From NCBI GenBank assembly GCA_945897955.1, contig CAMDGQ010000022.1:1-55514 (forward strand): a DNA stretch of 55,514 nucleotides, read 5' to 3'. A program made the position numbers and the translations under genes. Each line of letters begins with the position of its first letter. Position 1 is the stretch's first letter. Shown piece after piece: positions 1-55,514 of the stretch. This DNA comes from Tepidiphilus sp. J10 (GTDB taxonomy: Bacteria > Pseudomonadota > Gammaproteobacteria > Burkholderiales > Thiobacillaceae). The notes beneath the pieces are model-generated. The model saw only the letters and a list, made by a program, of their open reading frames with translations, searched no databases and was not told where the DNA came from.

Positions 1-109
1 TGGTCAGGTCCGAGGCCAGCGGCAACAACTGTTTAGGCAAAGCCTTGCGCGACAAAGGCCAGAGTCGGGTGCCGGAACCACCGGAAAGAATGACGGGATA
101 GAGAGACAT
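1..109 (-). CDS. manC: Mannose-1-phosphate guanylyltransferase, N-terminal part only
   Basis: The first 36 codons read leftwards from an ATG at 109 and leave the window. They give [20 protein letters not shown] and then [11 protein letters not shown]. This is the nucleotide-binding start of the ManC/AlgA/CpsB family ([12 protein letters not shown] plus the following PKQ). The family converts mannose-1-phosphate and GTP to GDP-mannose for exopolysaccharide or O-antigen synthesis, often as a fusion with mannose-6-phosphate isomerase; whether the isomerase half is present cannot be seen. The signature is diagnostic at family level. Confidence 0.85.
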
Positions 110-518
110 GGCAGGCTCGTTGTTGACAGAGGCGTGAAGGTTAATGGGGGATGCGGGATGGGGGAAGAGGGATGCGGGAAATCATGCCTGCAAGGAGCGT
201 TTCGAACGCGTCAGATCGTCACCGATGTGGGGACGCCGACGGAGTGCGTATATGGACGATGACCAGGAAAAAGCGATGAGCCGCATGTTCACCCCACCAC
301 ACCCCAGCGCAACGCGGCGCGAAGGCATCCGGCATGAAAAGCCCCCCACAAACAAAGTTGGACAGAGATTAATAAAACCGTGGTCTGTCCCATATTGTCG
401 TGGTCTGCGAGATCAATCCCGTGGTCTGACCACAATTAATTTTGGGCATGACGGATATAGAATGAAGTTTGTGTGCGTGTTGGCTATAAATAGTGCAATC
501 ATTATGAGATGGCGTCTA
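110..518. other. Gene-free stretch with three short direct repeats
   Basis: No convincing gene is seen in about 400 bases. A 133-codon plus-strand frame is open from 144 but has low-complexity, arginine/proline-rich content, no domain and no ribosome site. The only structure is a 9-base word, CGTGGTCTG, at 379-387, 399-407 and 420-428 (20 and 21 bases apart). I recall runs of this word next to transposase remnants in other proteobacteria, so this may be a decayed mobile-element end. Confidence 0.5.
379..428. repeat. Three direct repeats of CGTGGTCTG, ~20 bp period
   Basis: CGTGGTCTG occurs at 379, 399 and 420 with different sequence between copies, so the period is about two helical turns. 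This could be a binding array or the remains of a transposon end. It lies 90 bases downstream of the GIY-YIG gene on the opposite strand. Confidence 0.55.
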
Positions 519-929
519 TCAGTCGATGTCTTCATTGAGATCTGAATTGCATTCAGAGTGTTCATGTTCAATGAGAATGCCGAAAGTGTCATTATTGGCC
601 AGCTCTACAAGACAAGGAGGAAGCACTTCTTTGCCTTCAATTTCTCTCCAGTGCTCATCAAAATAATGCTCGGCTACTTGCCTAGATTTTTCTGCGCTAA
701 TATTGAAAAATTCGTAGTCTAGCCTGAATTCATCCAGCACTCTATGTATAAACTTTTCGGCTTTAGCTGGTTCATAGACTTCTAGTTCCCATATAACCAC
801 AAAGTTACAGTGCCATTTTTCACTTAGCTCGTCACTTCGTATGTCTGGACTGCGTTCTGTATACCCAATCTTCACGTATTTTCCGTAGCGCCTATGATCG
901 TTTATCATGCAATAAATATAACCAGACAT
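519..929 (-). CDS. GIY-YIG-like (T5orf172 / MUG113) small protein
   Basis: This 136-residue protein begins GYIYCMIN, continues YVKIGYTERSPDIRSDELS and ends its domain with AEKFIHRVLDEFRLDYEFF. That is the arrangement of the T5orf172/MUG113 branch of the GIY-YIG nuclease superfamily: short hydrophobic strand, V-K-I-G-x-T, then a helix with an E/H pair. It probably acts on DNA, but the substrate is unknown. The tail after residue 110 is acidic and poorly conserved in type. The gene is AT-richer than the chromosome to its right and starts 28 bases after a candidate attC core, so it may be the last cassette of a small integron-like array. Confidence 0.7.
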   Translation of the reverse strand: MSGYIYCMINDHRRYGKYVKIGYTERSPDIRSDELSEKWHCNFVVIWELEVYEPAKAEKFIHRVLDEFRLDYEFFNISAEKSRQVAEHYFDEHWREIEGKEVLPPCLVELANNDTFGILIEHEHSECNSDLNEDID

Positions 930-956
930 AGGCTAATCTCTATAGGCCACACGTGG

Positions 957-1014
957 AGCCAACTGGCTTAGCGCGGCATTGTCGCGTAGCGTTCGGTTGA
1001 GAGCCGGGTTGGGC
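957..1014 (-). mobile_element. Candidate degenerate attC site
   Basis: Read on the minus strand the segment starts GCCCAAC, a perfect R'' core, and ends GTTGGCT, a one-step departure from the R' consensus GTTRRRY. GGCT near the start pairs with AGCC near the end, and a GC-rich partly self-complementary centre lies between. It sits just after the stop of the 1059-1403 gene and just before the start of the 519-929 gene, as an attC should. The imperfect R' core keeps confidence low. Confidence 0.4.
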
Positions 1015-1058
1015 ATAGCAGCAAAAGAATGAGAATATTGTTAATAAGGAACGTTAAT

Positions 1059-1403
1059 CTATCGTTGGTTATGAAAGTCGGGGCCTAGATGTTCGCTTAG
1101 CGAATCCTCCAGTTGCTTGACTACTTCTGGTTTCACCCAGCCGTTATCCAGCGCCATATTTGCGACCTTAATCCACCATTGCGCACTTTGCGCAACTCTC
1201 GGGTTAGATGAATCCAAGTTCCGGCTGTTATATGCTAAATAAGCAATGGCCAGTTCATGTTCATTCAATGATGGATAGCACTCGGAAACCTTAATCAGTT
1301 CCTCAGCGTTGTTTCGTTCTAATGCAATCCGATAGTTTTGAAGAAGAGCACCTCTCGTCTTTCTGAATTTGCTGGCTGTCTTGATCACATCAAAAAAACC
1401 CAT
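1059..1403 (-). CDS. Hypothetical small protein
   Basis: The protein has 114 residues if started at the ATG at 1403, which is preceded by AAGGAG seven bases upstream. The ATG at 1409 is too close to that site, and the one at 1436 lacks one. The protein is helical and soluble-looking, beginning MGFFDVIKTASKFRK and containing two tetratricopeptide-like stretches (NNAEELIKVSE; HELAIAYLAYNSRN). I do not recognise a family. It lies between two attC-like sites, so the simplest reading is an integron cassette gene of unknown function. Confidence 0.6.
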   Translation of the reverse strand: MGFFDVIKTASKFRKTRGALLQNYRIALERNNAEELIKVSECYPSLNEHELAIAYLAYNSRNLDSSNPRVAQSAQWWIKVANMALDNGWVKPEVVKQLEDSLSEHLGPDFHNQR

Positions 1404-1590
1404 GGCCATGCTCCTTGGTATAGGCGCTGCATTCACTGGTTAATAGTGGGCAGACCCAATGCCGTTAAGGTAAGGAATCTCTGAACAACGTAGCTAACCC
1501 TTTTAACCGAACTCTCGTTCACGTGGCTGCGACGAACTGTAGATGTGTACCATCGATCCAATTCAATATCCATAAACTGCCCCTTGAGTC

Positions 1591-1662
1591 GCCCAACGTT
1601 TAGCTTGAGGGGCGCGGAGCCGGCTTGCCGGCGGAGCGTCCCTCTCGAAGCGTTTGTTGGGC
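1591..1662 (-). mobile_element. Integron attC recombination site
   Basis: On the minus strand this 72-base segment begins with the R'' core GCCCAAC and ends with the R' core GTTGGGC, both matching the attC consensus (RYYYAAC / GTTRRRY). Inside, GCTTCGAGAGGG near one end pairs with CCCCTCAAGC near the other, leaving the small mismatches expected of L boxes with extrahelical bases. A GC-rich hairpin centre (GCCGGC...GCCGGC) lies in the middle. It starts 26 bases after the stop codon of the 1688-2071 gene. Together these make it a convincing cassette-type attC. No integron integrase is visible nearby. Confidence 0.82.
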
Positions 1663-1687
1663 GTTACACATATACGGTAACAAGGCT

Positions 1688-2071
1688 TTAGATGTTGTTC
1701 CATGCCAGCCAATGCGCCATGAACAAATTAACAGTGAGAAGGCCTGGGGCAATCAGATTTACGAATAGCAGATTGAGCGCAATAATATTTTGACACAGAG
1801 AAATAATTACGCCACCGCCAATAATCCCAGCTATATAGACGCCCACTACAGACAAAAATGAGACGTCACCAAATACAGCGATGGCGAGCACGGAGAATTG
1901 TGATGCGATACCCACAAAAACAATGGTTAGTTTGTAGATGCCTCCGAATATGCCCATCTTGTACAAGCCGGGTGGCGCATAGATGGGATCTTTGAACCAT
2001 GATGATATGCCCAACGATACTAGAGCAGATAAAGGAGGGGTTAAGATTGCGGCAATATAAATTGAGTTCAT
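1688..2071 (-). CDS. Small integral membrane protein
   Basis: This 127-residue protein has three or four hydrophobic segments: about residues 4-22, 46-68, 71-95 and 97-120, including GVYIAGIIGGGVIISL. It has no recognisable domain. Its ATG overlaps the stop of the upstream gene in an ATGA, so the two are probably translationally coupled and travel on one cassette ended by the attC at 1591-1662. A two-gene cassette of a soluble and a membrane protein can be a toxin/immunity or defence pair, but nothing in the sequence proves this. Confidence 0.6.
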   Translation of the reverse strand: MNSIYIAAILTPPLSALVSLGISSWFKDPIYAPPGLYKMGIFGGIYKLTIVFVGIASQFSVLAIAVFGDVSFLSVVGVYIAGIIGGGVIISLCQNIIALNLLFVNLIAPGLLTVNLFMAHWLAWNNI

Positions 2072-2581
2072 GGCTTTACTAGCGAAAGTTTAAATATTCG
2101 GCAACCGTATCGGGTTTTTTTAAACTCGGCGTACAAAGGCGGGCCTTGTTCTTTAAATATATCAGCAGGCAACTTAATGTCTTCAATATGTGACTTTCTT
2201 CCAAACACACATAGCAAAGCAAATGCCTGTGGCCTTGCTTTAAGAAACGCTTGAAGTTTTTCTTGGTCGCCTTTGATATTGATTTTGGCTGCCTTTGCCC
2301 ACTTGACTTCCATAGCGATCTCGATGTCGTGACCTAAGGCACGAAAATCAATTCGCTTTCGATCTCCTTGGGGGGGGCATGATTCCAGGGCATTCATATT
2401 CACACGATACAGAGTAGCCGCGCGCTGTAAGAATACGGAGTATTGGTTCATAAAGAACGTACTCACTGAAAGACTGGTTCATTTCACATGCTGCAAGATA
2501 GCTTACATAGCCAGTAAGACCTCGCTTTATGCGAAATAGCACCTCTTTAGGTTCAGAATTTCTAATCGTAGAGTGCGGCAT
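2068..2581 (-). pseudogene. Frameshifted hypothetical protein (one gene in two frames)
   Basis: Two overlapping minus-strand frames join into one sensible protein. The first (from the ATG at 2581) reads MPHSTIRNSEPKEVLFRIKR... to CEYECPGI. The second continues QGDRKRIDFRALGHDIEIAMEVKWAK... to the stop at 2068. The switch falls on a run of eight G (2370-2377; C8 in the gene strand): seven would restore one frame of about 170 residues. Its D-F-R-x14-E-V-K pattern (IDFRALGHDIEIAMEVKW) resembles the core of PD-(D/E)XK nuclease-like folds, which is only suggestive. The break may be a sequencing error, a phase-variable tract or true decay. Confidence 0.6.
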
Positions 2582-2598
2582 GGGGGTTCTTTGATGAC

Positions 2599-2605
2599 GC
2601 CCAAC
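2599..2605 (-). mobile_element. Lone attC/attI-type core GTTGGGC before the first cassette gene
   Basis: On the minus strand GTTGGGC is followed 18 bases later by the start of the 2068-2581 gene, the position of an R' core. No matching R'' core is seen on its other side, only a small hairpin (AGAATC...GATTCT), so a full attC is not supported. It could be an attI-type site or a decayed attC. Confidence 0.35.
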
Positions 2606-2611
2606 AGTTGA

Positions 2612-3000
2612 TTGAACAGAATCTTGTATATCCGTGCTATACGGATTCTTGATATCACCAGCCAGTCACCTGCGCTTCTGCTGCTTGCTGGCGTTCCTTG
2701 TTATCGATATTTCGCTTCTACCGTATCAGGGAGAGGCTGTTGCGTGAAGCCTTGCGAGAGGTACTTCTGCAGAAATTTCCGGGGCGGCATGAAAAGTCAC
2801 ATTTTTTCAATGCCTTACAAGCTGTGAGGCGCGCTGGTAGGTGTCGTTCGCAGATGCTGGCATCCATGCATTTGGCAGGCATGAATGGGGCGATCCGGCT
2901 TGTGACGATGTGTGGAATGTCCTTGGAAAGGTGGGGCGGTTGCATAGTTATCCGTGCATAGTTATCCGGGTCAGACCACCGAATCCGTCCCGTCCATCTT
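2612..3000. other. Gene-free stretch between cassette cluster and toxin-antitoxin pair
   Basis: Frames of up to 116 codons are open on both strands but none has a ribosome site, domain or plausible composition. No integrase signature was found on the plus strand, where an integron integrase would be expected. The only structure is a perfect tandem duplication of TGCATAGTTATCCG at 2941-2954 and 2955-2968. Confidence 0.5.
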
Positions 3001-3336
3001 TCACAATCCCAGATGCAATCGCAGCGCCGCCTCTACAGCCTGCATCCGGTCCAACTCCAAATGTCCCACGGCTACGCCCTGGATGCGTTCCTTCGCGATG
3101 GTGCGAATTTGCTGCGCCTGGACCTTGGAATCCTTGGGCAGGCCCGACTCACCGGCGGCTAACGCCACCTCAAAGGGATAGACCTTGCTGACGTTGGAGG
3201 TGAGAGGTAGAACGGTAACAGTGCTGGCAGAGCGATTGTTGGCGTTGTTGCTGACGATGAGCACGGGGCGGCGTTTGTTGATCTCGGAGCCGACAGTAGG
3301 ACTCAGGTCGGCGAAAAAGAGGTCACCACGTTTCAT
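3001..3336 (-). CDS. mazF: MazF/PemK-type mRNA interferase toxin
   Basis: This 111-residue protein starts at the ATG at 3336 (MKRGDLFFADLSPTVGSE). It carries the PemK/MazF features in order: R-G-D-x-x-x-A-D-L-S-P-x-x-G-S-E at 3-18, R-R-P-V-L-I-V-S-N at about 22-30, and the T-V-x-V-L-P-L-T-S strand. The family consists of ribosome-independent endoribonucleases that cut mRNA at short motifs when released from the antitoxin. The open frame extends upstream, but that part overlaps the antitoxin gene out of frame and is rejected. The gene overlaps the antitoxin by 14 bases, so the pair is one operon. Confidence 0.88.
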   Translation of the reverse strand: MKRGDLFFADLSPTVGSEINKRRPVLIVSNNANNRSASTVTVLPLTSNVSKVYPFEVALAAGESGLPKDSKVQAQQIRTIAKERIQGVAVGHLELDRMQAVEAALRLHLGL

Positions 3337-3547
3337 CAGCCAGCCCCTCGCTATTGGTGATGTTCCAGGCTGCATCGACCTCACCGCTGGCTTCGCGGTA
3401 GGCGTTGTCCAGGCTTTGCTCGCGCAGCAGGCGGATCGCGTACTCCACGACCTGGGAACGGCTGCGTATGGCGTGCTCAGCGCGGTAGGCTTCAATGAAG
3501 GCGACCGCCTCCGGAGGTAGGGATATGGAAAGCTTTTCGGCAAGCAT
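3323..3547 (-). CDS. Ribbon-helix-helix antitoxin partner of MazF
   Basis: This 74-residue protein starts at the ATG at 3547, with AGAGGA six bases upstream. Residues 4-45 (EKLSISLPPEAVAFIEAY, then RSRSQVVEYAIRLLRE) fit a CopG/Arc-type ribbon-helix-helix DNA-binding domain. The acidic C-terminal tail (about 50-74) would bind the toxin. It is first in the operon, before mazF, as usual for autoregulated antitoxins. The partner is a RHH protein rather than an AbrB-type MazE, as in the mycobacterial and Bacillus MazEF branches. Confidence 0.85.
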   Translation of the reverse strand: MLAEKLSISLPPEAVAFIEAYRAEHAIRSRSQVVEYAIRLLREQSLDNAYREASGEVDAAWNITNSEGLADETW

Positions 3548-3567
3548 GAGGTTTCCTCTTTTAGTTG

Positions 3568-3587
3568 CTACCAATAATCCTACCAAT
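3568..3587. promoter_or_regulatory. Candidate antitoxin operator (direct repeats)
   Basis: CTACCAAT occurs twice, at 3568-3575 and 3580-3587, exactly 12 bases apart, about 20 bases upstream of the antitoxin start. Adjacent RHH dimers commonly bind sites spaced by about one helical turn, so this is a likely autoregulatory operator. Inferred from position only. Confidence 0.45.
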
Positions 3588-3660
3588 GTTGGGAATGGTC
3601 GGCAAACTGACTTGGTCACTCCGTAGCAATTGGAACTGGGCAGGGCGCCGAACTGTCCTG

Positions 3661-3769
3661 GCAGCGCGTAGGCGGAAAAGCAGTTTCTTCGCGCTTTCCG
3701 CCGGATGCTTGGCATTCGGCGGATAACGCCGGCAAAAAGGCCGCCGGCTCATCGACCCTACGCGGGCTG
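3661..3769. repeat. ~110 bp inverted-repeat element, copy A
   Basis: Runs from GCAGCGCGTAGG to CCCTACGCGGGCTG. The termini are complementary (GCGTAGG.. / ..CCCTACGC) and an internal hairpin is formed by TCCGCCGGATGC and GCATTCGGCGGA. About 90% identical to copy B at 4380-4489, from which it lacks one G. It has the size and fold of a MITE- or REP-type intergenic repeat. Confidence 0.85.
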
Positions 3770-3785
3770 CGATGACACGTGAACT

Positions 3786-4223
3786 TCAGCCACCACCCAA
3801 CTTCCGCCGCCACACCGGTTCGATTTCATGCTCCGCACACCATTCAGCGGCTTGGCGCATTTCGAAGTCGTTCTCGAAGCGAAACCAGCTTTCGCGCGCT
3901 TCCGGATAGTCGAGCAGGGCGTCCTTGAAGTGGCGAAACGGCTTGCGGCCATCCAGGGCATGTTGCAACACATCGGCAAGCCGCCCTTCCGGCAGGGTGT
4001 CGACGAAATCCTGCATGGCTTCGTAGGCGAGGTGGGATTCGGTCGGCTCGATGTAGAGGTAGCGCGGATCGTCGCCGAAGTTCTCCGGCAGTTCATCCAC
4101 ATCGGGCGAGTCGAGCAGGACGGCCCCGGTTTCGCTGTCCAGGTACCAACGGATTTCGAGGCTGTCCGAATGGCTGCCGAGTGCCAGCATCAGGTCGTCA
4201 GGGTCAATTTCGAGTCGGGTCAT
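3786..4223 (-). CDS. UPF0158 family protein
   Basis: This 145-residue acidic protein starts at the ATG at 4223. Family-typical blocks are visible: RWYLDSETGAVLLDS (about 25-39), the R-Y-L-Y-I-E-P stretch, EAMQDFVDTLPEGRL (about 68-82), then GRKPFRHFKDALLDYPEARESWFRFEND (about 92-118), which is the most diagnostic part. The biochemical role of the UPF0158 family is unknown. The gene is alone, flanked by direct copies of the same ~110 bp inverted-repeat element. Confidence 0.85.
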   Translation of the reverse strand: MTRLEIDPDDLMLALGSHSDSLEIRWYLDSETGAVLLDSPDVDELPENFGDDPRYLYIEPTESHLAYEAMQDFVDTLPEGRLADVLQHALDGRKPFRHFKDALLDYPEARESWFRFENDFEMRQAAEWCAEHEIEPVWRRKLGGG

Positions 4224-4379
4224 CAGGGCCTCGCTATAAGCAGGTCGCGCAGGGCGTCAGCCAGACGCTGCACGGTGACGGGTTCGGGAGCAGGAATCTT
4301 AAGATAGGCGCGGCCGCTTTGCGGGTCGGTTTCCACCAGGGGAGCAGGCCGCTTGCGCCGGAGAGGCCACCCAATAGTT

Positions 4380-4489
4380 GCAGCGCGTAGGGCGGAAAAG
4401 CGGCTTCATCGCGCATTCCGCCGGATGTTTGGCATTCGGCGGATAACGCCGGCAAAAAGGCCGCCGGTTCATCCGCCCTACGCAGGCTG
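4380..4489. repeat. ~110 bp inverted-repeat element, copy B
   Basis: Second copy of the element at 3661-3769, in the same orientation 720 bases away. Termini GCGTAGGGCGGA and TCCGCCCTACGC are perfect inverse complements, and the internal hairpin is conserved. The two copies bracket the UPF0158 gene. Confidence 0.85.
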
Positions 4490-4491
4490 AT

Positions 4492-4549
4492 GTAGGTGCG
4501 AATTTATTCGCACGCAAACGGTTGATTATGCGAATAAATTCGCACCTAC
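4492..4549. repeat. REP-like palindrome with perfect 20-bp arms
   Basis: GTAGGTGCGAATTTATTCGC (4492-4511) is followed after 18 bases by its exact inverse complement (4530-4549). The word resembles the GTAGG(A/T)GCGAAT-type REP repeats known in Pseudomonas and other proteobacteria. It starts two bases after copy B ends, so two repeat families are stacked here. A transcript would fold into a long hairpin without a U tract. Confidence 0.85.
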
Positions 4550-4590
4550 CGTCCGGTCAACGCGGTTTTTGGTTGATTCCGAGCGCCCGG

Positions 4591-4641
4591 TTGGGCAAGT
4601 TGAAGATCAGCTTTGGCGTGTGTCCCGGCGTCGGCAAGACA
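4591..4641 (+). pseudogene. Remnant of kdpD (N-terminal P-loop segment)
   Basis: Seventeen codons read LGKLKISFGVCPGVGKT. This matches the start of the KdpD sensor-kinase domain (G-K-L-K-x-x-F-G-x-x-x-G-V-G-K-T) of the potassium-responsive KdpDE system. Nothing before or after it in frame continues the protein, and the right end stops at the end of the ygiF-like gene. It therefore looks like a fossil fragment left by deletion. It is short, so chance similarity cannot be fully excluded. Confidence 0.5.
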
Positions 4642-4642
4642 A

Positions 4643-6202
4643 CTAGCGCCAGAACTGGCGCGATTGCGCCAGTCGTCGCCAGATTTCGGCTGAAATGTGG
4701 GCGTGGCGCGCGATATCGACTTGCAAAGCGCCTTCGATGCGGCCCAGATCGAAACTCAGCGCGATGGTTTTTTTCGGTATGGCATGAAGCAGACGGGCGC
4801 CGACATGGGCGTCATTTGCGCGACCGAGGACGTTCTGCAAGTCAGCCAGGGCGGCGATGAAACGCACGCCACGCTTGCCGTACAGGGGAGCGAAGGCGTC
4901 CGCCGCGTAGCGCAATTTCTTGGTGGCAATGCGGGCCAGGTGGCGTTCCGCCGGGGTGAGCCTTGCGAATCGGCGACAGCGTTTGCGCAGCGTCAGCCAG
5001 CGTTTTTCGAGGATGGCGGAGGCCCAGGCATGGGCGTTCCCCGGCCCGGATTCGCGGATCGGCTCCGGCGACGCCAGCAGACTTCGGCCAAGGTCGAGTA
5101 CCAGGCGGGTGAATGCACTGTCGCGCAGCAACGCCTGGGCTTGCTGACGACTGTCGACAGCCGCTGCCCGGATCAGTGCAAGCAATGCATCTTCGCTGGA
5201 TGACGGCTGAAACGCCTGCTCTTGCGCGGGGTTTTCGCCCAGCGCCGCCAATGTTTTGGGCAGTGTTTCGTGCAGAAAGACATCCCAGTCGCGCGCCGGA
5301 TTGAGGCCGCGCATGAGGTCACGCAAGGCCTGCGCGGTGTTCGCGCCGATTCCGCCGACGCCCTCGCCCAGCCCCTTCGCCAGCGCCACTCCGGTCCGCA
5401 GCCGGCGCAGCGCGATACGAAACTGGTGCAGATATTCGATGTTCTCGGCGTGCTCCAGAAAGCCCGGCACATTGGCGACCAGTTGCGCCAGCGCCGCTTG
5501 CATCATCGCGTTCCAGGCTGCATCGGCACTCTGTCCGGGTTGTATCGCCGGGCGCTCCGCTTTGACCGGCGCCGGAGTGAACGCACCGCTAAGGGCATAG
5601 CCGCGCTCCGCCTTGCTGCGCGGCTCGACGCCGAGCGCGACCTGCTCCAGCAATTGCGTGGCCAGGTCGAACAGAAATTCGGGCGCGCCGGCTTTCAGTT
5701 CAATCTCGATTTCGGAGATGGCCTGTCTCGCCTCGCCGGCCCGGATTTCGCTGGCCTGGATATCGCCAACCCGAATTTCGCCAATATCCAGCGCCAGTTC
5801 GGCCTGATCATCGCCGCGCACGATCTGCCAGGTAGTACGCTGGAATTCGGTAATGAAAACCGGCGCGATGCGCTGCAGGTCGATACCGCGCAGCAGTTCC
5901 AGGGCCGCCGAGGGCAACACCGCAAAGTCGGGGCTGGCGCCGCCGGCGACGGCCATTTCCCATTCCGGCCGGCTCGACATCGCGCCGACCGCGCGCGCTT
6001 CCGCCTTCAGGGTCTGCACCCAGTGATAGCCGACCCGGCGCACGCGCAGCGCGATGCCGCGCCGCATCAGATCGAACTCCGGCGTATCGAAATAGATGCT
6101 GTGCAGGATTTTTTTCGTCGGTTTGATCTCGCGCAACAGCGGATGCCGCCGGATGCGCGCGGCTTGGCGCGCGGGCAGGGCCAGTTTGAGTTCGATTTCC
6201 AT
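4643..6202 (-). CDS. ygiF: CYTH-CHAD protein, predicted inorganic triphosphatase
   Basis: This 519-residue protein starts at the ATG at 6202. The N-terminal CYTH domain (about 1-205) opens with the hallmark E-x-E-x-K (MEIELKL) and has later basic and acidic strands (ALRVRRVG; SEIEIELKAG; SKAERGY). A CHAD domain follows (about 225-515), with its two H-x-x-R-x-x-x-R-R-L-R type helices: YLHQFRIALRRLRTG and HLARIATKKLRYAAD. E. coli YgiF, with the same architecture, hydrolyses inorganic triphosphate, and CHAD domains bind polyphosphate. The gene is divergent from ppk across a 111-base promoter region, which fits a joint role in polyphosphate metabolism. Confidence 0.9.
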   Translation of the reverse strand: MEIELKLALPARQAARIRRHPLLREIKPTKKILHSIYFDTPEFDLMRRGIALRVRRVGYHWVQTLKAEARAVGAMSSRPEWEMAVAGGASPDFAVLPSAALELLRGIDLQRIAPVFITEFQRTTWQIVRGDDQAELALDIGEIRVGDIQASEIRAGEARQAISEIEIELKAGAPEFLFDLATQLLEQVALGVEPRSKAERGYALSGAFTPAPVKAERPAIQPGQSADAAWNAMMQAALAQLVANVPGFLEHAENIEYLHQFRIALRRLRTGVALAKGLGEGVGGIGANTAQALRDLMRGLNPARDWDVFLHETLPKTLAALGENPAQEQAFQPSSSEDALLALIRAAAVDSRQQAQALLRDSAFTRLVLDLGRSLLASPEPIRESGPGNAHAWASAILEKRWLTLRKRCRRFARLTPAERHLARIATKKLRYAADAFAPLYGKRGVRFIAALADLQNVLGRANDAHVGARLLHAIPKKTIALSFDLGRIEGALQVDIARHAHISAEIWRRLAQSRQFWR

Positions 6203-6313
6203 GCTGTAGCTCCGGCGGGTAGATTAAGCCGCGATAGAAGGCCGATGCGCTTGAGGTTAGCATCGAGCGTCCCGACAAGTGTTACAGCGCCCCGAAAGCG
6301 CCCATTCGCCACC

Positions 6314-8374
6314 ATGAGCACGCTCCCCGCCCCCGACCATCTGATCAACCGTGAACTCGGCATCCTCGAATTCAACCGTCGCGTGCTCGCGCAGGCCGAA
6401 GATCCGGCCACGCCCCTGTTGGAGCGGCTGCGTTTTCTGTGCATTTTCTCCAGCAACATGGACGAGTTCTTCGAGATTCGCGGCGCCGGCCTGAAGGAGC
6501 AGCTCAAGCTGAACCCGCTGCATGTCGGCTCCGACGGCCTCACCGCGCGGCAGATATACAAGCAGGTGGCGAAAATCGCGCATGAACTGGTTGCCCGCCA
6601 GTACGACCTGTTCAATCAGGATGTCCTGCCGGCGCTGGCGCAGCACGACATCCGCTTTCTGCGCCGCACGCAATGGAGTGCGGAGCAGGTTGAATGGATC
6701 CGCAACTTCTTCTTCAACGAACTGATGCCGGTGCTCACCCCGATCGGGCTCGACCCGGCGCATCCGTTCCCGAATGTGCTGAACAAGAGCCTGAATTTCG
6801 CGGTCGAGCTGTCCGGCAAGGATGCCTTCGGCCGCAACTCGGATCGCGCCGTGGTGCAGGCGCCGCGCGCGCTGCCAAGGGTGATCCAGTTGCCGACCGA
6901 GATCGCCGGCTGCGAATTCGGTTTCGTGTTCCTGTCCTCCATCCTGCACGCGCATGTCGGCGAACTGTTTACCGGCATGGAAGTGCGCGGCTGTTACCAG
7001 TTCCGCGTCACGCGCAATTCCGACCTGTTCGTCGATGACGAGGAAAACAAGAACCTGCGCGAGCAGCTCCAGGGCGAACTGCCGCACCGGCATTACGGCG
7101 ACGCGGTGCGCCTGGAAGTGGCCGACAACATCTCGCCGGATATGGCCGATTTTCTGCTCGAACAATTCGGCCTCGGTCAGGACGACCTGTTCCAGGTGCG
7201 CGGCCCGGTCAACCTGGTCCGCCTGATGAGCGTGCCGGACAAGGTCGAGCGGCCCGATCTCAAGTTCGCCCCGTTCAAGTCGGGCCTGCCCGCCGCGCTG
7301 ACCAAGCAGCCGGATCTGTTCCAGGCGATTTCCGCCGGCGACATCCTGCTGCATCACCCCTACCAGACCTTCCAGCCGGTGATCGACTTCATCCGCCAGG
7401 CCGCCGAAGACCCGAACGTGCTGGCGATCCGGCAGACGGTGTATCGCACCGGCACCGATTCCGAACTGATGCGCCAGCTCATTGCCGCCGCGCAGCGCGG
7501 CAAGGAAGTCACCGCCGTGGTCGAGCTGATGGCGCGCTTCGACGAGGAAGCCAATATCAACTGGGCGGAGCAACTGGAAAAGGCCGGCGCGCATGTCGTG
7601 TACGGCGTCGTCGGCTACAAGACGCATGCCAAGCTGGCGCTGGTGGTGCGGCGCGAGGGCGGCAAACTCAAGAGATATGCGCATCTCGGCACCGGCAACT
7701 ACCACCCGCGCACCGCCCGCATGTATACCGATTTCGGCCTGCTGACCTGCCAGCCCGACCTTTGTCAGGACGTCAACGACGTGTTCATGCAGCTCACCGG
7801 CCTGGGCAAGGCGCATCAACATACCCTGCTGCTGCAATCGCCGTTCTCGATGCACAGCCGCATGATGCAGGCCATCCGCAACGAAACGGAACGCGCGCGC
7901 CAGGGCGAGAAGGCCGCGATCATTGCCAAGATGAACGCGCTGCTGGAACCACGCGTGATCGCCGCGCTGTACGAGGCCTCGCAGGCCGGCGTGCAGATCG
8001 ACCTGATCGTGCGCGGCGTCTGCGCGCTGAAGCCCGGCATCGAAGGCCTGTCCGAAAACATCCGTGTGCGCTCGCTGATCGGCCGCTTCCTCGAACATCA
8101 CCGCATCTTCTATTTCCTCAACGGCGGCCAGGAAGATGTCTGGCTGGCCAGTGCCGACTGGATGGACCGCAACTTCTTCCGCCGCATCGAAACCGCCTTC
8201 CCGCTGCTCGATCCGAAACTCAAGCGCCGGGTCATCAACGAAGGCCTCAAGGCCTGCCTGAAAGACAACCAGCGCGCCTGGGAAATGCAGCCGGACGGTT
8301 CGTTCCGCCGCCGCGCCCGACGCGGCAAGGCCTTCGACGCGCAAGCCTTCCTGATGAGTGCACTGGGGGCATAG
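6314..8374 (+). CDS. ppk: Polyphosphate kinase 1
   Basis: Makes and degrades inorganic polyphosphate using ATP; in E. coli it is membrane-associated. The chosen ATG at 6314 gives 686 residues, the usual size. The frame is open for another 1.1 kb upstream, but that part lies antisense to the CYTH-CHAD gene and has no PPK similarity. Seen in order: the N-domain NRELGILEFNRRVL (12-25), the helical S-N-M-D-E-F-F-E-I-R (47-56), and the catalytic domains with the autophosphorylated histidine pair H438 (K-T-H-A-K) and H457 (A-H-L-G-T-G-N). The 19-residue spacing equals that of H435/H454 in E. coli. R-T-G-T-D-S lies just before. No phosphatase ppx is present in the window. Confidence 0.96.
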   Translation: MSTLPAPDHLINRELGILEFNRRVLAQAEDPATPLLERLRFLCIFSSNMDEFFEIRGAGLKEQLKLNPLHVGSDGLTARQIYKQVAKIAHELVARQYDLFNQDVLPALAQHDIRFLRRTQWSAEQVEWIRNFFFNELMPVLTPIGLDPAHPFPNVLNKSLNFAVELSGKDAFGRNSDRAVVQAPRALPRVIQLPTEIAGCEFGFVFLSSILHAHVGELFTGMEVRGCYQFRVTRNSDLFVDDEENKNLREQLQGELPHRHYGDAVRLEVADNISPDMADFLLEQFGLGQDDLFQVRGPVNLVRLMSVPDKVERPDLKFAPFKSGLPAALTKQPDLFQAISAGDILLHHPYQTFQPVIDFIRQAAEDPNVLAIRQTVYRTGTDSELMRQLIAAAQRGKEVTAVVELMARFDEEANINWAEQLEKAGAHVVYGVVGYKTHAKLALVVRREGGKLKRYAHLGTGNYHPRTARMYTDFGLLTCQPDLCQDVNDVFMQLTGLGKAHQHTLLLQSPFSMHSRMMQAIRNETERARQGEKAAIIAKMNALLEPRVIAALYEASQAGVQIDLIVRGVCALKPGIEGLSENIRVRSLIGRFLEHHRIFYFLNGGQEDVWLASADWMDRNFFRRIETAFPLLDPKLKRRVINEGLKACLKDNQRAWEMQPDGSFRRRARRGKAFDAQAFLMSALGA

Positions 8375-8375
8375 C

Positions 8376-8518
8376 AGCCTGGCTGGAGCCCGCCCTGCCG
8401 ATGCAGGAAATCCCGCCAACGCCGTCGCGGGCGGTATCCGGGGGTGCGTGGCTGACGGTGCTGGCCCCGGAATTTGTTGTGTTGCATGCCCTGGATGCCA
8501 CTGCGCGGCATCCAGGCT
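8376..8518. repeat. ~143 bp palindromic intergenic repeat, family 2, copy 1
   Basis: Begins AGCCTGG and ends CCAGGCT, an inverted terminal pair. The interior is closely similar to 14653-14796 (shared words GGAGCCCGCC, GAAATCCCGC, ACGCCGTCGCGGGCGG, ATCCGGG). It fills the space between convergent ppk and bphO, and its last bases form part of the bphO stop codon (8517-8519). Confidence 0.8.
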
Positions 8519-9128
8519 AGGTTTGCTCCACCTTGCCTGCCGCGCCTGGAACGCACGCTTCAAGGTGATTGAAAAACAGGGCGTAGGTCGCGTGCGCAGC
8601 TTCGACAACATCTGCAAGCTGCGCTGTGTGGCCGGCCTGGCGATTCGCGAACTGCCAGAATGCTGGCCAGCGCAAAGGGTCGCCACTCCCGGCAAAGAAT
8701 CGACGCGGCGTCGCGGCGGGCAGATTGGCGTGCAATTGCCGGGAAATCACCATGGAACCCAGTCGGGAGCCCTCAAGGACATACATGATCCCGACCAGCC
8801 GGGCCGGGCTGGTTGCGTCCGGCAAGGCCAGACTCAACGGCAGCGGGTCCACGCCCAGATCGTCAAGGTCCGCCACAAGCGCCTGACTGCGCCCTGACAA
8901 GGCGGGCGCCCCTTCAAGACATTCCAGATGTGACCGGCACAAGGCCTCCAGGGCCGACTGCGGCCCATGCAGGGCCGCCAGGGTTGCGGCGTAGTCGGCT
9001 ACGGCGAGCGATTTGGCCAGCAGGCGCGCCAGCAAAAACTGATGATCGAGCCGCTGGTGATCGGCCCGGGTTGCCGCCTTGAGATGCTGCGCCAGGGCGA
9101 CGCCCTGCCCGCTCTCGGTCACGCGCAT
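8517..9128 (-). CDS. bphO: Bacteriophytochrome-associated heme oxygenase
   Basis: This 203-residue protein (ATG at 9128) starts seven bases after the bphP stop. Heme-oxygenase features are present: an N-terminal helix with the probable proximal heme-ligand histidine (RADHQRLDHQFL) and the distal-helix glycine motif (YVLEGSRLGSMVISRQL). A longer frame up to 9281 would overlap bphP and is rejected. The family opens heme to biliverdin IXalpha, CO and iron. Placed directly behind a phytochrome gene, it supplies the chromophore in the cytoplasm. Its stop codon lies in the end of a dispersed repeat. Confidence 0.9.
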   Translation of the reverse strand: MRVTESGQGVALAQHLKAATRADHQRLDHQFLLARLLAKSLAVADYAATLAALHGPQSALEALCRSHLECLEGAPALSGRSQALVADLDDLGVDPLPLSLALPDATSPARLVGIMYVLEGSRLGSMVISRQLHANLPAATPRRFFAGSGDPLRWPAFWQFANRQAGHTAQLADVVEAAHATYALFFNHLEACVPGAAGKVEQT

Positions 9129-9135
9129 CGTTCGC

Positions 9136-11166
9136 TCATCCGCAAACCTCGATCCGGTTCCCGCCGTGCTGCTTGGTCCGGTACATCGCGTCATCGGCAA
9201 TGCGCACCAGCGATTCCGCGTCATGTGCATGAACCGGAAAGAGTGCGAGGCCAATGCATGCGGATACATGGTGCTCGACACCGTTGCTTGTGAACGGCGC
9301 CTCCAGCGAGCAGCGGATTCGCTCCAGAGAATTTACGCAGGCGGCAAGATCGGGAACATCTTCAAACAGCAACACAAACTCGTCGCCTCCCCAACGCGCA
9401 AGCGTGTCTTCGATACGCAGGTTGCTTTTCAGACGTTCAGCGACGTTATGCAGGATATGGTCACCGACCGCATGACCATAGCGATCGTTGATGGGCTTGA
9501 ACTTGTCCAGGTCAATGAACGCCAGCGCCAGCCTGGCGCCATTCCGGCCGGCCCGGGCAATAGCCTGGCGGATGCGGTTGTCGAAGGCCGCGCGTGTCGG
9601 CAGTCCGGTCAGGTCGTCACGCCGCGCTCGCGCCAGGACAAAGGCAAGCGAAAGGGTTTCGCCAAGGAGGATATCCCGTTCATTCCAGAATACGCTGCGC
9701 CCGTGCCAGGTCTCGGTCCAACTGGCAAAGGACGTGCGCGGGGAAACCCGCAGGCCTTCATCTCGCGTTTTGGTCACGGTCTTTTCGGGACTGCCCGCCC
9801 AGCGCACTTCCTTCAGGCGTTCGGGGCGAAACCAGAGCACAGCGTTCTTCAATTCGGGCGAAAAGGGAACAACGAGCAGGCCCGAAGCAACATCGGCGAA
9901 CTGTGCCGCCGGCGGGTAAAGCGCCGCCAGTTGATCGGTCTGGAAGACGTCGGCGGGCGGCTGCGTGCGCAACCAGGCGAGGAGACCGTCGATTGCCTCG
10001 GACGGGGGCGTTTGGCCAAGCGGCAAGATGTTGCCGCAGTTGATCAGCAGGACTCCGGAAGCCTTCATCAGGCCAAGCATTTCATCGAGCACTTCCTCGA
10101 CCAGAACCTGACTCGCCTCCTGGTGGGAGAGGCTGCGCATGATGCGGGAAAGCAAACGTCCAAGACGCGCACCAACGATCTCCTGGTCCCGCGACTCGAG
10201 CGCGGAAAGCCACATCGAAACCAGGCGGCTAAGCAAATCCAGCGATTGATAGACCCGCTGGCCAAGAAAGTAAGGCTCCTTGCCGTGGCATGCGATCAAC
10301 CCCCAAAGGCGGCCGTTCATGAGCAACGACAGGGATAGCGACGAACGCACATCCATGTTGCGCAGGTATTCGATATGGATGGGCGAAAAGCCGCGCAACC
10401 AGGAATGGCTCATGTCGAGCGCCTGATTGGTCAAGGGATTGATTGCCGGAAGAATGGCCACGGTTGCCGCATCGATGTCGCTGACCAAACGGATACGGTT
10501 CACGGTATAGAGCTTGCGCGCCTGCGGCGGAATGTCGGACGCGGGAAAGCGGTTGCCCAGATAGGAAGGCAGCCGTTCGTTGCGCGCCTCGGCGATCACC
10601 TCGCCTTCCCAGTTGGGGTCGAACTGATAGACCATGACTCGATCGAACCCGAAAACCTCCTGGACCAGGCGTGCTGCCGTGGCAAAGAATTTCGGGAAAT
10701 CGGTATCCCGGGTCAATGCGTCGATGGCATGTTGCGCCCAGCCGGAAACGATGTCCTCCCCCGCAGAGTCGATCTCGGTCGGGGAGCGTTCAACTTCCAG
10801 CACGACCAACGGCCCGGACGCATAACCGTAAGCCAGCAAATCGAGATGGCCTTCCGACAACAGACTGCAAAGTCGCATTGGCTGGCTGGGGCCGTAAGCA
10901 TTCTCGGCCATGCGGTCTGCAATGTAAGCCTCGACTTGCCCAGCCTGCTCCACGCCAATCAGATCAGGCAGCGTGCCCGCCAGAGCCTCTTCAAACCCGG
11001 ATGCGAAGAAGGCCGGCAAATTCTCGCTGGCCTGCAGAATGCGGCGCTCCGGCGCCGGCCCCAGAACCAGGCTGCAACCATGAGACTGAATGCAACCAAT
11101 CTGGTGAACAGGTTCCTGTTCACAGCGCTTCAGCGCAACTTCAAGTTCGGCTTGCGTCAGGTTCAT
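9136..11166 (-). CDS. bphP: Bacteriophytochrome with GGDEF (diguanylate cyclase) output
   Basis: This 676-residue protein has PAS2-GAF-PHY followed by GGDEF. The biliverdin-attaching cysteine is C15 (R-C-E-Q-E-P, then I-G-C-I-Q-S-H-G). The GAF chromophore pocket shows F-P-A-S-D-I-P-P-Q-A-R-K-L-Y and the S-P-I-H-I-E-Y-L-R-N-M histidine motif. The PHY tongue shows P-R-T-S-F with the W-x-E and S-V-F-W elements. GGDEF is intact at 593-597 with an RxxD inhibitory site (R584/D587) five residues before it. The output is therefore c-di-GMP synthesis rather than histidine kinase signalling. It is cotranscribed with bphO. Likely a red/far-red switch for a sessile versus motile state; the direction of light control cannot be read from sequence. 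Confidence 0.95.
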   Translation of the reverse strand: MNLTQAELEVALKRCEQEPVHQIGCIQSHGCSLVLGPAPERRILQASENLPAFFASGFEEALAGTLPDLIGVEQAGQVEAYIADRMAENAYGPSQPMRLCSLLSEGHLDLLAYGYASGPLVVLEVERSPTEIDSAGEDIVSGWAQHAIDALTRDTDFPKFFATAARLVQEVFGFDRVMVYQFDPNWEGEVIAEARNERLPSYLGNRFPASDIPPQARKLYTVNRIRLVSDIDAATVAILPAINPLTNQALDMSHSWLRGFSPIHIEYLRNMDVRSSLSLSLLMNGRLWGLIACHGKEPYFLGQRVYQSLDLLSRLVSMWLSALESRDQEIVGARLGRLLSRIMRSLSHQEASQVLVEEVLDEMLGLMKASGVLLINCGNILPLGQTPPSEAIDGLLAWLRTQPPADVFQTDQLAALYPPAAQFADVASGLLVVPFSPELKNAVLWFRPERLKEVRWAGSPEKTVTKTRDEGLRVSPRTSFASWTETWHGRSVFWNERDILLGETLSLAFVLARARRDDLTGLPTRAAFDNRIRQAIARAGRNGARLALAFIDLDKFKPINDRYGHAVGDHILHNVAERLKSNLRIEDTLARWGGDEFVLLFEDVPDLAACVNSLERIRCSLEAPFTSNGVEHHVSACIGLALFPVHAHDAESLVRIADDAMYRTKQHGGNRIEVCG

Positions 11167-11707
11167 GGCGCTTTAAAAAGGATTGAAACCACTAATGCAC
11201 TCCCGGAAATTATTATGCGATCACCGCAAACGGCGCTATCTCGCGTGTTTCATAAATCCATCGTCACGCTTTATCCGAAGTCTGCATTCTTTTTTGACGT
11301 TCGTCATGAACAGAAGCCGTTCATGTCGAGCAGGAGTGCAAATCGAAGAAAGCTTGAAGACGAATTTTCGCCGGTCAAAAGCACGTCATACGTCATATCA
11401 GGGACATGTCCGGCATGCTCCCGGATTCCGCGAAGCCCCATCCAGGCAACGCTCGCCTGGCCTGAAAAATGGCTCATGGATAGGGTTCACATGAGCTGAG
11501 GTTGAACCTTGAATTTTCGAGACCAAGCACCCTCAGCGAAAAACACGAACAGCGCGAGCCTTGGCTTCAACCGCTTGATTTCTGTTCACCTCAAATATTA
11601 TTTGATCCGGCCCGGTGCGAACCTCGGAGAAATATCTTCCCGCTACCCTGCGCTTTTCAACTTGATGTTCGTTAATGAGTCATTAGTCGACCAGGGAGCC
11701 ACATCTG
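11167..11707. other. Divergent promoter region of bphP and the chemotaxis gene
   Basis: About 540 bases with no convincing gene; plus-strand frames here are arginine/serine-rich and lack ribosome sites. A perfect dyad TCAAATA-T-TATTTGA lies at 11591-11605, about 100 bases upstream of the chemotaxis gene, and may be an operator. No clear sigma-28 promoter was found. Confidence 0.5.
11591..11605. promoter_or_regulatory. Dyad TCAAATATTATTTGA upstream of the MCP gene
   Basis: Seven-base perfect arms around one central T. The position, in a long divergent intergenic region, suggests a repressor or activator site; the binding protein is unknown. Confidence 0.35.
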
Positions 11708-13723
11708 ATGAAAACCCTTTTCCAACCCGCCATCGCCTTGATGAACCGTCTGCGCTACCGGAGCAAGTTTGTTTTGCTTGGCGCAGCTGTAGGCCTCGTC
11801 TTAGCCGTTCTGCTGGCAACGGTCTATTCCAGTCTGCAAAATGCCATCAATTCGGCAGATCAGGAATTGGCCGGGCTGCAGATGCTCAAGCCGATCAACC
11901 GGATGACCCAGTTCATGCAGCAGCATCGCGGCCTGTCTTCAGGCGTGCTGAACGGGAACGAAGCGATGAAGGAAAAACGGGCGGCCAAGGAAAAGGAAGT
12001 CTCCGAAGCCTTTGCCGCCGCCGAAGCCATACTCTCGCCCAGCCTGCGTGACAGCGCGAACTGGAAAAGCATCAGCGCCGACTGGTCGGAAATCAGCAGC
12101 CAGGGCATGAACTTGCCGGCGCCGGACAACCTGAAAAAGCACAGCGCGATGATCGCCAAGGTGCTGGTTTTCATGGTGGATGTGGCCGATGAATCCACGT
12201 TGATGCTGGATCCGGTGATGGATACCTACTATTTCATGGATACCATCGTCAGCAAGATGCCGGCAATGCTGGAACCCCTGGGCATCAGTCGAGCACGCGG
12301 CACCGGCGTGCTGTCGGCCAGGGCGCTGAGCCTCGACATGCAGAGGGGCATCAGCGGCCTGTTGCACGAAATGTCCAACACGCTGCGCGTGCAGAACAGC
12401 AACCTGGAAAAAGTGATGCGCTTTGCCCCCGCGCTGGAGCCCAGCCTGCGCAGCGCCACGCGCGAATTTTCGGAAGGCGTGGAAACAGTGTTTGCGCTGA
12501 TCCGGAGCGACATCCTGACAGAGAAGTTCGAAACCCCGCCACAGGACTACTTCGCGCTCACCACCAAGGTGATCGATATGGGCTACAAGGTGATGTTCGA
12601 GACCCTGATTCCGCAATTCGAGCAGCAACTCGAAGCCCGAAAAGCAGCGGCGCAACGCATGCTGCTGGCGCAAACCGGGTTGGCGCTGGTGGTCGTGCTG
12701 CTCGTCCTTTACCTCGCCATCGGCACCTATCACTCGGTCATCGCCAGTGTGGAAAACTTCTCCAGCGGCGCGCGGCGCCTGGCTGGCGGCGACCTGACCG
12801 CCGAATTCAACACGCATGGCGCCGACGAACTGCATACTGCCGGCAAGGATTTCAACGACATGGCGAACACTTTCCGCAACCTGTTGGCAAGCATCAAACA
12901 GGATGTCGGCGAATTGAATGTCGCGGTTGATCAACTGGCGTCCTCCAGCCAGCAGATTTCGACCAGCACAGCCGCACAGAGCGATTCGGCTTCGAGCATG
13001 GCGGCATCCGTCGAACAGATGACCGTCGGCATTGACCACATTGCCCAGAATGCGCAGGACGCGCAAAGCTACTCGCGCGATTCCGATGCGGTGGCCGCAT
13101 CCGGCGGGCGCATCGTCGAAGGCGTCGCCAACGAGATCAAGGGGATTGCGGATACCGTCAACCAATCTGCCTCCGTGGTGGAAGAATTGGGCAAGCAGTC
13201 CGACCAGATTTCGGTGATCGTCGGCACCATCAAGGACATTGCCGACCAGACCAACCTGCTGGCGCTGAACGCCGCCATCGAAGCCGCCCGCGCCGGCGAA
13301 ACCGGCCGTGGCTTCGCCGTGGTGGCCGATGAAGTGCGCAAACTGGCCGAACGCACCACCAAATCGACCCAGGAAATCGCCCACATGATCGCAGCCATCC
13401 AGGCCGGCACCGCCAATGCAGTGACCAGCATGAAGAAAGGCGTCGAGCGAGTCGCAATTGGCGTCGAGCATGCGCAGGAAGCCGGCAATACAATCAGTCA
13501 GGTGCAAGCGCACTCGCGCAAAGTCGTCGATGCCGTATCGGAAATCAGCGTCGCGCTGCGCGAAGAAGCCTCTGTCAGCACCCAGATTGCCCAGAACGTG
13601 GAACACATCGCCCAGATGGCCGAAGAAAACAACGCAGCTGCAGCCGGCAACGCCGCAACCGCGCAAAACCTGAGGCAACTGGCGGAGAACCTGAATCGGG
13701 AGGTTACCCGTTTCAGGACTTGA
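11708..13723 (+). CDS. Methyl-accepting chemotaxis protein
   Basis: The 671-residue protein starts at the ATG at 11708, preceded by AGGGAG. A membrane segment at about 21-43 is followed by a helical periplasmic sensor of about 270 residues. The sensor includes a Q-H-R-G-L-S motif like that of NIT (nitrate/nitrite-type) sensor domains, an assignment I hold weakly. A second membrane segment lies at about 320-340, followed by HAMP and a coiled-coil signalling domain. The CheA/CheW-contacting hairpin is clear ([18 protein letters not shown] through [10 protein letters not shown], ending near 550). There is no C-terminal CheR-tethering pentapeptide. The ligand is unknown. Confidence 0.93.
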
Positions 13724-13727
13724 GAAG

Positions 13728-13769
13728 GTTGTGTGCGCAGGCGGGACTTGCTCGGAACCCGCTCACAAC
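13728..13769 (+). terminator. Terminator-like hairpin after the MCP gene
   Basis: GTTGTG (13728-13733) pairs with CACAAC (13764-13769), and inside them GCGGG pairs with CCCGC. There is no U tract, so it may act as a stabilising 3' hairpin or need Rho. Confidence 0.35.
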
Positions 13770-13888
13770 AGCCACTAGGAGCCTTCTTCCAGTGTTTCCA
13801 GATAGCTACGCTCACTGCCTAGCGTTGAGGCTGACCGTTTCTCCCATATATCGCAGAGGACGATACATGTTGCAGGACGTGGTTGTTA

Positions 13889-14182
13889 TTACACATGGCG
13901 AAGCTCCTGACGGATCGTTTCGCGCACCACGTCGGCCAGCGTTTGCCCTTGGGCAACCTGGCCCAGCGCCTCATTCATCAAGGTCTGGTAGTTACCCCCT
14001 GTCATTTCGGCGCGAGCCTTGAACACGGCCAGCGTCGCGTTGTCCACCCGCATGGTGATACGCGACTTGCCTCCGTGTTCGGCTTGCAGTTTTGCAAGAG
14101 CGGGCATCTGGTTGACCGGCTTTGCATCGGTAAAGTCCATGTCGGCGTAGCGGTCGAACATCGGATCAGAATTGTTGCTCAT
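13889..14182 (-). CDS. brnA: BrnA family antitoxin
   Basis: This 97-residue protein has an acidic N-terminus (FDRYADMDFTDAKPV) that in this family covers the toxin. A C-terminal ribbon-helix-helix-like DNA-binding part follows: KSRITMRVDNATLAVFKARAEMTGGNYQTLMNEAL. The gene overlaps the end of brnT by 17 bases and lies downstream of it, the normal brnT-brnA order. BrnA neutralises BrnT and represses the operon. Confidence 0.9.
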   Translation of the reverse strand: MSNNSDPMFDRYADMDFTDAKPVNQMPALAKLQAEHGGKSRITMRVDNATLAVFKARAEMTGGNYQTLMNEALGQVAQGQTLADVVRETIRQELRHV

Positions 14183-14441
14183 AGCGTCTCCGTTGCGGTT
14201 GGTTGGCTTTCCAGGCGGAAATCAGACGGAAGTTGTCGCCTCGCAGCGTCCATACCACCAGCAGAATCCGCCCCTTGCTACCCATGCCCAACGATACAAA
14301 ACGCTGTTCGCCTTCGGCATCCGGGTCTTCGCGCGTCAGCGCATAAGGATCAAGCAGCACTGCCTTTGCCTCGTCAAAGGTTACCCCCTCATGGTTCAAG
14401 GGGTTGGCGGCAGCTTTCTCCGGGTCGAATTCAATCTCCAT
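14166..14441 (-). CDS. brnT: BrnT family ribonuclease toxin
   Basis: This 91-residue protein starts at the ATG at 14441 (MEIEFDPEKAAANPLNHEGVTF). Family landmarks are the opening F-D-x-x-K-x-x-x-N-x-x-x-H-x-V-x-F, then D-P in LLDPYALT, the R-F-V-S-L-G-M strand and the ending R-L-I-S-A-W-K-A. BrnT is a small RelE-fold RNase that blocks translation under stress. The frame is open to 14477 but those extra codons lie in the operator region. Confidence 0.92.
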   Translation of the reverse strand: MEIEFDPEKAAANPLNHEGVTFDEAKAVLLDPYALTREDPDAEGEQRFVSLGMGSKGRILLVVWTLRGDNFRLISAWKANQPQRRRYEQQF

Positions 14442-14453
14442 GCTGGTTAGTGT

Positions 14454-14472
14454 ATGCACAAAAAAATGCACA
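14454..14472. promoter_or_regulatory. Candidate BrnA operator (direct repeats)
   Basis: ATGCACA occurs at 14454-14460 and 14466-14472, 12 bases apart, just upstream of brnT. This is the same 12-base spacing as the repeats before the RHH antitoxin at 3547, consistent with side-by-side RHH dimers. Confidence 0.4.
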
Positions 14473-14477
14473 AACAA

Positions 14478-14919
14478 GTTGTGTGAAGAGCGGCATATTC
14501 GCCAACCAGATTGGGATGTAACCAGTGGAAGTCACCATCCACGTCCTCGGCTACCTGGGTACCTTCAGGGCCGTCTTGCAATCGGTGGTCATGCTCTTCG
14601 CCGATCCTATCCTCTCCAACAACGGGTCGCGCTGGGCATCGGCAGCAAGCGTAGCCTGGATGGAGCCCGCCTTGCCGGCGATGGAAATCCCGCTGACGCC
14701 GTCGCGGGCGGAATCCGGGAGGGTTTGGCGGGCGGCGCTGTTCCCGGATTTCATGGCGCTGCATTCTCTGGATTCCGCTTCGCTACATCCCTGCTAATGG
14801 TTCTGGGTTCGATAATGAGGTAAAGTCGCCGTCGATATCTTCTTGTCATGAATTTAGTCCATGCAGAAATATCTACTGGCGGCAATTCTTCGATGTCTTT
14901 ATATAAAACGGGGTATTAC
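14478..14919. other. Gene-free region holding a family 2 repeat
   Basis: No gene is supported. The palindromic repeat at 14653-14796 sits in the middle. On the minus strand the flanks carry two similar short readings, EDVDGDFHWL (about 14520-14550) and EDIDGDF (about 14825-14845), which may be the remains of one interrupted or duplicated gene. The DUF3015 promoter must lie near the right end. Confidence 0.35.
14653..14796. repeat. ~144 bp palindromic intergenic repeat, family 2, copy 2
   Basis: Starts AGCCTGGATGGAGCCCGCC and aligns along its length with 8376-8518 (roughly 75% identical by eye). Its right terminus (CATCCCTGCTA) is slightly decayed. Confidence 0.75.
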
Positions 14920-15420
14920 ATGAAAAATGTTCTGATCAAAGCGATTGTTGGTGCATCCTTTTCGGCTCTGGCCTTGCCTGCATTTGCTGCCGGCGCGGCA
15001 GGTTCGGGTCCGAATCCGTATTCTGAGTGCGGTATAGGCGCGGCAATCTTCAAGGATACCGAGTGGGCTGCTGCCACCTCCAATGTCATATGGGATCTTG
15101 GTACGACAGCCGTGACTTCGGCTACTGTTTCTCCAGAGACCTGCTCGAGGAAAAATGTCAAGGCAGCCATGCTGATTCGTGATTCCTATGCGCTGGTAAC
15201 GGAGGATGCTGCTCGTGGTCAAGGCGCGCATATGTCGGCTGCGCTTGAGATCATGGGTTGTGCTGCCGGTCCCTCGCGAGCAGCGGCAGCTGGCGAGGTG
15301 CGTGAGTCATTCAGTCGTGTGCTGAACGCCAGTGGCTACAACGATCAGAAACAGATCGAAAAAGCGGGCCAGATGTACAACATGATCGAGTCTGCCGCCA
15401 GAAACCATTGCAGCGTCTAA
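14920..15420 (+). CDS. DUF3015 family exported protein
   Basis: This 166-residue protein has a clean signal peptide (MKNVLIKAIVGASFSALALP, cleavage after AFA). The mature protein shows the family pattern: NPYSECGIGAAIF, the N-x-x-W-D-L-G-T-T-A-x-T-S-A-T-x-S-P-E-T-C block, and a C-terminal C-S-V with paired cysteines. The ATG at 14920 is chosen because it begins the signal peptide; an in-frame ATG at 14893 would add nine residues. It is followed by a terminator hairpin and then an Lnb-like gene. DUF3015 and DUF4105/Lnb genes often sit together, suggesting a shared envelope role, but the molecular function of DUF3015 is unknown. Confidence 0.85.
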   Translation: MKNVLIKAIVGASFSALALPAFAAGAAGSGPNPYSECGIGAAIFKDTEWAAATSNVIWDLGTTAVTSATVSPETCSRKNVKAAMLIRDSYALVTEDAARGQGAHMSAALEIMGCAAGPSRAAAAGEVRESFSRVLNASGYNDQKQIEKAGQMYNMIESAARNHCSV

Positions 15421-15447
15421 GCAGTAGCCTGGATGCCACCTTTCAAA

Positions 15448-15471
15448 AATGGCCCTTAGGGGCCATTTTTT
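15448..15471 (+). terminator. Intrinsic terminator between DUF3015 and Lnb-like genes
   Basis: AATGGCCC (15448-15455), loop TTAG, GGGCCATT (15460-15467), then a run of six T (15466-15471). It ends only four bases before the Lnb-like ATG at 15476. It may act as a partial terminator or attenuator controlling how much of the second gene is made. Confidence 0.75.
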
Positions 15472-15475
15472 CTTC

Positions 15476-17365
15476 ATGAAGCAACTTACTGTTCTTCTGC
15501 TCTTGCAGTTTCCGCTCTGGCTTTTCTGTCCAGCACATGCCATTGCGTCGTCTATCGCATCGCTGGATCTTGCTGCCGCAGCGCGGTCGCCCACCTGGCA
15601 GCGGTTACTCCATTACCAGAAAGATCTCTGGGGAGCTCCGGTGAGCGCAATACATAGCGCGGATTTCTTTCTCTCCGAGAGAGGGCGGAGCGACCCGCTG
15701 GCCGAACTGGAGGCCACCGTGAGTGCCATGCTTGAACCCGTGCCTGCGGGGCAGTCGGACGGTCATGCCAAGTGTCGCTTTCCGGCACGTCGCATGTGGT
15801 TGGACCAGCAATTTCCCGGCTTGAGCGAGGCTTTCGCAGAAACTGATTGTCCAGCCTTGCGAGACTGGCTTGATTTGGGAGAGCTTGGCTCCATCAGCGT
15901 CGTCTTTGCCAACGGCTATCTGGGCAATCCGGCGTCCTACTATGGCCATTTGTTCCTTAAGTTCAACACTTCGCGCGGCACGCGCTCATACCTTATCGAG
16001 CAAACTGCGAATTTCGGCGCCATTGATACGACGGGCGACAATCCCGCTGTTTATATCGTCAAGGCACTAACAGGTGGTTATGACGGAGGATTCAGTCCCG
16101 TCGATTTTTTCTTCCACGGCACCAACTACGGTGAAAACGAATTACGTGACCTTTGGGAATACGAACTTGCCCTACCAGTCGATGTAGCCAAATTCATTGC
16201 GGCCCACGCCTGGGAGGTCAACAAGAAGCGATATACCTACTACTTCTTTCACGACAACTGCGCCTTTAGAGCCGTTGAGTTGCTGGAAGTCGCTGATGGA
16301 GTGTCAGCTGTTCCACATGGTGCTCCGTGGATAATTCCACAGGGCGTGCTGCAAACAATGAGAGCCTCCCGCTATGGCGACAAGCCGCTGGTGGCTCGGC
16401 GTATCTATCACCCGTCACGCCAGTCGCGCCTGTATCAACGTTTCAGTCGCCTGGAAGCTGAGCCGCGTTCCGTGTTGGCTCGAATCGTGGACGGGGAAGT
16501 CGGCTATGAGGACTCGGCTGTGCGAAATCTGCCCCTGGAACAACAGTACAGCCTGCTCGATACGGCGCTTGATTATTTCCAGTATCACCGGGGCGACACG
16601 GTGCAGGAGGGAGAACGTCGATTTTCAAAGGAGTATGTGCAGGCGCTGTCAGCACGGATGCGTTTGCCACCGGCCAAAGATTGGTCGGATTTTGTGGTGC
16701 CGGAGCCGCCGGATACAGGCTTGCCGCCAGGCTGGATACAGTTTGGCTGGGCGGTCGGTGGCGGGCAGGGGCCGTCGCAAATGTTGAGAGTTCGCCCGGC
16801 ATATTACGATGTACTGGATGCCAGTCCGGCGCAGGCTACATATGGCGGCCTGAGCATGGGAGATTTTCGTCTTGAGGCAAGGGGAGGAAAGGTGCGTGTA
16901 TCGCATCTTGATCTCGTGGCGGTGCACAGCGTAAAGCCATCGGTTACCGGCTTGCCGGCGGATGGGGGTGTTGGCTGGCGCTTGAAATTTGGCTGGGAGC
17001 GTGAGCGACTGACAGTACCAAGCGACTTGGTGGCCCGTCTGCAAGCGGATGCCTTATTCGGGACTTTGCTTGGGACTTCCGCAACCTATGCTTATGCCAG
17101 CCTGGGGGGCGCATTGCAGGAGCAGGGGCATCAGGATGGTATGGGTTTTACCAGAGGCGGGCTGGGTTTGATGTCGGGGGCGCGTTCGGGGTTGAGCTGG
17201 CGGGTTTCTGCAGAATGGCGAAAGCCCTTTGCTGCCGATGCTTCCGCCTATGATGTTGCGGTAGGGGAGGCCCGTTTGCCTATAGGCAAGGAGAGTGATA
17301 TCCGATTGCTCTGGGAAAGGGACGTGCGCAGCCGGCTCATGCTGGGACTCGGCTTCTACTGGTAG
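15476..17365 (+). CDS. Lnb N-terminal-domain (DUF4105) membrane/periplasmic protein
   Basis: The 629-residue protein starts at the ATG at 15476, which begins a signal peptide (MKQLTVLLLLQFPLWLF, cleavage near AHA). The N-terminal half carries the DUF4105 core, with Y-Y-G-H-L-F-L-K-F (H158) and F-F-H-D-N-C-A-F-R (C262). In Enterococcus Lnb, a lipoprotein intramolecular transacylase, a cysteine/histidine pair in this domain is catalytic, so thiol acyl transfer on lipoproteins is plausible but unproven here. The C-terminal 230 residues are rich in alternating glycine/aromatic strands and end in L-G-F-Y-W, like an outer-membrane beta structure. No good ribosome site precedes the ATG, since the terminator hairpin occupies that space. 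Confidence 0.8.
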   Translation: MKQLTVLLLLQFPLWLFCPAHAIASSIASLDLAAAARSPTWQRLLHYQKDLWGAPVSAIHSADFFLSERGRSDPLAELEATVSAMLEPVPAGQSDGHAKCRFPARRMWLDQQFPGLSEAFAETDCPALRDWLDLGELGSISVVFANGYLGNPASYYGHLFLKFNTSRGTRSYLIEQTANFGAIDTTGDNPAVYIVKALTGGYDGGFSPVDFFFHGTNYGENELRDLWEYELALPVDVAKFIAAHAWEVNKKRYTYYFFHDNCAFRAVELLEVADGVSAVPHGAPWIIPQGVLQTMRASRYGDKPLVARRIYHPSRQSRLYQRFSRLEAEPRSVLARIVDGEVGYEDSAVRNLPLEQQYSLLDTALDYFQYHRGDTVQEGERRFSKEYVQALSARMRLPPAKDWSDFVVPEPPDTGLPPGWIQFGWAVGGGQGPSQMLRVRPAYYDVLDASPAQATYGGLSMGDFRLEARGGKVRVSHLDLVAVHSVKPSVTGLPADGGVGWRLKFGWERERLTVPSDLVARLQADALFGTLLGTSATYAYASLGGALQEQGHQDGMGFTRGGLGLMSGARSGLSWRVSAEWRKPFAADASAYDVAVGEARLPIGKESDIRLLWERDVRSRLMLGLGFYW

Positions 17366-17375
17366 GGAGCATGCG

Positions 17376-17418
17376 TAGCCAAATGGAACCCTTCCAGCCG
17401 GCGCGTTGGAATCCAGGC
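17376..17418. repeat. Short family 2 repeat remnant
   Basis: Begins AGCC and ends GGAATCCAGGCT, with TGGAACCC near the start. It looks like the two ends of the family 2 repeat brought together with the middle missing. Confidence 0.45.
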
Positions 17419-17475
17419 TGACGCTGTGGCGGGAAGAATCCCAGGACCACGCTGCTCTCGCCAGGCTTCAGGCGG

Positions 17476-18432
17476 CTAAACCACCCGATTGCGCTCTTCC
17501 CCGCGCACGAACGCTTCGATGTTGTCCATCAACTGATCCGCCAGCGTCTGCATGGCTTCGCGGCTGGACCAGGCGACGTGCGGGGTGAGCAGGAAGTTGG
17601 GCAGATTCAAGGCCAGCAGCGGGTTGCCCTGGCTGGGCGGTTCGACCGACAGCACGTCGAAGCCGGCGCCGGCGATGCGGCGGGTTTTCAGCGCGGAAAC
17701 CAGCGCGGCTTCGTCGACGACGCCGCCGCGCGCGGTATTGATCAGCACGGCGTTGCGCTTCATCAGGCCGAATTCGCGCGCGCCGATCAGACCGCGTGTG
17801 GTTTCGGTCAACGGCGTGTGCAGGCTGATCTGGTCGGCGCGGGCGAGGACTTCGTCGAACGCGACGCGGCCGGGCCGGACTTCCGCCGCGCCCTTGCGTT
17901 CGGCGATCAACACCTGCATGCCGAACGCGCGCGCCAGGTGTTCGACACCAACGCCGACACTGCCGTAGCCGATCAGGCCGAGCGTCGAACCCTGCAGGTC
18001 GTGGATTTCGTGGTCGAACAGGCAAAACTGTTCGGCCTTCTGCCAGACATCCTGTTGCAGCGACGCGCGCCAGGCCAGCAGGTTGCGGCGCAGCGCCAGC
18101 AACAGCATGAAGACATGCTCCGGCACGGTGTGTTGGGCATAGCCGCGAATGTTGCACACCGCGACGCCGCGTTCGCGGCAGGCGTCCAGATCGACATTGT
18201 TGGTACCGGTCGCGGCCACCGCGATCAGGCGTAATTTCGGACAGGCCTCCAGCACCGCACGTGTGATCGGCACCTTGTTGGTGATGGCGATGCTGGCGCG
18301 CCAGAGCAGTTCGGCGGCTTCCTCCGGCGCGCAGTTCGGATGCTCGATCCAGGCATGGTCGAAAGCGGGGATGCGCAAGTCCGCGATCAGGGTCGCGCGG
18401 TCGAGAAAGACGAGGTATTCCTTGGTAATCAT
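17476..18432 (-). CDS. D-2-hydroxyacid dehydrogenase (hydroxypyruvate/glycerate type)
   Basis: This 318-residue NAD(P)-dependent enzyme has the Rossmann motif G-x-G-S-V-G (LGLIGYGSVG) near residue 157. The catalytic arginine is in N-T-A-R-G-G, an acidic residue follows in the second half, and the histidine is in L-T-P-H-V-A-W. The N-terminal V-A-A-T-G-T-N-N-V-D is typical of HprA/glycerate dehydrogenases, which reduce hydroxypyruvate or glyoxylate. The ATG overlaps the stop of the upstream reductase gene (ATGA). With that neighbour, a C2/C3 hydroxyacid role such as glyoxylate to glycerate is likely. Confidence 0.88.
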   Translation of the reverse strand: MITKEYLVFLDRATLIADLRIPAFDHAWIEHPNCAPEEAAELLWRASIAITNKVPITRAVLEACPKLRLIAVAATGTNNVDLDACRERGVAVCNIRGYAQHTVPEHVFMLLLALRRNLLAWRASLQQDVWQKAEQFCLFDHEIHDLQGSTLGLIGYGSVGVGVEHLARAFGMQVLIAERKGAAEVRPGRVAFDEVLARADQISLHTPLTETTRGLIGAREFGLMKRNAVLINTARGGVVDEAALVSALKTRRIAGAGFDVLSVEPPSQGNPLLALNLPNFLLTPHVAWSSREAMQTLADQLMDNIEAFVRGEERNRVV

Positions 18433-19310
18433 GGGGCGATGCCGTTGAGTTGTTGAATGACCTTGATCAGCGCCGAGGAGTCCAGTTCACCGTCGCCGTT
18501 GCCGACCAGCGCGTTCATCATCTGCGCCGCCAGCGCCGCCGAGGGCAAGGCCAGACCGGCGGCGTGCGCTTCGGCCTGCACGATGCCGAGATCCTTCTGG
18601 TGCAGTCTGGCCTTGAAGCCGGGCTTGAACTGTCCATCCAGCATGCGATGGCCGTGGATTTCCAGAATCCTGCTGTAGGCCGAGCCGCCGAGCAGCGCCT
18701 GGCGCACCTTGGCGGCATCGACACCCTGGCGTACGGCGAAGGTGAAGGCTTCCGCCACGCCGAGCAGTGCGGCGGAAATGACGATCTGGTTGCAGGCTTT
18801 CGCGACTTGCCCGGCGCCGCAGTCGCCGACATGCACGATGTTGCCGCCCATCACCTGGAAATAGGGCAATACGCGCTGAAAAGCGGCGTCCGCTCCGCCC
18901 GCCATGATAGCCAGCGTGCCGGAGATGGCGCCTGCCTGCCCACCCGATACCGGCGCGTCGATCAGGTCGATCTCCCGCTCGCCCAGACGCGCCGCGAGCT
19001 GGCGGGTATGAGTGGGCGAGGAGGTGCCCATGTCGACCACGACGCAACCGGCGCGCAAACCGGTCGCCGCGCCGTCGGTGCTGAACAGCACGGCTTCCAG
19101 CGCGGCGTCGTCGGAGACGTTGATGAACAGGATGTCGCTTGCCTGCGCCAGCGCGAAGGGCGTTGCATGCGACACAGCGCTGGCCGCCAGCAGAGGCGCG
19201 CTTTGCGCCGGATCGCGCGCGTACACGCCGAGCGGATGGCCGGCTTTGCGCAGGTTGAGGGCCATGGGCTGGCCCATGACGCCAAGGCCAATGAATCCGA
19301 GTGAGTCCAT
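18429..19310 (-). CDS. 3-hydroxyisobutyrate dehydrogenase family (tartronate semialdehyde reductase-like)
   Basis: This 293-residue protein starts at the ATG at 19310 (MDSLGFIGLGVMGQPMALNL). The G-x-G-x-M-G dinucleotide motif lies at 8-13, the substrate motif at D-A-P-V-S-G-G-Q-A-G-A, and the catalytic lysine region at G-Q-V-A-K-A-C-N-Q-I. The end (G-x-x-D-x-S-A-L-I-K) fits GarR/GlxR 2-hydroxy-3-oxopropionate reductases better than true 3-hydroxyisobutyrate dehydrogenases, but the choice is not certain. Cotranscribed with the D-2-hydroxyacid dehydrogenase. Confidence 0.85.
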   Translation of the reverse strand: MDSLGFIGLGVMGQPMALNLRKAGHPLGVYARDPAQSAPLLAASAVSHATPFALAQASDILFINVSDDAALEAVLFSTDGAATGLRAGCVVVDMGTSSPTHTRQLAARLGEREIDLIDAPVSGGQAGAISGTLAIMAGGADAAFQRVLPYFQVMGGNIVHVGDCGAGQVAKACNQIVISAALLGVAEAFTFAVRQGVDAAKVRQALLGGSAYSRILEIHGHRMLDGQFKPGFKARLHQKDLGIVQAEAHAAGLALPSAALAAQMMNALVGNGDGELDSSALIKVIQQLNGIAP

Positions 19311-19329
19311 GTATGACCTCAAGAAAGGG

Positions 19330-20280
19330 TTAGCGCCCGAGCAGCGCAATCCAGAGCGGCAGGGTGACGAGGAATGTCAGGCTGGTCCAGCTCGCAGTCA
19401 GCGCCGCCGCGCGCACGTCGAGCTTGAAGCGGTCGGCGAAGCTGGCCGCCATCAGCATGGTCGGCATGGCGACTTCCAGAATCGCGGCGGACTGCGCCGG
19501 GCGCAGTTCGCCGAACAGCGCGCGCGCCAGCGCGAACACCAGCAGCGGCGCGATCAGCAGCTTGACCGCGACGGCGGCCAGCACCGGGCGGCTGGGCTTC
19601 AGGGCGCCCCAGGGAATCGACAGGCCGAGCGTGAACAGCATGACCGGGATGGTGGCCTGGCCGATGAACTTGGCCGCCTTGATCAAGGGCGCGACGTCGA
19701 TGCCGGACAGATTCACCGCGAAGCCGAGCACGAAGCCCCACATGGGCGGCAGCGACAGCATGGTGCGCAGCAGACTTTGGCCCTGGCCGCCTTCATGGCC
19801 CAGACGGGTGGCGATCCAGACGCCGAAGGTCCACACCAGCGGCGTCGAGGCCAGCACGTCGGCGAAGGCGGCGTAGCTGCCGCCAATGTCGCCATACAGG
19901 AAGGTCAGCGTCGGGTAGCCCATGAACAGCACGTTGCCGAACACGCCGGCGAGCAGGATGGCGGCGCGCGTCTCTCGCGCCAGGCCGCGCCCTAGCCGGC
20001 TGTGCCAGAGCAAGGGGTAGAGCAGCGCGAAGCTGAAGCCGATGCCGGCGATGGTCAGCAGCGGCACGGTAAGCATTTCGCGGCTGATTTCGGCCTGCGC
20101 CGACAGCGCGAACAACAGCGGCGGCGCGAACACGTCGATCACCAGCCGGTTCAGGTTGACGCGCAGCGGGTCGGCCGGAAATTGCGGCCGGAAGCGGACC
20201 CAGAGACCGCCGGCCGCGACCAGCAGCGCGATCGGCAGCCAGACCTGGAGCAGCAGTTGGAGCAGGAAATCCGGACTCAT
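19330..20280 (-). CDS. AEC family transporter
   Basis: A 316-residue inner-membrane protein from the ATG at 20280, with about ten hydrophobic segments in two five-helix halves. Typical family words are N-R-L-V-I-D-V-F-A-P-P-L-L-F, G-V-F-G-N-V-L-F-M-G-Y-P and A-T-I-P-V-M-L-F-T-L-G-L-S. AEC (auxin efflux carrier) members move small organic acids such as malate or malonate. Given the two dehydrogenases downstream, a C2-C4 hydroxyacid is a reasonable guess. The frame is open to 20559 but those extra residues overlap the methyltransferase gene. Confidence 0.85.
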   Translation of the reverse strand: MSPDFLLQLLLQVWLPIALLVAAGGLWVRFRPQFPADPLRVNLNRLVIDVFAPPLLFALSAQAEISREMLTVPLLTIAGIGFSFALLYPLLWHSRLGRGLARETRAAILLAGVFGNVLFMGYPTLTFLYGDIGGSYAAFADVLASTPLVWTFGVWIATRLGHEGGQGQSLLRTMLSLPPMWGFVLGFAVNLSGIDVAPLIKAAKFIGQATIPVMLFTLGLSIPWGALKPSRPVLAAVAVKLLIAPLLVFALARALFGELRPAQSAAILEVAMPTMLMAASFADRFKLDVRAAALTASWTSLTFLVTLPLWIALLGR

Positions 20281-20306
20281 GGCAATGCGGGTTGGTGTGC
20301 GGAACT

Positions 20307-20894
20307 TCAGCCCAGACGGGTCAGTACCGCCGCGAATTCGAACAAGCCGTTCGGATGCCCGACGCGACCCGCCTCGCCTTCCGGCCAGCGCCAGCTCGCA
20401 GCGGGAAACAGCGCGCGCATGTCCGGCAGGGCGCAGTGGTAGGGCGGCCCGCCGGGGCGCTCGGTCTGCATGAACAGCGCGAACAATTTGCCGCCGGGGC
20501 GCAGCCAGGAAAACAGTTGCTGTTCGTAAGCCGCCCAGTGGCCGGGGTCCAACGCGCACAGACAGGTTTGCTCGTAGATCGCATCGAACGGTTGCGCCGG
20601 ATGCCAGGCCAGCGCATCGGCGCAGACCCGTTCGGCATCGACGCCGGCCGCGCTCAACTCGTCGGCCAGATGTGCCAGCGCGCTCGGCGCGATATCCAGC
20701 GCCGTGACCTGAAAGCCGCGCCGCGCCAGTTCCAGCGCTTCATGGCCGTGGCCGCAACCGGGGATCAACACACGCCCAAACCCCGGCCCGGCCGCCAGTT
20801 CGCCGTCCTCGATCCAGCCCAGCAATGCCGGACTGACCGCACCGCGATCCCACGGGATGGCGCGGGCGCGGTATTTCTCTTCCCAGTGGCTCAT
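20307..20894 (-). CDS. TPMT-like class I SAM-dependent methyltransferase
   Basis: This 195-residue protein begins MSHWEEKYRARAIPWDRGAVSP, the W-D-x-G-x-x-S-P signature of the thiopurine S-methyltransferase family. The SAM-binding motif I is V-L-I-P-G-C-G-H-G-H-E (about 42-52), motif II follows as V-T-A-L-D-I-A, and F-D-A-I-Y-E-Q-T-C-L-C-A-L is the family's catalytic-face block. Bacterial members methylate thiols or chalcogen compounds such as selenite or tellurite derivatives. The ATG overlaps the stop of the upstream gene (ATGA). Confidence 0.88.
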   Translation of the reverse strand: MSHWEEKYRARAIPWDRGAVSPALLGWIEDGELAAGPGFGRVLIPGCGHGHEALELARRGFQVTALDIAPSALAHLADELSAAGVDAERVCADALAWHPAQPFDAIYEQTCLCALDPGHWAAYEQQLFSWLRPGGKLFALFMQTERPGGPPYHCALPDMRALFPAASWRWPEGEAGRVGHPNGLFEFAAVLTRLG

Positions 20895-21469
20895 TCCCAG
20901 GGTTTCGTGATCCAGGGGTTGTAGGGCTGCTCCTTGATCGGCGGCGGCGCCAGCGTTTCCTTCAATTTCTCCTTCAGGCTGTTTTTCAGGTCTTTTTCCA
21001 GTTGGTCGATCAGGTTGTCCATGTAATGGCCACTTTCCTTCTTCAGTCGCACCAGCAGGATTTCCAGCTTGAAGGCGAGATCGGGCGGCAGCACGACTTC
21101 TTCATCCTTGAACGAGGCCATGACCGATTCCTTCATGTACTGGAACAGCAGGCTGAGTTCTTCTTCGGTGAAGTAATTGCGCAGTGAACGGCCGAGGTCG
21201 GACAGCGTTGGCGCGGGTGGCTTGGTCGCCTTGGGTTCGGCGGCTTCGGATGGCGCGGGCTCGGGTGCGACCCCGTTCATTGATTTGCCGTTTCTTGAAG
21301 GCGTGGCGGGCTCGATCTGGGCGGGCGGGCTGGCCATGCTGTCCGGTGAACTCGACACGCTCGGCGGCGCGCCGTTGCCCGCTTGCAACTGGGCGTGAAC
21401 GGGGGTTGCCAGGCAGGCGAACAGCGTCGCGAGCAGCAGCGGGAAGGGTCGTAACAATTTACGGATCAT
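20891..21469 (-). CDS. Exported proline-rich protein of unknown function
   Basis: This 192-residue protein has a signal peptide (MIRKLLRPFPLLLATLFACLA, cleavage after VHA). A low-complexity Pro/Ala/Ser stretch (about 30-85) follows, then a charged helical domain (SDLGRSLRNYFTEEELSLLFQYMKE...). Its second half is a lysine/glutamate helix ending N-P-W-I-T-K-P-W-E. An in-frame ATG at 21481 would add four residues. I do not recognise a family. First gene of the run to hprA-like, 89 bases after the Snf2 gene. Confidence 0.65.
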   Translation of the reverse strand: MIRKLLRPFPLLLATLFACLATPVHAQLQAGNGAPPSVSSSPDSMASPPAQIEPATPSRNGKSMNGVAPEPAPSEAAEPKATKPPAPTLSDLGRSLRNYFTEEELSLLFQYMKESVMASFKDEEVVLPPDLAFKLEILLVRLKKESGHYMDNLIDQLEKDLKNSLKEKLKETLAPPPIKEQPYNPWITKPWE

Positions 21470-21558
21470 GGCGGTCACCATTGGTGAAGAGCTTTGATGG
21501 TAGCAAGCCAGACTCGATTGCGCGCCAGTAGTTGCCGAAGGTATCAGTGGCGGCAGGC

Positions 21559-24500
21559 TCAACTGCGTCCCTGAGGTTTGGCTTCGGGCAGCGGCGCCAG
21601 CAGGGCGCGCAGATCGGATTCGCCGAATTTGCTCAGTGCGGCGGCGTCCTCGCTCAGCACGCCGGCAGCAAGTTCGGCCTTCTTTTCCTGCAAGGCGAGT
21701 ATCTTTTCCTCGATGCTGCCGGCGACCACCAGCTTGTAAACGAACACCTTGTTCTTCTGACCGATGCGGTGCGCCCGGTCGGTGGCCTGGTTTTCCACCG
21801 CCGGGTTCCACCACGGGTCGTAATGGATGACCGTATCGGCAGCGGTCAGGTTGAGGCCGACGCCGCCGGCTTTCAGGCTGATCAGGAAAATCGGCACGCC
21901 TTCGTCCTGGAAGCGGCGGATAACGCCCTCGCGATCCTGCGTATTGCCGGTCAGCATGACGTAGCCAAGGCCAAGCTTGACCAGTTCCTGTTCGATCAGG
22001 TCGAGCATCGAGGTGAACTGCGAGAACACCAGCACCCGGCGACCTTCATCGACCAGTTCCGGCAGCATGTCCATCAGTTGATCGAGCTTGGCGCGTTCCT
22101 TCACCTTTGCCGCGCTGTCGAGCTTGACCAGACGCGGGTCGCAACAGACCTGGCGCAGCTTCAGCAACGCATCGAGGATGACGATGTGGCTGCGCGCAAA
22201 GCCCTTGTCGGCGATAGCCTCGCGCACCTTTTCGTCCATTGCGCTGCGCACCGTTTCGTACAGGTCGCGTTGCGCGCCATCCAGTTCCACCGTGCGCACG
22301 ATGATGGTTTTTTCCGGTAGTTCCTTCGCCACGTCCTCCTTGCGCCGACGCAGGATGAATGGCCGCACGCGCGCCGCGAGCAGGTCGCGGCGGCCGCTGT
22401 CGCCGTGTTTCTCGATCGGGGTACGCCAGGTCTTGGTGAATGATTTGTTGTCGGCCAGAAAGCCCGGCAGAAGAAAATCGAACTGCGCCCAGAGTTCGCC
22501 CAGATGGTTTTCCAGCGGCGTGCCGGTGAGGCACAAACGATGCCGCGCGTGCAGCTTGCGCACTACCTGGGCGGCGTGGCTGGCGGCATTCTTCACCGTC
22601 TGCGCCTCATCCAGAATGAGCAGGTGATATTCCTGTTTGGCCAGTATTTCCTCGTCGCGCCAGAGCAGCGGGTAAGTGGTCAGCACGATGTCGTGCTCGG
22701 CGATCTGGTCGAAGCGCTCGGCGCGTTCCTTGCCATGCAGCGACAGCACGCGCAGCGCCGGTGCGAAGCGTTCCGCCTCGCGCTTCCAGTTGAAGATCAG
22801 CGAGGTCGGCAGAATCACCAGGCAGGGCCGATCCATGCGCCCGGCTTCCTTTTCCAGCAACAGATGCGCCAGCGTCTGCGCGGTCTTGCCCAGGCCCATG
22901 TCGTCAGCCAGGATGCCGGCGAGATTGTGCTCGCGCAGGTATTGCAGCCAGGCCAGGCCTTCGAGCTGGTAAGGGCGCAGGGTCAGCGCAAAACCGGCGG
23001 GCGGCTCGGCGGGATGAATGCCGTCGCTGTGTTGCAGATCCTTCGCCAGCCGGGTCACCGCGTCGGCGCCCTTGAACTGCCAGCGTTGCATGTCAGCCAT
23101 GCTCGCCGCCATCGTGGCAAGGCGCGGCGCATCCAGCCTGGACAAGCGCAGTTCACCGTCGCCGGGCGGCTTGTCGAACAGATCGATCAGGGTCAGCGCC
23201 AGCGGCTTGATGCGTCCGGCTGGCACACGCAGGCGCGAACCGGAGGGCGTGGTCAGGATTACCGCCGCCTTGTCCGGCATGGCCTTGACCTTGACCGCGT
23301 CGAGCCAGCGCCCATCGCTCTTGAACAGGTCGTACAGCAGCGGCGCCAGGGGCAGACGCTGGCCCTGCACCATGACGCCCATGTTCAGATTGAACCAGCC
23401 GCCGGCATCCTCGCTCAGTTCCGCATCCCACTCGTCGGCTTCCAGCACCAGATGCCGGAACGCGGCGGCAACCTGAATCTGCCAGCCGGCATCGCGCAAC
23501 GCGGGCAGATGCTCGGCCATGAATTCCGGCCAGTGCGACGGGCTTTCCAGACCATAGATATTGGGCGGGCGCGGCCGGCTGGCATACAGCGTGTTGGGCG
23601 GCACATGCGCGACGCCATGGCTCTCCAGTTCCCGCAGCCAGCCCTTTTCCTCGGCCGGCCGGCGTTTAACGCGCACCGTCTCGCCGCTGGCGGTGGTGAC
23701 ATATTCCTGTTTGCCATGCACTTCAAGACGCACTTCACCGTACTGGAAAGCCGGCAACAGGTAATCGAATTTGCGCTCGCTGTAACCGTAGCGACGAAAG
23801 CGCCCGACATCGAGCACATCGAGCGTATCCATGCTCAGAATGGGCACGGGCGGAGTGTCAATGACGCGCAGATCGGGCGCAGCCGGCGCCGGCAACTGCG
23901 GCGCCAGCTCGGCCAGCGTGCTGGCCACCAGCGGCACCTCCGCCGGGTTCAGCACCGGTATGGCAAGAATCCGCGCCACCTGGCTGGCCGGAAAATCGAG
24001 TTGCAGCAGGCCGATTTCGCGCCGCTCGTTATCCAGATACCAGATGTCGTCCAGCGCCAACGTCGTATTGATGGCGGGTTCGGACTGCAATTCCGGCGCC
24101 ACTCCGCCGTCCTGCTCGTAGCGCCAGTTCAGTCTGGCCGCGCGCGGCTCGCCGATGCTGAACGGCTGCGAACCGCCCTGATCGGCCAGCAGCCGACCGC
24201 TGGTCAGCATGTATTTCAGGGTTTCTTCGCCGGCGCGGCCAAGCAAGGGAAAGTCCAGGCTGTAGCGCGCCTTCGAACGATGCGCCCAGAGCAGACGCAG
24301 GATGACCAGATCTTCTTCGTTGATGAACCTGGGCGGCTGAATCAGTGCACGCTCGACATTGCTCCATTCGGTCAGGGCGCCGAGCGGCATCCCCTGTTCA
24401 TCACGCCGCGCCTTGACGAAACGCACCGACCAGTCGCGGCCGCTGTCGCCTGCGGAATAAAGCACGTAGAACAAGGCTTCGCGCACGGCGCTGGACTTGC

Positions 24501-24885
24501 CCGGCTTCTTGCCCGGCTTTCTGGCCTCCGGAACCTGCAGCGATTCGCGGAACGAATCGAGCCAGTCCAGCACGTCCGTGCGCACCTTCGGCTGCGCCTT
24601 GCCCTGATCGAGCAGATGCAGCATCACCGCCGCTGCATGCTTGCACATCCAGCCCACCGGACAACTGCACCCCGCCACCGCGCGCGGTCTGCCCTGCTTG
24701 TCGAGGTCGATGCCGATTGCGACACGGTAAGGAAACGGCCCGTTGCCCTGCACGCTGGCGGTCACCCGGGGCGGCTTCACCTCCAGATGACTGACCGAGT
24801 CGAGATAACCCTGCGCTTTCGCTATTTCATGATCGCCAAACCAGCGAGTGACATCGGCAAGGGTGAATTCAGGCAGGCGGGACAT
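21559..24885 (-). CDS. SWIM zinc-finger Snf2 family DNA translocase
   Basis: This 1108-residue protein starts at the ATG at 24885 (MSRLPEFTLADV). A SWIM zinc motif C-x-C-P-x-x-W-x-C-K-H lies near residues 70-85. About 500 residues of a bacterial SNF2-associated region follow, then the two RecA-like lobes. Walker A is D-D-M-G-L-G-K-T-A-Q-T, the DEAQ box is L-I-L-D-E-A-Q-T, motif III is C-L-T-G-T-P-L-E-N-H, and motifs V/VI are A-G-G-V-G-L-N-L-T and Q-A-T-D-R-A-H-R-I-G-Q. Bacterial proteins of this kind remodel protein-DNA or RNA polymerase complexes; the precise role is unknown. The longer frame to 25206 has no Snf2 similarity. Confidence 0.93.
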   Translation of the reverse strand: MSRLPEFTLADVTRWFGDHEIAKAQGYLDSVSHLEVKPPRVTASVQGNGPFPYRVAIGIDLDKQGRPRAVAGCSCPVGWMCKHAAAVMLHLLDQGKAQPKVRTDVLDWLDSFRESLQVPEARKPGKKPGKSSAVREALFYVLYSAGDSGRDWSVRFVKARRDEQGMPLGALTEWSNVERALIQPPRFINEEDLVILRLLWAHRSKARYSLDFPLLGRAGEETLKYMLTSGRLLADQGGSQPFSIGEPRAARLNWRYEQDGGVAPELQSEPAINTTLALDDIWYLDNERREIGLLQLDFPASQVARILAIPVLNPAEVPLVASTLAELAPQLPAPAAPDLRVIDTPPVPILSMDTLDVLDVGRFRRYGYSERKFDYLLPAFQYGEVRLEVHGKQEYVTTASGETVRVKRRPAEEKGWLRELESHGVAHVPPNTLYASRPRPPNIYGLESPSHWPEFMAEHLPALRDAGWQIQVAAAFRHLVLEADEWDAELSEDAGGWFNLNMGVMVQGQRLPLAPLLYDLFKSDGRWLDAVKVKAMPDKAAVILTTPSGSRLRVPAGRIKPLALTLIDLFDKPPGDGELRLSRLDAPRLATMAASMADMQRWQFKGADAVTRLAKDLQHSDGIHPAEPPAGFALTLRPYQLEGLAWLQYLREHNLAGILADDMGLGKTAQTLAHLLLEKEAGRMDRPCLVILPTSLIFNWKREAERFAPALRVLSLHGKERAERFDQIAEHDIVLTTYPLLWRDEEILAKQEYHLLILDEAQTVKNAASHAAQVVRKLHARHRLCLTGTPLENHLGELWAQFDFLLPGFLADNKSFTKTWRTPIEKHGDSGRRDLLAARVRPFILRRRKEDVAKELPEKTIIVRTVELDGAQRDLYETVRSAMDEKVREAIADKGFARSHIVILDALLKLRQVCCDPRLVKLDSAAKVKERAKLDQLMDMLPELVDEGRRVLVFSQFTSMLDLIEQELVKLGLGYVMLTGNTQDREGVIRRFQDEGVPIFLISLKAGGVGLNLTAADTVIHYDPWWNPAVENQATDRAHRIGQKNKVFVYKLVVAGSIEEKILALQEKKAELAAGVLSEDAAALSKFGESDLRALLAPLPEAKPQGRS

Positions 24886-25082
24886 ATGTTTCGAGACGAC
24901 GAAAGAGGCCGGCGGAATGCGGGCCAAGCGGCGGATTCTAACTTGCCGCGCGGGTGTTGAAAGGATTCGCGGCGAACGTGGTGTCACTGTCGGAATTCCG
25001 TCTACCCGGACAAGGTTTCGCCGCCCTGTATCCCCGGCTTCGCTGACGCCCCGCGCCAATGCGCGGTTTTCCGACCATCTCG

Positions 25083-25102
25083 GTGCCTGACTGGTCAGGC
25101 AC
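25083..25102. promoter_or_regulatory. Perfect palindrome GTGCCTGACTGGTCAGGCAC
   Basis: Nine-base perfect arms with a 2-base centre, 38 bases upstream of the first small gene, in the divergent region with the Snf2 gene. The position suggests an operator or 5' leader hairpin for the small-gene pair. Confidence 0.45.
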
Positions 25103-25140
25103 GCTAGTTGCAATGCCATGGTGGACAACTGGAAACCACC

Positions 25141-25296
25141 ATGACCATCAACCTGACCCCACGCCTGACCATCCGAATCCGGAGAGCGACCGATGCCGAG
25201 AATCACATCGTCCGCACTCAGACGCGTCGCCTGTCGATCACCAGCCTGTCATTTATGAGACTGGAAGTGATGGTGTTCAAGTACCGCGTGAAATGA
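25141..25296 (+). CDS. 51-residue basic protein, tandem paralogue A
   Basis: Encodes MTINLTPRLTIRIRRATDAE and, after 22 further residues, ends EVMVFKYRVK. Recognised as a gene because a second frame 52 bases downstream (25349-25504) has the same length, with 33 of 51 residues identical and most other changes conservative (I/L, R/K, S/T, I/V). This is the pattern of selection on protein. The peptide is basic, has no signal sequence and alternates hydrophobic and polar residues like a small beta structure. No family is recognised. Only a weak ribosome site (TGGAAACC) precedes the ATG. Confidence 0.75.
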   Translation: MTINLTPRLTIRIRRATDAENHIVRTQTRRLSITSLSFMRLEVMVFKYRVK

Positions 25297-25348
25297 ACCG
25301 CCGGGCATAAGTTTTGCTTGATCTATAGTTTTATTGAAGGAGTGCAAC

Positions 25349-25504
25349 ATGACGCTGAATTTGACTCCCCACCTGACCATCCTGGTTCGCAAGGCGGTCA
25401 ACACTGCAAGCCATGTCATCCACACGCAGACACGGCGATTGACGATCACCAGCCTGTCCTTCCTGAAGATGGAAGTGATGGTGCTCAAGTACCGCGTGAA
25501 ATGA
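25349..25504 (+). CDS. 51-residue basic protein, tandem paralogue B
   Basis: Paralogue of the preceding gene, sharing N-L-T-P, the central T-Q-T-R-R-L-x-I-T-S-L-S-F and the ending E-V-M-V-x-K-Y-R-V-K. It has a strong ribosome site (GAAGGAG) six bases before its ATG. The last 20 bases overlap the 3' end of envZ on the other strand, so the pair is convergent with ompR-envZ. Function unknown. The conserved R/K-rich character would suit nucleic-acid or protein binding, but that is a guess. Confidence 0.8.
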   Translation: MTLNLTPHLTILVRKAVNTASHVIHTQTRRLTITSLSFLKMEVMVLKYRVK

Positions 25505-26786
25505 TCAATCGGGCTGCCAGCCCGCCGCCTTCACGATCCGCCAGTTCGATTTTCCAGCCGTAGGCATCGGCCAGTTGCCGCGCGATCGCCAGGCCCAGAC
25601 CGCTGCCGCCCGCTTCGCGGCTGCGGGAAGTTTCCAGACGGGTGAACGGTCTAAACACCGCCTCGCGCTGATCGGCGGGAATGCCGGGGCCTCGATCCAG
25701 CACCGCGATGCGCACCGTGTCTGCACCGCATTCCAGTTCCAGTGTCACCGCTTCACCGGCGCCATAACGGCGCGCGTTTCCGAGCAGATTGCCGATGATG
25801 CGGCGCAGCGCCGCCTCCCCGACTCTGACCTGGCAAGGCGTGCCGGCCTGCCATTCGATAGGCCCCAATAACGCCGCCTGCGCGGCGAGTTCGTCGAGCA
25901 CTCGGGTCAGATCGCACTCATGCAGCGCTTCCAGCTTGAGCGAGCGAGCGAACACCAGCATGTCGCTGATCAGGTGGTTCATTTCATCGAGGTCGTGTTC
26001 CATGCGCGCGACCAGATCCGGGTCGCCGCCCTCCAGCAAGGACAGCGCCAGCCGCATGCGCGTGATCGGCGTGCGCAGATCGTGGCTGACGCCGGCCAGC
26101 AGCACGGTACGGTTTTCCAGCAAGGCCTGCACTTCTTCCGCCATGCGATTGAACGCGACAGTCAGTTCGCGCAGTTCGCGTGCGCCGGTTTCCGGCAGCA
26201 GTTCCGGCGCGCGGCCCTGGCCGACCTCGCCCGCCTTGCGGGCCAGACTTTTCATGCGCTGGCTGGCCTGGCGCACCATGAACAGCGCGGTCAGCACGGT
26301 CAGCAGGGCGCCGAGCAGGAACACGCCGATCGCCGCCAGCGGCGCTTTCAGCGCATAACGCTGACGGTCGAAGCCGACGCGCAGCAGTTTGTCGGCGACC
26401 TGGATTTCCAGCCAGTCCCAGTTCGGATCGTCGGCGCGCTTCAGCGTGATGTTCTGTTTGGCGCGGCGACTCAGCGCGGCGGCGATCAGCTCGCCGAAAT
26501 AGTTTGGCACCGCTGCGTGCGGCAAACGCGTCCGCACCTCGGCCAGTTCCAGATCGTGGCTGAAAGCCAGTTCCATCTCGTAATCGGCACGCGTTTGCGG
26601 CGGCAATTCGACCCAGGTTTGCGCCGAAAGCAGAATTTTCGCCGCCAGATCGTCGGCCGAACGCACCGCCAGCGGCTGAATCACCATGAACCAGACAACA
26701 CCGAAGGCGATCGCCTCGAACACCAGGAACGCAGCCAGCAACGCAGCGGCGGTGCGCCCGAACAGGGTTTCCGGCAGCAGTTTCAA
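25485..26786 (-). CDS. envZ: EnvZ-like sensor histidine kinase
   Basis: This 433-residue protein has a transmembrane helix at about 13-36, a periplasmic domain to about 147 and a second helix at about 150-171. HAMP follows, then the DHp helix with the phospho-acceptor H235 (A-G-V-S-H-D-L-R-T-P-I-T-R-M-R-L). The ATPase domain has N (NLLGNARRYG), G1 (DRGPGIP) and G2 (GGSGLGLAI) boxes. Its ATG overlaps the ompR stop (ATGA). H-D-L-R-T-P-x-T-R is characteristic of EnvZ-type osmosensors, but the periplasmic part need not sense osmolarity here. The last 20 bases are shared with the convergent small gene. Confidence 0.92.
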   Translation of the reverse strand: MKLLPETLFGRTAAALLAAFLVFEAIAFGVVWFMVIQPLAVRSADDLAAKILLSAQTWVELPPQTRADYEMELAFSHDLELAEVRTRLPHAAVPNYFGELIAAALSRRAKQNITLKRADDPNWDWLEIQVADKLLRVGFDRQRYALKAPLAAIGVFLLGALLTVLTALFMVRQASQRMKSLARKAGEVGQGRAPELLPETGARELRELTVAFNRMAEEVQALLENRTVLLAGVSHDLRTPITRMRLALSLLEGGDPDLVARMEHDLDEMNHLISDMLVFARSLKLEALHECDLTRVLDELAAQAALLGPIEWQAGTPCQVRVGEAALRRIIGNLLGNARRYGAGEAVTLELECGADTVRIAVLDRGPGIPADQREAVFRPFTRLETSRSREAGGSGLGLAIARQLADAYGWKIELADREGGGLAARLIISRGT

Positions 26787-27517
26787 ACCGACTTGCCCTT
26801 CGGCGAGAACAGATAGCCCTGCCCCCAGACCGTGCGGATGTAGACCGGATTGGCCGGATCGTCCTCCAGCTTCTTGCGCAGCCGGGTTACCCGCACATCA
26901 ATGGAACGATCGAATGGATCGCGTTCATAGCCTTTCAGGCTGTCCATGATCTGATCGCGCGAGAGCGCGCGGTTGGGCCGTTCGACGAACAGCTTGAGCA
27001 AGGTGAATTCGGCCTGCGACAACGGAATTTCGACACCATCGCGCGACAGTGCCTGCGCCGCCAGATCGAGCGCGAACGGGCCGAATCGGTACACCTCGCC
27101 GGCATCCTGGGCGCCGCCGCCGGCGTGACTGCCGACACTGCCACGGCGCAGCACGGCGCGGATGCGGGCCAGCAATTCACGCGGATTGAACGGCTTCGGC
27201 AGGTAATCATCGGCTCCGACTTCGAGGCCGACGATGCGGTCGATATCCTCGCCGCGCGCCGACAGCATGATCACCGGCACATCGCGTGCGGCCTTGACGC
27301 GACGGGTCAGACTGAGGCCATCCTCGCCCGGCAGCATCAGATCCATGACGATCAGGTCGGGCGTGAGCACGGCCAGGCGCTCGTCCATTTCCTTGCCGTC
27401 ACGCGCGGTGGTGACGCGCATGCCCTGTTTGGCAAGATAATCGGCCAGCAGATCGCGAATGCCGCCATCGTCGTCCACGATCAATACATTCGGGGTGTCG
27501 TCCGGGTTGTGATTCAA
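26783..27517 (-). CDS. ompR: OmpR-like response regulator
   Basis: 244 residues if started at the TTG at 27517. No ATG or GTG lies between the upstream region and the receiver domain, and GAGGACAAGG precedes the TTG. The receiver has the acidic pair V-D-D-D and phospho-acceptor D59 in V-M-D-L-M-L-P-G-E-D-G. D-D-Y-L-P-K-P-F-N-P-R-E-L-L-A-R-I-R is almost word-for-word OmpR. The C-terminal winged helix ends Y-I-R-T-V-W-G-Q-G-Y-L-F. With EnvZ it forms a two-component system acting on envelope genes. The divergent exported-protein gene at 27670 is a plausible target. Confidence 0.92.
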   Translation of the reverse strand: MNHNPDDTPNVLIVDDDGGIRDLLADYLAKQGMRVTTARDGKEMDERLAVLTPDLIVMDLMLPGEDGLSLTRRVKAARDVPVIMLSARGEDIDRIVGLEVGADDYLPKPFNPRELLARIRAVLRRGSVGSHAGGGAQDAGEVYRFGPFALDLAAQALSRDGVEIPLSQAEFTLLKLFVERPNRALSRDQIMDSLKGYERDPFDRSIDVRVTRLRKKLEDDPANPVYIRTVWGQGYLFSPKGKSV

Positions 27518-27585
27518 AACCTTGTCCTCGCAATAAGCGCGGCAGGGTCGCAGGATGCCGAAACCCCCGCGACTCCGCCGCCGAA

Positions 27586-27601
27586 ACACTTTGTTACAAA
27601 T
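27586..27601. promoter_or_regulatory. Candidate OmpR box in the ompR / 27670 divergent region
   Basis: ACACTTTGTTACAAAT resembles the OmpR half-site pattern (ACTTTTTGTTACATAT in E. coli). A second TGTTAC word lies 30 bases further right (27624-27629). Located between the divergent ompR and 27670 genes. Similarity by eye only. Confidence 0.35.
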
Positions 27602-27669
27602 CAGCCCGCCCCGGAAACCCCGGTGTTACGCCCGCCGCCTAGCATGAAACCCATGGAAAGGAGAAAACC

Positions 27670-28089
27670 ATGACCCCCAGAACCATCAAGTTGTTGAGCG
27701 CGCTGCTGTTGACGCTGGCAACTTTACCCGCACTCGCCGATCAAGCCGATAGCGCGCTGTTCAATCAGGCCTTCGGCAAGCTGGCGCAGTCGAGTTCGGA
27801 AGAACGGCGGGCGCTGCGCGAGCGCTGGGAACAGGCCAGCCCGGAAGAACGCATCCGGATGCGTCAGTTCATTCAGGACCGCGTGCGCCAACTGCCGGCG
27901 CCGGCGCGGGAAGCGCTGCGCATGCCTTTCTCCGGCGGCTCGCGGGAAGACAGTTACAGCCAGGACGGCAATCCGCCAGCGGACAGCAGTTTCGGCTTTG
28001 GTTTTGAAAGACGTCGTTCTGAAGAAAATCGGCCAGAGCGTTCCAACTGGCAAGGCAATCGTCGCAATGATCGCGACGACCGCCGCTAA
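27670..28089 (+). CDS. Small exported charged protein
   Basis: This 139-residue protein has a strong ribosome site (AAAGGAG) and a signal peptide (MTPRTIKLLSALLLTLATLP, cleavage after ALA). The mature part has a helical segment S-S-E-E-R-R-A-L-R-E-R-W-E-Q-A-S-P-E-E-R with R-M-R-Q-F, recalling the LTXXQ/DUF3106-like periplasmic helical proteins. A disordered Arg/Asn/Asp-rich tail follows. It is divergent from ompR and 26 bases before the glycine-zipper gene. A periplasmic stress or metal-related role is only a guess. Confidence 0.7.
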   Translation: MTPRTIKLLSALLLTLATLPALADQADSALFNQAFGKLAQSSSEERRALRERWEQASPEERIRMRQFIQDRVRQLPAPAREALRMPFSGGSREDSYSQDGNPPADSSFGFGFERRRSEENRPERSNWQGNRRNDRDDRR

Positions 28090-28115
28090 CCTGAACTCAT
28101 TGAAGGAGATACATC

Positions 28116-28682
28116 ATGCGATCCACCAGCAAAATCGTCGTCCCGGCCCTGATGCTCGCGCTGATCAGCGCAACCCCCAGTCTGGCCGGCAATGCTTCAT
28201 CCAGAGCGGGTTATCAGGACACCGCCCGCGTCATCGCCAATACACCGGTCTACGAGAGCGTCAACGAACCCCGGCGCGAATGCTGGGAAGAAAAGGTCGG
28301 CTACGAACGCGTCGAGGAACGCAGCCCGAGCGACCATAACGTCGGCGGCGCGATCGTCGGCGGCATACTCGGCGGTGTCGTCGGCAACAGCATCGGCAAG
28401 GGCGATGGCCGCAAGGCGGCAACCGCCATCGGCGCCGCAGTAGGCGCCTTGACCGGCGACAAGTACGGCGCCAACAACCGACGCGATTACCGCGACGAGC
28501 CGCGCGGCGATGCGCGCCCGGTCTACGAACAACGCTGCCGCGAGGTTGAGAACTGGACTCGCAAGCTGACCGGATACAACGTCACTTACCGCTACCACGG
28601 CCGGGAGTACAGCGCCTTCCTGCCGTATGACCCGGGCTACAGCGTGCGCGTCAATGTCAGCGTCAGTCTGGCTGATCAGTAA
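28116..28682 (+). CDS. Glycine-zipper 2TM outer-membrane protein
   Basis: This 188-residue protein has a strong ribosome site (GAAGGAG) and a signal peptide (MRSTSKIVVPALMLALISAT, cleavage after SLA). A glycine zipper follows at about 76-110 (GGAIVGGILGGVVGNSIGKG, then AIGAAVGALTGD). The C-terminal domain (C-R-E-V-E-N-W-T-R-K-L-T-G-Y-N-V-T-Y-R-Y-H-G) is characteristic of the 17-kDa surface antigen/glycine-zipper-2TM group. Such proteins insert in or line the outer membrane. It is probably cotranscribed with the preceding exported protein and linked to envelope control by the nearby OmpR-EnvZ. Confidence 0.85.
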   Translation: MRSTSKIVVPALMLALISATPSLAGNASSRAGYQDTARVIANTPVYESVNEPRRECWEEKVGYERVEERSPSDHNVGGAIVGGILGGVVGNSIGKGDGRKAATAIGAAVGALTGDKYGANNRRDYRDEPRGDARPVYEQRCREVENWTRKLTGYNVTYRYHGREYSAFLPYDPGYSVRVNVSVSLADQ

Positions 28683-28703
28683 TGCCTCGATCCAGGAGTT
28701 CGT

Positions 28704-28722
28704 GGGTGCGCCGTGCGCACCC
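28704..28722. repeat. Short palindrome GGGTGCGC-CGT-GCGCACCC
   Basis: Eight-base perfect arms. It belongs to the same word family as the GTAGGGTGCGC palindrome at 44057-44081, with the left end worn. Lies 22 bases after the glycine-zipper gene. Confidence 0.6.
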
Positions 28723-28752
28723 TACTGGCAAAGAACAACCGGGATAAACCTG

Positions 28753-28783
28753 CCTGAACCAAACCCTACCCGTTTGGTTCAGG
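28753..28783 (+). terminator. Strong hairpin (12-bp stem) upstream of slt
   Basis: CCTGAACCAAAC and GTTTGGTTCAGG pair perfectly around a CCTACCC loop. There is no following U run, so it may be a Rho-type 3' end for the upstream operon, an operator, or a leader structure for slt, which starts 57 bases later. Confidence 0.5.
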
Positions 28784-28840
28784 TCGGGCAGAAGGGTAAA
28801 GTGCGCACCTTTCCGCAATGACTCAACGGGCACGCCCGGT

Positions 28841-30805
28841 TTGAAATACGTGATCCTTCGTTTTCTAGTTCTGAGTTTCATCCTGGCCCTTGCCGCCACC
28901 GGCGCGCGGGCGTCGCCCGAGACCGATTTCCAGGCCGCGCGCGATGCCTACCAGAAAGGCAAGTTCGAGCGCTTCTACAAGCTGGCCGCCAGATTTCCGG
29001 ACGATCATCTGCTCACGCCCTACCTCCGTTACTGGCGGTTGAAAGCTGCCGACGCCGCCAACACGGAACTCGAAATTTTCATCCAGCAATACCCCGATAC
29101 CCCGCTGTCCAACCGCTTGCGTATCGATCTTGCGCGCGCGTATGGCCGTGCCGCCGAATGGCCGGCATTCCTGGAAATCCATGCGGCCATCGTCAAACCT
29201 GATCAGGAATTGCGCTGCTACGAGTTGCGCGCCCGCCAGGACAATGTCGCCACCCGGGCCGAGGCGGATGCCACCGGCATCGCGCTCTGGCGCACCGCGC
29301 GCGACCTGCCTTCGAGTTGCGAGCCGCTGTTCGACAACCTGGCGGAGCGCGGTCTTCTATCACTGGAAGATCGCCTGGCACGGCTGCGCCTGGCCCTCGA
29401 TGACGGCAACCTGCGTCTGGCCCGGGAACTGGATGCCAGACTGCCGGACGATGCGCGCATGACGCCAACCGCGCTGAGCGAGGCGCAACGCAATCCACGC
29501 GAAATCATCATCGCTGCGGACCCGCAACGGGCGCAAAGAGAAGTCGCCCTGTATGCGCTGACCCGGATCGCAAAGGATTCGCCGGAAGAAGCTTCCGCAT
29601 TGTGGGAACAGCATCGCGCCAATTACTCCCCCTCGGAACAACGCTATGGCTGGGGCCAGATCGGGCTGCATGCCGCGCGAAGACATGACAGCCGCGCCCT
29701 GGACTGGTTTCAGCGCGCCAGTGGCGGCGCCAGCGAAGCGCAGACGACCTGGAAAGTGCGCGCCGCGCTGCGGGCGGGCAACTGGGTCGAAGTGTTTCGC
29801 GGCATCGACACGATGCCTGAACCGCTGCGCAACGAAGCCGTCTGGCGTTACTGGAAAGCGCGCGCCTTGAAGGAATTGAAAGCGACCTACCCGGCAAACC
29901 TGTTGTTCGCCAAGTTGTCTCGCGAGATTCATTACTACGGCCTGCTCGCCGAAGAAGAACTTCCCGCCAAGCTGGAAGCGCGCCCGGCCGATTACAAAGT
30001 GACGCAGAACGACCTGAAAGCGGCCGAATCCCATAGCGGCCTCCAGCGCGCACTTCTGTTGCGCAAGCTGGGCGACAGCGGCAACGCCTCGGCGGAATGG
30101 GACTGGGCGCTGCGCAACATGGACGACCGTGCCCTGCTGGCAGCAGCCGAGTTGGCGCGGCGCAACAACTGGAATGACCGCGCCATCATGACTGCCGAAA
30201 GGACGCGGGATGAACATGATTTCGAATTGCGCTACATCGCCCCCTATCGCGACCTCGCCAGCGCCTACGCACAGGAAAACGGCCTTGATGAAGCCTGGGT
30301 TTACGGCCTCATGCGGCAGGAATCGCGCTTCATTGACTACGCCCGTTCCGGCGTCGGCGCGCAGGGTCTGATGCAGATCATGCCGGCCACCGCAAAATGG
30401 ATATCGCGCCAGCTCGGCCTGGGCAAGAACGCCCATGCCGGCGTCGGCAAACCGGAAACCAACATCCGCTTCGGCACCTACTACCTCAAGCACATCTTCG
30501 ACTCGCTCAGCCAATCGCCCGTGCTTGCCACCGCCGGCTACAACGCCGGCCCCGGCCGCGCGCGCAGATGGCAGGCCGAGACACCGCTGGAAGGCGCGAT
30601 CTATGTCGAAAACATCCCCTTCCTGGAAACCCGCGAATACGTCAAGAAAGTGCTCGCCAACGCCATGTTCTATCGCAGCCGCTTCGGCGGCGTATCGCAG
30701 CCACTAAAGGAACGGCTGGGCGTGATACCGGCCCGGGTAACTGCACAACAACCGGCAATGCCGCTTGCAGAAGGCACGCTCGGCGCCGACGTGGCGCAAC
30801 AGTAG
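28841..30805 (+). CDS. slt: Soluble lytic murein transglycosylase (Slt70-like)
   Basis: 654 residues if started at the TTG at 28841 (GTG at 28850 is an alternative; no ATG fits before the signal peptide, which ends near ARA). A long helical superhelix (about 27-460) precedes the lysozyme-like domain. The catalytic glutamate is E494 in G-L-M-R-Q-E-S-R-F, followed by G-x-x-G-L-M-Q-I-M-P-x-T-A and A-x-Y-N-A-G-P-G-R-A-R-R-W. The family cleaves peptidoglycan glycan strands to 1,6-anhydro products in the periplasm. The defence block begins just downstream. Confidence 0.93.
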   Translation: MKYVILRFLVLSFILALAATGARASPETDFQAARDAYQKGKFERFYKLAARFPDDHLLTPYLRYWRLKAADAANTELEIFIQQYPDTPLSNRLRIDLARAYGRAAEWPAFLEIHAAIVKPDQELRCYELRARQDNVATRAEADATGIALWRTARDLPSSCEPLFDNLAERGLLSLEDRLARLRLALDDGNLRLARELDARLPDDARMTPTALSEAQRNPREIIIAADPQRAQREVALYALTRIAKDSPEEASALWEQHRANYSPSEQRYGWGQIGLHAARRHDSRALDWFQRASGGASEAQTTWKVRAALRAGNWVEVFRGIDTMPEPLRNEAVWRYWKARALKELKATYPANLLFAKLSREIHYYGLLAEEELPAKLEARPADYKVTQNDLKAAESHSGLQRALLLRKLGDSGNASAEWDWALRNMDDRALLAAAELARRNNWNDRAIMTAERTRDEHDFELRYIAPYRDLASAYAQENGLDEAWVYGLMRQESRFIDYARSGVGAQGLMQIMPATAKWISRQLGLGKNAHAGVGKPETNIRFGTYYLKHIFDSLSQSPVLATAGYNAGPGRARRWQAETPLEGAIYVENIPFLETREYVKKVLANAMFYRSRFGGVSQPLKERLGVIPARVTAQQPAMPLAEGTLGADVAQQ

Positions 30806-30835
30806 CCACCCAAACGGACGGCGGTGAGTTTGCCG

Positions 30836-30860
30836 CGCCAGCTTGCATACCCCGCTGGCG
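30836..30860. terminator. Weak hairpin after slt
   Basis: CGCCAGC (30836-30842) and GCTGGCG (30854-30860) pair across an 11-base loop, without a U tract. It lies between convergent slt and vapC and could serve either as a weak terminator. Confidence 0.3.
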
Positions 30861-30954
30861 TCGCATATACGGGAGGAACAACCTTCATCGCAACGCACTT
30901 CTCCCCCACTTTCAGCGTATTTCTGATCCCTGCACATCCTCGCCCCTCGAATAC

Positions 30955-31380
30955 CTACGGATTCACCCAGGGATTGAGAATCTGAACGCCGGTTGGCTCA
31001 AAGTCGGCGACATTGCGGGTCACGACGGTCAGTCCGTGGCAAAGGGCCGTAGCAGCGATCAGCGCATCCCGATCCGCGCGCGGGTCAGGGACATGCAGTC
31101 TGGCGCAACGCTGCGCGACAAGCGTATCGACCGCCAGAATACGGCCGGCGAAGGCAGGCAGAACGTGATCGTTCAGCCAGATGCGCAGCATTCCGCCTTG
31201 CGCCGGATCGCGTCGCTCGACCAGAAGCACGCCAGTTTCCAGTTCCAGAATGGTGATGGCAGACAAGAACAGGCCCAGTGGCGGGACGCTGGCGGCCCAC
31301 GCCACCACATTGCCATCTGCTTTACCGGACCTGGCCTTGCGAAGTTCGGAAACAACTTTGGTATCGAGCAAGTACATCAA
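30955..31380 (-). CDS. vapC: VapC-type PIN domain ribonuclease toxin
   Basis: This 141-residue protein shows the PIN acidic residues in order: M-Y-L-L-D-T-K-V-V-S-E-L (D6), S-A-I-T-I-L-E-L-E-T-G (second acid), D-A-L-I-A-A-T-A (third acid) and T-R-N-V-A-D-F (fourth). D-T-x-V-x-S-E-L plus R-x-x-P-A-Q places it in the FitB/VapC group. The group uses Mg-dependent cleavage of tRNA or rRNA. Its ATG overlaps the antitoxin stop (ATGA). Confidence 0.92.
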   Translation of the reverse strand: MMYLLDTKVVSELRKARSGKADGNVVAWAASVPPLGLFLSAITILELETGVLLVERRDPAQGGMLRIWLNDHVLPAFAGRILAVDTLVAQRCARLHVPDPRADRDALIAATALCHGLTVVTRNVADFEPTGVQILNPWVNP

Positions 31381-31634
31381 CTGAAGTCCGCCGGCCGTTG
31401 GAAGTTACCCTCCAGGCGCGGTGGCTCGAATTCGATGTCACCCACGCCCGGCATCGACAACAGGTCAACGATGCTGGCGTTTCCTCCGGCCAGTTTCTGG
31501 TAGTCCTCAAAGGTCAGCAGAACATGTGCGGGCCTGCCTCGGTCGGTAATGAATACCGGACCTTCCCTGGCCGCCTTTTTGGCGCCACTGGTATCCTGAT
31601 TGAAATGCCGGCTGGAGACTGTCGTGATGGTCAT
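31377..31634 (-). CDS. Phd/YefM-type antitoxin
   Basis: This 85-residue protein has the Phd/YefM pattern: SSRHFNQDTSGAKKAAREGPVFITDRGRPAHVLLTFEDYQKL, where F-x-x-x-x-x-x-A-K-x-A...P-V-x-I-T-x-R-G-x-P-x-x-V-L is diagnostic. The C-terminal acidic/proline part would wrap the toxin. It is upstream of and overlapping vapC, and preceded by an 18-base dyad that is the likely autoregulatory operator. Confidence 0.9.
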   Translation of the reverse strand: MTITTVSSRHFNQDTSGAKKAAREGPVFITDRGRPAHVLLTFEDYQKLAGGNASIVDLLSMPGVGDIEFEPPRLEGNFQRPADFS

Positions 31635-31653
31635 GTCAGTGTTCCCAAAAATA

Positions 31654-31671
31654 TGTAGTCACGTTACTACA
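31654..31671. promoter_or_regulatory. Operator-like dyad TGTAGTCACGTTACTACA
   Basis: Inverted repeat TGTAGT-x-ACGT-x-ACTACA, palindromic except for one mismatched pair, 20 bases upstream of the antitoxin start. This is the expected place and size for a Phd-type operator. Confidence 0.6.
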
Positions 31672-32021
31672 ACATATAAATGAGAGACAAGCTTGCTGTC
31701 ATTGATCCATCCAGTGAAATTGCCACAGTCGGCTTACGGGCACCGTGTCGAATTCACACAATCGGCCAGGAGCGGAAGTTCGTCCTCGCCGGTAAGCTGA
31801 CATTCAAAGGTCAACTTCGCTCTGAAACCTGCCGGTTGACCTTCGGAAGCAACTCGGCCTGAACGGCCGTTGCTCGGGCATATAGAATCGGGCTGAAATC
31901 TACTGCTTACCTGTCTCTCAGGCCGCAGGGTATCTACTAAAGCCAGAACGATTCACAACTCAAGTCACTGCCACCTACGGTGGAATGACCAAAGAAAACG
32001 CATTGAACCAGGAATACCCTC
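31672..32021. other. Gene-free promoter region before hsdM
   Basis: 350 bases divergent between the VapBC pair and the hsdM operon. A 60-codon plus-strand frame from 31680 has no domain and a poor start. A weak -10-like word (TATAGAAT) lies near 31880; no partner -35 was found. AGGA precedes the hsdM ATG by eight bases. Confidence 0.4.
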
Positions 32022-33593
32022 ATGACCAGCATCCAACAACGTGCCGAACTGCAGCGCCGCATTTGGCAGATCGCCAACGATGTCCGTGGCGCTGTTGACG
32101 GCTGGGATTTCAAGCAGTACGTGCTGGGCGCCCTGTTCTACCGCTTCATCAGCGAAAACTTTGCGGCCTACATCGAAGGCGGTGACGACAGCGTCCACTA
32201 CGCAGGGCTTGCCGATGTGGTCATCACGCCGGAAATCCGGGACGACGCCGTCAAGACCAAGGGCTACTTCATCTTCCCCAGCCAGTTGTTTGCCAACGTG
32301 GCTGCCAGGGCCAACACCAACGAAAGCCTGAACGCCGACCTGGCCAAGATCTTTTCTGCCATTGAAGCCTCTGCCATGGGCTACCCGTCGGAGCGTGACA
32401 TCCGAGGCCTGTTTGCCGACTTCGACACCACCAGCAACCGCCTGGGCAACACGGTCAAAGACAAAAATGCCCGCCTGGCCTCCGTGCTCAAAGGCGTGGC
32501 CGATCTGGACTTTGGCCACTTTGACGACAGCAGTTTTGAAGCCCACCAAATCGACCTGTTTGGCGATGCCTACGAATTCCTCATCTCCAACTACGCCGCC
32601 AACGCCGGCAAGTCCGGCGGCGAGTTTTTCACGCCGCAGCACGTGTCCAAGCTGATTGCCCAGCTTGCCATGCACAAACAAACCAGCGTCAACAAGATTT
32701 ACGACCCGGCCTGCGGCTCCGGTTCGCTGCTGCTGCAAGCCAAGAAGCACTTCGATGCACACATCATTGAAGACGGCTTTTTCGGTCAGGAACTCAACCA
32801 CACCACCTACAACCTGGCGCGGATGAACATGTTCCTGCACAACGTCAACTACGACAAATTCAACATCCAGCTGGGCGACACCCTCACCGAGCCCCACTTT
32901 GGCGATGACAAACCGTTTGACGCCATCGTCTCCAACCCGCCGTACTCGGTGAAATGGAAAGGCTCGGACGACCCCACCCTGATCAACGACGATCGCTTTG
33001 CCCCGGCCGGCGTGCTGGCGCCCAAGTCCAAAGCCGACTTTGCCTTTGTGCTGCACGCGCTCAGCTACCTCTCCAGCAAAGGCCGCGCCGCCATCGTCTG
33101 CTTCCCTGGCATCTTTTACCGGGGCGGGGCCGAGCAAAAGATCCGCCAATACCTGGTGGACAACAACTATGTGGAAACGGTGATTTCTCTGGCGCCCAAC
33201 CTGTTTTACGGCACCACCATTGCCGTGAACATTCTGGTGCTGTCCAAACACAAGACCGACACCACCACCCAGTTCATCGACGCCAGCGGCCTGTTCAAGA
33301 AAGAGACCAACAACAACGTGCTGCTGGACACGCACATCGACCAGATCATGGCGGTTTTCGACAGCAAGGCGAACGTGGATCACTTCGCCCAGTCCGTGCC
33401 GTTCGAAAAGGTGGCTGCCAACGACTACAACCTGTCGGTCAGCAGCTATATCGACGCCAAGGACAACCGCGAGGTGGTGGACATAACCAAGCTCAATGCC
33501 GCGCTGAAAACCACAGTTGCCAGGATCGATAAACTGCGCGCGGAGATTGATGCCATTGTCGCGGCGATCGAGGGCGAGGAGCTGGAGGCATGA
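32022..33593 (+). CDS. hsdM: Type I restriction-modification DNA methyltransferase HsdM
   Basis: A 523-residue N6-adenine methyltransferase with an N-terminal helical bundle (about 1-165). The SAM motif D-P-A-C-G-S-G lies at 228-234 and the catalytic N-P-P-Y at 305-308. A C-terminal coiled coil (about 495-520) contacts HsdS. Similarity to the type IC (EcoR124I) branch is suggested by its length and partners. Two HsdM and one HsdS modify the recognition site; with HsdR they form the restriction complex. First gene of a six-gene operon; its stop overlaps the hsdS ATG. Confidence 0.96.
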
Positions 33594-34816
33594 GCAGCGT
33601 GAACTACTTGGAAAAGCTGCTGGATGGCGCTGGGGTGGAATGGACAGTATTGGGGGATGTGCGCTTTGTTGAAGTAGCGAATGCCGCAAGAATGCCAGTG
33701 AAAGCTTCGCTACGTGTATCCGGGGAAACGCCTTACTACGGGGCAAACAATATCCAGGATTATGTGGATGGCTACACACATATTGGCGAATACGTACTGA
33801 TCGCAGAAGATGGATCAGCAAGTCTGGAAAATTACTCCGTTCAATACGCAACCGGAAAATTCTGGGCAAATAATCACGTGCATGTTGTTCGTGGCAAGCA
33901 GGGGCTAAGCACAAGGCTTCTATACCATTATTTGCGTACTGTTGATTTCATTCCGTACTTGCCTAACAAAGACAGATCAAAACTAACAAAAGGGGAGTTG
34001 GTAAAGATCCCCATCCCCATCCCCTGTCCAGAAAACCCCAAGAAATCGCTTGAAATTCAAGCTGAAATCGTCCGCATACTGGACACCTTCACCGAGCTTA
34101 CAGCCGAGCTTACAGCCGAGCTTACAGCCCGAAAAATTCAATACAAGCACTATCGCGACGAGCTGTTGCGCTTTGAAGACGGAAACGTCGAATGGAAAGC
34201 GCTGAGAGAGATTGGTGAATTTATCCGCGGAAAGCGTTTCACCAAGGCTGATTATGTCGAAGAAGGAATCCGTGTCATCCACTACGGCGAGATCTACACA
34301 CGGTACGGCGTGTTTACAACGCATGCACTTTCTCAGGTCAGAAACGATATGGCGAAATCGCTCCGCTACGCAGAATCGGGTGACGTCGTGATAACTGACG
34401 TCGGGGAGACCGTGGAAGATGTTGGCAAAGCTGTTGCATGGCTTGGTGACGAAAGGGTTGCCATTCACGATCACTGCTATGCTTTTCGGCATTCAATGAA
34501 CCCGAAATTCGTTTCCTATTGCATGCAAACAGCGTCGTTCATTGCCGAGAAAGCAAAATATGTAGCCAGAACCAAGGTCAATACATTGTTAGTCAATGGT
34601 TTTTCCAAGATCGCCATTCCTGTCCCCTACCCTGATGACCGAGAAAAGTCACTTGCGGAGCAGGCTCGCATCGTCGGCATTCTCGATAAATTCGACGCTC
34701 TGACCAACTCTATCAGCGAAGGCTTGCCTCGAGAAATTGAGCTGCGCCAGAAGCAATTCGAGCATTTCCGCAATCTCCTTTTGAACTTCCCAAAGTCGGT
34801 AGAGATGTCAGCTTGA
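33590..34816 (+). CDS. hsdS: Type I restriction-modification specificity subunit HsdS
   Basis: This 408-residue protein has two target-recognition domains (about 15-160 and 215-365), each followed by a conserved helical spacer ([14 protein letters not shown] and [13 protein letters not shown]). The central spacer contains [13 protein letters not shown], encoded by three perfect 12-base repeats. In EcoR124I and II the number of such repeats sets the length of the non-specific gap in the target. The bipartite target sequence cannot be deduced. One base separates it from prrC. Confidence 0.95.
34094..34129 (+). repeat. Three 12-bp repeats in the hsdS spacer
   Basis: GAGCTTACAGCC is repeated perfectly at 34094, 34106 and 34118, encoding E-L-T-A each time. 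It stays in frame whatever the copy number, so slippage would change specificity spacing without breaking the gene. Confidence 0.92.
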
Positions 34817-34817
34817 C

Positions 34818-35933
34818 ATGAGAAAGACGCTGACCGAAATCGCCCAGCAGTTAAAAAGCACCGGTAAGAAGGTGCAACTGATCTATGCCTTCAACGGTTC
34901 GGGCAAGACACGCCTGTCGCGGGAATTCAAGCAGCATATTTCGCCGAAAGTGGAGGGCGAAGAGGAGCCGTCGTCAGAGTTGGCTGACAAGAAGATTCTC
35001 TACTACAGCGCGTTCACAGAAGATCTGTTCTATTGGAAGAACGATCTGGAGCGGGACGCTGAACCCAAGTTGGTCATCCAACCCAACGCGTTCACCCGTT
35101 GGGTGCTTGAAGAGCAGGGTCAGGACCAGAGCATCACCGCCACTTTTCAGCACTACACTAGCGAGAAGTTGACACCACATTTCAGTGCGGATTTTTCGTC
35201 GGTCAGCTTTTCGTTTGAGCGCGGCAACAACGAGCAAGAGCCGAATATCAAGATTTCCAAAGGCGAAGAAAGCAATTTCATCTGGAGTGTTTTCAATGCC
35301 CTGCTGGAACAGGTGATTTCCGAGCTGAACATCGCAGAAAGTGCAAACCGCTCCACCGATGCGTTCAACAATCTGGAGTACGTTTTCATTGATGACCCGG
35401 TCAGCTCACTTGATGAAAACCACTTGATCGAGTTGGCGGTCAACGTGGCAGGGTTGATCAAGTCCAGTCAATCCGACCTCAAGTTCATCATCACCACGCA
35501 CAGCCCGCTGTTCTACAACGTGCTGTTCAACGAGTTCAGCAACAAAGCTTGCTACATGCTGGAGCGTCTGGATGACGGGAGTTTCACGCTGAAGGAAAAG
35601 CACGGGGACTCCAACAAAAGCTTTTCCTACCATCTGCACCTGTTGCAGACCATTGAGCAGGCCATTGCCGATCAAAAAATAGAGCGCTACCACTTCACAC
35701 TATTGCGCAATCTTTACGAGAAAACAGCCGGTTTTTTGGGCTATCCGAAGTGGTCTGAGCTTTTGCCAGATGACAAGCAGCTTTACTACAGCCGAATCAT
35801 CAACTTCACCAGCCACAGCACGCTGTCGAATGAGGCCATGGCGGTGCCGACGCCCGCAGAACAGGCGACCGTCAAGCTGCTGACGGATCACCTGAAAAGC
35901 CGCCATGCTTTCTGGCAATCGCAGGGAGCCTGA
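34818..35933 (+). CDS. prrC: PrrC-type anticodon nuclease
   Basis: A 371-residue ABC-type ATPase fused to a nuclease domain. N-terminal part: P-loop F-N-G-S-G-K-T (25-31), a signature-like I-S-K-G-E (146-150), Walker B/D-loop V-F-I-D-D-P-V-S-S-L-D-E (189-200) and H-loop T-T-H-S-P (226-230). C-terminal part: R297, E301 and H333, with spacings of 4 and 36 identical to the catalytic R320/E324/H356 of E. coli PrrC, which cuts tRNA-Lys in the anticodon loop when a phage disables the linked type Ic enzyme. The gene lies between hsdS and hsdR, as in EcoprrI. The tRNA target here is untested. RloC, its relative, is much longer, so PrrC fits better. Confidence 0.88.
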   Translation: MRKTLTEIAQQLKSTGKKVQLIYAFNGSGKTRLSREFKQHISPKVEGEEEPSSELADKKILYYSAFTEDLFYWKNDLERDAEPKLVIQPNAFTRWVLEEQGQDQSITATFQHYTSEKLTPHFSADFSSVSFSFERGNNEQEPNIKISKGEESNFIWSVFNALLEQVISELNIAESANRSTDAFNNLEYVFIDDPVSSLDENHLIELAVNVAGLIKSSQSDLKFIITTHSPLFYNVLFNEFSNKACYMLERLDDGSFTLKEKHGDSNKSFSYHLHLLQTIEQAIADQKIERYHFTLLRNLYEKTAGFLGYPKWSELLPDDKQLYYSRIINFTSHSTLSNEAMAVPTPAEQATVKLLTDHLKSRHAFWQSQGA

Positions 35934-35937
35934 CCTC

Positions 35938-36291
35938 ATGAGCGACATCACCCACCACACCGACTACCGCCAGGCGCTGGCGGCGATCAAGCAGCGCATC
36001 CAGACCTCGCAAACTCGTGCCGTGCTGGCAGTGAATGCCGAGCTGCTGGGCCTGTACTGGGATATAGGCCGCCAGCTGGACGCCTGGCAGCGCGAACGCG
36101 CCTGGGGTTCGGCGGTGGTGGGGCAAATGGCGCTGGACTTGCAGGCCAGCTACCCCGGCATGAAAGGCTTTTCTCGCACCAGCCTGTTTGCCATGCGGCA
36201 GTTCTATGCCTTCTTCAGCCCTCAGTTTGAAGTTGTCCCACAGCCCGTGGGACAAATGCCCTGGGGTCATGTGCGCACCCTGCTGGCATGA
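35938..36291 (+). CDS. Truncated DUF1016 (YhcG) protein
   Basis: This 117-residue protein carries only the DUF1016 N-terminal domain (NAELLGLYWDIGRQLDAWQR; S-R-T-S-L-F-A-M-R-Q-F-Y; ending P-W-G-H-V-R-T-L-L-A). Full YhcG proteins continue with L-D-K-like sequence into a PD-(D/E)XK nuclease domain of another 200 or so residues. Here the stop comes directly after W-G-H-V-R-T-L-L, and rhuM starts 16 bases later. It is either a remnant cut when rhuM entered the operon or a free-standing adaptor domain. Four bases separate it from prrC. Confidence 0.8.
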   Translation: MSDITHHTDYRQALAAIKQRIQTSQTRAVLAVNAELLGLYWDIGRQLDAWQRERAWGSAVVGQMALDLQASYPGMKGFSRTSLFAMRQFYAFFSPQFEVVPQPVGQMPWGHVRTLLA

Positions 36292-36307
36292 CAAAAAAGG
36301 ATAAAAG

Positions 36308-37351
36308 ATGTCCAAGCACCAGCTGACCTTGCGCGATCAAACGACTGAATTTTTGCTCTATACCGCACCCAATGGCGCCATCAAGGTCGAGGTATTGCTC
36401 AGCAATGAGAGCATCTGGCTGACCCAGAAACGCATGGCCGAGTTGTTTGGTGTGGGCATACCGGCCATTTCCAAACACCTGAAAAACATCTTTGAGAGCG
36501 GTGAACTGGTGGAAGAAGTGGTTATTTCCGTTTTGGAAACAACCACCGAGCACGGTGCGGTGGATGGGCTGACCCAAACCCAAAAAGTCAAGTACTACAA
36601 CCTGGATGCCGTGATTTCGGTCGGCTACCGGGTGAATACGGCGCAGGCCACGCAGTTTCGTATCTGGGCCACTCAGTTGATCAAGGAGTACATCATCAAG
36701 GGCTTTGCCATGGATGATGAGCGGCTCAAAAATGGCCGCTACTTTGGAAAAGACTATTTCCGTGAACTGCTGGAGCGGGTGCGCTCCATTCGCGCCAGTG
36801 AGCGAAGAATTTATCAGCAGATCACAGATATTTTTGCCGAATGCAGCATTGACTACGACCCAAAATCTGAAACCACCCGCTTGTTCTACGCCCATGTGCA
36901 GGACAAGTTTCATTTTGCGATCACTGGCCATACATCGGCAGAAATCATTGCATTGAACGCCAATGCCAGCAAACCCCTGATGGGCATGAGCACGTACAAA
37001 AATGCGCCGGACGGTCGCGTGCTGAAGTCTGATGCAGTGGTCGCCAAGAATTACCTGAGTGAAGCCGATATCAAGAAGCTTGAGCGTGCCGTGTCTGCTT
37101 TTTTTGATTACATCGAGGGCATTATTGAGCGGCGCAGCACCTTCACCATGGAGAGCTTTGCCGACAGCGTGGACAAATTTCTCTCCTTCAATGAATACCG
37201 GATTCTAGAGGGATATGGAAGCATCACTCGCCAGCAAGCAGAGCAGAAAGCCTTTGCAGAGTACGAAAAATTCAATCGGCAACAGCGCATCGAGTCGGAC
37301 TTTGACCGCGAAGTGAAAAGGTTGCTGAAGGCAAAGGGGGAGAAGGAATGA
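36308..37351 (+). CDS. rhuM: RhuM family protein
   Basis: This 347-residue protein starts at an ATG preceded by AAAAGGA. The N-terminal virulence-RhuM block is clear ([26 protein letters not shown], a helix-turn-helix-like segment). It is followed by [16 protein letters not shown] and a T-Q-F-R-I-W-A-T block. The C-terminal half is helical and ends in a charged tail. RhuM proteins are named from Salmonella SPI-3 and are common inside type I restriction operons; their biochemical activity is unknown. The stop overlaps the hsdR start (ATGA). Confidence 0.9.
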
Positions 37352-40300
37352 ATGACTACAAGACCATTGCCGAATCCAGAAACTTCATCGTTCTGGACAA
37401 ATACACCAAGGAATGGAAGGTTGCGGAAAGCTACCAAAGCGAGGGTGATCTGGAGCGAGAGTTCATTCAGGATTTGGTCCGCCAGGGGTATGAAGCGCCG
37501 CTGGGCCTGAACACGCCCGAGGCCTTGCTGGCCAATGTACGAGTGCAGTTGCAAGCGCTCAACAACGTGCAGTTTTCAGACGGTGAGTGGCTGCGCTTTG
37601 TAGAAACCTGGCTGGACAAGCCCAGCGATGGCATCGTCGAGAAGACTCGCAGGATCCACGACGATTATGTTCATGACTTCGTGTTTGACGATGGGCATAT
37701 CCAGAACATCTACCTCCTGGACAAGAAGAACATTGCCCGCAACAAGGTGCAGGTCATCAAGCAGTTTGAGCAGGCTGGCACGCATGCCAACCGCTATGAC
37801 GTGACCATCCTGGTCAACGGTCTGCCGCTGGTGCAGGTGGAACTGAAAAAGCGCGGCGTGGCGATTCGCGAGGCCTTCAACCAGGTGCACCGCTACAGCA
37901 AGGAGAGCTTCAACAGCGCGCAGTCCTTGTTCAAGTATTTGCAGCTGTTCGTGATCACCAACGGCACCGACAGCCGCTACTTTGCCAACACCACCCAGCG
38001 CAACAAGAACAGTTTCGACTTCAGCATGAACTGGGCGAAGGCGGACAACAGCCTGATCAAAGACCTGAAGGACTTCACTGCCACCTTCTTCCAGAAGGAC
38101 ACACTGCTGAAGGTGCTGCTGCGCTACTCGGTATTCGATACCAGCAACACGCTGCTGGTGATGCGCCCGTACCAGATTGCCGCCACCGAGCGCATTTTGT
38201 GGAAGATCAACAGCGCCTGGCAGGCCAAGATCTGGAGCCAGCTGGAAGGCGGCGGCTTCATCTGGCACACCACCGGCTCCGGCAAGACGCTGACCAGTTT
38301 CAAGGCGGCTCGCCTGGCCACCGAGCTGGAGTTCATCGACAAGGTGTTCTTTGTGGTGGACCGCAAGGATCTGGACTACCAGACGATGAAGGAATACCAG
38401 CGCTTTTCACCGGACAGCGTGAATGGCTCGGACAGCACCGCTGGCCTCAGGCGCAACCTGGACAAGGATGACAACAAGATCATCGTCACCACCATCCAGA
38501 AGCTCAACAACCTGATGAAGAGCGAAGGCGATTTGCCCATTTACGGCAAACAGGTGGTTTTCATTTTTGATGAGTGCCACCGCAGCCAGTTTGGTGAAGC
38601 ACAGAAGAACCTGAAGAAGAAGTTCAAGAAGTTTTATCAGTTTGGTTTTACCGGCACGCCGATCTTTCCGCAGAACGCCCAGGGCGCGGAAACCACCGCC
38701 AGTGTCTTTGGCCGTGAACTGCACTCGTACGTGATCACCGATGCCATACGCGATGAGAAGGTGCTGAAGTTCAAGGTGGACTACAACGATGTGCGCCCGC
38801 AGTTCAAGGCCATTGAAACCGAGCAGGACGAGAAAAAGCTCAGCGCCGCAGAAAACAAGCTGGCTCTGTTGCACCCCGACCGCATCCGCGAGATCACCCA
38901 GTACATCCTGAACAACTTTCGGCAGAAGACCCACCGCCTGCAGTCGGGAGGCAAAGGTTTCAATGCCATGTTTGCGGTGAGCAGTGTGGATGCCGCCAAG
39001 CTGTACTACGAGACGTTCAAGGCCTTGCAGAAGGACACCGACAAACCCCTGAAGGTCGCCACCATCTTCTCGTTTGCCGCCAACGAAGAGCAGGATGCGG
39101 TGGGCGACATTCAGGATGAAAGCTTCGAGGTGTCGGCCATGGATAGCAGCGCCAAGGAGTTCCTGAGCGCGGCCATTGCGGACTACAACGCGCTGTTCAA
39201 AGCCAACTTCAGCGTGGACAGCAACGGCTTTCAGAACTACTACCGCGATCTGGCCAAACAGGTCAAAGCCAAGGAGATTGATCTGCTGATCGTGGTGGGC
39301 ATGTTCCTGACCGGCTTTGATGCCCCCACGCTTAACACTTTGTTCGTGGATAAGAACCTGCGTTACCACGGCTTGATGCAGGCCTACTCGCGCACCAATC
39401 GGATTTTTGACGCCACCAAAACCTTCGGCAACATCGTCACCTTCCGCGATCTGGAGCAGGCGACCATCGACGCCATCACCTTGTTCGGTGACAACAACAC
39501 CAAGAATGTGGTGCTGGAGAAGAGCTACAAGGAATACATGGACGGCTTCACCGACGTGGTGACGGGTGAGGCGCGGCGCGGTTTTGTGGATGTGGTGAAG
39601 GAGCTGGAGCAGCGCTTTCCTGACCCTGCCGCCATCGAGAAAGAGTCCGACAAAAAGGCCTTCGCAAAGCTGTTTGGCGAGTACTTGCGCGTTGAGAACG
39701 TGCTGCAAAACTACGACGAATTTGCCAGCCTGAAGGCCTTGCAGAGCGTCGATATGAATGACCAGGCCGCAGTTGAGGCGTTCAAGACCAAGCACTATTT
39801 GGATGATGGTGCATTGGCTGCGCTGCAAGAAATCAAAATCCCCTCTGAGCGAAAAATTCAGGACTACCGTTCAACCTACAACGACGTTCGTGACTGGCTG
39901 CGGCGGGAAAAGTCTTCTGCCGAAAAAGAGAAGTCCACCATCGACTGGGACGACGTGGTCTTTGAGGTTGACCTGCTGAAGTCTCAAGAAATCAACCTCG
40001 ACTACATCCTTGAACTGATTTTTGAGAACAACAGAAAGGTCAAAGACAAAGCTGCCCTGGTGGAGGATGTGCGTCGGGTGATTCGCGCGAGCCTGGGCAA
40101 TCGGGCCAAGGAAAGCCTGCTGGTCGACTTCATCAACCAGACCGACCTGGACCAGATAGGTGACAAGGCCAGTCTGATTGATGCCTTCTTTACCTATGCG
40201 CAAGCGGAACAGCAGCGTGAGGCACAAGAGCTGATCAACGCAGAGAACCTGAATGCCGAGGCAGCACGACGCTATATCACTACTTCTCTCAAGCGCGAAT

Positions 40301-40446
40301 TTGCCAGTGACAATGGCACTGAGCTCAACGCCGTTCTGCCCAAGATGAGCCCGCTGAACCCTCAATACCTGACCAAGAAGCAGAGCGTGTTTCAGAAGAT
40401 CGCTGCGTTTGTAGAGAAGTTCAAAGGCGTCGGTGGGCAGGTCTAA
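37348..40446 (+). CDS. hsdR: Type I restriction endonuclease/translocase HsdR
   Basis: This 1032-residue protein has the nuclease motif D151, E165, K167 (Y-D-V-T-I-L...V-E-L-K-K), the same numbers as in EcoR124I HsdR. Walker A T-G-S-G-K-T lies at 309-314 and the DEAD-like box D-E-C-H at 408-411. Helicase motif III is F-T-G-T-P-I-F, and motifs V/VI are [10 protein letters not shown] and Q-A-Y-S-R-T-N-R. A helical C-terminal domain binds the methyltransferase. The agreement in residue numbering strongly supports the type IC family. Last gene of the operon. Confidence 0.97.
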
Positions 40447-41104
40447 TGTGATTGAAGCCTGAGATCGGGTTCGATCGAAAGGATCGGCCCAACTTGAATA
40501 GGCTGCAAAGGGACAGTCAACTGGCGTAGGTTTCATTTGCTCCCAATAGCCTCACTGGTCGAGGAGAACTCAGTGGGCTGACTCCCCGAACGACTGCTGT
40601 ACACAGAAACTTGCCGCTGTAACCCTGAAGTAATCAATGTCGGGTATGGGTCGGAAGTGTGAGTTCGTCAGATCGGGAAGCGGCCGTTCAACGTGATTTT
40701 TGGCCGAGTGGCGGGTAACCGACATATTGCCGACAGAGACCGGCTGACACGCCAGAGGCCGGACTGGCTGACAAGCCGGATTTGGCGATCTGGCTGGGCT
40801 CGAAGTGCAGCAGCCGTTCAAGTGGCAGCAGTACGAGACGAATTCAGTGAAGCAAGAGTAGCGTGGGCGGGCGGCAAGGAAAATGAGAAGAGCCCCAGTA
40901 GATGGGCCAAGCGGAAACGAGCCCATCAGCTCCGGCAATGATTGACCCGCTATCGGTTGGCCCATCCTCCGAGCCGACCGATCGCCATATCAAACAAACT
41001 CGACAGTCTGACGCATCGAATTTGAAGCAGCGGGAGCAATGGCTGCAACGGTGTCATGCGGATACTCATAAAATCACGCCAGACTTCCTCCCTGGACACT
41101 CCTG
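40447..41104. other. Gene-free right flank of the restriction block
   Basis: About 660 bases with no supportable gene; a 131-codon minus-strand frame from 40965 has cysteine/proline-rich composition and no ribosome site. I see no tRNA, integrase or clear terminal repeat. ATAAAAT near 41066 could be the -10 of the NDUFA9-like gene promoter. Confidence 0.5.
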
Positions 41105-42079
41105 ATGACCATTCAAAATGTTTGCATACTCGGTGGCGGCGGTTTCGTCGGCCATCATCTGGTCGCGCTGCTGGCGGCGCGCGGCCTCAATGTCCGGGTT
41201 CCGGCACGGCGGCGCGAGGCGGTGAAGGATTTGATCGTGCTGCCGACGGTGGAGGTGGTCGAAACCGACATCCACGATCCGGCCAGCCTGGGCAGCCTGT
41301 TCAGCGGCATCGACGCGGTGATCAATCTGGTCGGCCTGTTGCATGAATCCGATTCGGGCAAGAACGACGGCCCATCGGCGCGGCGCGGCAGTTTCCAGCA
41401 CGCGCATGTCGAATTGCCGCGCAAGGTCGTGCAAGCCTGCAAGGCGGCCGGGGTGCCTCGCCTGCTGCACATGAGCGCACTCGGCGCCGACCTGAACTCG
41501 CGCAGCGCCTACCAGCGCAGCAAGGCCGCCGGCGAAGCGCTGGTGATGCAGGCCGCCGACGATCTTGCAGTGACCGTGTTCCGGCCATCGGTCATCTTCG
41601 GGCCGGGCGACAGCTTCCTGACGATGTTCGCCGATCTGCTCAAACTCGCGCCGGTGGTGCCGCTGGCCGGCGGCAATGCCCGCTTCCAGCCGGTGTTCGT
41701 CGGCGATGTGGCGAGCGCTTTCGCCGATGCGCTCGACATGCCGGCCAGCCACGGTCAGGCCTACAACCTGTGCGGTCCCAAGGTCTATACGCTGGCCGAA
41801 CTGGTGCGTCTGACCGCCGCCAGCCTGGACATGTGCCGGCTCATCGTGCCGCTGGGCGAAACCCGATCCTACCTGTTCGCGCGCCTGATGGAACTGAAGC
41901 CGGGCGCGAAGATCATGACCCGCGACAACCATTACGCGATGCTCACCGACAACGTCTGTCCGGACGGATTCCCGGCGCTGTTCGGCCAGCCGACAGCGCT
42001 GGAAAGCGTTATCGGCTACCTGAAGGAAGCCGACCCGAGGCGCGGCTACATGGCGTTCCGCACTCGCGCCGGACGCTGA
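41105..42079 (+). CDS. NDUFA9-like NAD(P)-binding protein
   Basis: A 324-residue atypical short-chain dehydrogenase with the Rossmann motif G-G-G-G-F-V-G-H-H-L (9-18), the D-A-V-I-N-L-V-G strand, the H-M-S-A-L-G-A active-site region with Y-x-x-x-K (Y-Q-R-S-K-A-A-G-E) and V-F-R-P-S-V-I-F-G-P-G-D. This pattern is the bacterial 'complex I NDUFA9 subunit family'. Most are stand-alone epimerase-like proteins with no proven link to complex I. Followed after 17 bases by cca. Confidence 0.88.
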   Translation: MTIQNVCILGGGGFVGHHLVALLAARGLNVRVPARRREAVKDLIVLPTVEVVETDIHDPASLGSLFSGIDAVINLVGLLHESDSGKNDGPSARRGSFQHAHVELPRKVVQACKAAGVPRLLHMSALGADLNSRSAYQRSKAAGEALVMQAADDLAVTVFRPSVIFGPGDSFLTMFADLLKLAPVVPLAGGNARFQPVFVGDVASAFADALDMPASHGQAYNLCGPKVYTLAELVRLTAASLDMCRLIVPLGETRSYLFARLMELKPGAKIMTRDNHYAMLTDNVCPDGFPALFGQPTALESVIGYLKEADPRRGYMAFRTRAGR

Positions 42080-42096
42080 GGCGGCCGGCTTCGCGC

Positions 42097-43341
42097 ATGC
42101 GTTTTCCCGCCCACATCCAGGTTTACGTCGTCGGTGGCGCGGTGCGCGACCGCCTGCTCGGCCTGACGGCGGGTTCACCAGGGCATGACCGCGACCATGT
42201 CGTTGTAGGCGCCACGCCGGAGGAAATGACCGCGCTCGGATTTCAGCCGGTCGGCAAGGATTTCCCGGTTTTTCTGCACCCGAAGACGCATGAGGAATAC
42301 GCGCTGGCCCGCACCGAGCGCAAGACCGCACGCGGCTACAAGGGTTTCCAGGTTTACGCGACGCCGGAGGTGACGCTGGAAGAAGACCTGCGGCGGCGCG
42401 ATCTGACCATCAACGCGATGGCCGAGAACGAGGCCGGCGAACTGTTCGACCCCTACAACGGCCGCGCCGATCTTGACGCGCGCTTATTCCGCCATGTCAG
42501 TGCAGCCTTCGCGGAAGACCCGGTGCGCATTCTGCGGGTAGCCCGCTTCGCCGCCCGCTTTGGCGAGTTTTCCGTGGCGCCGGAAACACTGGCCTTGATG
42601 CGCGAAATGACCGCCAACGGGGAAGTCGATGCGCTGGTGCCGGAACGCGTCTGGCAGGAACTGGCGCGCGGCCTGATGGAAGCGAGGCCATCGCGCATGT
42701 TCCTGCTGCTGCGTTCATGCGGCGCGCTGGCCCGCCTGCTGCCGGAACTCGACCGTCTGTTCGGCGTGCCGCAGAACCCGAAAAGCCATCCGGAAATCGA
42801 CACCGGCGACCATGTCATGCGCGTCATCGACCAGGCCGCCGCCGCCGCGCGGCCGCTGCCGGTGCGCTATGCCGCGCTGCTGCACGATCTCGGCAAGGGG
42901 CTGACGCCGAAGGAGAACTGGCCGAATCACGGCGGCCATGAAGCGGCCGGCGTCGAACTGGTCAAACAGGTCAGCCTGCGCCTGCGCGCCCCGACCGAAT
43001 GCGCCGCGCTGGCGCAGGTCGTCACGCGCTGGCATGGCCAGGCTCACAATGCCGACAAGATGAATGCGGCCGGATTGCTTGACTTGCTGGAACAGACCGA
43101 TGCATTCCGCCGGTCGGAGCGGTTCGACGATTTCCTGCATGCCTGCACGGCGGATAGCCAGGGCCGGCCCGGGCATGAAACGCAACCCTTCATCCAGGCG
43201 GACCGTCTGCGGCTGGCGCTGTCGGCCGCACGCCGGGTTGACGCCGGCGCAGTGGCGCGACAAGCCGCGCCGGCCGACATTCCTAACGCCATTCACAGCG
43301 CTCGCCTGCACCAGATCGCGACCGCGCTGATAACCGACTGA
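42097..43341 (+). CDS. cca: CCA tRNA nucleotidyltransferase with HD domain
   Basis: This 414-residue protein starts at the ATG at 42097 (MRFPAHIQVYVVGGAVRDRLLG). The nucleotidyltransferase motif G-G-A-V-R-D lies at 13-18 with metal-binding D-R-D at about 31-33. R-R-R-D-L-T-I-N-A-M is the ribose/base-selection block and E-D-P-V-R-I-L-R-V-A-R-F the neck. The C-terminal HD domain shows L-L-H-D-L-G-K-G and N-H-G-G-H-E. It adds or repairs the 3' CCA of tRNAs; HD-containing members also have phosphatase and phosphodiesterase activity. The HD domain and length match the gamma/betaproteobacterial form. A much longer upstream frame overlaps the previous gene and is rejected. Confidence 0.95.
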   Translation: MRFPAHIQVYVVGGAVRDRLLGLTAGSPGHDRDHVVVGATPEEMTALGFQPVGKDFPVFLHPKTHEEYALARTERKTARGYKGFQVYATPEVTLEEDLRRRDLTINAMAENEAGELFDPYNGRADLDARLFRHVSAAFAEDPVRILRVARFAARFGEFSVAPETLALMREMTANGEVDALVPERVWQELARGLMEARPSRMFLLLRSCGALARLLPELDRLFGVPQNPKSHPEIDTGDHVMRVIDQAAAAARPLPVRYAALLHDLGKGLTPKENWPNHGGHEAAGVELVKQVSLRLRAPTECAALAQVVTRWHGQAHNADKMNAAGLLDLLEQTDAFRRSERFDDFLHACTADSQGRPGHETQPFIQADRLRLALSAARRVDAGAVARQAAPADIPNAIHSARLHQIATALITD

Positions 43342-43350
43342 GCAATTGCC

Positions 43351-44013
43351 ATGAGCCTTCTCGATTCCAACCTGGCGCGGATCTTCCCGGCGCTCGCACA
43401 ACTTCCTGAAACCCTGGCGCGGGAGGTCGAACATCAGATCCTGCCGATTCGCGCGACCGCCGGCGCGACGGTGTTCGATGCAGGTGCCGCCTGCCAGGCG
43501 CTGCCGCTGGTACTGAACGGCAGTATCCGGGTCAGCAAACGCGCCGAAAATGGGCGCGAAATTCGCCTCTATGGCGTCAATCCGGGTGAACTGTGCATCG
43601 TCACGGTCAGTTGCCTGCTCGGCGCCACTGCGTATCCGGCGACCGGCGTCGCGGAATCGGATGTATCCGCACTGGCGCTGCCGCGCACGCTGTTCATGCG
43701 TCTGATCGCGGAACACCCGCCCTTTCGCGACGCGGTATTCAACCTGTTCGCCGATCGGCTGACTGGCTTGATGGAACTGGTCGAGGAAGTGGCGTTTCGC
43801 AAACTCGATCAACGCCTCGCCGGCTGGCTGGCGGCGCGCGGTCCGACGATCCTGGCGTCGCACCAGGACATCGCGCAGGAACTGGGCAGCGTGCGGGAGA
43901 TCGTTTCGCGGCTGTTGAAACAGTTTGAGGATCAGAACCTGGTGCGCCTGCGACGCGAGCGGATCGAGGTGCTCGATCCGCTCGGTTTGAAGAAGGTAGC
44001 CGAAGGCGGGTAG
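43351..44013 (+). CDS. Crp/Fnr family transcriptional regulator
   Basis: A 220-residue regulator with a cyclic-nucleotide-binding-type beta barrel (about 15-125; note L-P-L-V-L-N-G-S-I-R-V and G-E-L-C-I-V-T). A dimer helix follows, then a winged helix (HQDIAQELGSVREIVSRLLK, about 172-191). The R-E-x-x-S-R recognition helix is typical of the family. The N-terminal Fnr iron-sulfur cysteines are absent; only scattered cysteines occur (C49, C82, C88), so the signal is unknown. It starts nine bases after cca. Confidence 0.88.
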   Translation: MSLLDSNLARIFPALAQLPETLAREVEHQILPIRATAGATVFDAGAACQALPLVLNGSIRVSKRAENGREIRLYGVNPGELCIVTVSCLLGATAYPATGVAESDVSALALPRTLFMRLIAEHPPFRDAVFNLFADRLTGLMELVEEVAFRKLDQRLAGWLAARGPTILASHQDIAQELGSVREIVSRLLKQFEDQNLVRLRRERIEVLDPLGLKKVAEGG

Positions 44014-44056
44014 TGAATTAATCGGCTGCTTGCCGCAAACCGCGCCGAAGAAATAC

Positions 44057-44081
44057 GTAGGGTGCGCATGGCGCACCCTAC
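44057..44081. repeat. Palindrome GTAGGGTGCGC-ATG-GCGCACCCTAC
   Basis: Eleven-base perfect arms with a 3-base centre, between the convergent crp-like and PAS-LuxR genes. It shares GTAGGG termini with the elements at 3661 and 4380. There is no U tract, so it is better seen as a REP-type repeat than as a terminator. Confidence 0.8.
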
Positions 44082-44101
44082 ATCGTCCGCGACCTGTTGC
44101 G

Positions 44102-44812
44102 TCAGTCCGCCGGCACCAGGCCGGTGCGGATGGCGAAGCGGGTCAGACCGGCAACGTCGTGAATGTTGAGCCGCTGCATGAGTTGCGCGCGATGGCTCTC
44201 CACCGTTTTGACGCTGACATGCAACTGGGTGGCGATTTCACGGGTGGCATAACCGCGTGCGATCAGATGCAGGATTTCGCGCTGGCGCGGGGTCAGGCGG
44301 TCATCCCGGCGATGGGTCTGGCCCGGTTCCTCGGTACGCAGATAGTCTTCGATCACTACCACTGCGTCCTTCAGATTCGACAACACGGAACGGTGCTTCT
44401 CGCTGGCCTGACGCAAGCCATCCAGCGCCTGCTTCTGGTTGGTCACATCCATGCAGCAGCCGATGAAGCCGAGCAGTTCGCCGTTTTCGTCATAGTAGGG
44501 CTCGCCCGATTTGTGCAGCCAGCGATAACGGCCATCGCGGCGACGCAAACGGCACTCGACGGTGAACGATTCCTTGCCGACGATCGCGCGCTGGATGAGT
44601 TCCGGCCACGCCGCCGCATCTTCCGGATGCATGGCGGCAAGCCAGCCATCGCCCATGGATTCCTCCAGCTTGCGGCCGGTGAACTCGCGCCAGGCGCGAT
44701 TGACCAGCAGACAATGCCCTTCGGTATCGGACACCCAAACGATCGCTGGCACCCAGTCCAGTGCCCGGATCATGTCCGCCGACAGTTGCGTGTTGACTGT
44801 TTCCATCGTCAT
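44102..44812 (-). CDS. PAS domain LuxR-type transcriptional regulator
   Basis: This 236-residue protein starts at the ATG at 44812 with AGGAG nine bases upstream. A PAS domain (about 10-130) contains W-V-S-D-T-E-G and ends G-F-I-G-C-C-M-D-V-T. A short helical linker leads to a LuxR/FixJ helix-turn-helix (about 170-225): LTPRQREILHLIARGYATRE, then I-A-T-Q-L-H-V-S-V-K-T-V-E-S-H-R. It has no receiver domain, so PAS is the likely direct sensor of a ligand or redox signal. Divergent from dcd across a region with a CCCGATA dyad. Confidence 0.88.
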   Translation of the reverse strand: MTMETVNTQLSADMIRALDWVPAIVWVSDTEGHCLLVNRAWREFTGRKLEESMGDGWLAAMHPEDAAAWPELIQRAIVGKESFTVECRLRRRDGRYRWLHKSGEPYYDENGELLGFIGCCMDVTNQKQALDGLRQASEKHRSVLSNLKDAVVVIEDYLRTEEPGQTHRRDDRLTPRQREILHLIARGYATREIATQLHVSVKTVESHRAQLMQRLNIHDVAGLTRFAIRTGLVPAD

Positions 44813-44884
44813 TACTTCTTACTCCTAGATCGAGCGGAACACTCCGTGGCCCATTACTCGTTTGCCTCTATAGCTTAAGTATTA

Positions 44885-44905
44885 CCCGATAGGGTCAGTA
44901 TCGGG
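44885..44905. promoter_or_regulatory. Dyad CCCGATA-N7-TATCGGG
   Basis: Perfect seven-base arms separated by GGGTCAG, 73 bases upstream of the PAS-LuxR gene in the region divergent to dcd. A candidate binding site for that regulator or another dimeric factor. Confidence 0.4.
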
Positions 44906-45084
44906 AAAAACCTGATTTTATTGTAGGGAAATGCTGATAACCGCACTGCACAAATCTAGTCATACAGGCCGGCTCGATACGTCGATTGCCGTGCGCATGG
45001 CGGCTCGTGGACAATGCGGCCATCGAATTTACCTTGCTCCGCCACCCTGGCGCAGGCAATCAACCTGATAGAAAGGCTCCCCAG

Positions 45085-45651
45085 ATGAGCATCAAATCCG
45101 ACAAGTGGATCCGTCGCATGGCGGCGGAACACGGCATGATCGAACCCTTCGAGCCGGGCCAGATCAAGAGCGTCAACGGCCAGAAGATCGTTTCCTACGG
45201 CACTTCCAGTTACGGTTACGACGTGCGCTGCGCCAGCGAATTCAAGCTGTTCACCAACCTCAACCACACCATCGTCGATCCGAAGAACTTCGACCCCGAT
45301 TCCTTCGTCGATGTGAATGGCGATGTCTGCATCATCCCGCCCAACTCCTTCGCGCTGGCGCGCACGATCGAGTTCTTCCGCATTCCGCGCAGCGTGCTGA
45401 CCATTTGCCTGGGCAAAAGCACCTATGCCCGCTGCGGCATCATTGTCAACGTGACGCCGCTGGAACCTGAATGGGAAGGCCACGTCACGCTGGAGTTCTC
45501 CAACACCACACCGCTGCCGGCCAAGATCTACGCCAACGAAGGCGTCGCCCAGATGCTGTTCTTCGAATCCGACGAAGTCTGCGAAACCTCGTACCGGGAT
45601 CGCGGCGGCAAATATCAGGGCCAGACCGGCGTCACGTTGCCGAAAATCTGA
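45085..45651 (+). CDS. dcd: dCTP deaminase
   Basis: This 188-residue protein starts at the ATG at 45085 ([18 protein letters not shown]). Family features are S-S-Y-G-Y-D-V-R (41-48), the phosphate/base motif G-K-S-T-Y-A-R-C-G (110-118) and the catalytic glutamate E137 in H-V-T-L-E-F-S-N. It makes dUTP from dCTP as the main route to dTMP in many proteobacteria. It lacks the extra features of bifunctional dCTP deaminase/dUTPases, as far as can be seen. Confidence 0.95.
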
Positions 45652-45739
45652 GCCTCTTCTAAGCATCGGATTTGACCTGCAGCCGGCCGTGGCGGCCAAT
45701 TTTCGCTATCGACGAAAAAAGTCCGATAGGCTTCCAGGT

Positions 45740-46132
45740 TCATTTCAAATTGAAACTGGCCTTTGCCGGTGTCTTGCCGGGCAGGCTCGCCTTGAGCATG
45801 ACCCGCACCCCCACCCCGACCTTGAAGCTGCCCTTGGCCGCCATCCGGTTATCGCCGGCCGGCTCCAGCTTGACCGTGGTCTTGTCGTTACCGGCATAGA
45901 TGACCGCCTCGGCCGTGGCGCCCTGGGTGGCGACCGGCTTGCCGTGATCGCTGACGTAGAGCGTCAGCGAGTCAGGCCTGGCAACCAGTTCGTAGGCCAC
46001 ATGATGGACTTCGCGCACTACGCCGCCGTACTTCGGCCCGTGGTTGTGGCCGGCGCCGGCGATGGCGGTTGGAACATTCAGCGTAGCGGCGAGTACTACG
46101 GCGGCGAACAGCGAAAGGATGGATGACTGCAT
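45740..46132 (-). CDS. Small periplasmic protein of the metal efflux operon
   Basis: This 130-residue protein has a signal peptide (MQSSILSLFAAVVLAATLNV, cleavage after AIA). The mature protein begins G-A-G-H-N-H-G-P-K-Y-G-G-V-V-R-E-V and continues as a beta-rich domain (Y-E-L-V-A-R-P-D-S-L-T-L-Y-V-S-D-H-G). This type commonly ends czc/cus-type operons and may deliver metal to the efflux complex. It is not a clear CusF, as the CusF W/M copper motif is not evident. Last gene of the operon, 86 bases after the RND gene. Confidence 0.75.
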   Translation of the reverse strand: MQSSILSLFAAVVLAATLNVPTAIAGAGHNHGPKYGGVVREVHHVAYELVARPDSLTLYVSDHGKPVATQGATAEAVIYAGNDKTTVKLEPAGDNRMAAKGSFKVGVGVRVMLKASLPGKTPAKASFNLK

Positions 46133-46218
46133 GGTTGACTCCTGATAAAGCCTCTAAGCGAAGGACCAAGCGGCAATAAAACACCCGCCAAGTCCCTGCT
46201 TATTTTCAGTGGATGATT

Positions 46219-49386
<3,168 letters not shown>

Positions 49387-49401
49387 GTTGATGCCCCCTG
49401 A

Positions 49402-51021
49402 TCAGTGCGCATGGCCATGGCCGATCTGCGCCGTGCCGGTTGACGCCAGCTTGATGAGATAAGCGCCGCGCGAGACCACGCGGCTGCCCGGCGTCAGTCC
49501 GTCCAGCACCTCCACCCAGTCGCCCTCGCGCGCCCCCAGGCGCACCTGGCGGCGCTCGAAGGACTCGCCGCCCAACTGCACGAACACCACGCTCAAACCA
49601 CCCTCATCCAGCACGCTGGAGGCCGGTATGGCCACCGGGTTGGCCACCGGGTTGGCCCCCACTTCGCGCGCGTCGCCGACAAACACCCGGGCTTGTACCG
49701 CCATGCCGATGGGGAGAAGCCGTGCGCCGGGCGTGAACTCGAACACCACCGGCACGGTGCGGGTAATGGCGTTGACCATGCCGCCGACAGCGATCAGCCG
49801 CCCGTTTTTGCCGGCAATGACCTCAATGTCGCGTTCATCGCCGGTCACCCGGAAAGCGGCGCCGGTCGGGTTCGACAACCGCGCCGCGTCGGACTCGGGC
49901 ACACGCAGTTCCAGCCACAGCCGGCCGCGGTCGGCAATGTGGAACAGTGGCGCGCCCGCCTCGGCATAGGCGCCGGACGTGACATGCACATCGACCAGCA
50001 CGCCCGCCACTGGCGCGCGGATGGGTACGCCGCCGCTGTTTTTGCCAGCCGCGCCGCTCTGCTGGCCCAGTCGCCGTTGTGTCGCATCGTGCTCGGCACG
50101 GGCCAGAGCCTCCGCCGCGCGGGCGGCCAGCACCCGTTTCTCCGGGACCGCCTCGTCGCGGTACAGGCCTTCCAGGCGAGCCAGTTCACTCCCGGCCAGG
50201 TCCAGTTCCACCCTGGCCTTGCGCGCGGCGGCGTCCAGGGTGGCGAGATCGGTCTCGCCGCCCAAACGCGGCACCAGCCAGGCCAGCACCTGGCCCTTGC
50301 TCACCGTCTGCCCCAGGCGCGGAAACCCGCCCGCCGGTTGAATCTGTCCCGCCGCCTGCGCGGTGAGCAAGGCCTCGCCATCCGGCCGCGCGCGCACCGT
50401 GCCGGTGGCGTTGACCGCCGCGCGAATGGGTCGCGTCACCACCTCGGCAGTGGCGAAATCCACCTTCCACTGCTGTTCCTTGGTGAAGCCGATACCCTCG
50501 TCGTCATGCGGCGCCGGGTCGGCCTCGGTGGCCTTGCGGTTGGGATATACGGTGACCGGACCCAGCTTGTGCGTCACGCTGAACTCGGGGGTGGCCACCT
50601 CGATCGCGAGTTCCCGCTCGCCCGCGTGTTTCGGCAGCGCCTCGGGGCGGAAGATGCCGGGCTGGGCTGGGCCGTCCACACTGAACACCTCGTCCGGCTG
50701 GCCGCCGCCGGTCAGCCGGACGCTGACCTTGCCAGCGGTGACTGCCTTGAAATCGGCAAGGCGGCTCAGGTGGGCGGCAAAAGCCGATTTCTCGCCGACC
50801 ACCAGGCGCGGAAATTCGACGAAGAGTTCTGTACGGTCAGTGAAATGGGTGAGTTTTTCGCCACCGGCGCCGTGGCCGTGGCCGTGGCCCGCTTCCATTG
50901 TGGCTTCCGTTGTGGCTGCGGTTGCCGCCGGGGCATGGCTGCCGTCTTTGGCGTGCTCATGGTCGCCACAGGCTGCCAACAAGGCGGCGGCGCAAAAAGA
51001 TGCAATCAGTGTCTTGTTCAT
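49402..51021 (-). CDS. RND periplasmic adaptor (membrane fusion protein), His-rich
   Basis: This 539-residue protein has a lipoprotein-type signal (L-L-A-A-C-G-D). A histidine-rich N-terminal stretch (G-H-G-H-G-H-G) and a His-rich C-terminus (G-H-G-H-A-H) flank the adaptor core. An extra N-terminal domain (about 50-160) is found in CzcB-like proteins. The core comprises a biotinyl-lipoyl half (G-Q-T-V-S-K-G-Q-V-L-A-W-L), a helical hairpin with alanine/arginine repeats, and beta-barrel and membrane-proximal domains. It links the RND pump to the TolC-like channel and may bind metal first. Its ATG overlaps the TolC-like stop. Confidence 0.92.
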   Translation of the reverse strand: MNKTLIASFCAAALLAACGDHEHAKDGSHAPAATAATTEATMEAGHGHGHGAGGEKLTHFTDRTELFVEFPRLVVGEKSAFAAHLSRLADFKAVTAGKVSVRLTGGGQPDEVFSVDGPAQPGIFRPEALPKHAGERELAIEVATPEFSVTHKLGPVTVYPNRKATEADPAPHDDEGIGFTKEQQWKVDFATAEVVTRPIRAAVNATGTVRARPDGEALLTAQAAGQIQPAGGFPRLGQTVSKGQVLAWLVPRLGGETDLATLDAAARKARVELDLAGSELARLEGLYRDEAVPEKRVLAARAAEALARAEHDATQRRLGQQSGAAGKNSGGVPIRAPVAGVLVDVHVTSGAYAEAGAPLFHIADRGRLWLELRVPESDAARLSNPTGAAFRVTGDERDIEVIAGKNGRLIAVGGMVNAITRTVPVVFEFTPGARLLPIGMAVQARVFVGDAREVGANPVANPVAIPASSVLDEGGLSVVFVQLGGESFERRQVRLGAREGDWVEVLDGLTPGSRVVSRGAYLIKLASTGTAQIGHGHAH

Positions 51022-52328
51022 TCGGTGCTCCCGGTGATGGGTTGTGCCCCCGGCTCGAAAACTTCCTTCGAGCCGCCCCCCGAGGGGGGCAAATCAATCT
51101 CGGGACGGCCCAGCGATTGATTTGAGAGCAGGTCATATTCGATGCGGGCGGCGCGCGCCCGCTGTTCCAGGTCGAGGGCGGCGATCTCGCTGTCCAGCGC
51201 GCCCCGATAGGCGTCGAGCAACTCCAGCAGGCTGGATTCGCCGCCCTGGTAGGCCAGTTCGGCGATGCGCAGCAGGTCCGGCAGGGTGGCCACGGCGCGG
51301 GCGCGGTAATCGGCAGCCGCCGCGCGCAATTGTTCGGTCTGGCGGTGCAGGCCGCGCAGATCACCCTCGGCGCGGGTGCGCGCCAGCCGGTATTCGGCGC
51401 GCAATTGCATGGCCTCGGCCGTCGCGCGCTGGCGTCCGGCCTGCTGGCGGTCGAACACCGGCAGCGGCATGGCCAGAGAAAGCGCGATGCCGCTGTCGCG
51501 CGAAATGCCGTTGTCCACCCATTTCGGACCGATGCCCAGCGTCAGTTCCGGCATCCAGCCCTTGCCGCTGGCGCGTCCATCCAGGTCGGCCGCCTCGGCG
51601 CGGCGCGCCAGAGCCACCAGTTCCGAACGCTGTTCGACCCGGCCCAACGCAATGGCGAGATCGGGCAGCGGCGGTGGCGACAGTTCGCCCGCCACGGCGG
51701 CCAGGTCAGGTTTCCCGATCAAGGCGCCCAGGCGGGATAACGCCAGTTCCAGTTCTGCCCGCTCGCCCGCCAGTCGCGCTTCCGACGCGACCCGTTCGCG
51801 CGCCAGCCGCCGCCGGTCGTAGCCGGAGGCCTCGCCGGAACGGGTCAGCCTGGCCACCAGGGTTTCGATGCGGGTGAAGCGTTGCACCCAGGTTTCGCTC
51901 GCCCGCGCCACCGCCTGGCGGTACAGCGCGGAATGAAACTCGCGCCGGATTTCGGCGGCGATCTCGGCGCGGCGGCCGGCATTGCCGGCGCCGACCGCGG
52001 CCAAACGCCGCTCGGCGGCCTGCCGGCGAAAGTCACGCCGCCCGGCCGGATCGAATGTCTGGCTCAACATCAGGTTGTGCTCGACGCTGTCCGACAAACC
52101 ACCCGTGCGGTCGTAGTCATAGCTCAACACCGGGTTGGGACGCTGTCCGGCAGCGAGCGCATCGGCCTCGGCGGCGCCGAGTGCGCCTTGCTCCAGCTCG
52201 GCCAGCTCGCCTCTGGCCAGACCCAGGCGCACCGCCTCGGCTTCGTTCAACGGGGGGTGCGGGATGGATTGCGCCCACGCCGGCGGCGCGAGCAATAGAA
52301 GTGCAAACACAGTGTGCGCGAATCGCAT
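51018..52328 (-). CDS. TolC-family outer membrane efflux protein (CzcC-like)
   Basis: This 436-residue protein has a signal peptide (MRFAHTVFALLLLAPPAWA). It has the two repeated coiled-coil/beta halves of the outer-membrane efflux family: L-N-E-A-E-A-V-R-L-G-L-A-R near the start, P-N-P-V-L-S-Y at about 65 and L-A-M-P-L-P-V-F-D-R-Q-Q-A-G-R in the second half. The end has S-S-L-L-E-L-L-D-A-Y-R. Together with the adaptor and pump it forms a tripartite exporter. Confidence 0.92.
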   Translation of the reverse strand: MRFAHTVFALLLLAPPAWAQSIPHPPLNEAEAVRLGLARGELAELEQGALGAAEADALAAGQRPNPVLSYDYDRTGGLSDSVEHNLMLSQTFDPAGRRDFRRQAAERRLAAVGAGNAGRRAEIAAEIRREFHSALYRQAVARASETWVQRFTRIETLVARLTRSGEASGYDRRRLARERVASEARLAGERAELELALSRLGALIGKPDLAAVAGELSPPPLPDLAIALGRVEQRSELVALARRAEAADLDGRASGKGWMPELTLGIGPKWVDNGISRDSGIALSLAMPLPVFDRQQAGRQRATAEAMQLRAEYRLARTRAEGDLRGLHRQTEQLRAAAADYRARAVATLPDLLRIAELAYQGGESSLLELLDAYRGALDSEIAALDLEQRARAARIEYDLLSNQSLGRPEIDLPPSGGGSKEVFEPGAQPITGSTE

Positions 52329-52430
52329 GGTCTTCCTCGTGAGTAAACAGAGAAACGAAGAACACCGGCGCGTGAACGCGATGCGCGGCGCAGCCTTCAG
52401 GCCGCGCCGCGCGCTGGAGTCGCGCGCCGG

Positions 52431-52796
52431 TCAGGCGCGCGCTGGAGGCGGGGGATCGGGAAGGAAGGGGGTGTGCGAGGAGAAACGCACCGCCGGGTGT
52501 ACCGGCGCGGCGTCACGCTGGCTTTGGCGCAGATTCAGTTCGGGCAGCGCCAGGATGGCGGAATAGACATGATGGCAATGGCTGACATGATGGTTGTCGT
52601 CGTGCTCGTCATCGCCATGTTCGAAAATTGCATGGTCATGCCCCGAATGTGCGCCGGCGTGCAGATCGTGATCATGGAAATGCGCCCCGATGGCATGTGC
52701 ATCACCGCCCAGGTGAACATGCATCGCCATCGCCGCCGACCAGGCAAGCTGAAGCGGGACGATAAACAGGAGAATCAGAACGATCAGACGACGCAT
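52431..52796 (-). CDS. Histidine-rich CzcI-like exported protein
   Basis: This 121-residue protein has a signal peptide (MRRLIVLILLFIVPLQLAWS, cleavage after AMA). A strongly His/Asp-rich stretch follows (many H-D-H and H-S-G-H-D-H words, about 25-76), with a single H-C-H-H. CzcI proteins precede czcCBA genes and are thought to bind or sense metal in the periplasm. First gene of the operon, 102 bases before the TolC-like gene. Confidence 0.78.
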   Translation of the reverse strand: MRRLIVLILLFIVPLQLAWSAAMAMHVHLGGDAHAIGAHFHDHDLHAGAHSGHDHAIFEHGDDEHDDNHHVSHCHHVYSAILALPELNLRQSQRDAAPVHPAVRFSSHTPFLPDPPPPARA

Positions 52797-52929
52797 GCGC
52801 CGGATGCTAACCCAGCCCGCTCACCAGGCAAACCGCGTCGCGCAGGTGCAAACCGCCCAAGCCGGATAACGCTCTTTGCGCGGCTTGCCGCAGCACGAAG
52901 AATTCACACGCGCAGAACAAACCGCTCCC

Positions 52930-52935
52930 TATAAT
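52930..52935 (+). promoter_or_regulatory. -10 box TATAAT before the decarboxylase gene
   Basis: A perfect TATAAT 41 bases upstream of the decarboxylase ATG, in the divergent region with the metal operon. The -35 at the right distance is poor, so an activator may be needed. Confidence 0.45.
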
Positions 52936-52976
52936 CCGCGCGATTTTCCTTCTCTTCTTATCCCCGAGGTCAGGCC

Positions 52977-54092
52977 ATGCGCTTCCGTTTTCCCGTCGTC
53001 ATCATCGACGAAGACTTCCGTTCCGAGAACGCCTCCGGGCTGGGCATTCGCGCCCTGGCCAAGGCGCTGGAAGACGAGGGCATGGAAATCCTCGGCGTCA
53101 CCAGCTACGGCGATCTGTCTTCCTTCGCACAGCAGCAGAGCCGCGCCTCCGGTTTTATCCTGTCGGTGGACGACGAGGATTTTTCCTCTGCCGAGGCCGA
53201 CGAAACCATCGCCGAACTGCGCGCCTTCGTGCAGGAAATCCGCCACCGCAACACCGACATCCCGATCTTTCTTTACGGCGAGACGCGCACCAGCCGGCAC
53301 ATCCCGAACGACGTGCTGCGCGAACTGCATGGTTTCATCCACATGTTCGAGGACACGCCGGAGTTTGTCGCCCGCCTGATCATGCGCGAGACCAAGTCGT
53401 ATCTGGACTCGCTGCCGCCGCCGTTCTTCCGCGCCCTCACCCATTACGCGGCGGACGGCTCGTATTCCTGGCACTGCCCCGGCCACTCCGGCGGCGTCGC
53501 CTTCCTGAAGTCGCCCATCGGTCAGATGTTCCACCAGTTTTTCGGCGAGAACATGCTGCGCGCCGACGTCTGCAATGCCGTCGAGGAACTCGGTCAATTG
53601 CTCGACCACACCGGCCCGGTGGCGGCTTCCGAGCGCAACGCCGGCCGCATCTTCAAGTGTGATCACCTGTTCTTCGTCACCAACGGCACCTCCACCTCGA
53701 ACAAGATCGTCTGGCATTCCACGGTGGCGCCGAACGACATCGTCGTAGTCGATCGCAACTGCCATAAATCCATCCTGCACGCGATCATCATGACCGGTGC
53801 GATTCCCGTATTCCTGATGCCGACCCGCAACAACTACGGCATCATCGGCCCGATTCCGCGTTCCGAATTCAACTGGGAAAACATCCAGCGAAAAATCGCC
53901 GCGCACCCGTTCGCGCCGGACAAGAATGCCAAACCGCGCGTACTGACCATCACCCAGAGCACCTACGACGGCATTCTGTACAACGTCGGACGCTCTACCG
54001 CAGATTTATGGCATACTTTTAAAATAGAACCTAATAAAGACTATACCTCGAACACCGTTAAGAGATGCTTGGCGCGACTGCTTGCGACATAG
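52977..54092 (+). pseudogene. Orn/Lys/Arg decarboxylase, 3'-truncated
   Basis: About 337 residues match a PLP-dependent basic amino-acid decarboxylase: the response-regulator-like wing domain (VVIIDEDFRSENASGLGIRA), the linker S-W-H-C-P-G-H-S-G-G-V-A-F, F-V-T-N-G-T-S-T-S-N-K and V-D-R-N-C-H-K-S. Similarity stops after Q-S-T-Y-D-G-I-L-Y-N-V (codon ending 53987). Normal proteins continue to about 750 residues, including the PLP-binding S-T-H-K lysine, which is missing here. The remaining 35 codons to the stop at 54092 read unrelated sequence antisense to the end of the next gene. The product should therefore be inactive. Confidence 0.85.
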
Positions 54093-55514
54093 TGGTCCTC
54101 AGGCGTGTAGCTAGAGCCGGGCTGTGGTTTAGGAACGCCTGCCAAAATGATGGCGTCCGCCTCCAGACCCTTGAACCTCCGATGGGTGTCAAACAAGATG
54201 CCGTTGTTGCTGCTCCAGTTCTTCAGAGAATTCGTGACATCATATTTGCCATACTTCTTTTTCGGCTGGTGCTTCTGTGGCGAAAGCACCGCAATGCTCG
54301 AAGCCTTAAGCTTGTATTCGCTCGCCCAGGATTCCACTTGCCGTTCAATCATGGCATCCAACTCGGAAGCTTGGATCTTTTCGATTCTGGGTTCTGCGCC
54401 TTCGGGCGTGCCTTCGTTCATCTGTACGGTCACATTCATCGACTTCCTGAAGTAGTCGCCTATGTTTCTTGTATTTCTGCAATTCTTTTTTAAATTGAAG
54501 ATGAAAAGCCCAGTTGGTAAAATTACATTCTTCAAATAGATTTTTTGCTGCGGATCGTAGAAGATAAACAATGGTCCATTCTCGGATGGGTCACGCCTGA
54601 CTTTTTCCAGCACCATCCACCAGTAAGGCAGAAAGTCTTGCCCTTCATCCACGATCAAAACATCGAATTTGTCATCATCGCTTAAAAGGTTGCAGGCTCT
54701 TTCTAAGGCGTCCGGTACATCATCGCTCCAATAGGTCGAGCTGGATTCATCGAGATTTTCCAAAGGCAAACCAGCCTTTCTGGCGAACTCCAAAGCTATG
54801 CCATGGAAAGTCTCGACTCGCAAATTTGCCGCGCAATCATCAGGGATTCGCAATTGTAGCCAGTCTGCTAGCAACCGATTGTAGCACATGAACAGGGTCT
54901 TCTTTCCTTCGCGGGCAAATTCTTGCGCCCGTGCCATCGCTACCAAGGTCTTACCCGAACCAGCGACACCTTTTACTGCAACCCGTGAATTCTCCTTGAT
55001 CCCCTCCATCGTTGCAGCCTGCTCTTCAGTCATGCGAAATAATTTCTCTTCCTGGTATTCGAGTTCTTTCTGCCTTGATGGGAGAATTTTAAACACGGGA
55101 AACAAGGTGTTTTCAAGAACCGTGGTTATCTCTTTTGTGAATGGTCGGAAGTCGGGAAAGCGGTTCCAATCACAAAGGGCGTTTCTGATTTTATCTCCAA
55201 GCCTTGGCATATCTTTGCAAGTGACAAGGATTGAATCGCTTGCACCTGCAGGCATGCCACCTTGTATCTCGCTCATGGGGAAGGCTACACAGAATCCAAA
55301 CGGAAAGGGTATCTTCCCTTGGAAACGGGCTTTGATTTTATCGCGTACCACACCAAGATTGTCTGCAGCCTGCTTAAAGGGATCTTTTGCTGGGGTTCTG
55401 GATGTTTTGTTTTCGTAGTACCAAGTCCTGGCATCGGGATCAAAGCGAACCGAGTAGCCTTTGACTTCTAAGAGCATTAAGCCTCGTGCAGGGTCGATTA
55501 TGATGAAATCAGTT
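54041..55514 (-). CDS. NERD domain UvrD-like helicase, 5' end outside window
   Basis: 490 codons are visible; the frame is still open at the window edge. The N-terminal NERD (nuclease-related) core shows T-D-F-I-I-I-D-P-A-R-G-L-M-L-L-E-V-K, the D...E-V-K pattern. It is followed by a superfamily 1 helicase: Walker A G-V-A-G-S-G-K-T, Walker B V-L-I-V-D-E-G-Q-D-F, motif III/IV region K-K-N-C-R-N-T-R-N-I, F-K-G-L-E-A-D-A-I-I-L, and motif VI V-A-S-S-R-A-K-H. Genes of this type are frequent in defence and mobile islands. The gene is visibly AT-richer than the decarboxylase it abuts. Confidence 0.85.
   Translation of the reverse strand, partial: TDFIIIDPARGLMLLEVKGYSVRFDPDARTWYYENKTSRTPAKDPFKQAADNLGVVRDKIKARFQGKIPFPFGFCVAFPMSEIQGGMPAGASDSILVTCKDMPRLGDKIRNALCDWNRFPDFRPFTKEITTVLENTLFPVFKILPSRQKELEYQEEKLFRMTEEQAATMEGIKENSRVAVKGVAGSGKTLVAMARAQEFAREGKKTLFMCYNRLLADWLQLRIPDDCAANLRVETFHGIALEFARKAGLPLENLDESSSTYWSDDVPDALERACNLLSDDDKFDVLIVDEGQDFLPYWWMVLEKVRRDPSENGPLFIFYDPQQKIYLKNVILPTGLFIFNLKKNCRNTRNIGDYFRKSMNVTVQMNEGTPEGAEPRIEKIQASELDAMIERQVESWASEYKLKASSIAVLSPQKHQPKKKYGKYDVTNSLKNWSSNNGILFDTHRRFKGLEADAIILAGVPKPQPGSSYTPEDHYVASSRAKHLLTVFEV

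What the first reader, a model, noticed from the sequence alone, without database searches (positions are those of the whole stretch)
34818..35933. PrrC-type anticodon nuclease inside a type IC restriction operon
The ATPase domain is followed by R297, E301 and H333. The spacing equals the catalytic R320/E324/H356 of E. coli PrrC. The gene sits between hsdS and hsdR, the arrangement of EcoprrI, whose PrrC kills the infected cell by cutting tRNA-Lys when phage blocks restriction. Finding the pair in what looks like a betaproteobacterium, with two further genes (DUF1016 piece and rhuM) added before hsdR, suggests a layered restriction / abortive system whose tRNA target and trigger may differ.
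Basis: partly seen in the sequence, partly recalled or inferred. Interest (0 to 1): 0.8.

Follow-up and report, generated by a model that had tools for sequence, protein, structure and literature searches.

The report
PrrC anticodon nuclease in restriction operon
This is an ordinary-looking member of the known PrrC family, a suicide enzyme thought to cut the lysine tRNA when a phage disables the restriction system it is wired into; the extra genes beside it look like exchangeable cargo, one of them a broken-off remnant.

Summary
The gene at 34818-35933 is a PrrC orthologue. It matches the PADLOC PrrC model at 479 bits and is 68.6% identical to a 396-aa E. coli plasmid "anticodon nuclease", in which R297/E301/H333 fall on positions 320/324/356. 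In 85 aligned PrrC proteins R, E and H are kept in 84, 85 and 85. The wobble-contacting Asp (D264 = D287) and its block are kept, and the host has tRNA-Lys(UUU) with the E. coli loop. A different tRNA target is therefore not supported. The hsdM-hsdS-prrC-hsdR order is the published type IC arrangement.

The two "added" genes sit in a cargo slot. The DUF1016 piece is the first 128 codons of a gene that is 360 aa in close relatives; its nuclease domain is gone. rhuM occurs in this slot with and without prrC. A joint R-M/PrrC/RhuM defence was proposed in 2013 (PMC3710099).

Mild extras: the host's tRNA-Lys anticodon stem is more stable than E. coli's, a feature reported to inhibit E. coli PrrC; a palindrome is conserved inside the DUF1016 piece; a Pseudomonas shows the same DUF1016/rhuM breakpoint. 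Verdict: new member of a known kind.

The parts
32022..33593 (+). hsdM, type I methyltransferase subunit (523 aa)
   Evidence: NCBIfam TIGR00497 633.8 bits (cut-off 242.75); Pfam N6_Mtase and HsdM_N
33590..34816 (+). hsdS, specificity subunit (408 aa), overlaps hsdM by 4 nt
   Evidence: Pfam Methylase_S, two stretches; PADLOC Specificity_I 413.8 bits
34818..35933 (+). prrC, anticodon nuclease (371 aa): ABC-ATPase domain plus C-terminal RNase domain (HEPN type according to PMC3710099)
   Evidence: PADLOC PrrC 479.4 bits; Pfam AAA_13 46.9 bits, cut-off 36; no NCBIfam family; triad and D287 columns conserved
35604..35636 (+). tRNA-Lys recognition block GDSNKSFSYHL, residues 263-273 (D264 = E. coli D287)
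   Evidence: role of Asp287 from PMC3014915 (passages)
35706..35816 (+). catalytic region: R297 (35706-35708), E301 (35718-35720), H333 (35814-35816)
35905..36291 (+). truncated DUF1016/YhcG gene: N-terminal 128 codons only, nuclease domain absent; overlaps the prrC end by 29 nt
   Evidence: DUF1016_N only; full 360-aa gene with the YhcG PDDEXK domain in L006; breakpoint
36233..36255 (.). perfect palindrome TTGTCCCAC-AGCCC-GTGGGACAA inside the DUF1016 piece
36308..37351 (+). rhuM (347 aa), overlaps hsdR by 4 nt
   Evidence: Pfam Virulence_RhuM 332.7 bits; PADLOC PDC-S05 486.9 bits
37348..40446 (+). hsdR, EcoR124-type (IC) restriction/translocase subunit (1032 aa)
   Evidence: TIGR00348 676.7 bits (cut-off 284.55); Pfam EcoR124_C 241.5 bits

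Best explanation
An EcoprrI-type system, probably acquired by horizontal transfer. HsdM/S/R modify and restrict DNA. PrrC is held silent by the type IC complex and, when restriction is compromised (for example by a phage anti-restriction factor), cuts host tRNA-Lys(UUU) in the anticodon loop just 5' of the wobble base, stopping translation and aborting the infection. The stretch between prrC and hsdR is a cargo slot. Here a DUF1016/YhcG gene once occupied it; its 3' two-thirds were replaced by rhuM, leaving a vestigial 128-codon piece. rhuM is a separate accessory gene, perhaps a further toxin or effector, that does not depend on PrrC. Shown by sequence: family, intact triad, conserved tRNA-recognition block, operon order, truncation, variable slot content, presence of tRNA-Lys(UUU). 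Inferred from the E. coli prototype: silencing by Hsd, triggering, cleavage. Inferred from comparisons: transfer and replacement. Speculative: what RhuM does.
For: PADLOC PrrC 479.4 bits over residues 3-369, next family 46.9. tblastn relatives covering 99% of the query, annotated 'anticodon nuclease', at 68.6% identity in E. coli plasmids, with hsdM-hsdS-prrC-hsdR order. Triad in 84/85/85 of 85. G29, K30, T31, D192, D193, D199 and H228 in 85 of 85; D264 in 84 of 85. One Cys and no CxxC, so no RloC zinc hook. prrC and hsdR (each against L006) and rhuM (against L078) at pairwise dN/dS 0.116, 0.092 and 0.064. Own genome has tRNA-Lys(UUU) with loop CUUUUAA, as in E. coli lysT. Full-length DUF1016 in the same slot in L006, L007, L010, L013, L014. 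The DNA is closest to L006 from about 34.1 kb to the DUF1016/rhuM junction, to L078 through rhuM, and to L013/L006 over most of hsdR. In 5 of 8 same-genus genomes looked at, the flanking slt and NDUFA9-type genes are adjacent with no hsd genes between.
Against: No activity was measured. NCBIfam has no family for the protein, and the six-frame AAA_13 search of the genome scored 33.8 bits, under the cut-off of 36. The AlphaFold model is only moderate (mean pLDDT 76.4) and under 50 at 265-268 and 332-340, that is at part of the recognition block and at H333, so it does not independently place the active site. I recognise only ABC-type ATPases among the 50 Foldseek hits listed. The host tRNA-Lys(UUU) anticodon stem-loop folds at -4.2 kcal/mol against -0.4 for E. 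coli, and a stable stem is reported to inhibit E. coli PrrC (PMC3014915, passages), so cleavage may be less efficient. The DUF1016 piece shows no sign of decay (mean dN/dS 0.068, lowest mean dN of 8 sequences), which leaves room for a function.
Confidence: 0.86

Rival explanations
1. A PrrC orthologue with a shifted tRNA specificity (another tRNA, or both tRNA-Lys isoacceptors UUU and CUU), adapted to its host.
For: Host has tandem tRNA-Lys(CUU) and tRNA-Lys(UUU). Both anticodon stem-loops fold more stably than that of E. coli lysT. Residue 262, beside the recognition block, is His where the E. coli plasmid protein L003 has Tyr.
Against: GDSNKSFSYHL is conserved including D264 = D287. Position 262 varies widely in the family (H 22, Y 19, K 15 of 85). 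The UUU loop is identical to E. coli.
Confidence: 0.1
2. A three-layer defence in which PrrC, the DUF1016 piece and RhuM act as one unit with HsdR.
For: All are co-directional with overlapping or nearly adjacent reading frames. PrrC + R-M + RhuM neighbourhoods were proposed as a multilevel programme (PMC3710099, passages). The DUF1016 piece is not decayed.
Against: DUF1016 has lost its nuclease domain. In 37 HsdR-picked loci a RhuM match lies in the hsdS-hsdR slot in 5 of 17 with PrrC and 3 of 20 without, Fisher p = 0.43; small numbers, so a weak association is not excluded. Of 82 PrrC loci with a measurable gap, 22 have 500 nt or more between prrC and hsdR, filled by several unrelated families.
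Confidence: 0.12
3. A RloC-like or non-nuclease AAA/ABC protein.
For: Weak PADLOC matches to other ABC-ATPase defence families; the fold match is to Rad50/SMC/PtuA-type ATPases.
Against: The PrrC match is about ten times stronger in bits; no zinc hook; triad at exact PrrC positions; type IC linkage.
Confidence: 0.02

Closest known systems
E. coli PrrC / EcoprrI (prrABCD)
   Same: Gene order, triad numbering, Walker motifs and Asp287 block, compared through the E. coli plasmid protein L003
   Different: 371 rather than 396 aa: against L003 it lacks a 16-residue stretch near the N-terminus and two short ones, a length shared with L006, L008 and L010; extra cargo between prrC and hsdR
PrrC170 of Klebsiella quasipneumoniae (PMC11555353, passages)
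   Same: PrrC with a type I R-M system; shown there to arrest growth and target tRNA-Lys
   Different: That paper gives it 35% identity to EcoPrrC; this protein is 68.6% identical to the E. coli plasmid protein L003. I did not compare the two directly
RloC
   Same: ABC-ATPase plus an RNase domain with an R-E-H triad (PMC2610378, passages)
   Different: RloC has a zinc-hook/coiled-coil insert and is rarely linked to type I R-M; both features differ here
PrrC + R-M + RhuM neighbourhoods (PMC3710099, 2013)
   Same: Same combination of genes, with the multilevel-defence idea stated (passages)
   Different: The DUF1016 remnant and cargo exchange are not in the passages I saw

Membership tests
PrrC | Nearly full-length match to a PrrC family model | tested here: met
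   PADLOC PrrC 479.4 bits, residues 3-369, model 19-350 of 372
PrrC | R320/E324/H356 nuclease triad in the right columns | tested here: met
   R297/E301/H333 align to 320/324/356 of L003 and L018
PrrC | ABC-ATPase motifs (Walker A, Walker B/D-loop, H-motif) | tested here: met
   G29, K30, T31, D192, D193, D199, H228 invariant in 85 of 85
PrrC | tRNA-Lys recognition residue Asp287 and its block | tested here: met
   D264 = D287, D in 84 of 85
PrrC | Linked to a type IC hsd operon, between hsdS and hsdR | tested here: met
PrrC | HEPN fold of the RNase domain | tested here: inconclusive
   Region 269-363 predicted helical, but pLDDT is under 50 at 332-340 and I recognise no HEPN chain among the 50 Foldseek hits listed
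PrrC | Cleavage of tRNA-Lys, silencing by Hsd, activation by an anti-restriction factor | not testable with these tools
   needs the bench
RloC | Zinc-hook (CxxC) coiled-coil insert | tested here: not met
   single Cys, no CxxC; 371 aa
Type IC R-M | EcoR124-like HsdR and HsdM | tested here: met
   EcoR124_C 241.5 bits; TIGR00348, TIGR00497 above cut-off
DUF1016/YhcG nuclease | C-terminal PDDEXK domain (YhcG_C) | tested here: not met
   absent in the window's 128-aa piece; present in L006

The most novel reading that the evidence does not exclude
PrrC orthologues have adapted to their hosts' tRNA-Lys: this one would cut a tRNA-Lys whose anticodon stem is much more stable than E. coli's (and perhaps the CUU isoacceptor too). 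Beside it, the DUF1016 piece has been kept as a small DNA-binding protein acting through the conserved palindrome to control rhuM or hsdR expression.
Probability: 0.08. Interest if true: 0.5.

Novelty: new member of a known kind. Interest (0 to 1): 0.25.

Why it matters
It adds a well-conserved betaproteobacterial PrrC to a family of which few members have been tested at the bench. It also indicates that the extra genes in such operons can be exchangeable cargo that leaves scars, so presence in the operon alone should not be read as a functional layer.

Tried and rejected
Considered and rejected: RloC or another AAA family (no zinc hook, PrrC model far stronger). Motif spacing as proof: 201 of 20000 shuffles carry it. 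AlphaFold plus Foldseek as proof of the nuclease fold: inconclusive. The RhuM model is too weak to use (11 sequences, mean pLDDT 64.5; best hits DdrC at E about 3e-3 with query TM-score about 0.2). PDB by sequence: only two chains, E 0.025 and 0.047, matched over residues 184-235. Phage records: no match at E up to 1e-5. For the palindrome, the control (pattern read backwards) also occurs in 1 of 399 genomes, so its mere presence once in a genome is no more than chance gives; only its conservation at one place in the DUF1016 genes speaks for it. Paper searches for RhuM with type I restriction, rloA and DUF1016 or RhuM listed no title or abstract that I judged to describe this slot; of those papers I opened only PMC3710099. 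PMC9296519 (passages) proposes VapC and HicA beside R-M systems as PrrC analogues; it does not bear on this locus.

Rows dropped and biases: of the HsdR matches with 53% identity or less, and G204, G760, G957, G820 and G897, whose matches lack the HsdR N-terminus, were left out of the 37-locus census. In that census L177 starts about 900 bp upstream of hsdR, L158 starts inside prrC, and L157, L158 and L166 hold the same DNA as L041, L015 and L034 of the PrrC set. The 84 PrrC loci are 4 chosen plasmid hits (of 113 records) and the best 80 of 207 relatives, so they lean to close relatives. Alignment A1 used 71 of the 85 PrrC sequences. Of 34 tRNA matches 30 had loci and were scanned. Of 14 other same-genus genomes with a match to the flanking slt gene I took 8. 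The slot proteins sent to Pfam were 30 chosen ones, not all slot ORFs. One flank query (named cca) was cut out of frame and is not used. The palindrome codon test is post hoc.

Full report
Observation. The ORF at 34818-35933 is intact and lies between hsdS and the later genes of a complete hsd operon. PADLOC calls it PrrC at 479.4 bits over residues 3-369; the next family scores 46.9. Pfam gives AAA_13 at 46.9 bits, cut-off 36; the six-frame search of the genome gave 33.8, under it; NCBIfam has no family for it. The nearest plasmid relatives include E. [quoted passage not shown]

Catalytic and recognition residues. In an alignment of 85 PrrC proteins (window, 4 plasmid loci, 80 genome loci) R297, E301 and H333 fall on R320, E324 and H356 of the 396-aa E. 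coli plasmid protein L003. They are kept in 84, 85 and 85 of 85; L056 has Cys at the Arg. The peptide patterns used to fetch the genome loci did not include the three residues. Walker and H-motif residues are invariant. D264 aligns with D287 and is kept in 84 of 85 within GDSNKSFSYHL; Asp287 is reported to contact the modified wobble base (PMC3014915, passages). The R320/E324/H356 assignment is in PMC2610378 (passages), and the HEPN assignment of PrrC and RloC in PMC3710099 (passages). The motif spacing alone would be weak: 201 of 20000 shuffles of residues 256-371 contain it. I did not have the EcoprrI prototype sequence; L003 stands in for it.

Target. The host genome has tRNA-Lys(UUU) beside tRNA-Lys(CUU) (30 of 34 tRNA matches had loci to scan). 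The UUU tRNA has the loop CUUUUAA, as in E. coli lysT. Its anticodon stem-loop folds at -4.2 kcal/mol against -0.4 for E. coli. PMC3014915 says a stable stem is inhibitory to PrrC activity. This is a sequence-level reason to expect a kinetic or specificity difference; it does not point to another tRNA.

The cargo slot. Between prrC and hsdR lie a 128-codon DUF1016 piece and rhuM. In L006, L007, L010, L013 and L014 a 360-aa ORF whose first part is 88-94% identical to the piece fills the slot, and in L006 Pfam finds both DUF1016_N and the YhcG PDDEXK nuclease domain. The window keeps only the N-terminal part. By best blastn match per 200-base bin, the window is closest to L006 from about 34.1 kb to the break, to L078 through rhuM, and to L013/L006 over most of hsdR, with L076 closer between 37.9 and 38.5 kb; in hsdM several loci tie and the first half of hsdS is closest to L009. 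At the break, window and L078 (Pseudomonas dryadis) leave the DUF1016 sequence at the same codon, followed by ATGACA (by eye); in L078 and L149 the upstream remnant is much more decayed. L019 shows the reverse: a scrap of rhuM before an intact DUF1016. Of 82 PrrC loci with a measurable prrC-hsdR gap, 22 have 500 nt or more; of 79 with a measurable hsdM-hsdS gap, 12 do. Among 30 chosen slot proteins (3 without any family) Pfam finds RelA_SpoT, Bro-N, Fic, DUF1016/YhcG, a RhuM-Fic protein and AAA_14/DUF4143 in the prrC-hsdR slot, and RelA_SpoT, Fic, KilA-N, RhuM, DUF1016 and half an HsdS in the hsdM-hsdS slot.

Does rhuM go with prrC? I picked type IC loci by HsdR alone and fetched 37. PrrC lies upstream of hsdR in 17 of 37, L152 being broken. 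A RhuM match lies in the hsdS-hsdR slot in 8: five with PrrC (L149, L151, L153, L154, L155) and three without (L150, L167, L168), Fisher p = 0.43. Counting only near full-length RhuM, three have PrrC (L149, L153, L155) and two do not (L167, L168). Three further loci without PrrC have RhuM upstream of hsdS (L173, L178, L179). So rhuM does not need prrC; a weak association is not excluded with these numbers.

Acquisition. In 5 of 8 same-genus genomes examined (L232, L234, L235, L236, L238) the two flanking genes are adjacent; in L231 they are about 4.6 kb apart, and in L233 and L237 the second flank was not found in the stretch fetched. No HsdM, PrrC, RhuM or HsdR match was found in the 8 stretches. 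This fits insertion of the operon at this place.

Structure. The PrrC model (71 sequences) has mean pLDDT 76.4, with R297 and E301 on one helix (290-307) and H333 in a short low-confidence helix. The 46 Foldseek hits with E up to 0.001 are mostly Rad50/SMC/PtuA-type ATPases. This supports the ATPase half and leaves the nuclease fold untested.

What is known. EcoprrI, its silencing of PrrC and activation by T4 Stp are described in PMC3014915 and PMC3874165 (passages). PMC11555353 (passages) shows another PrrC-R-M system acting on tRNA-Lys. PMC3710099 (passages) states that some PrrC-like genes sit with R-M and RhuM-like genes and proposes a multilevel defence. In the searches, which cover only the open-licence library and which I judged from the listings, I found no paper on the DUF1016 remnant or the slot exchange.

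Verdict. A sound observation of a conserved PrrC; ordinary in kind; target shift not supported; "layered" genes better read as exchangeable cargo.

Noticed in passing
window 36233-36255: Perfect palindrome TTGTCCCAC-N5-GTGGGACAA inside the DUF1016 piece. The same perfect arms occur in the slot DUF1016 sequences of L006, L007, L010, L013, L014, L019, L024 and L081 and in the decayed remnant of L149. Of 399 genomes of the order only the window's own has it, but the backwards control pattern also hits 1 of 399. In 9 sequences 5 of 6 aa-invariant palindrome codons are unchanged against 15 of 72 elsewhere, a post hoc test. L078 has lost it.
   Followed up: partly
L003 13570-14076: On an E. coli plasmid with phage-like genes (terminase, late promoter activator, death-on-curing toxin pair annotated) the prr operon is followed, on the other strand, by a gene annotated 3'-phosphatase, possibly a tRNA-end-healing function beside its own anticodon nuclease.
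   Followed up: no
L152: A broken PrrC in a genome of the same order: only residues 197-318 and 323-369 are matched, about 1 kb apart, and no hsdM or hsdS match lies in the 10 kb before hsdR.
   Followed up: no
L056 9001-10113: The only one of 85 PrrC proteins without the catalytic Arg (Cys instead); its operon has a RhuM gene in the hsdM-hsdS slot.
   Followed up: no
L186 and L241 (other contigs of the window's genome): The genome has a second DUF1016_N match in a 447-aa open frame (139.6 bits) and a second, partial RhuM match covering positions 1-83 of 252.
   Followed up: no
window 30955-31634 (- strand): A likely toxin-antitoxin pair (Phd-like then VapC/PIN-like, judged by eye from the translations, not by a family search) just upstream of hsdM, also between the two flanking genes; none of the 8 same-genus stretches searched had a match to either.
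   Followed up: partly
L231 about 635-4830: The same chromosomal gap holds xanthine-dehydrogenase-like genes (judged by eye from the ORFs) in a same-genus genome, so the site may be a general insertion spot.
   Followed up: no
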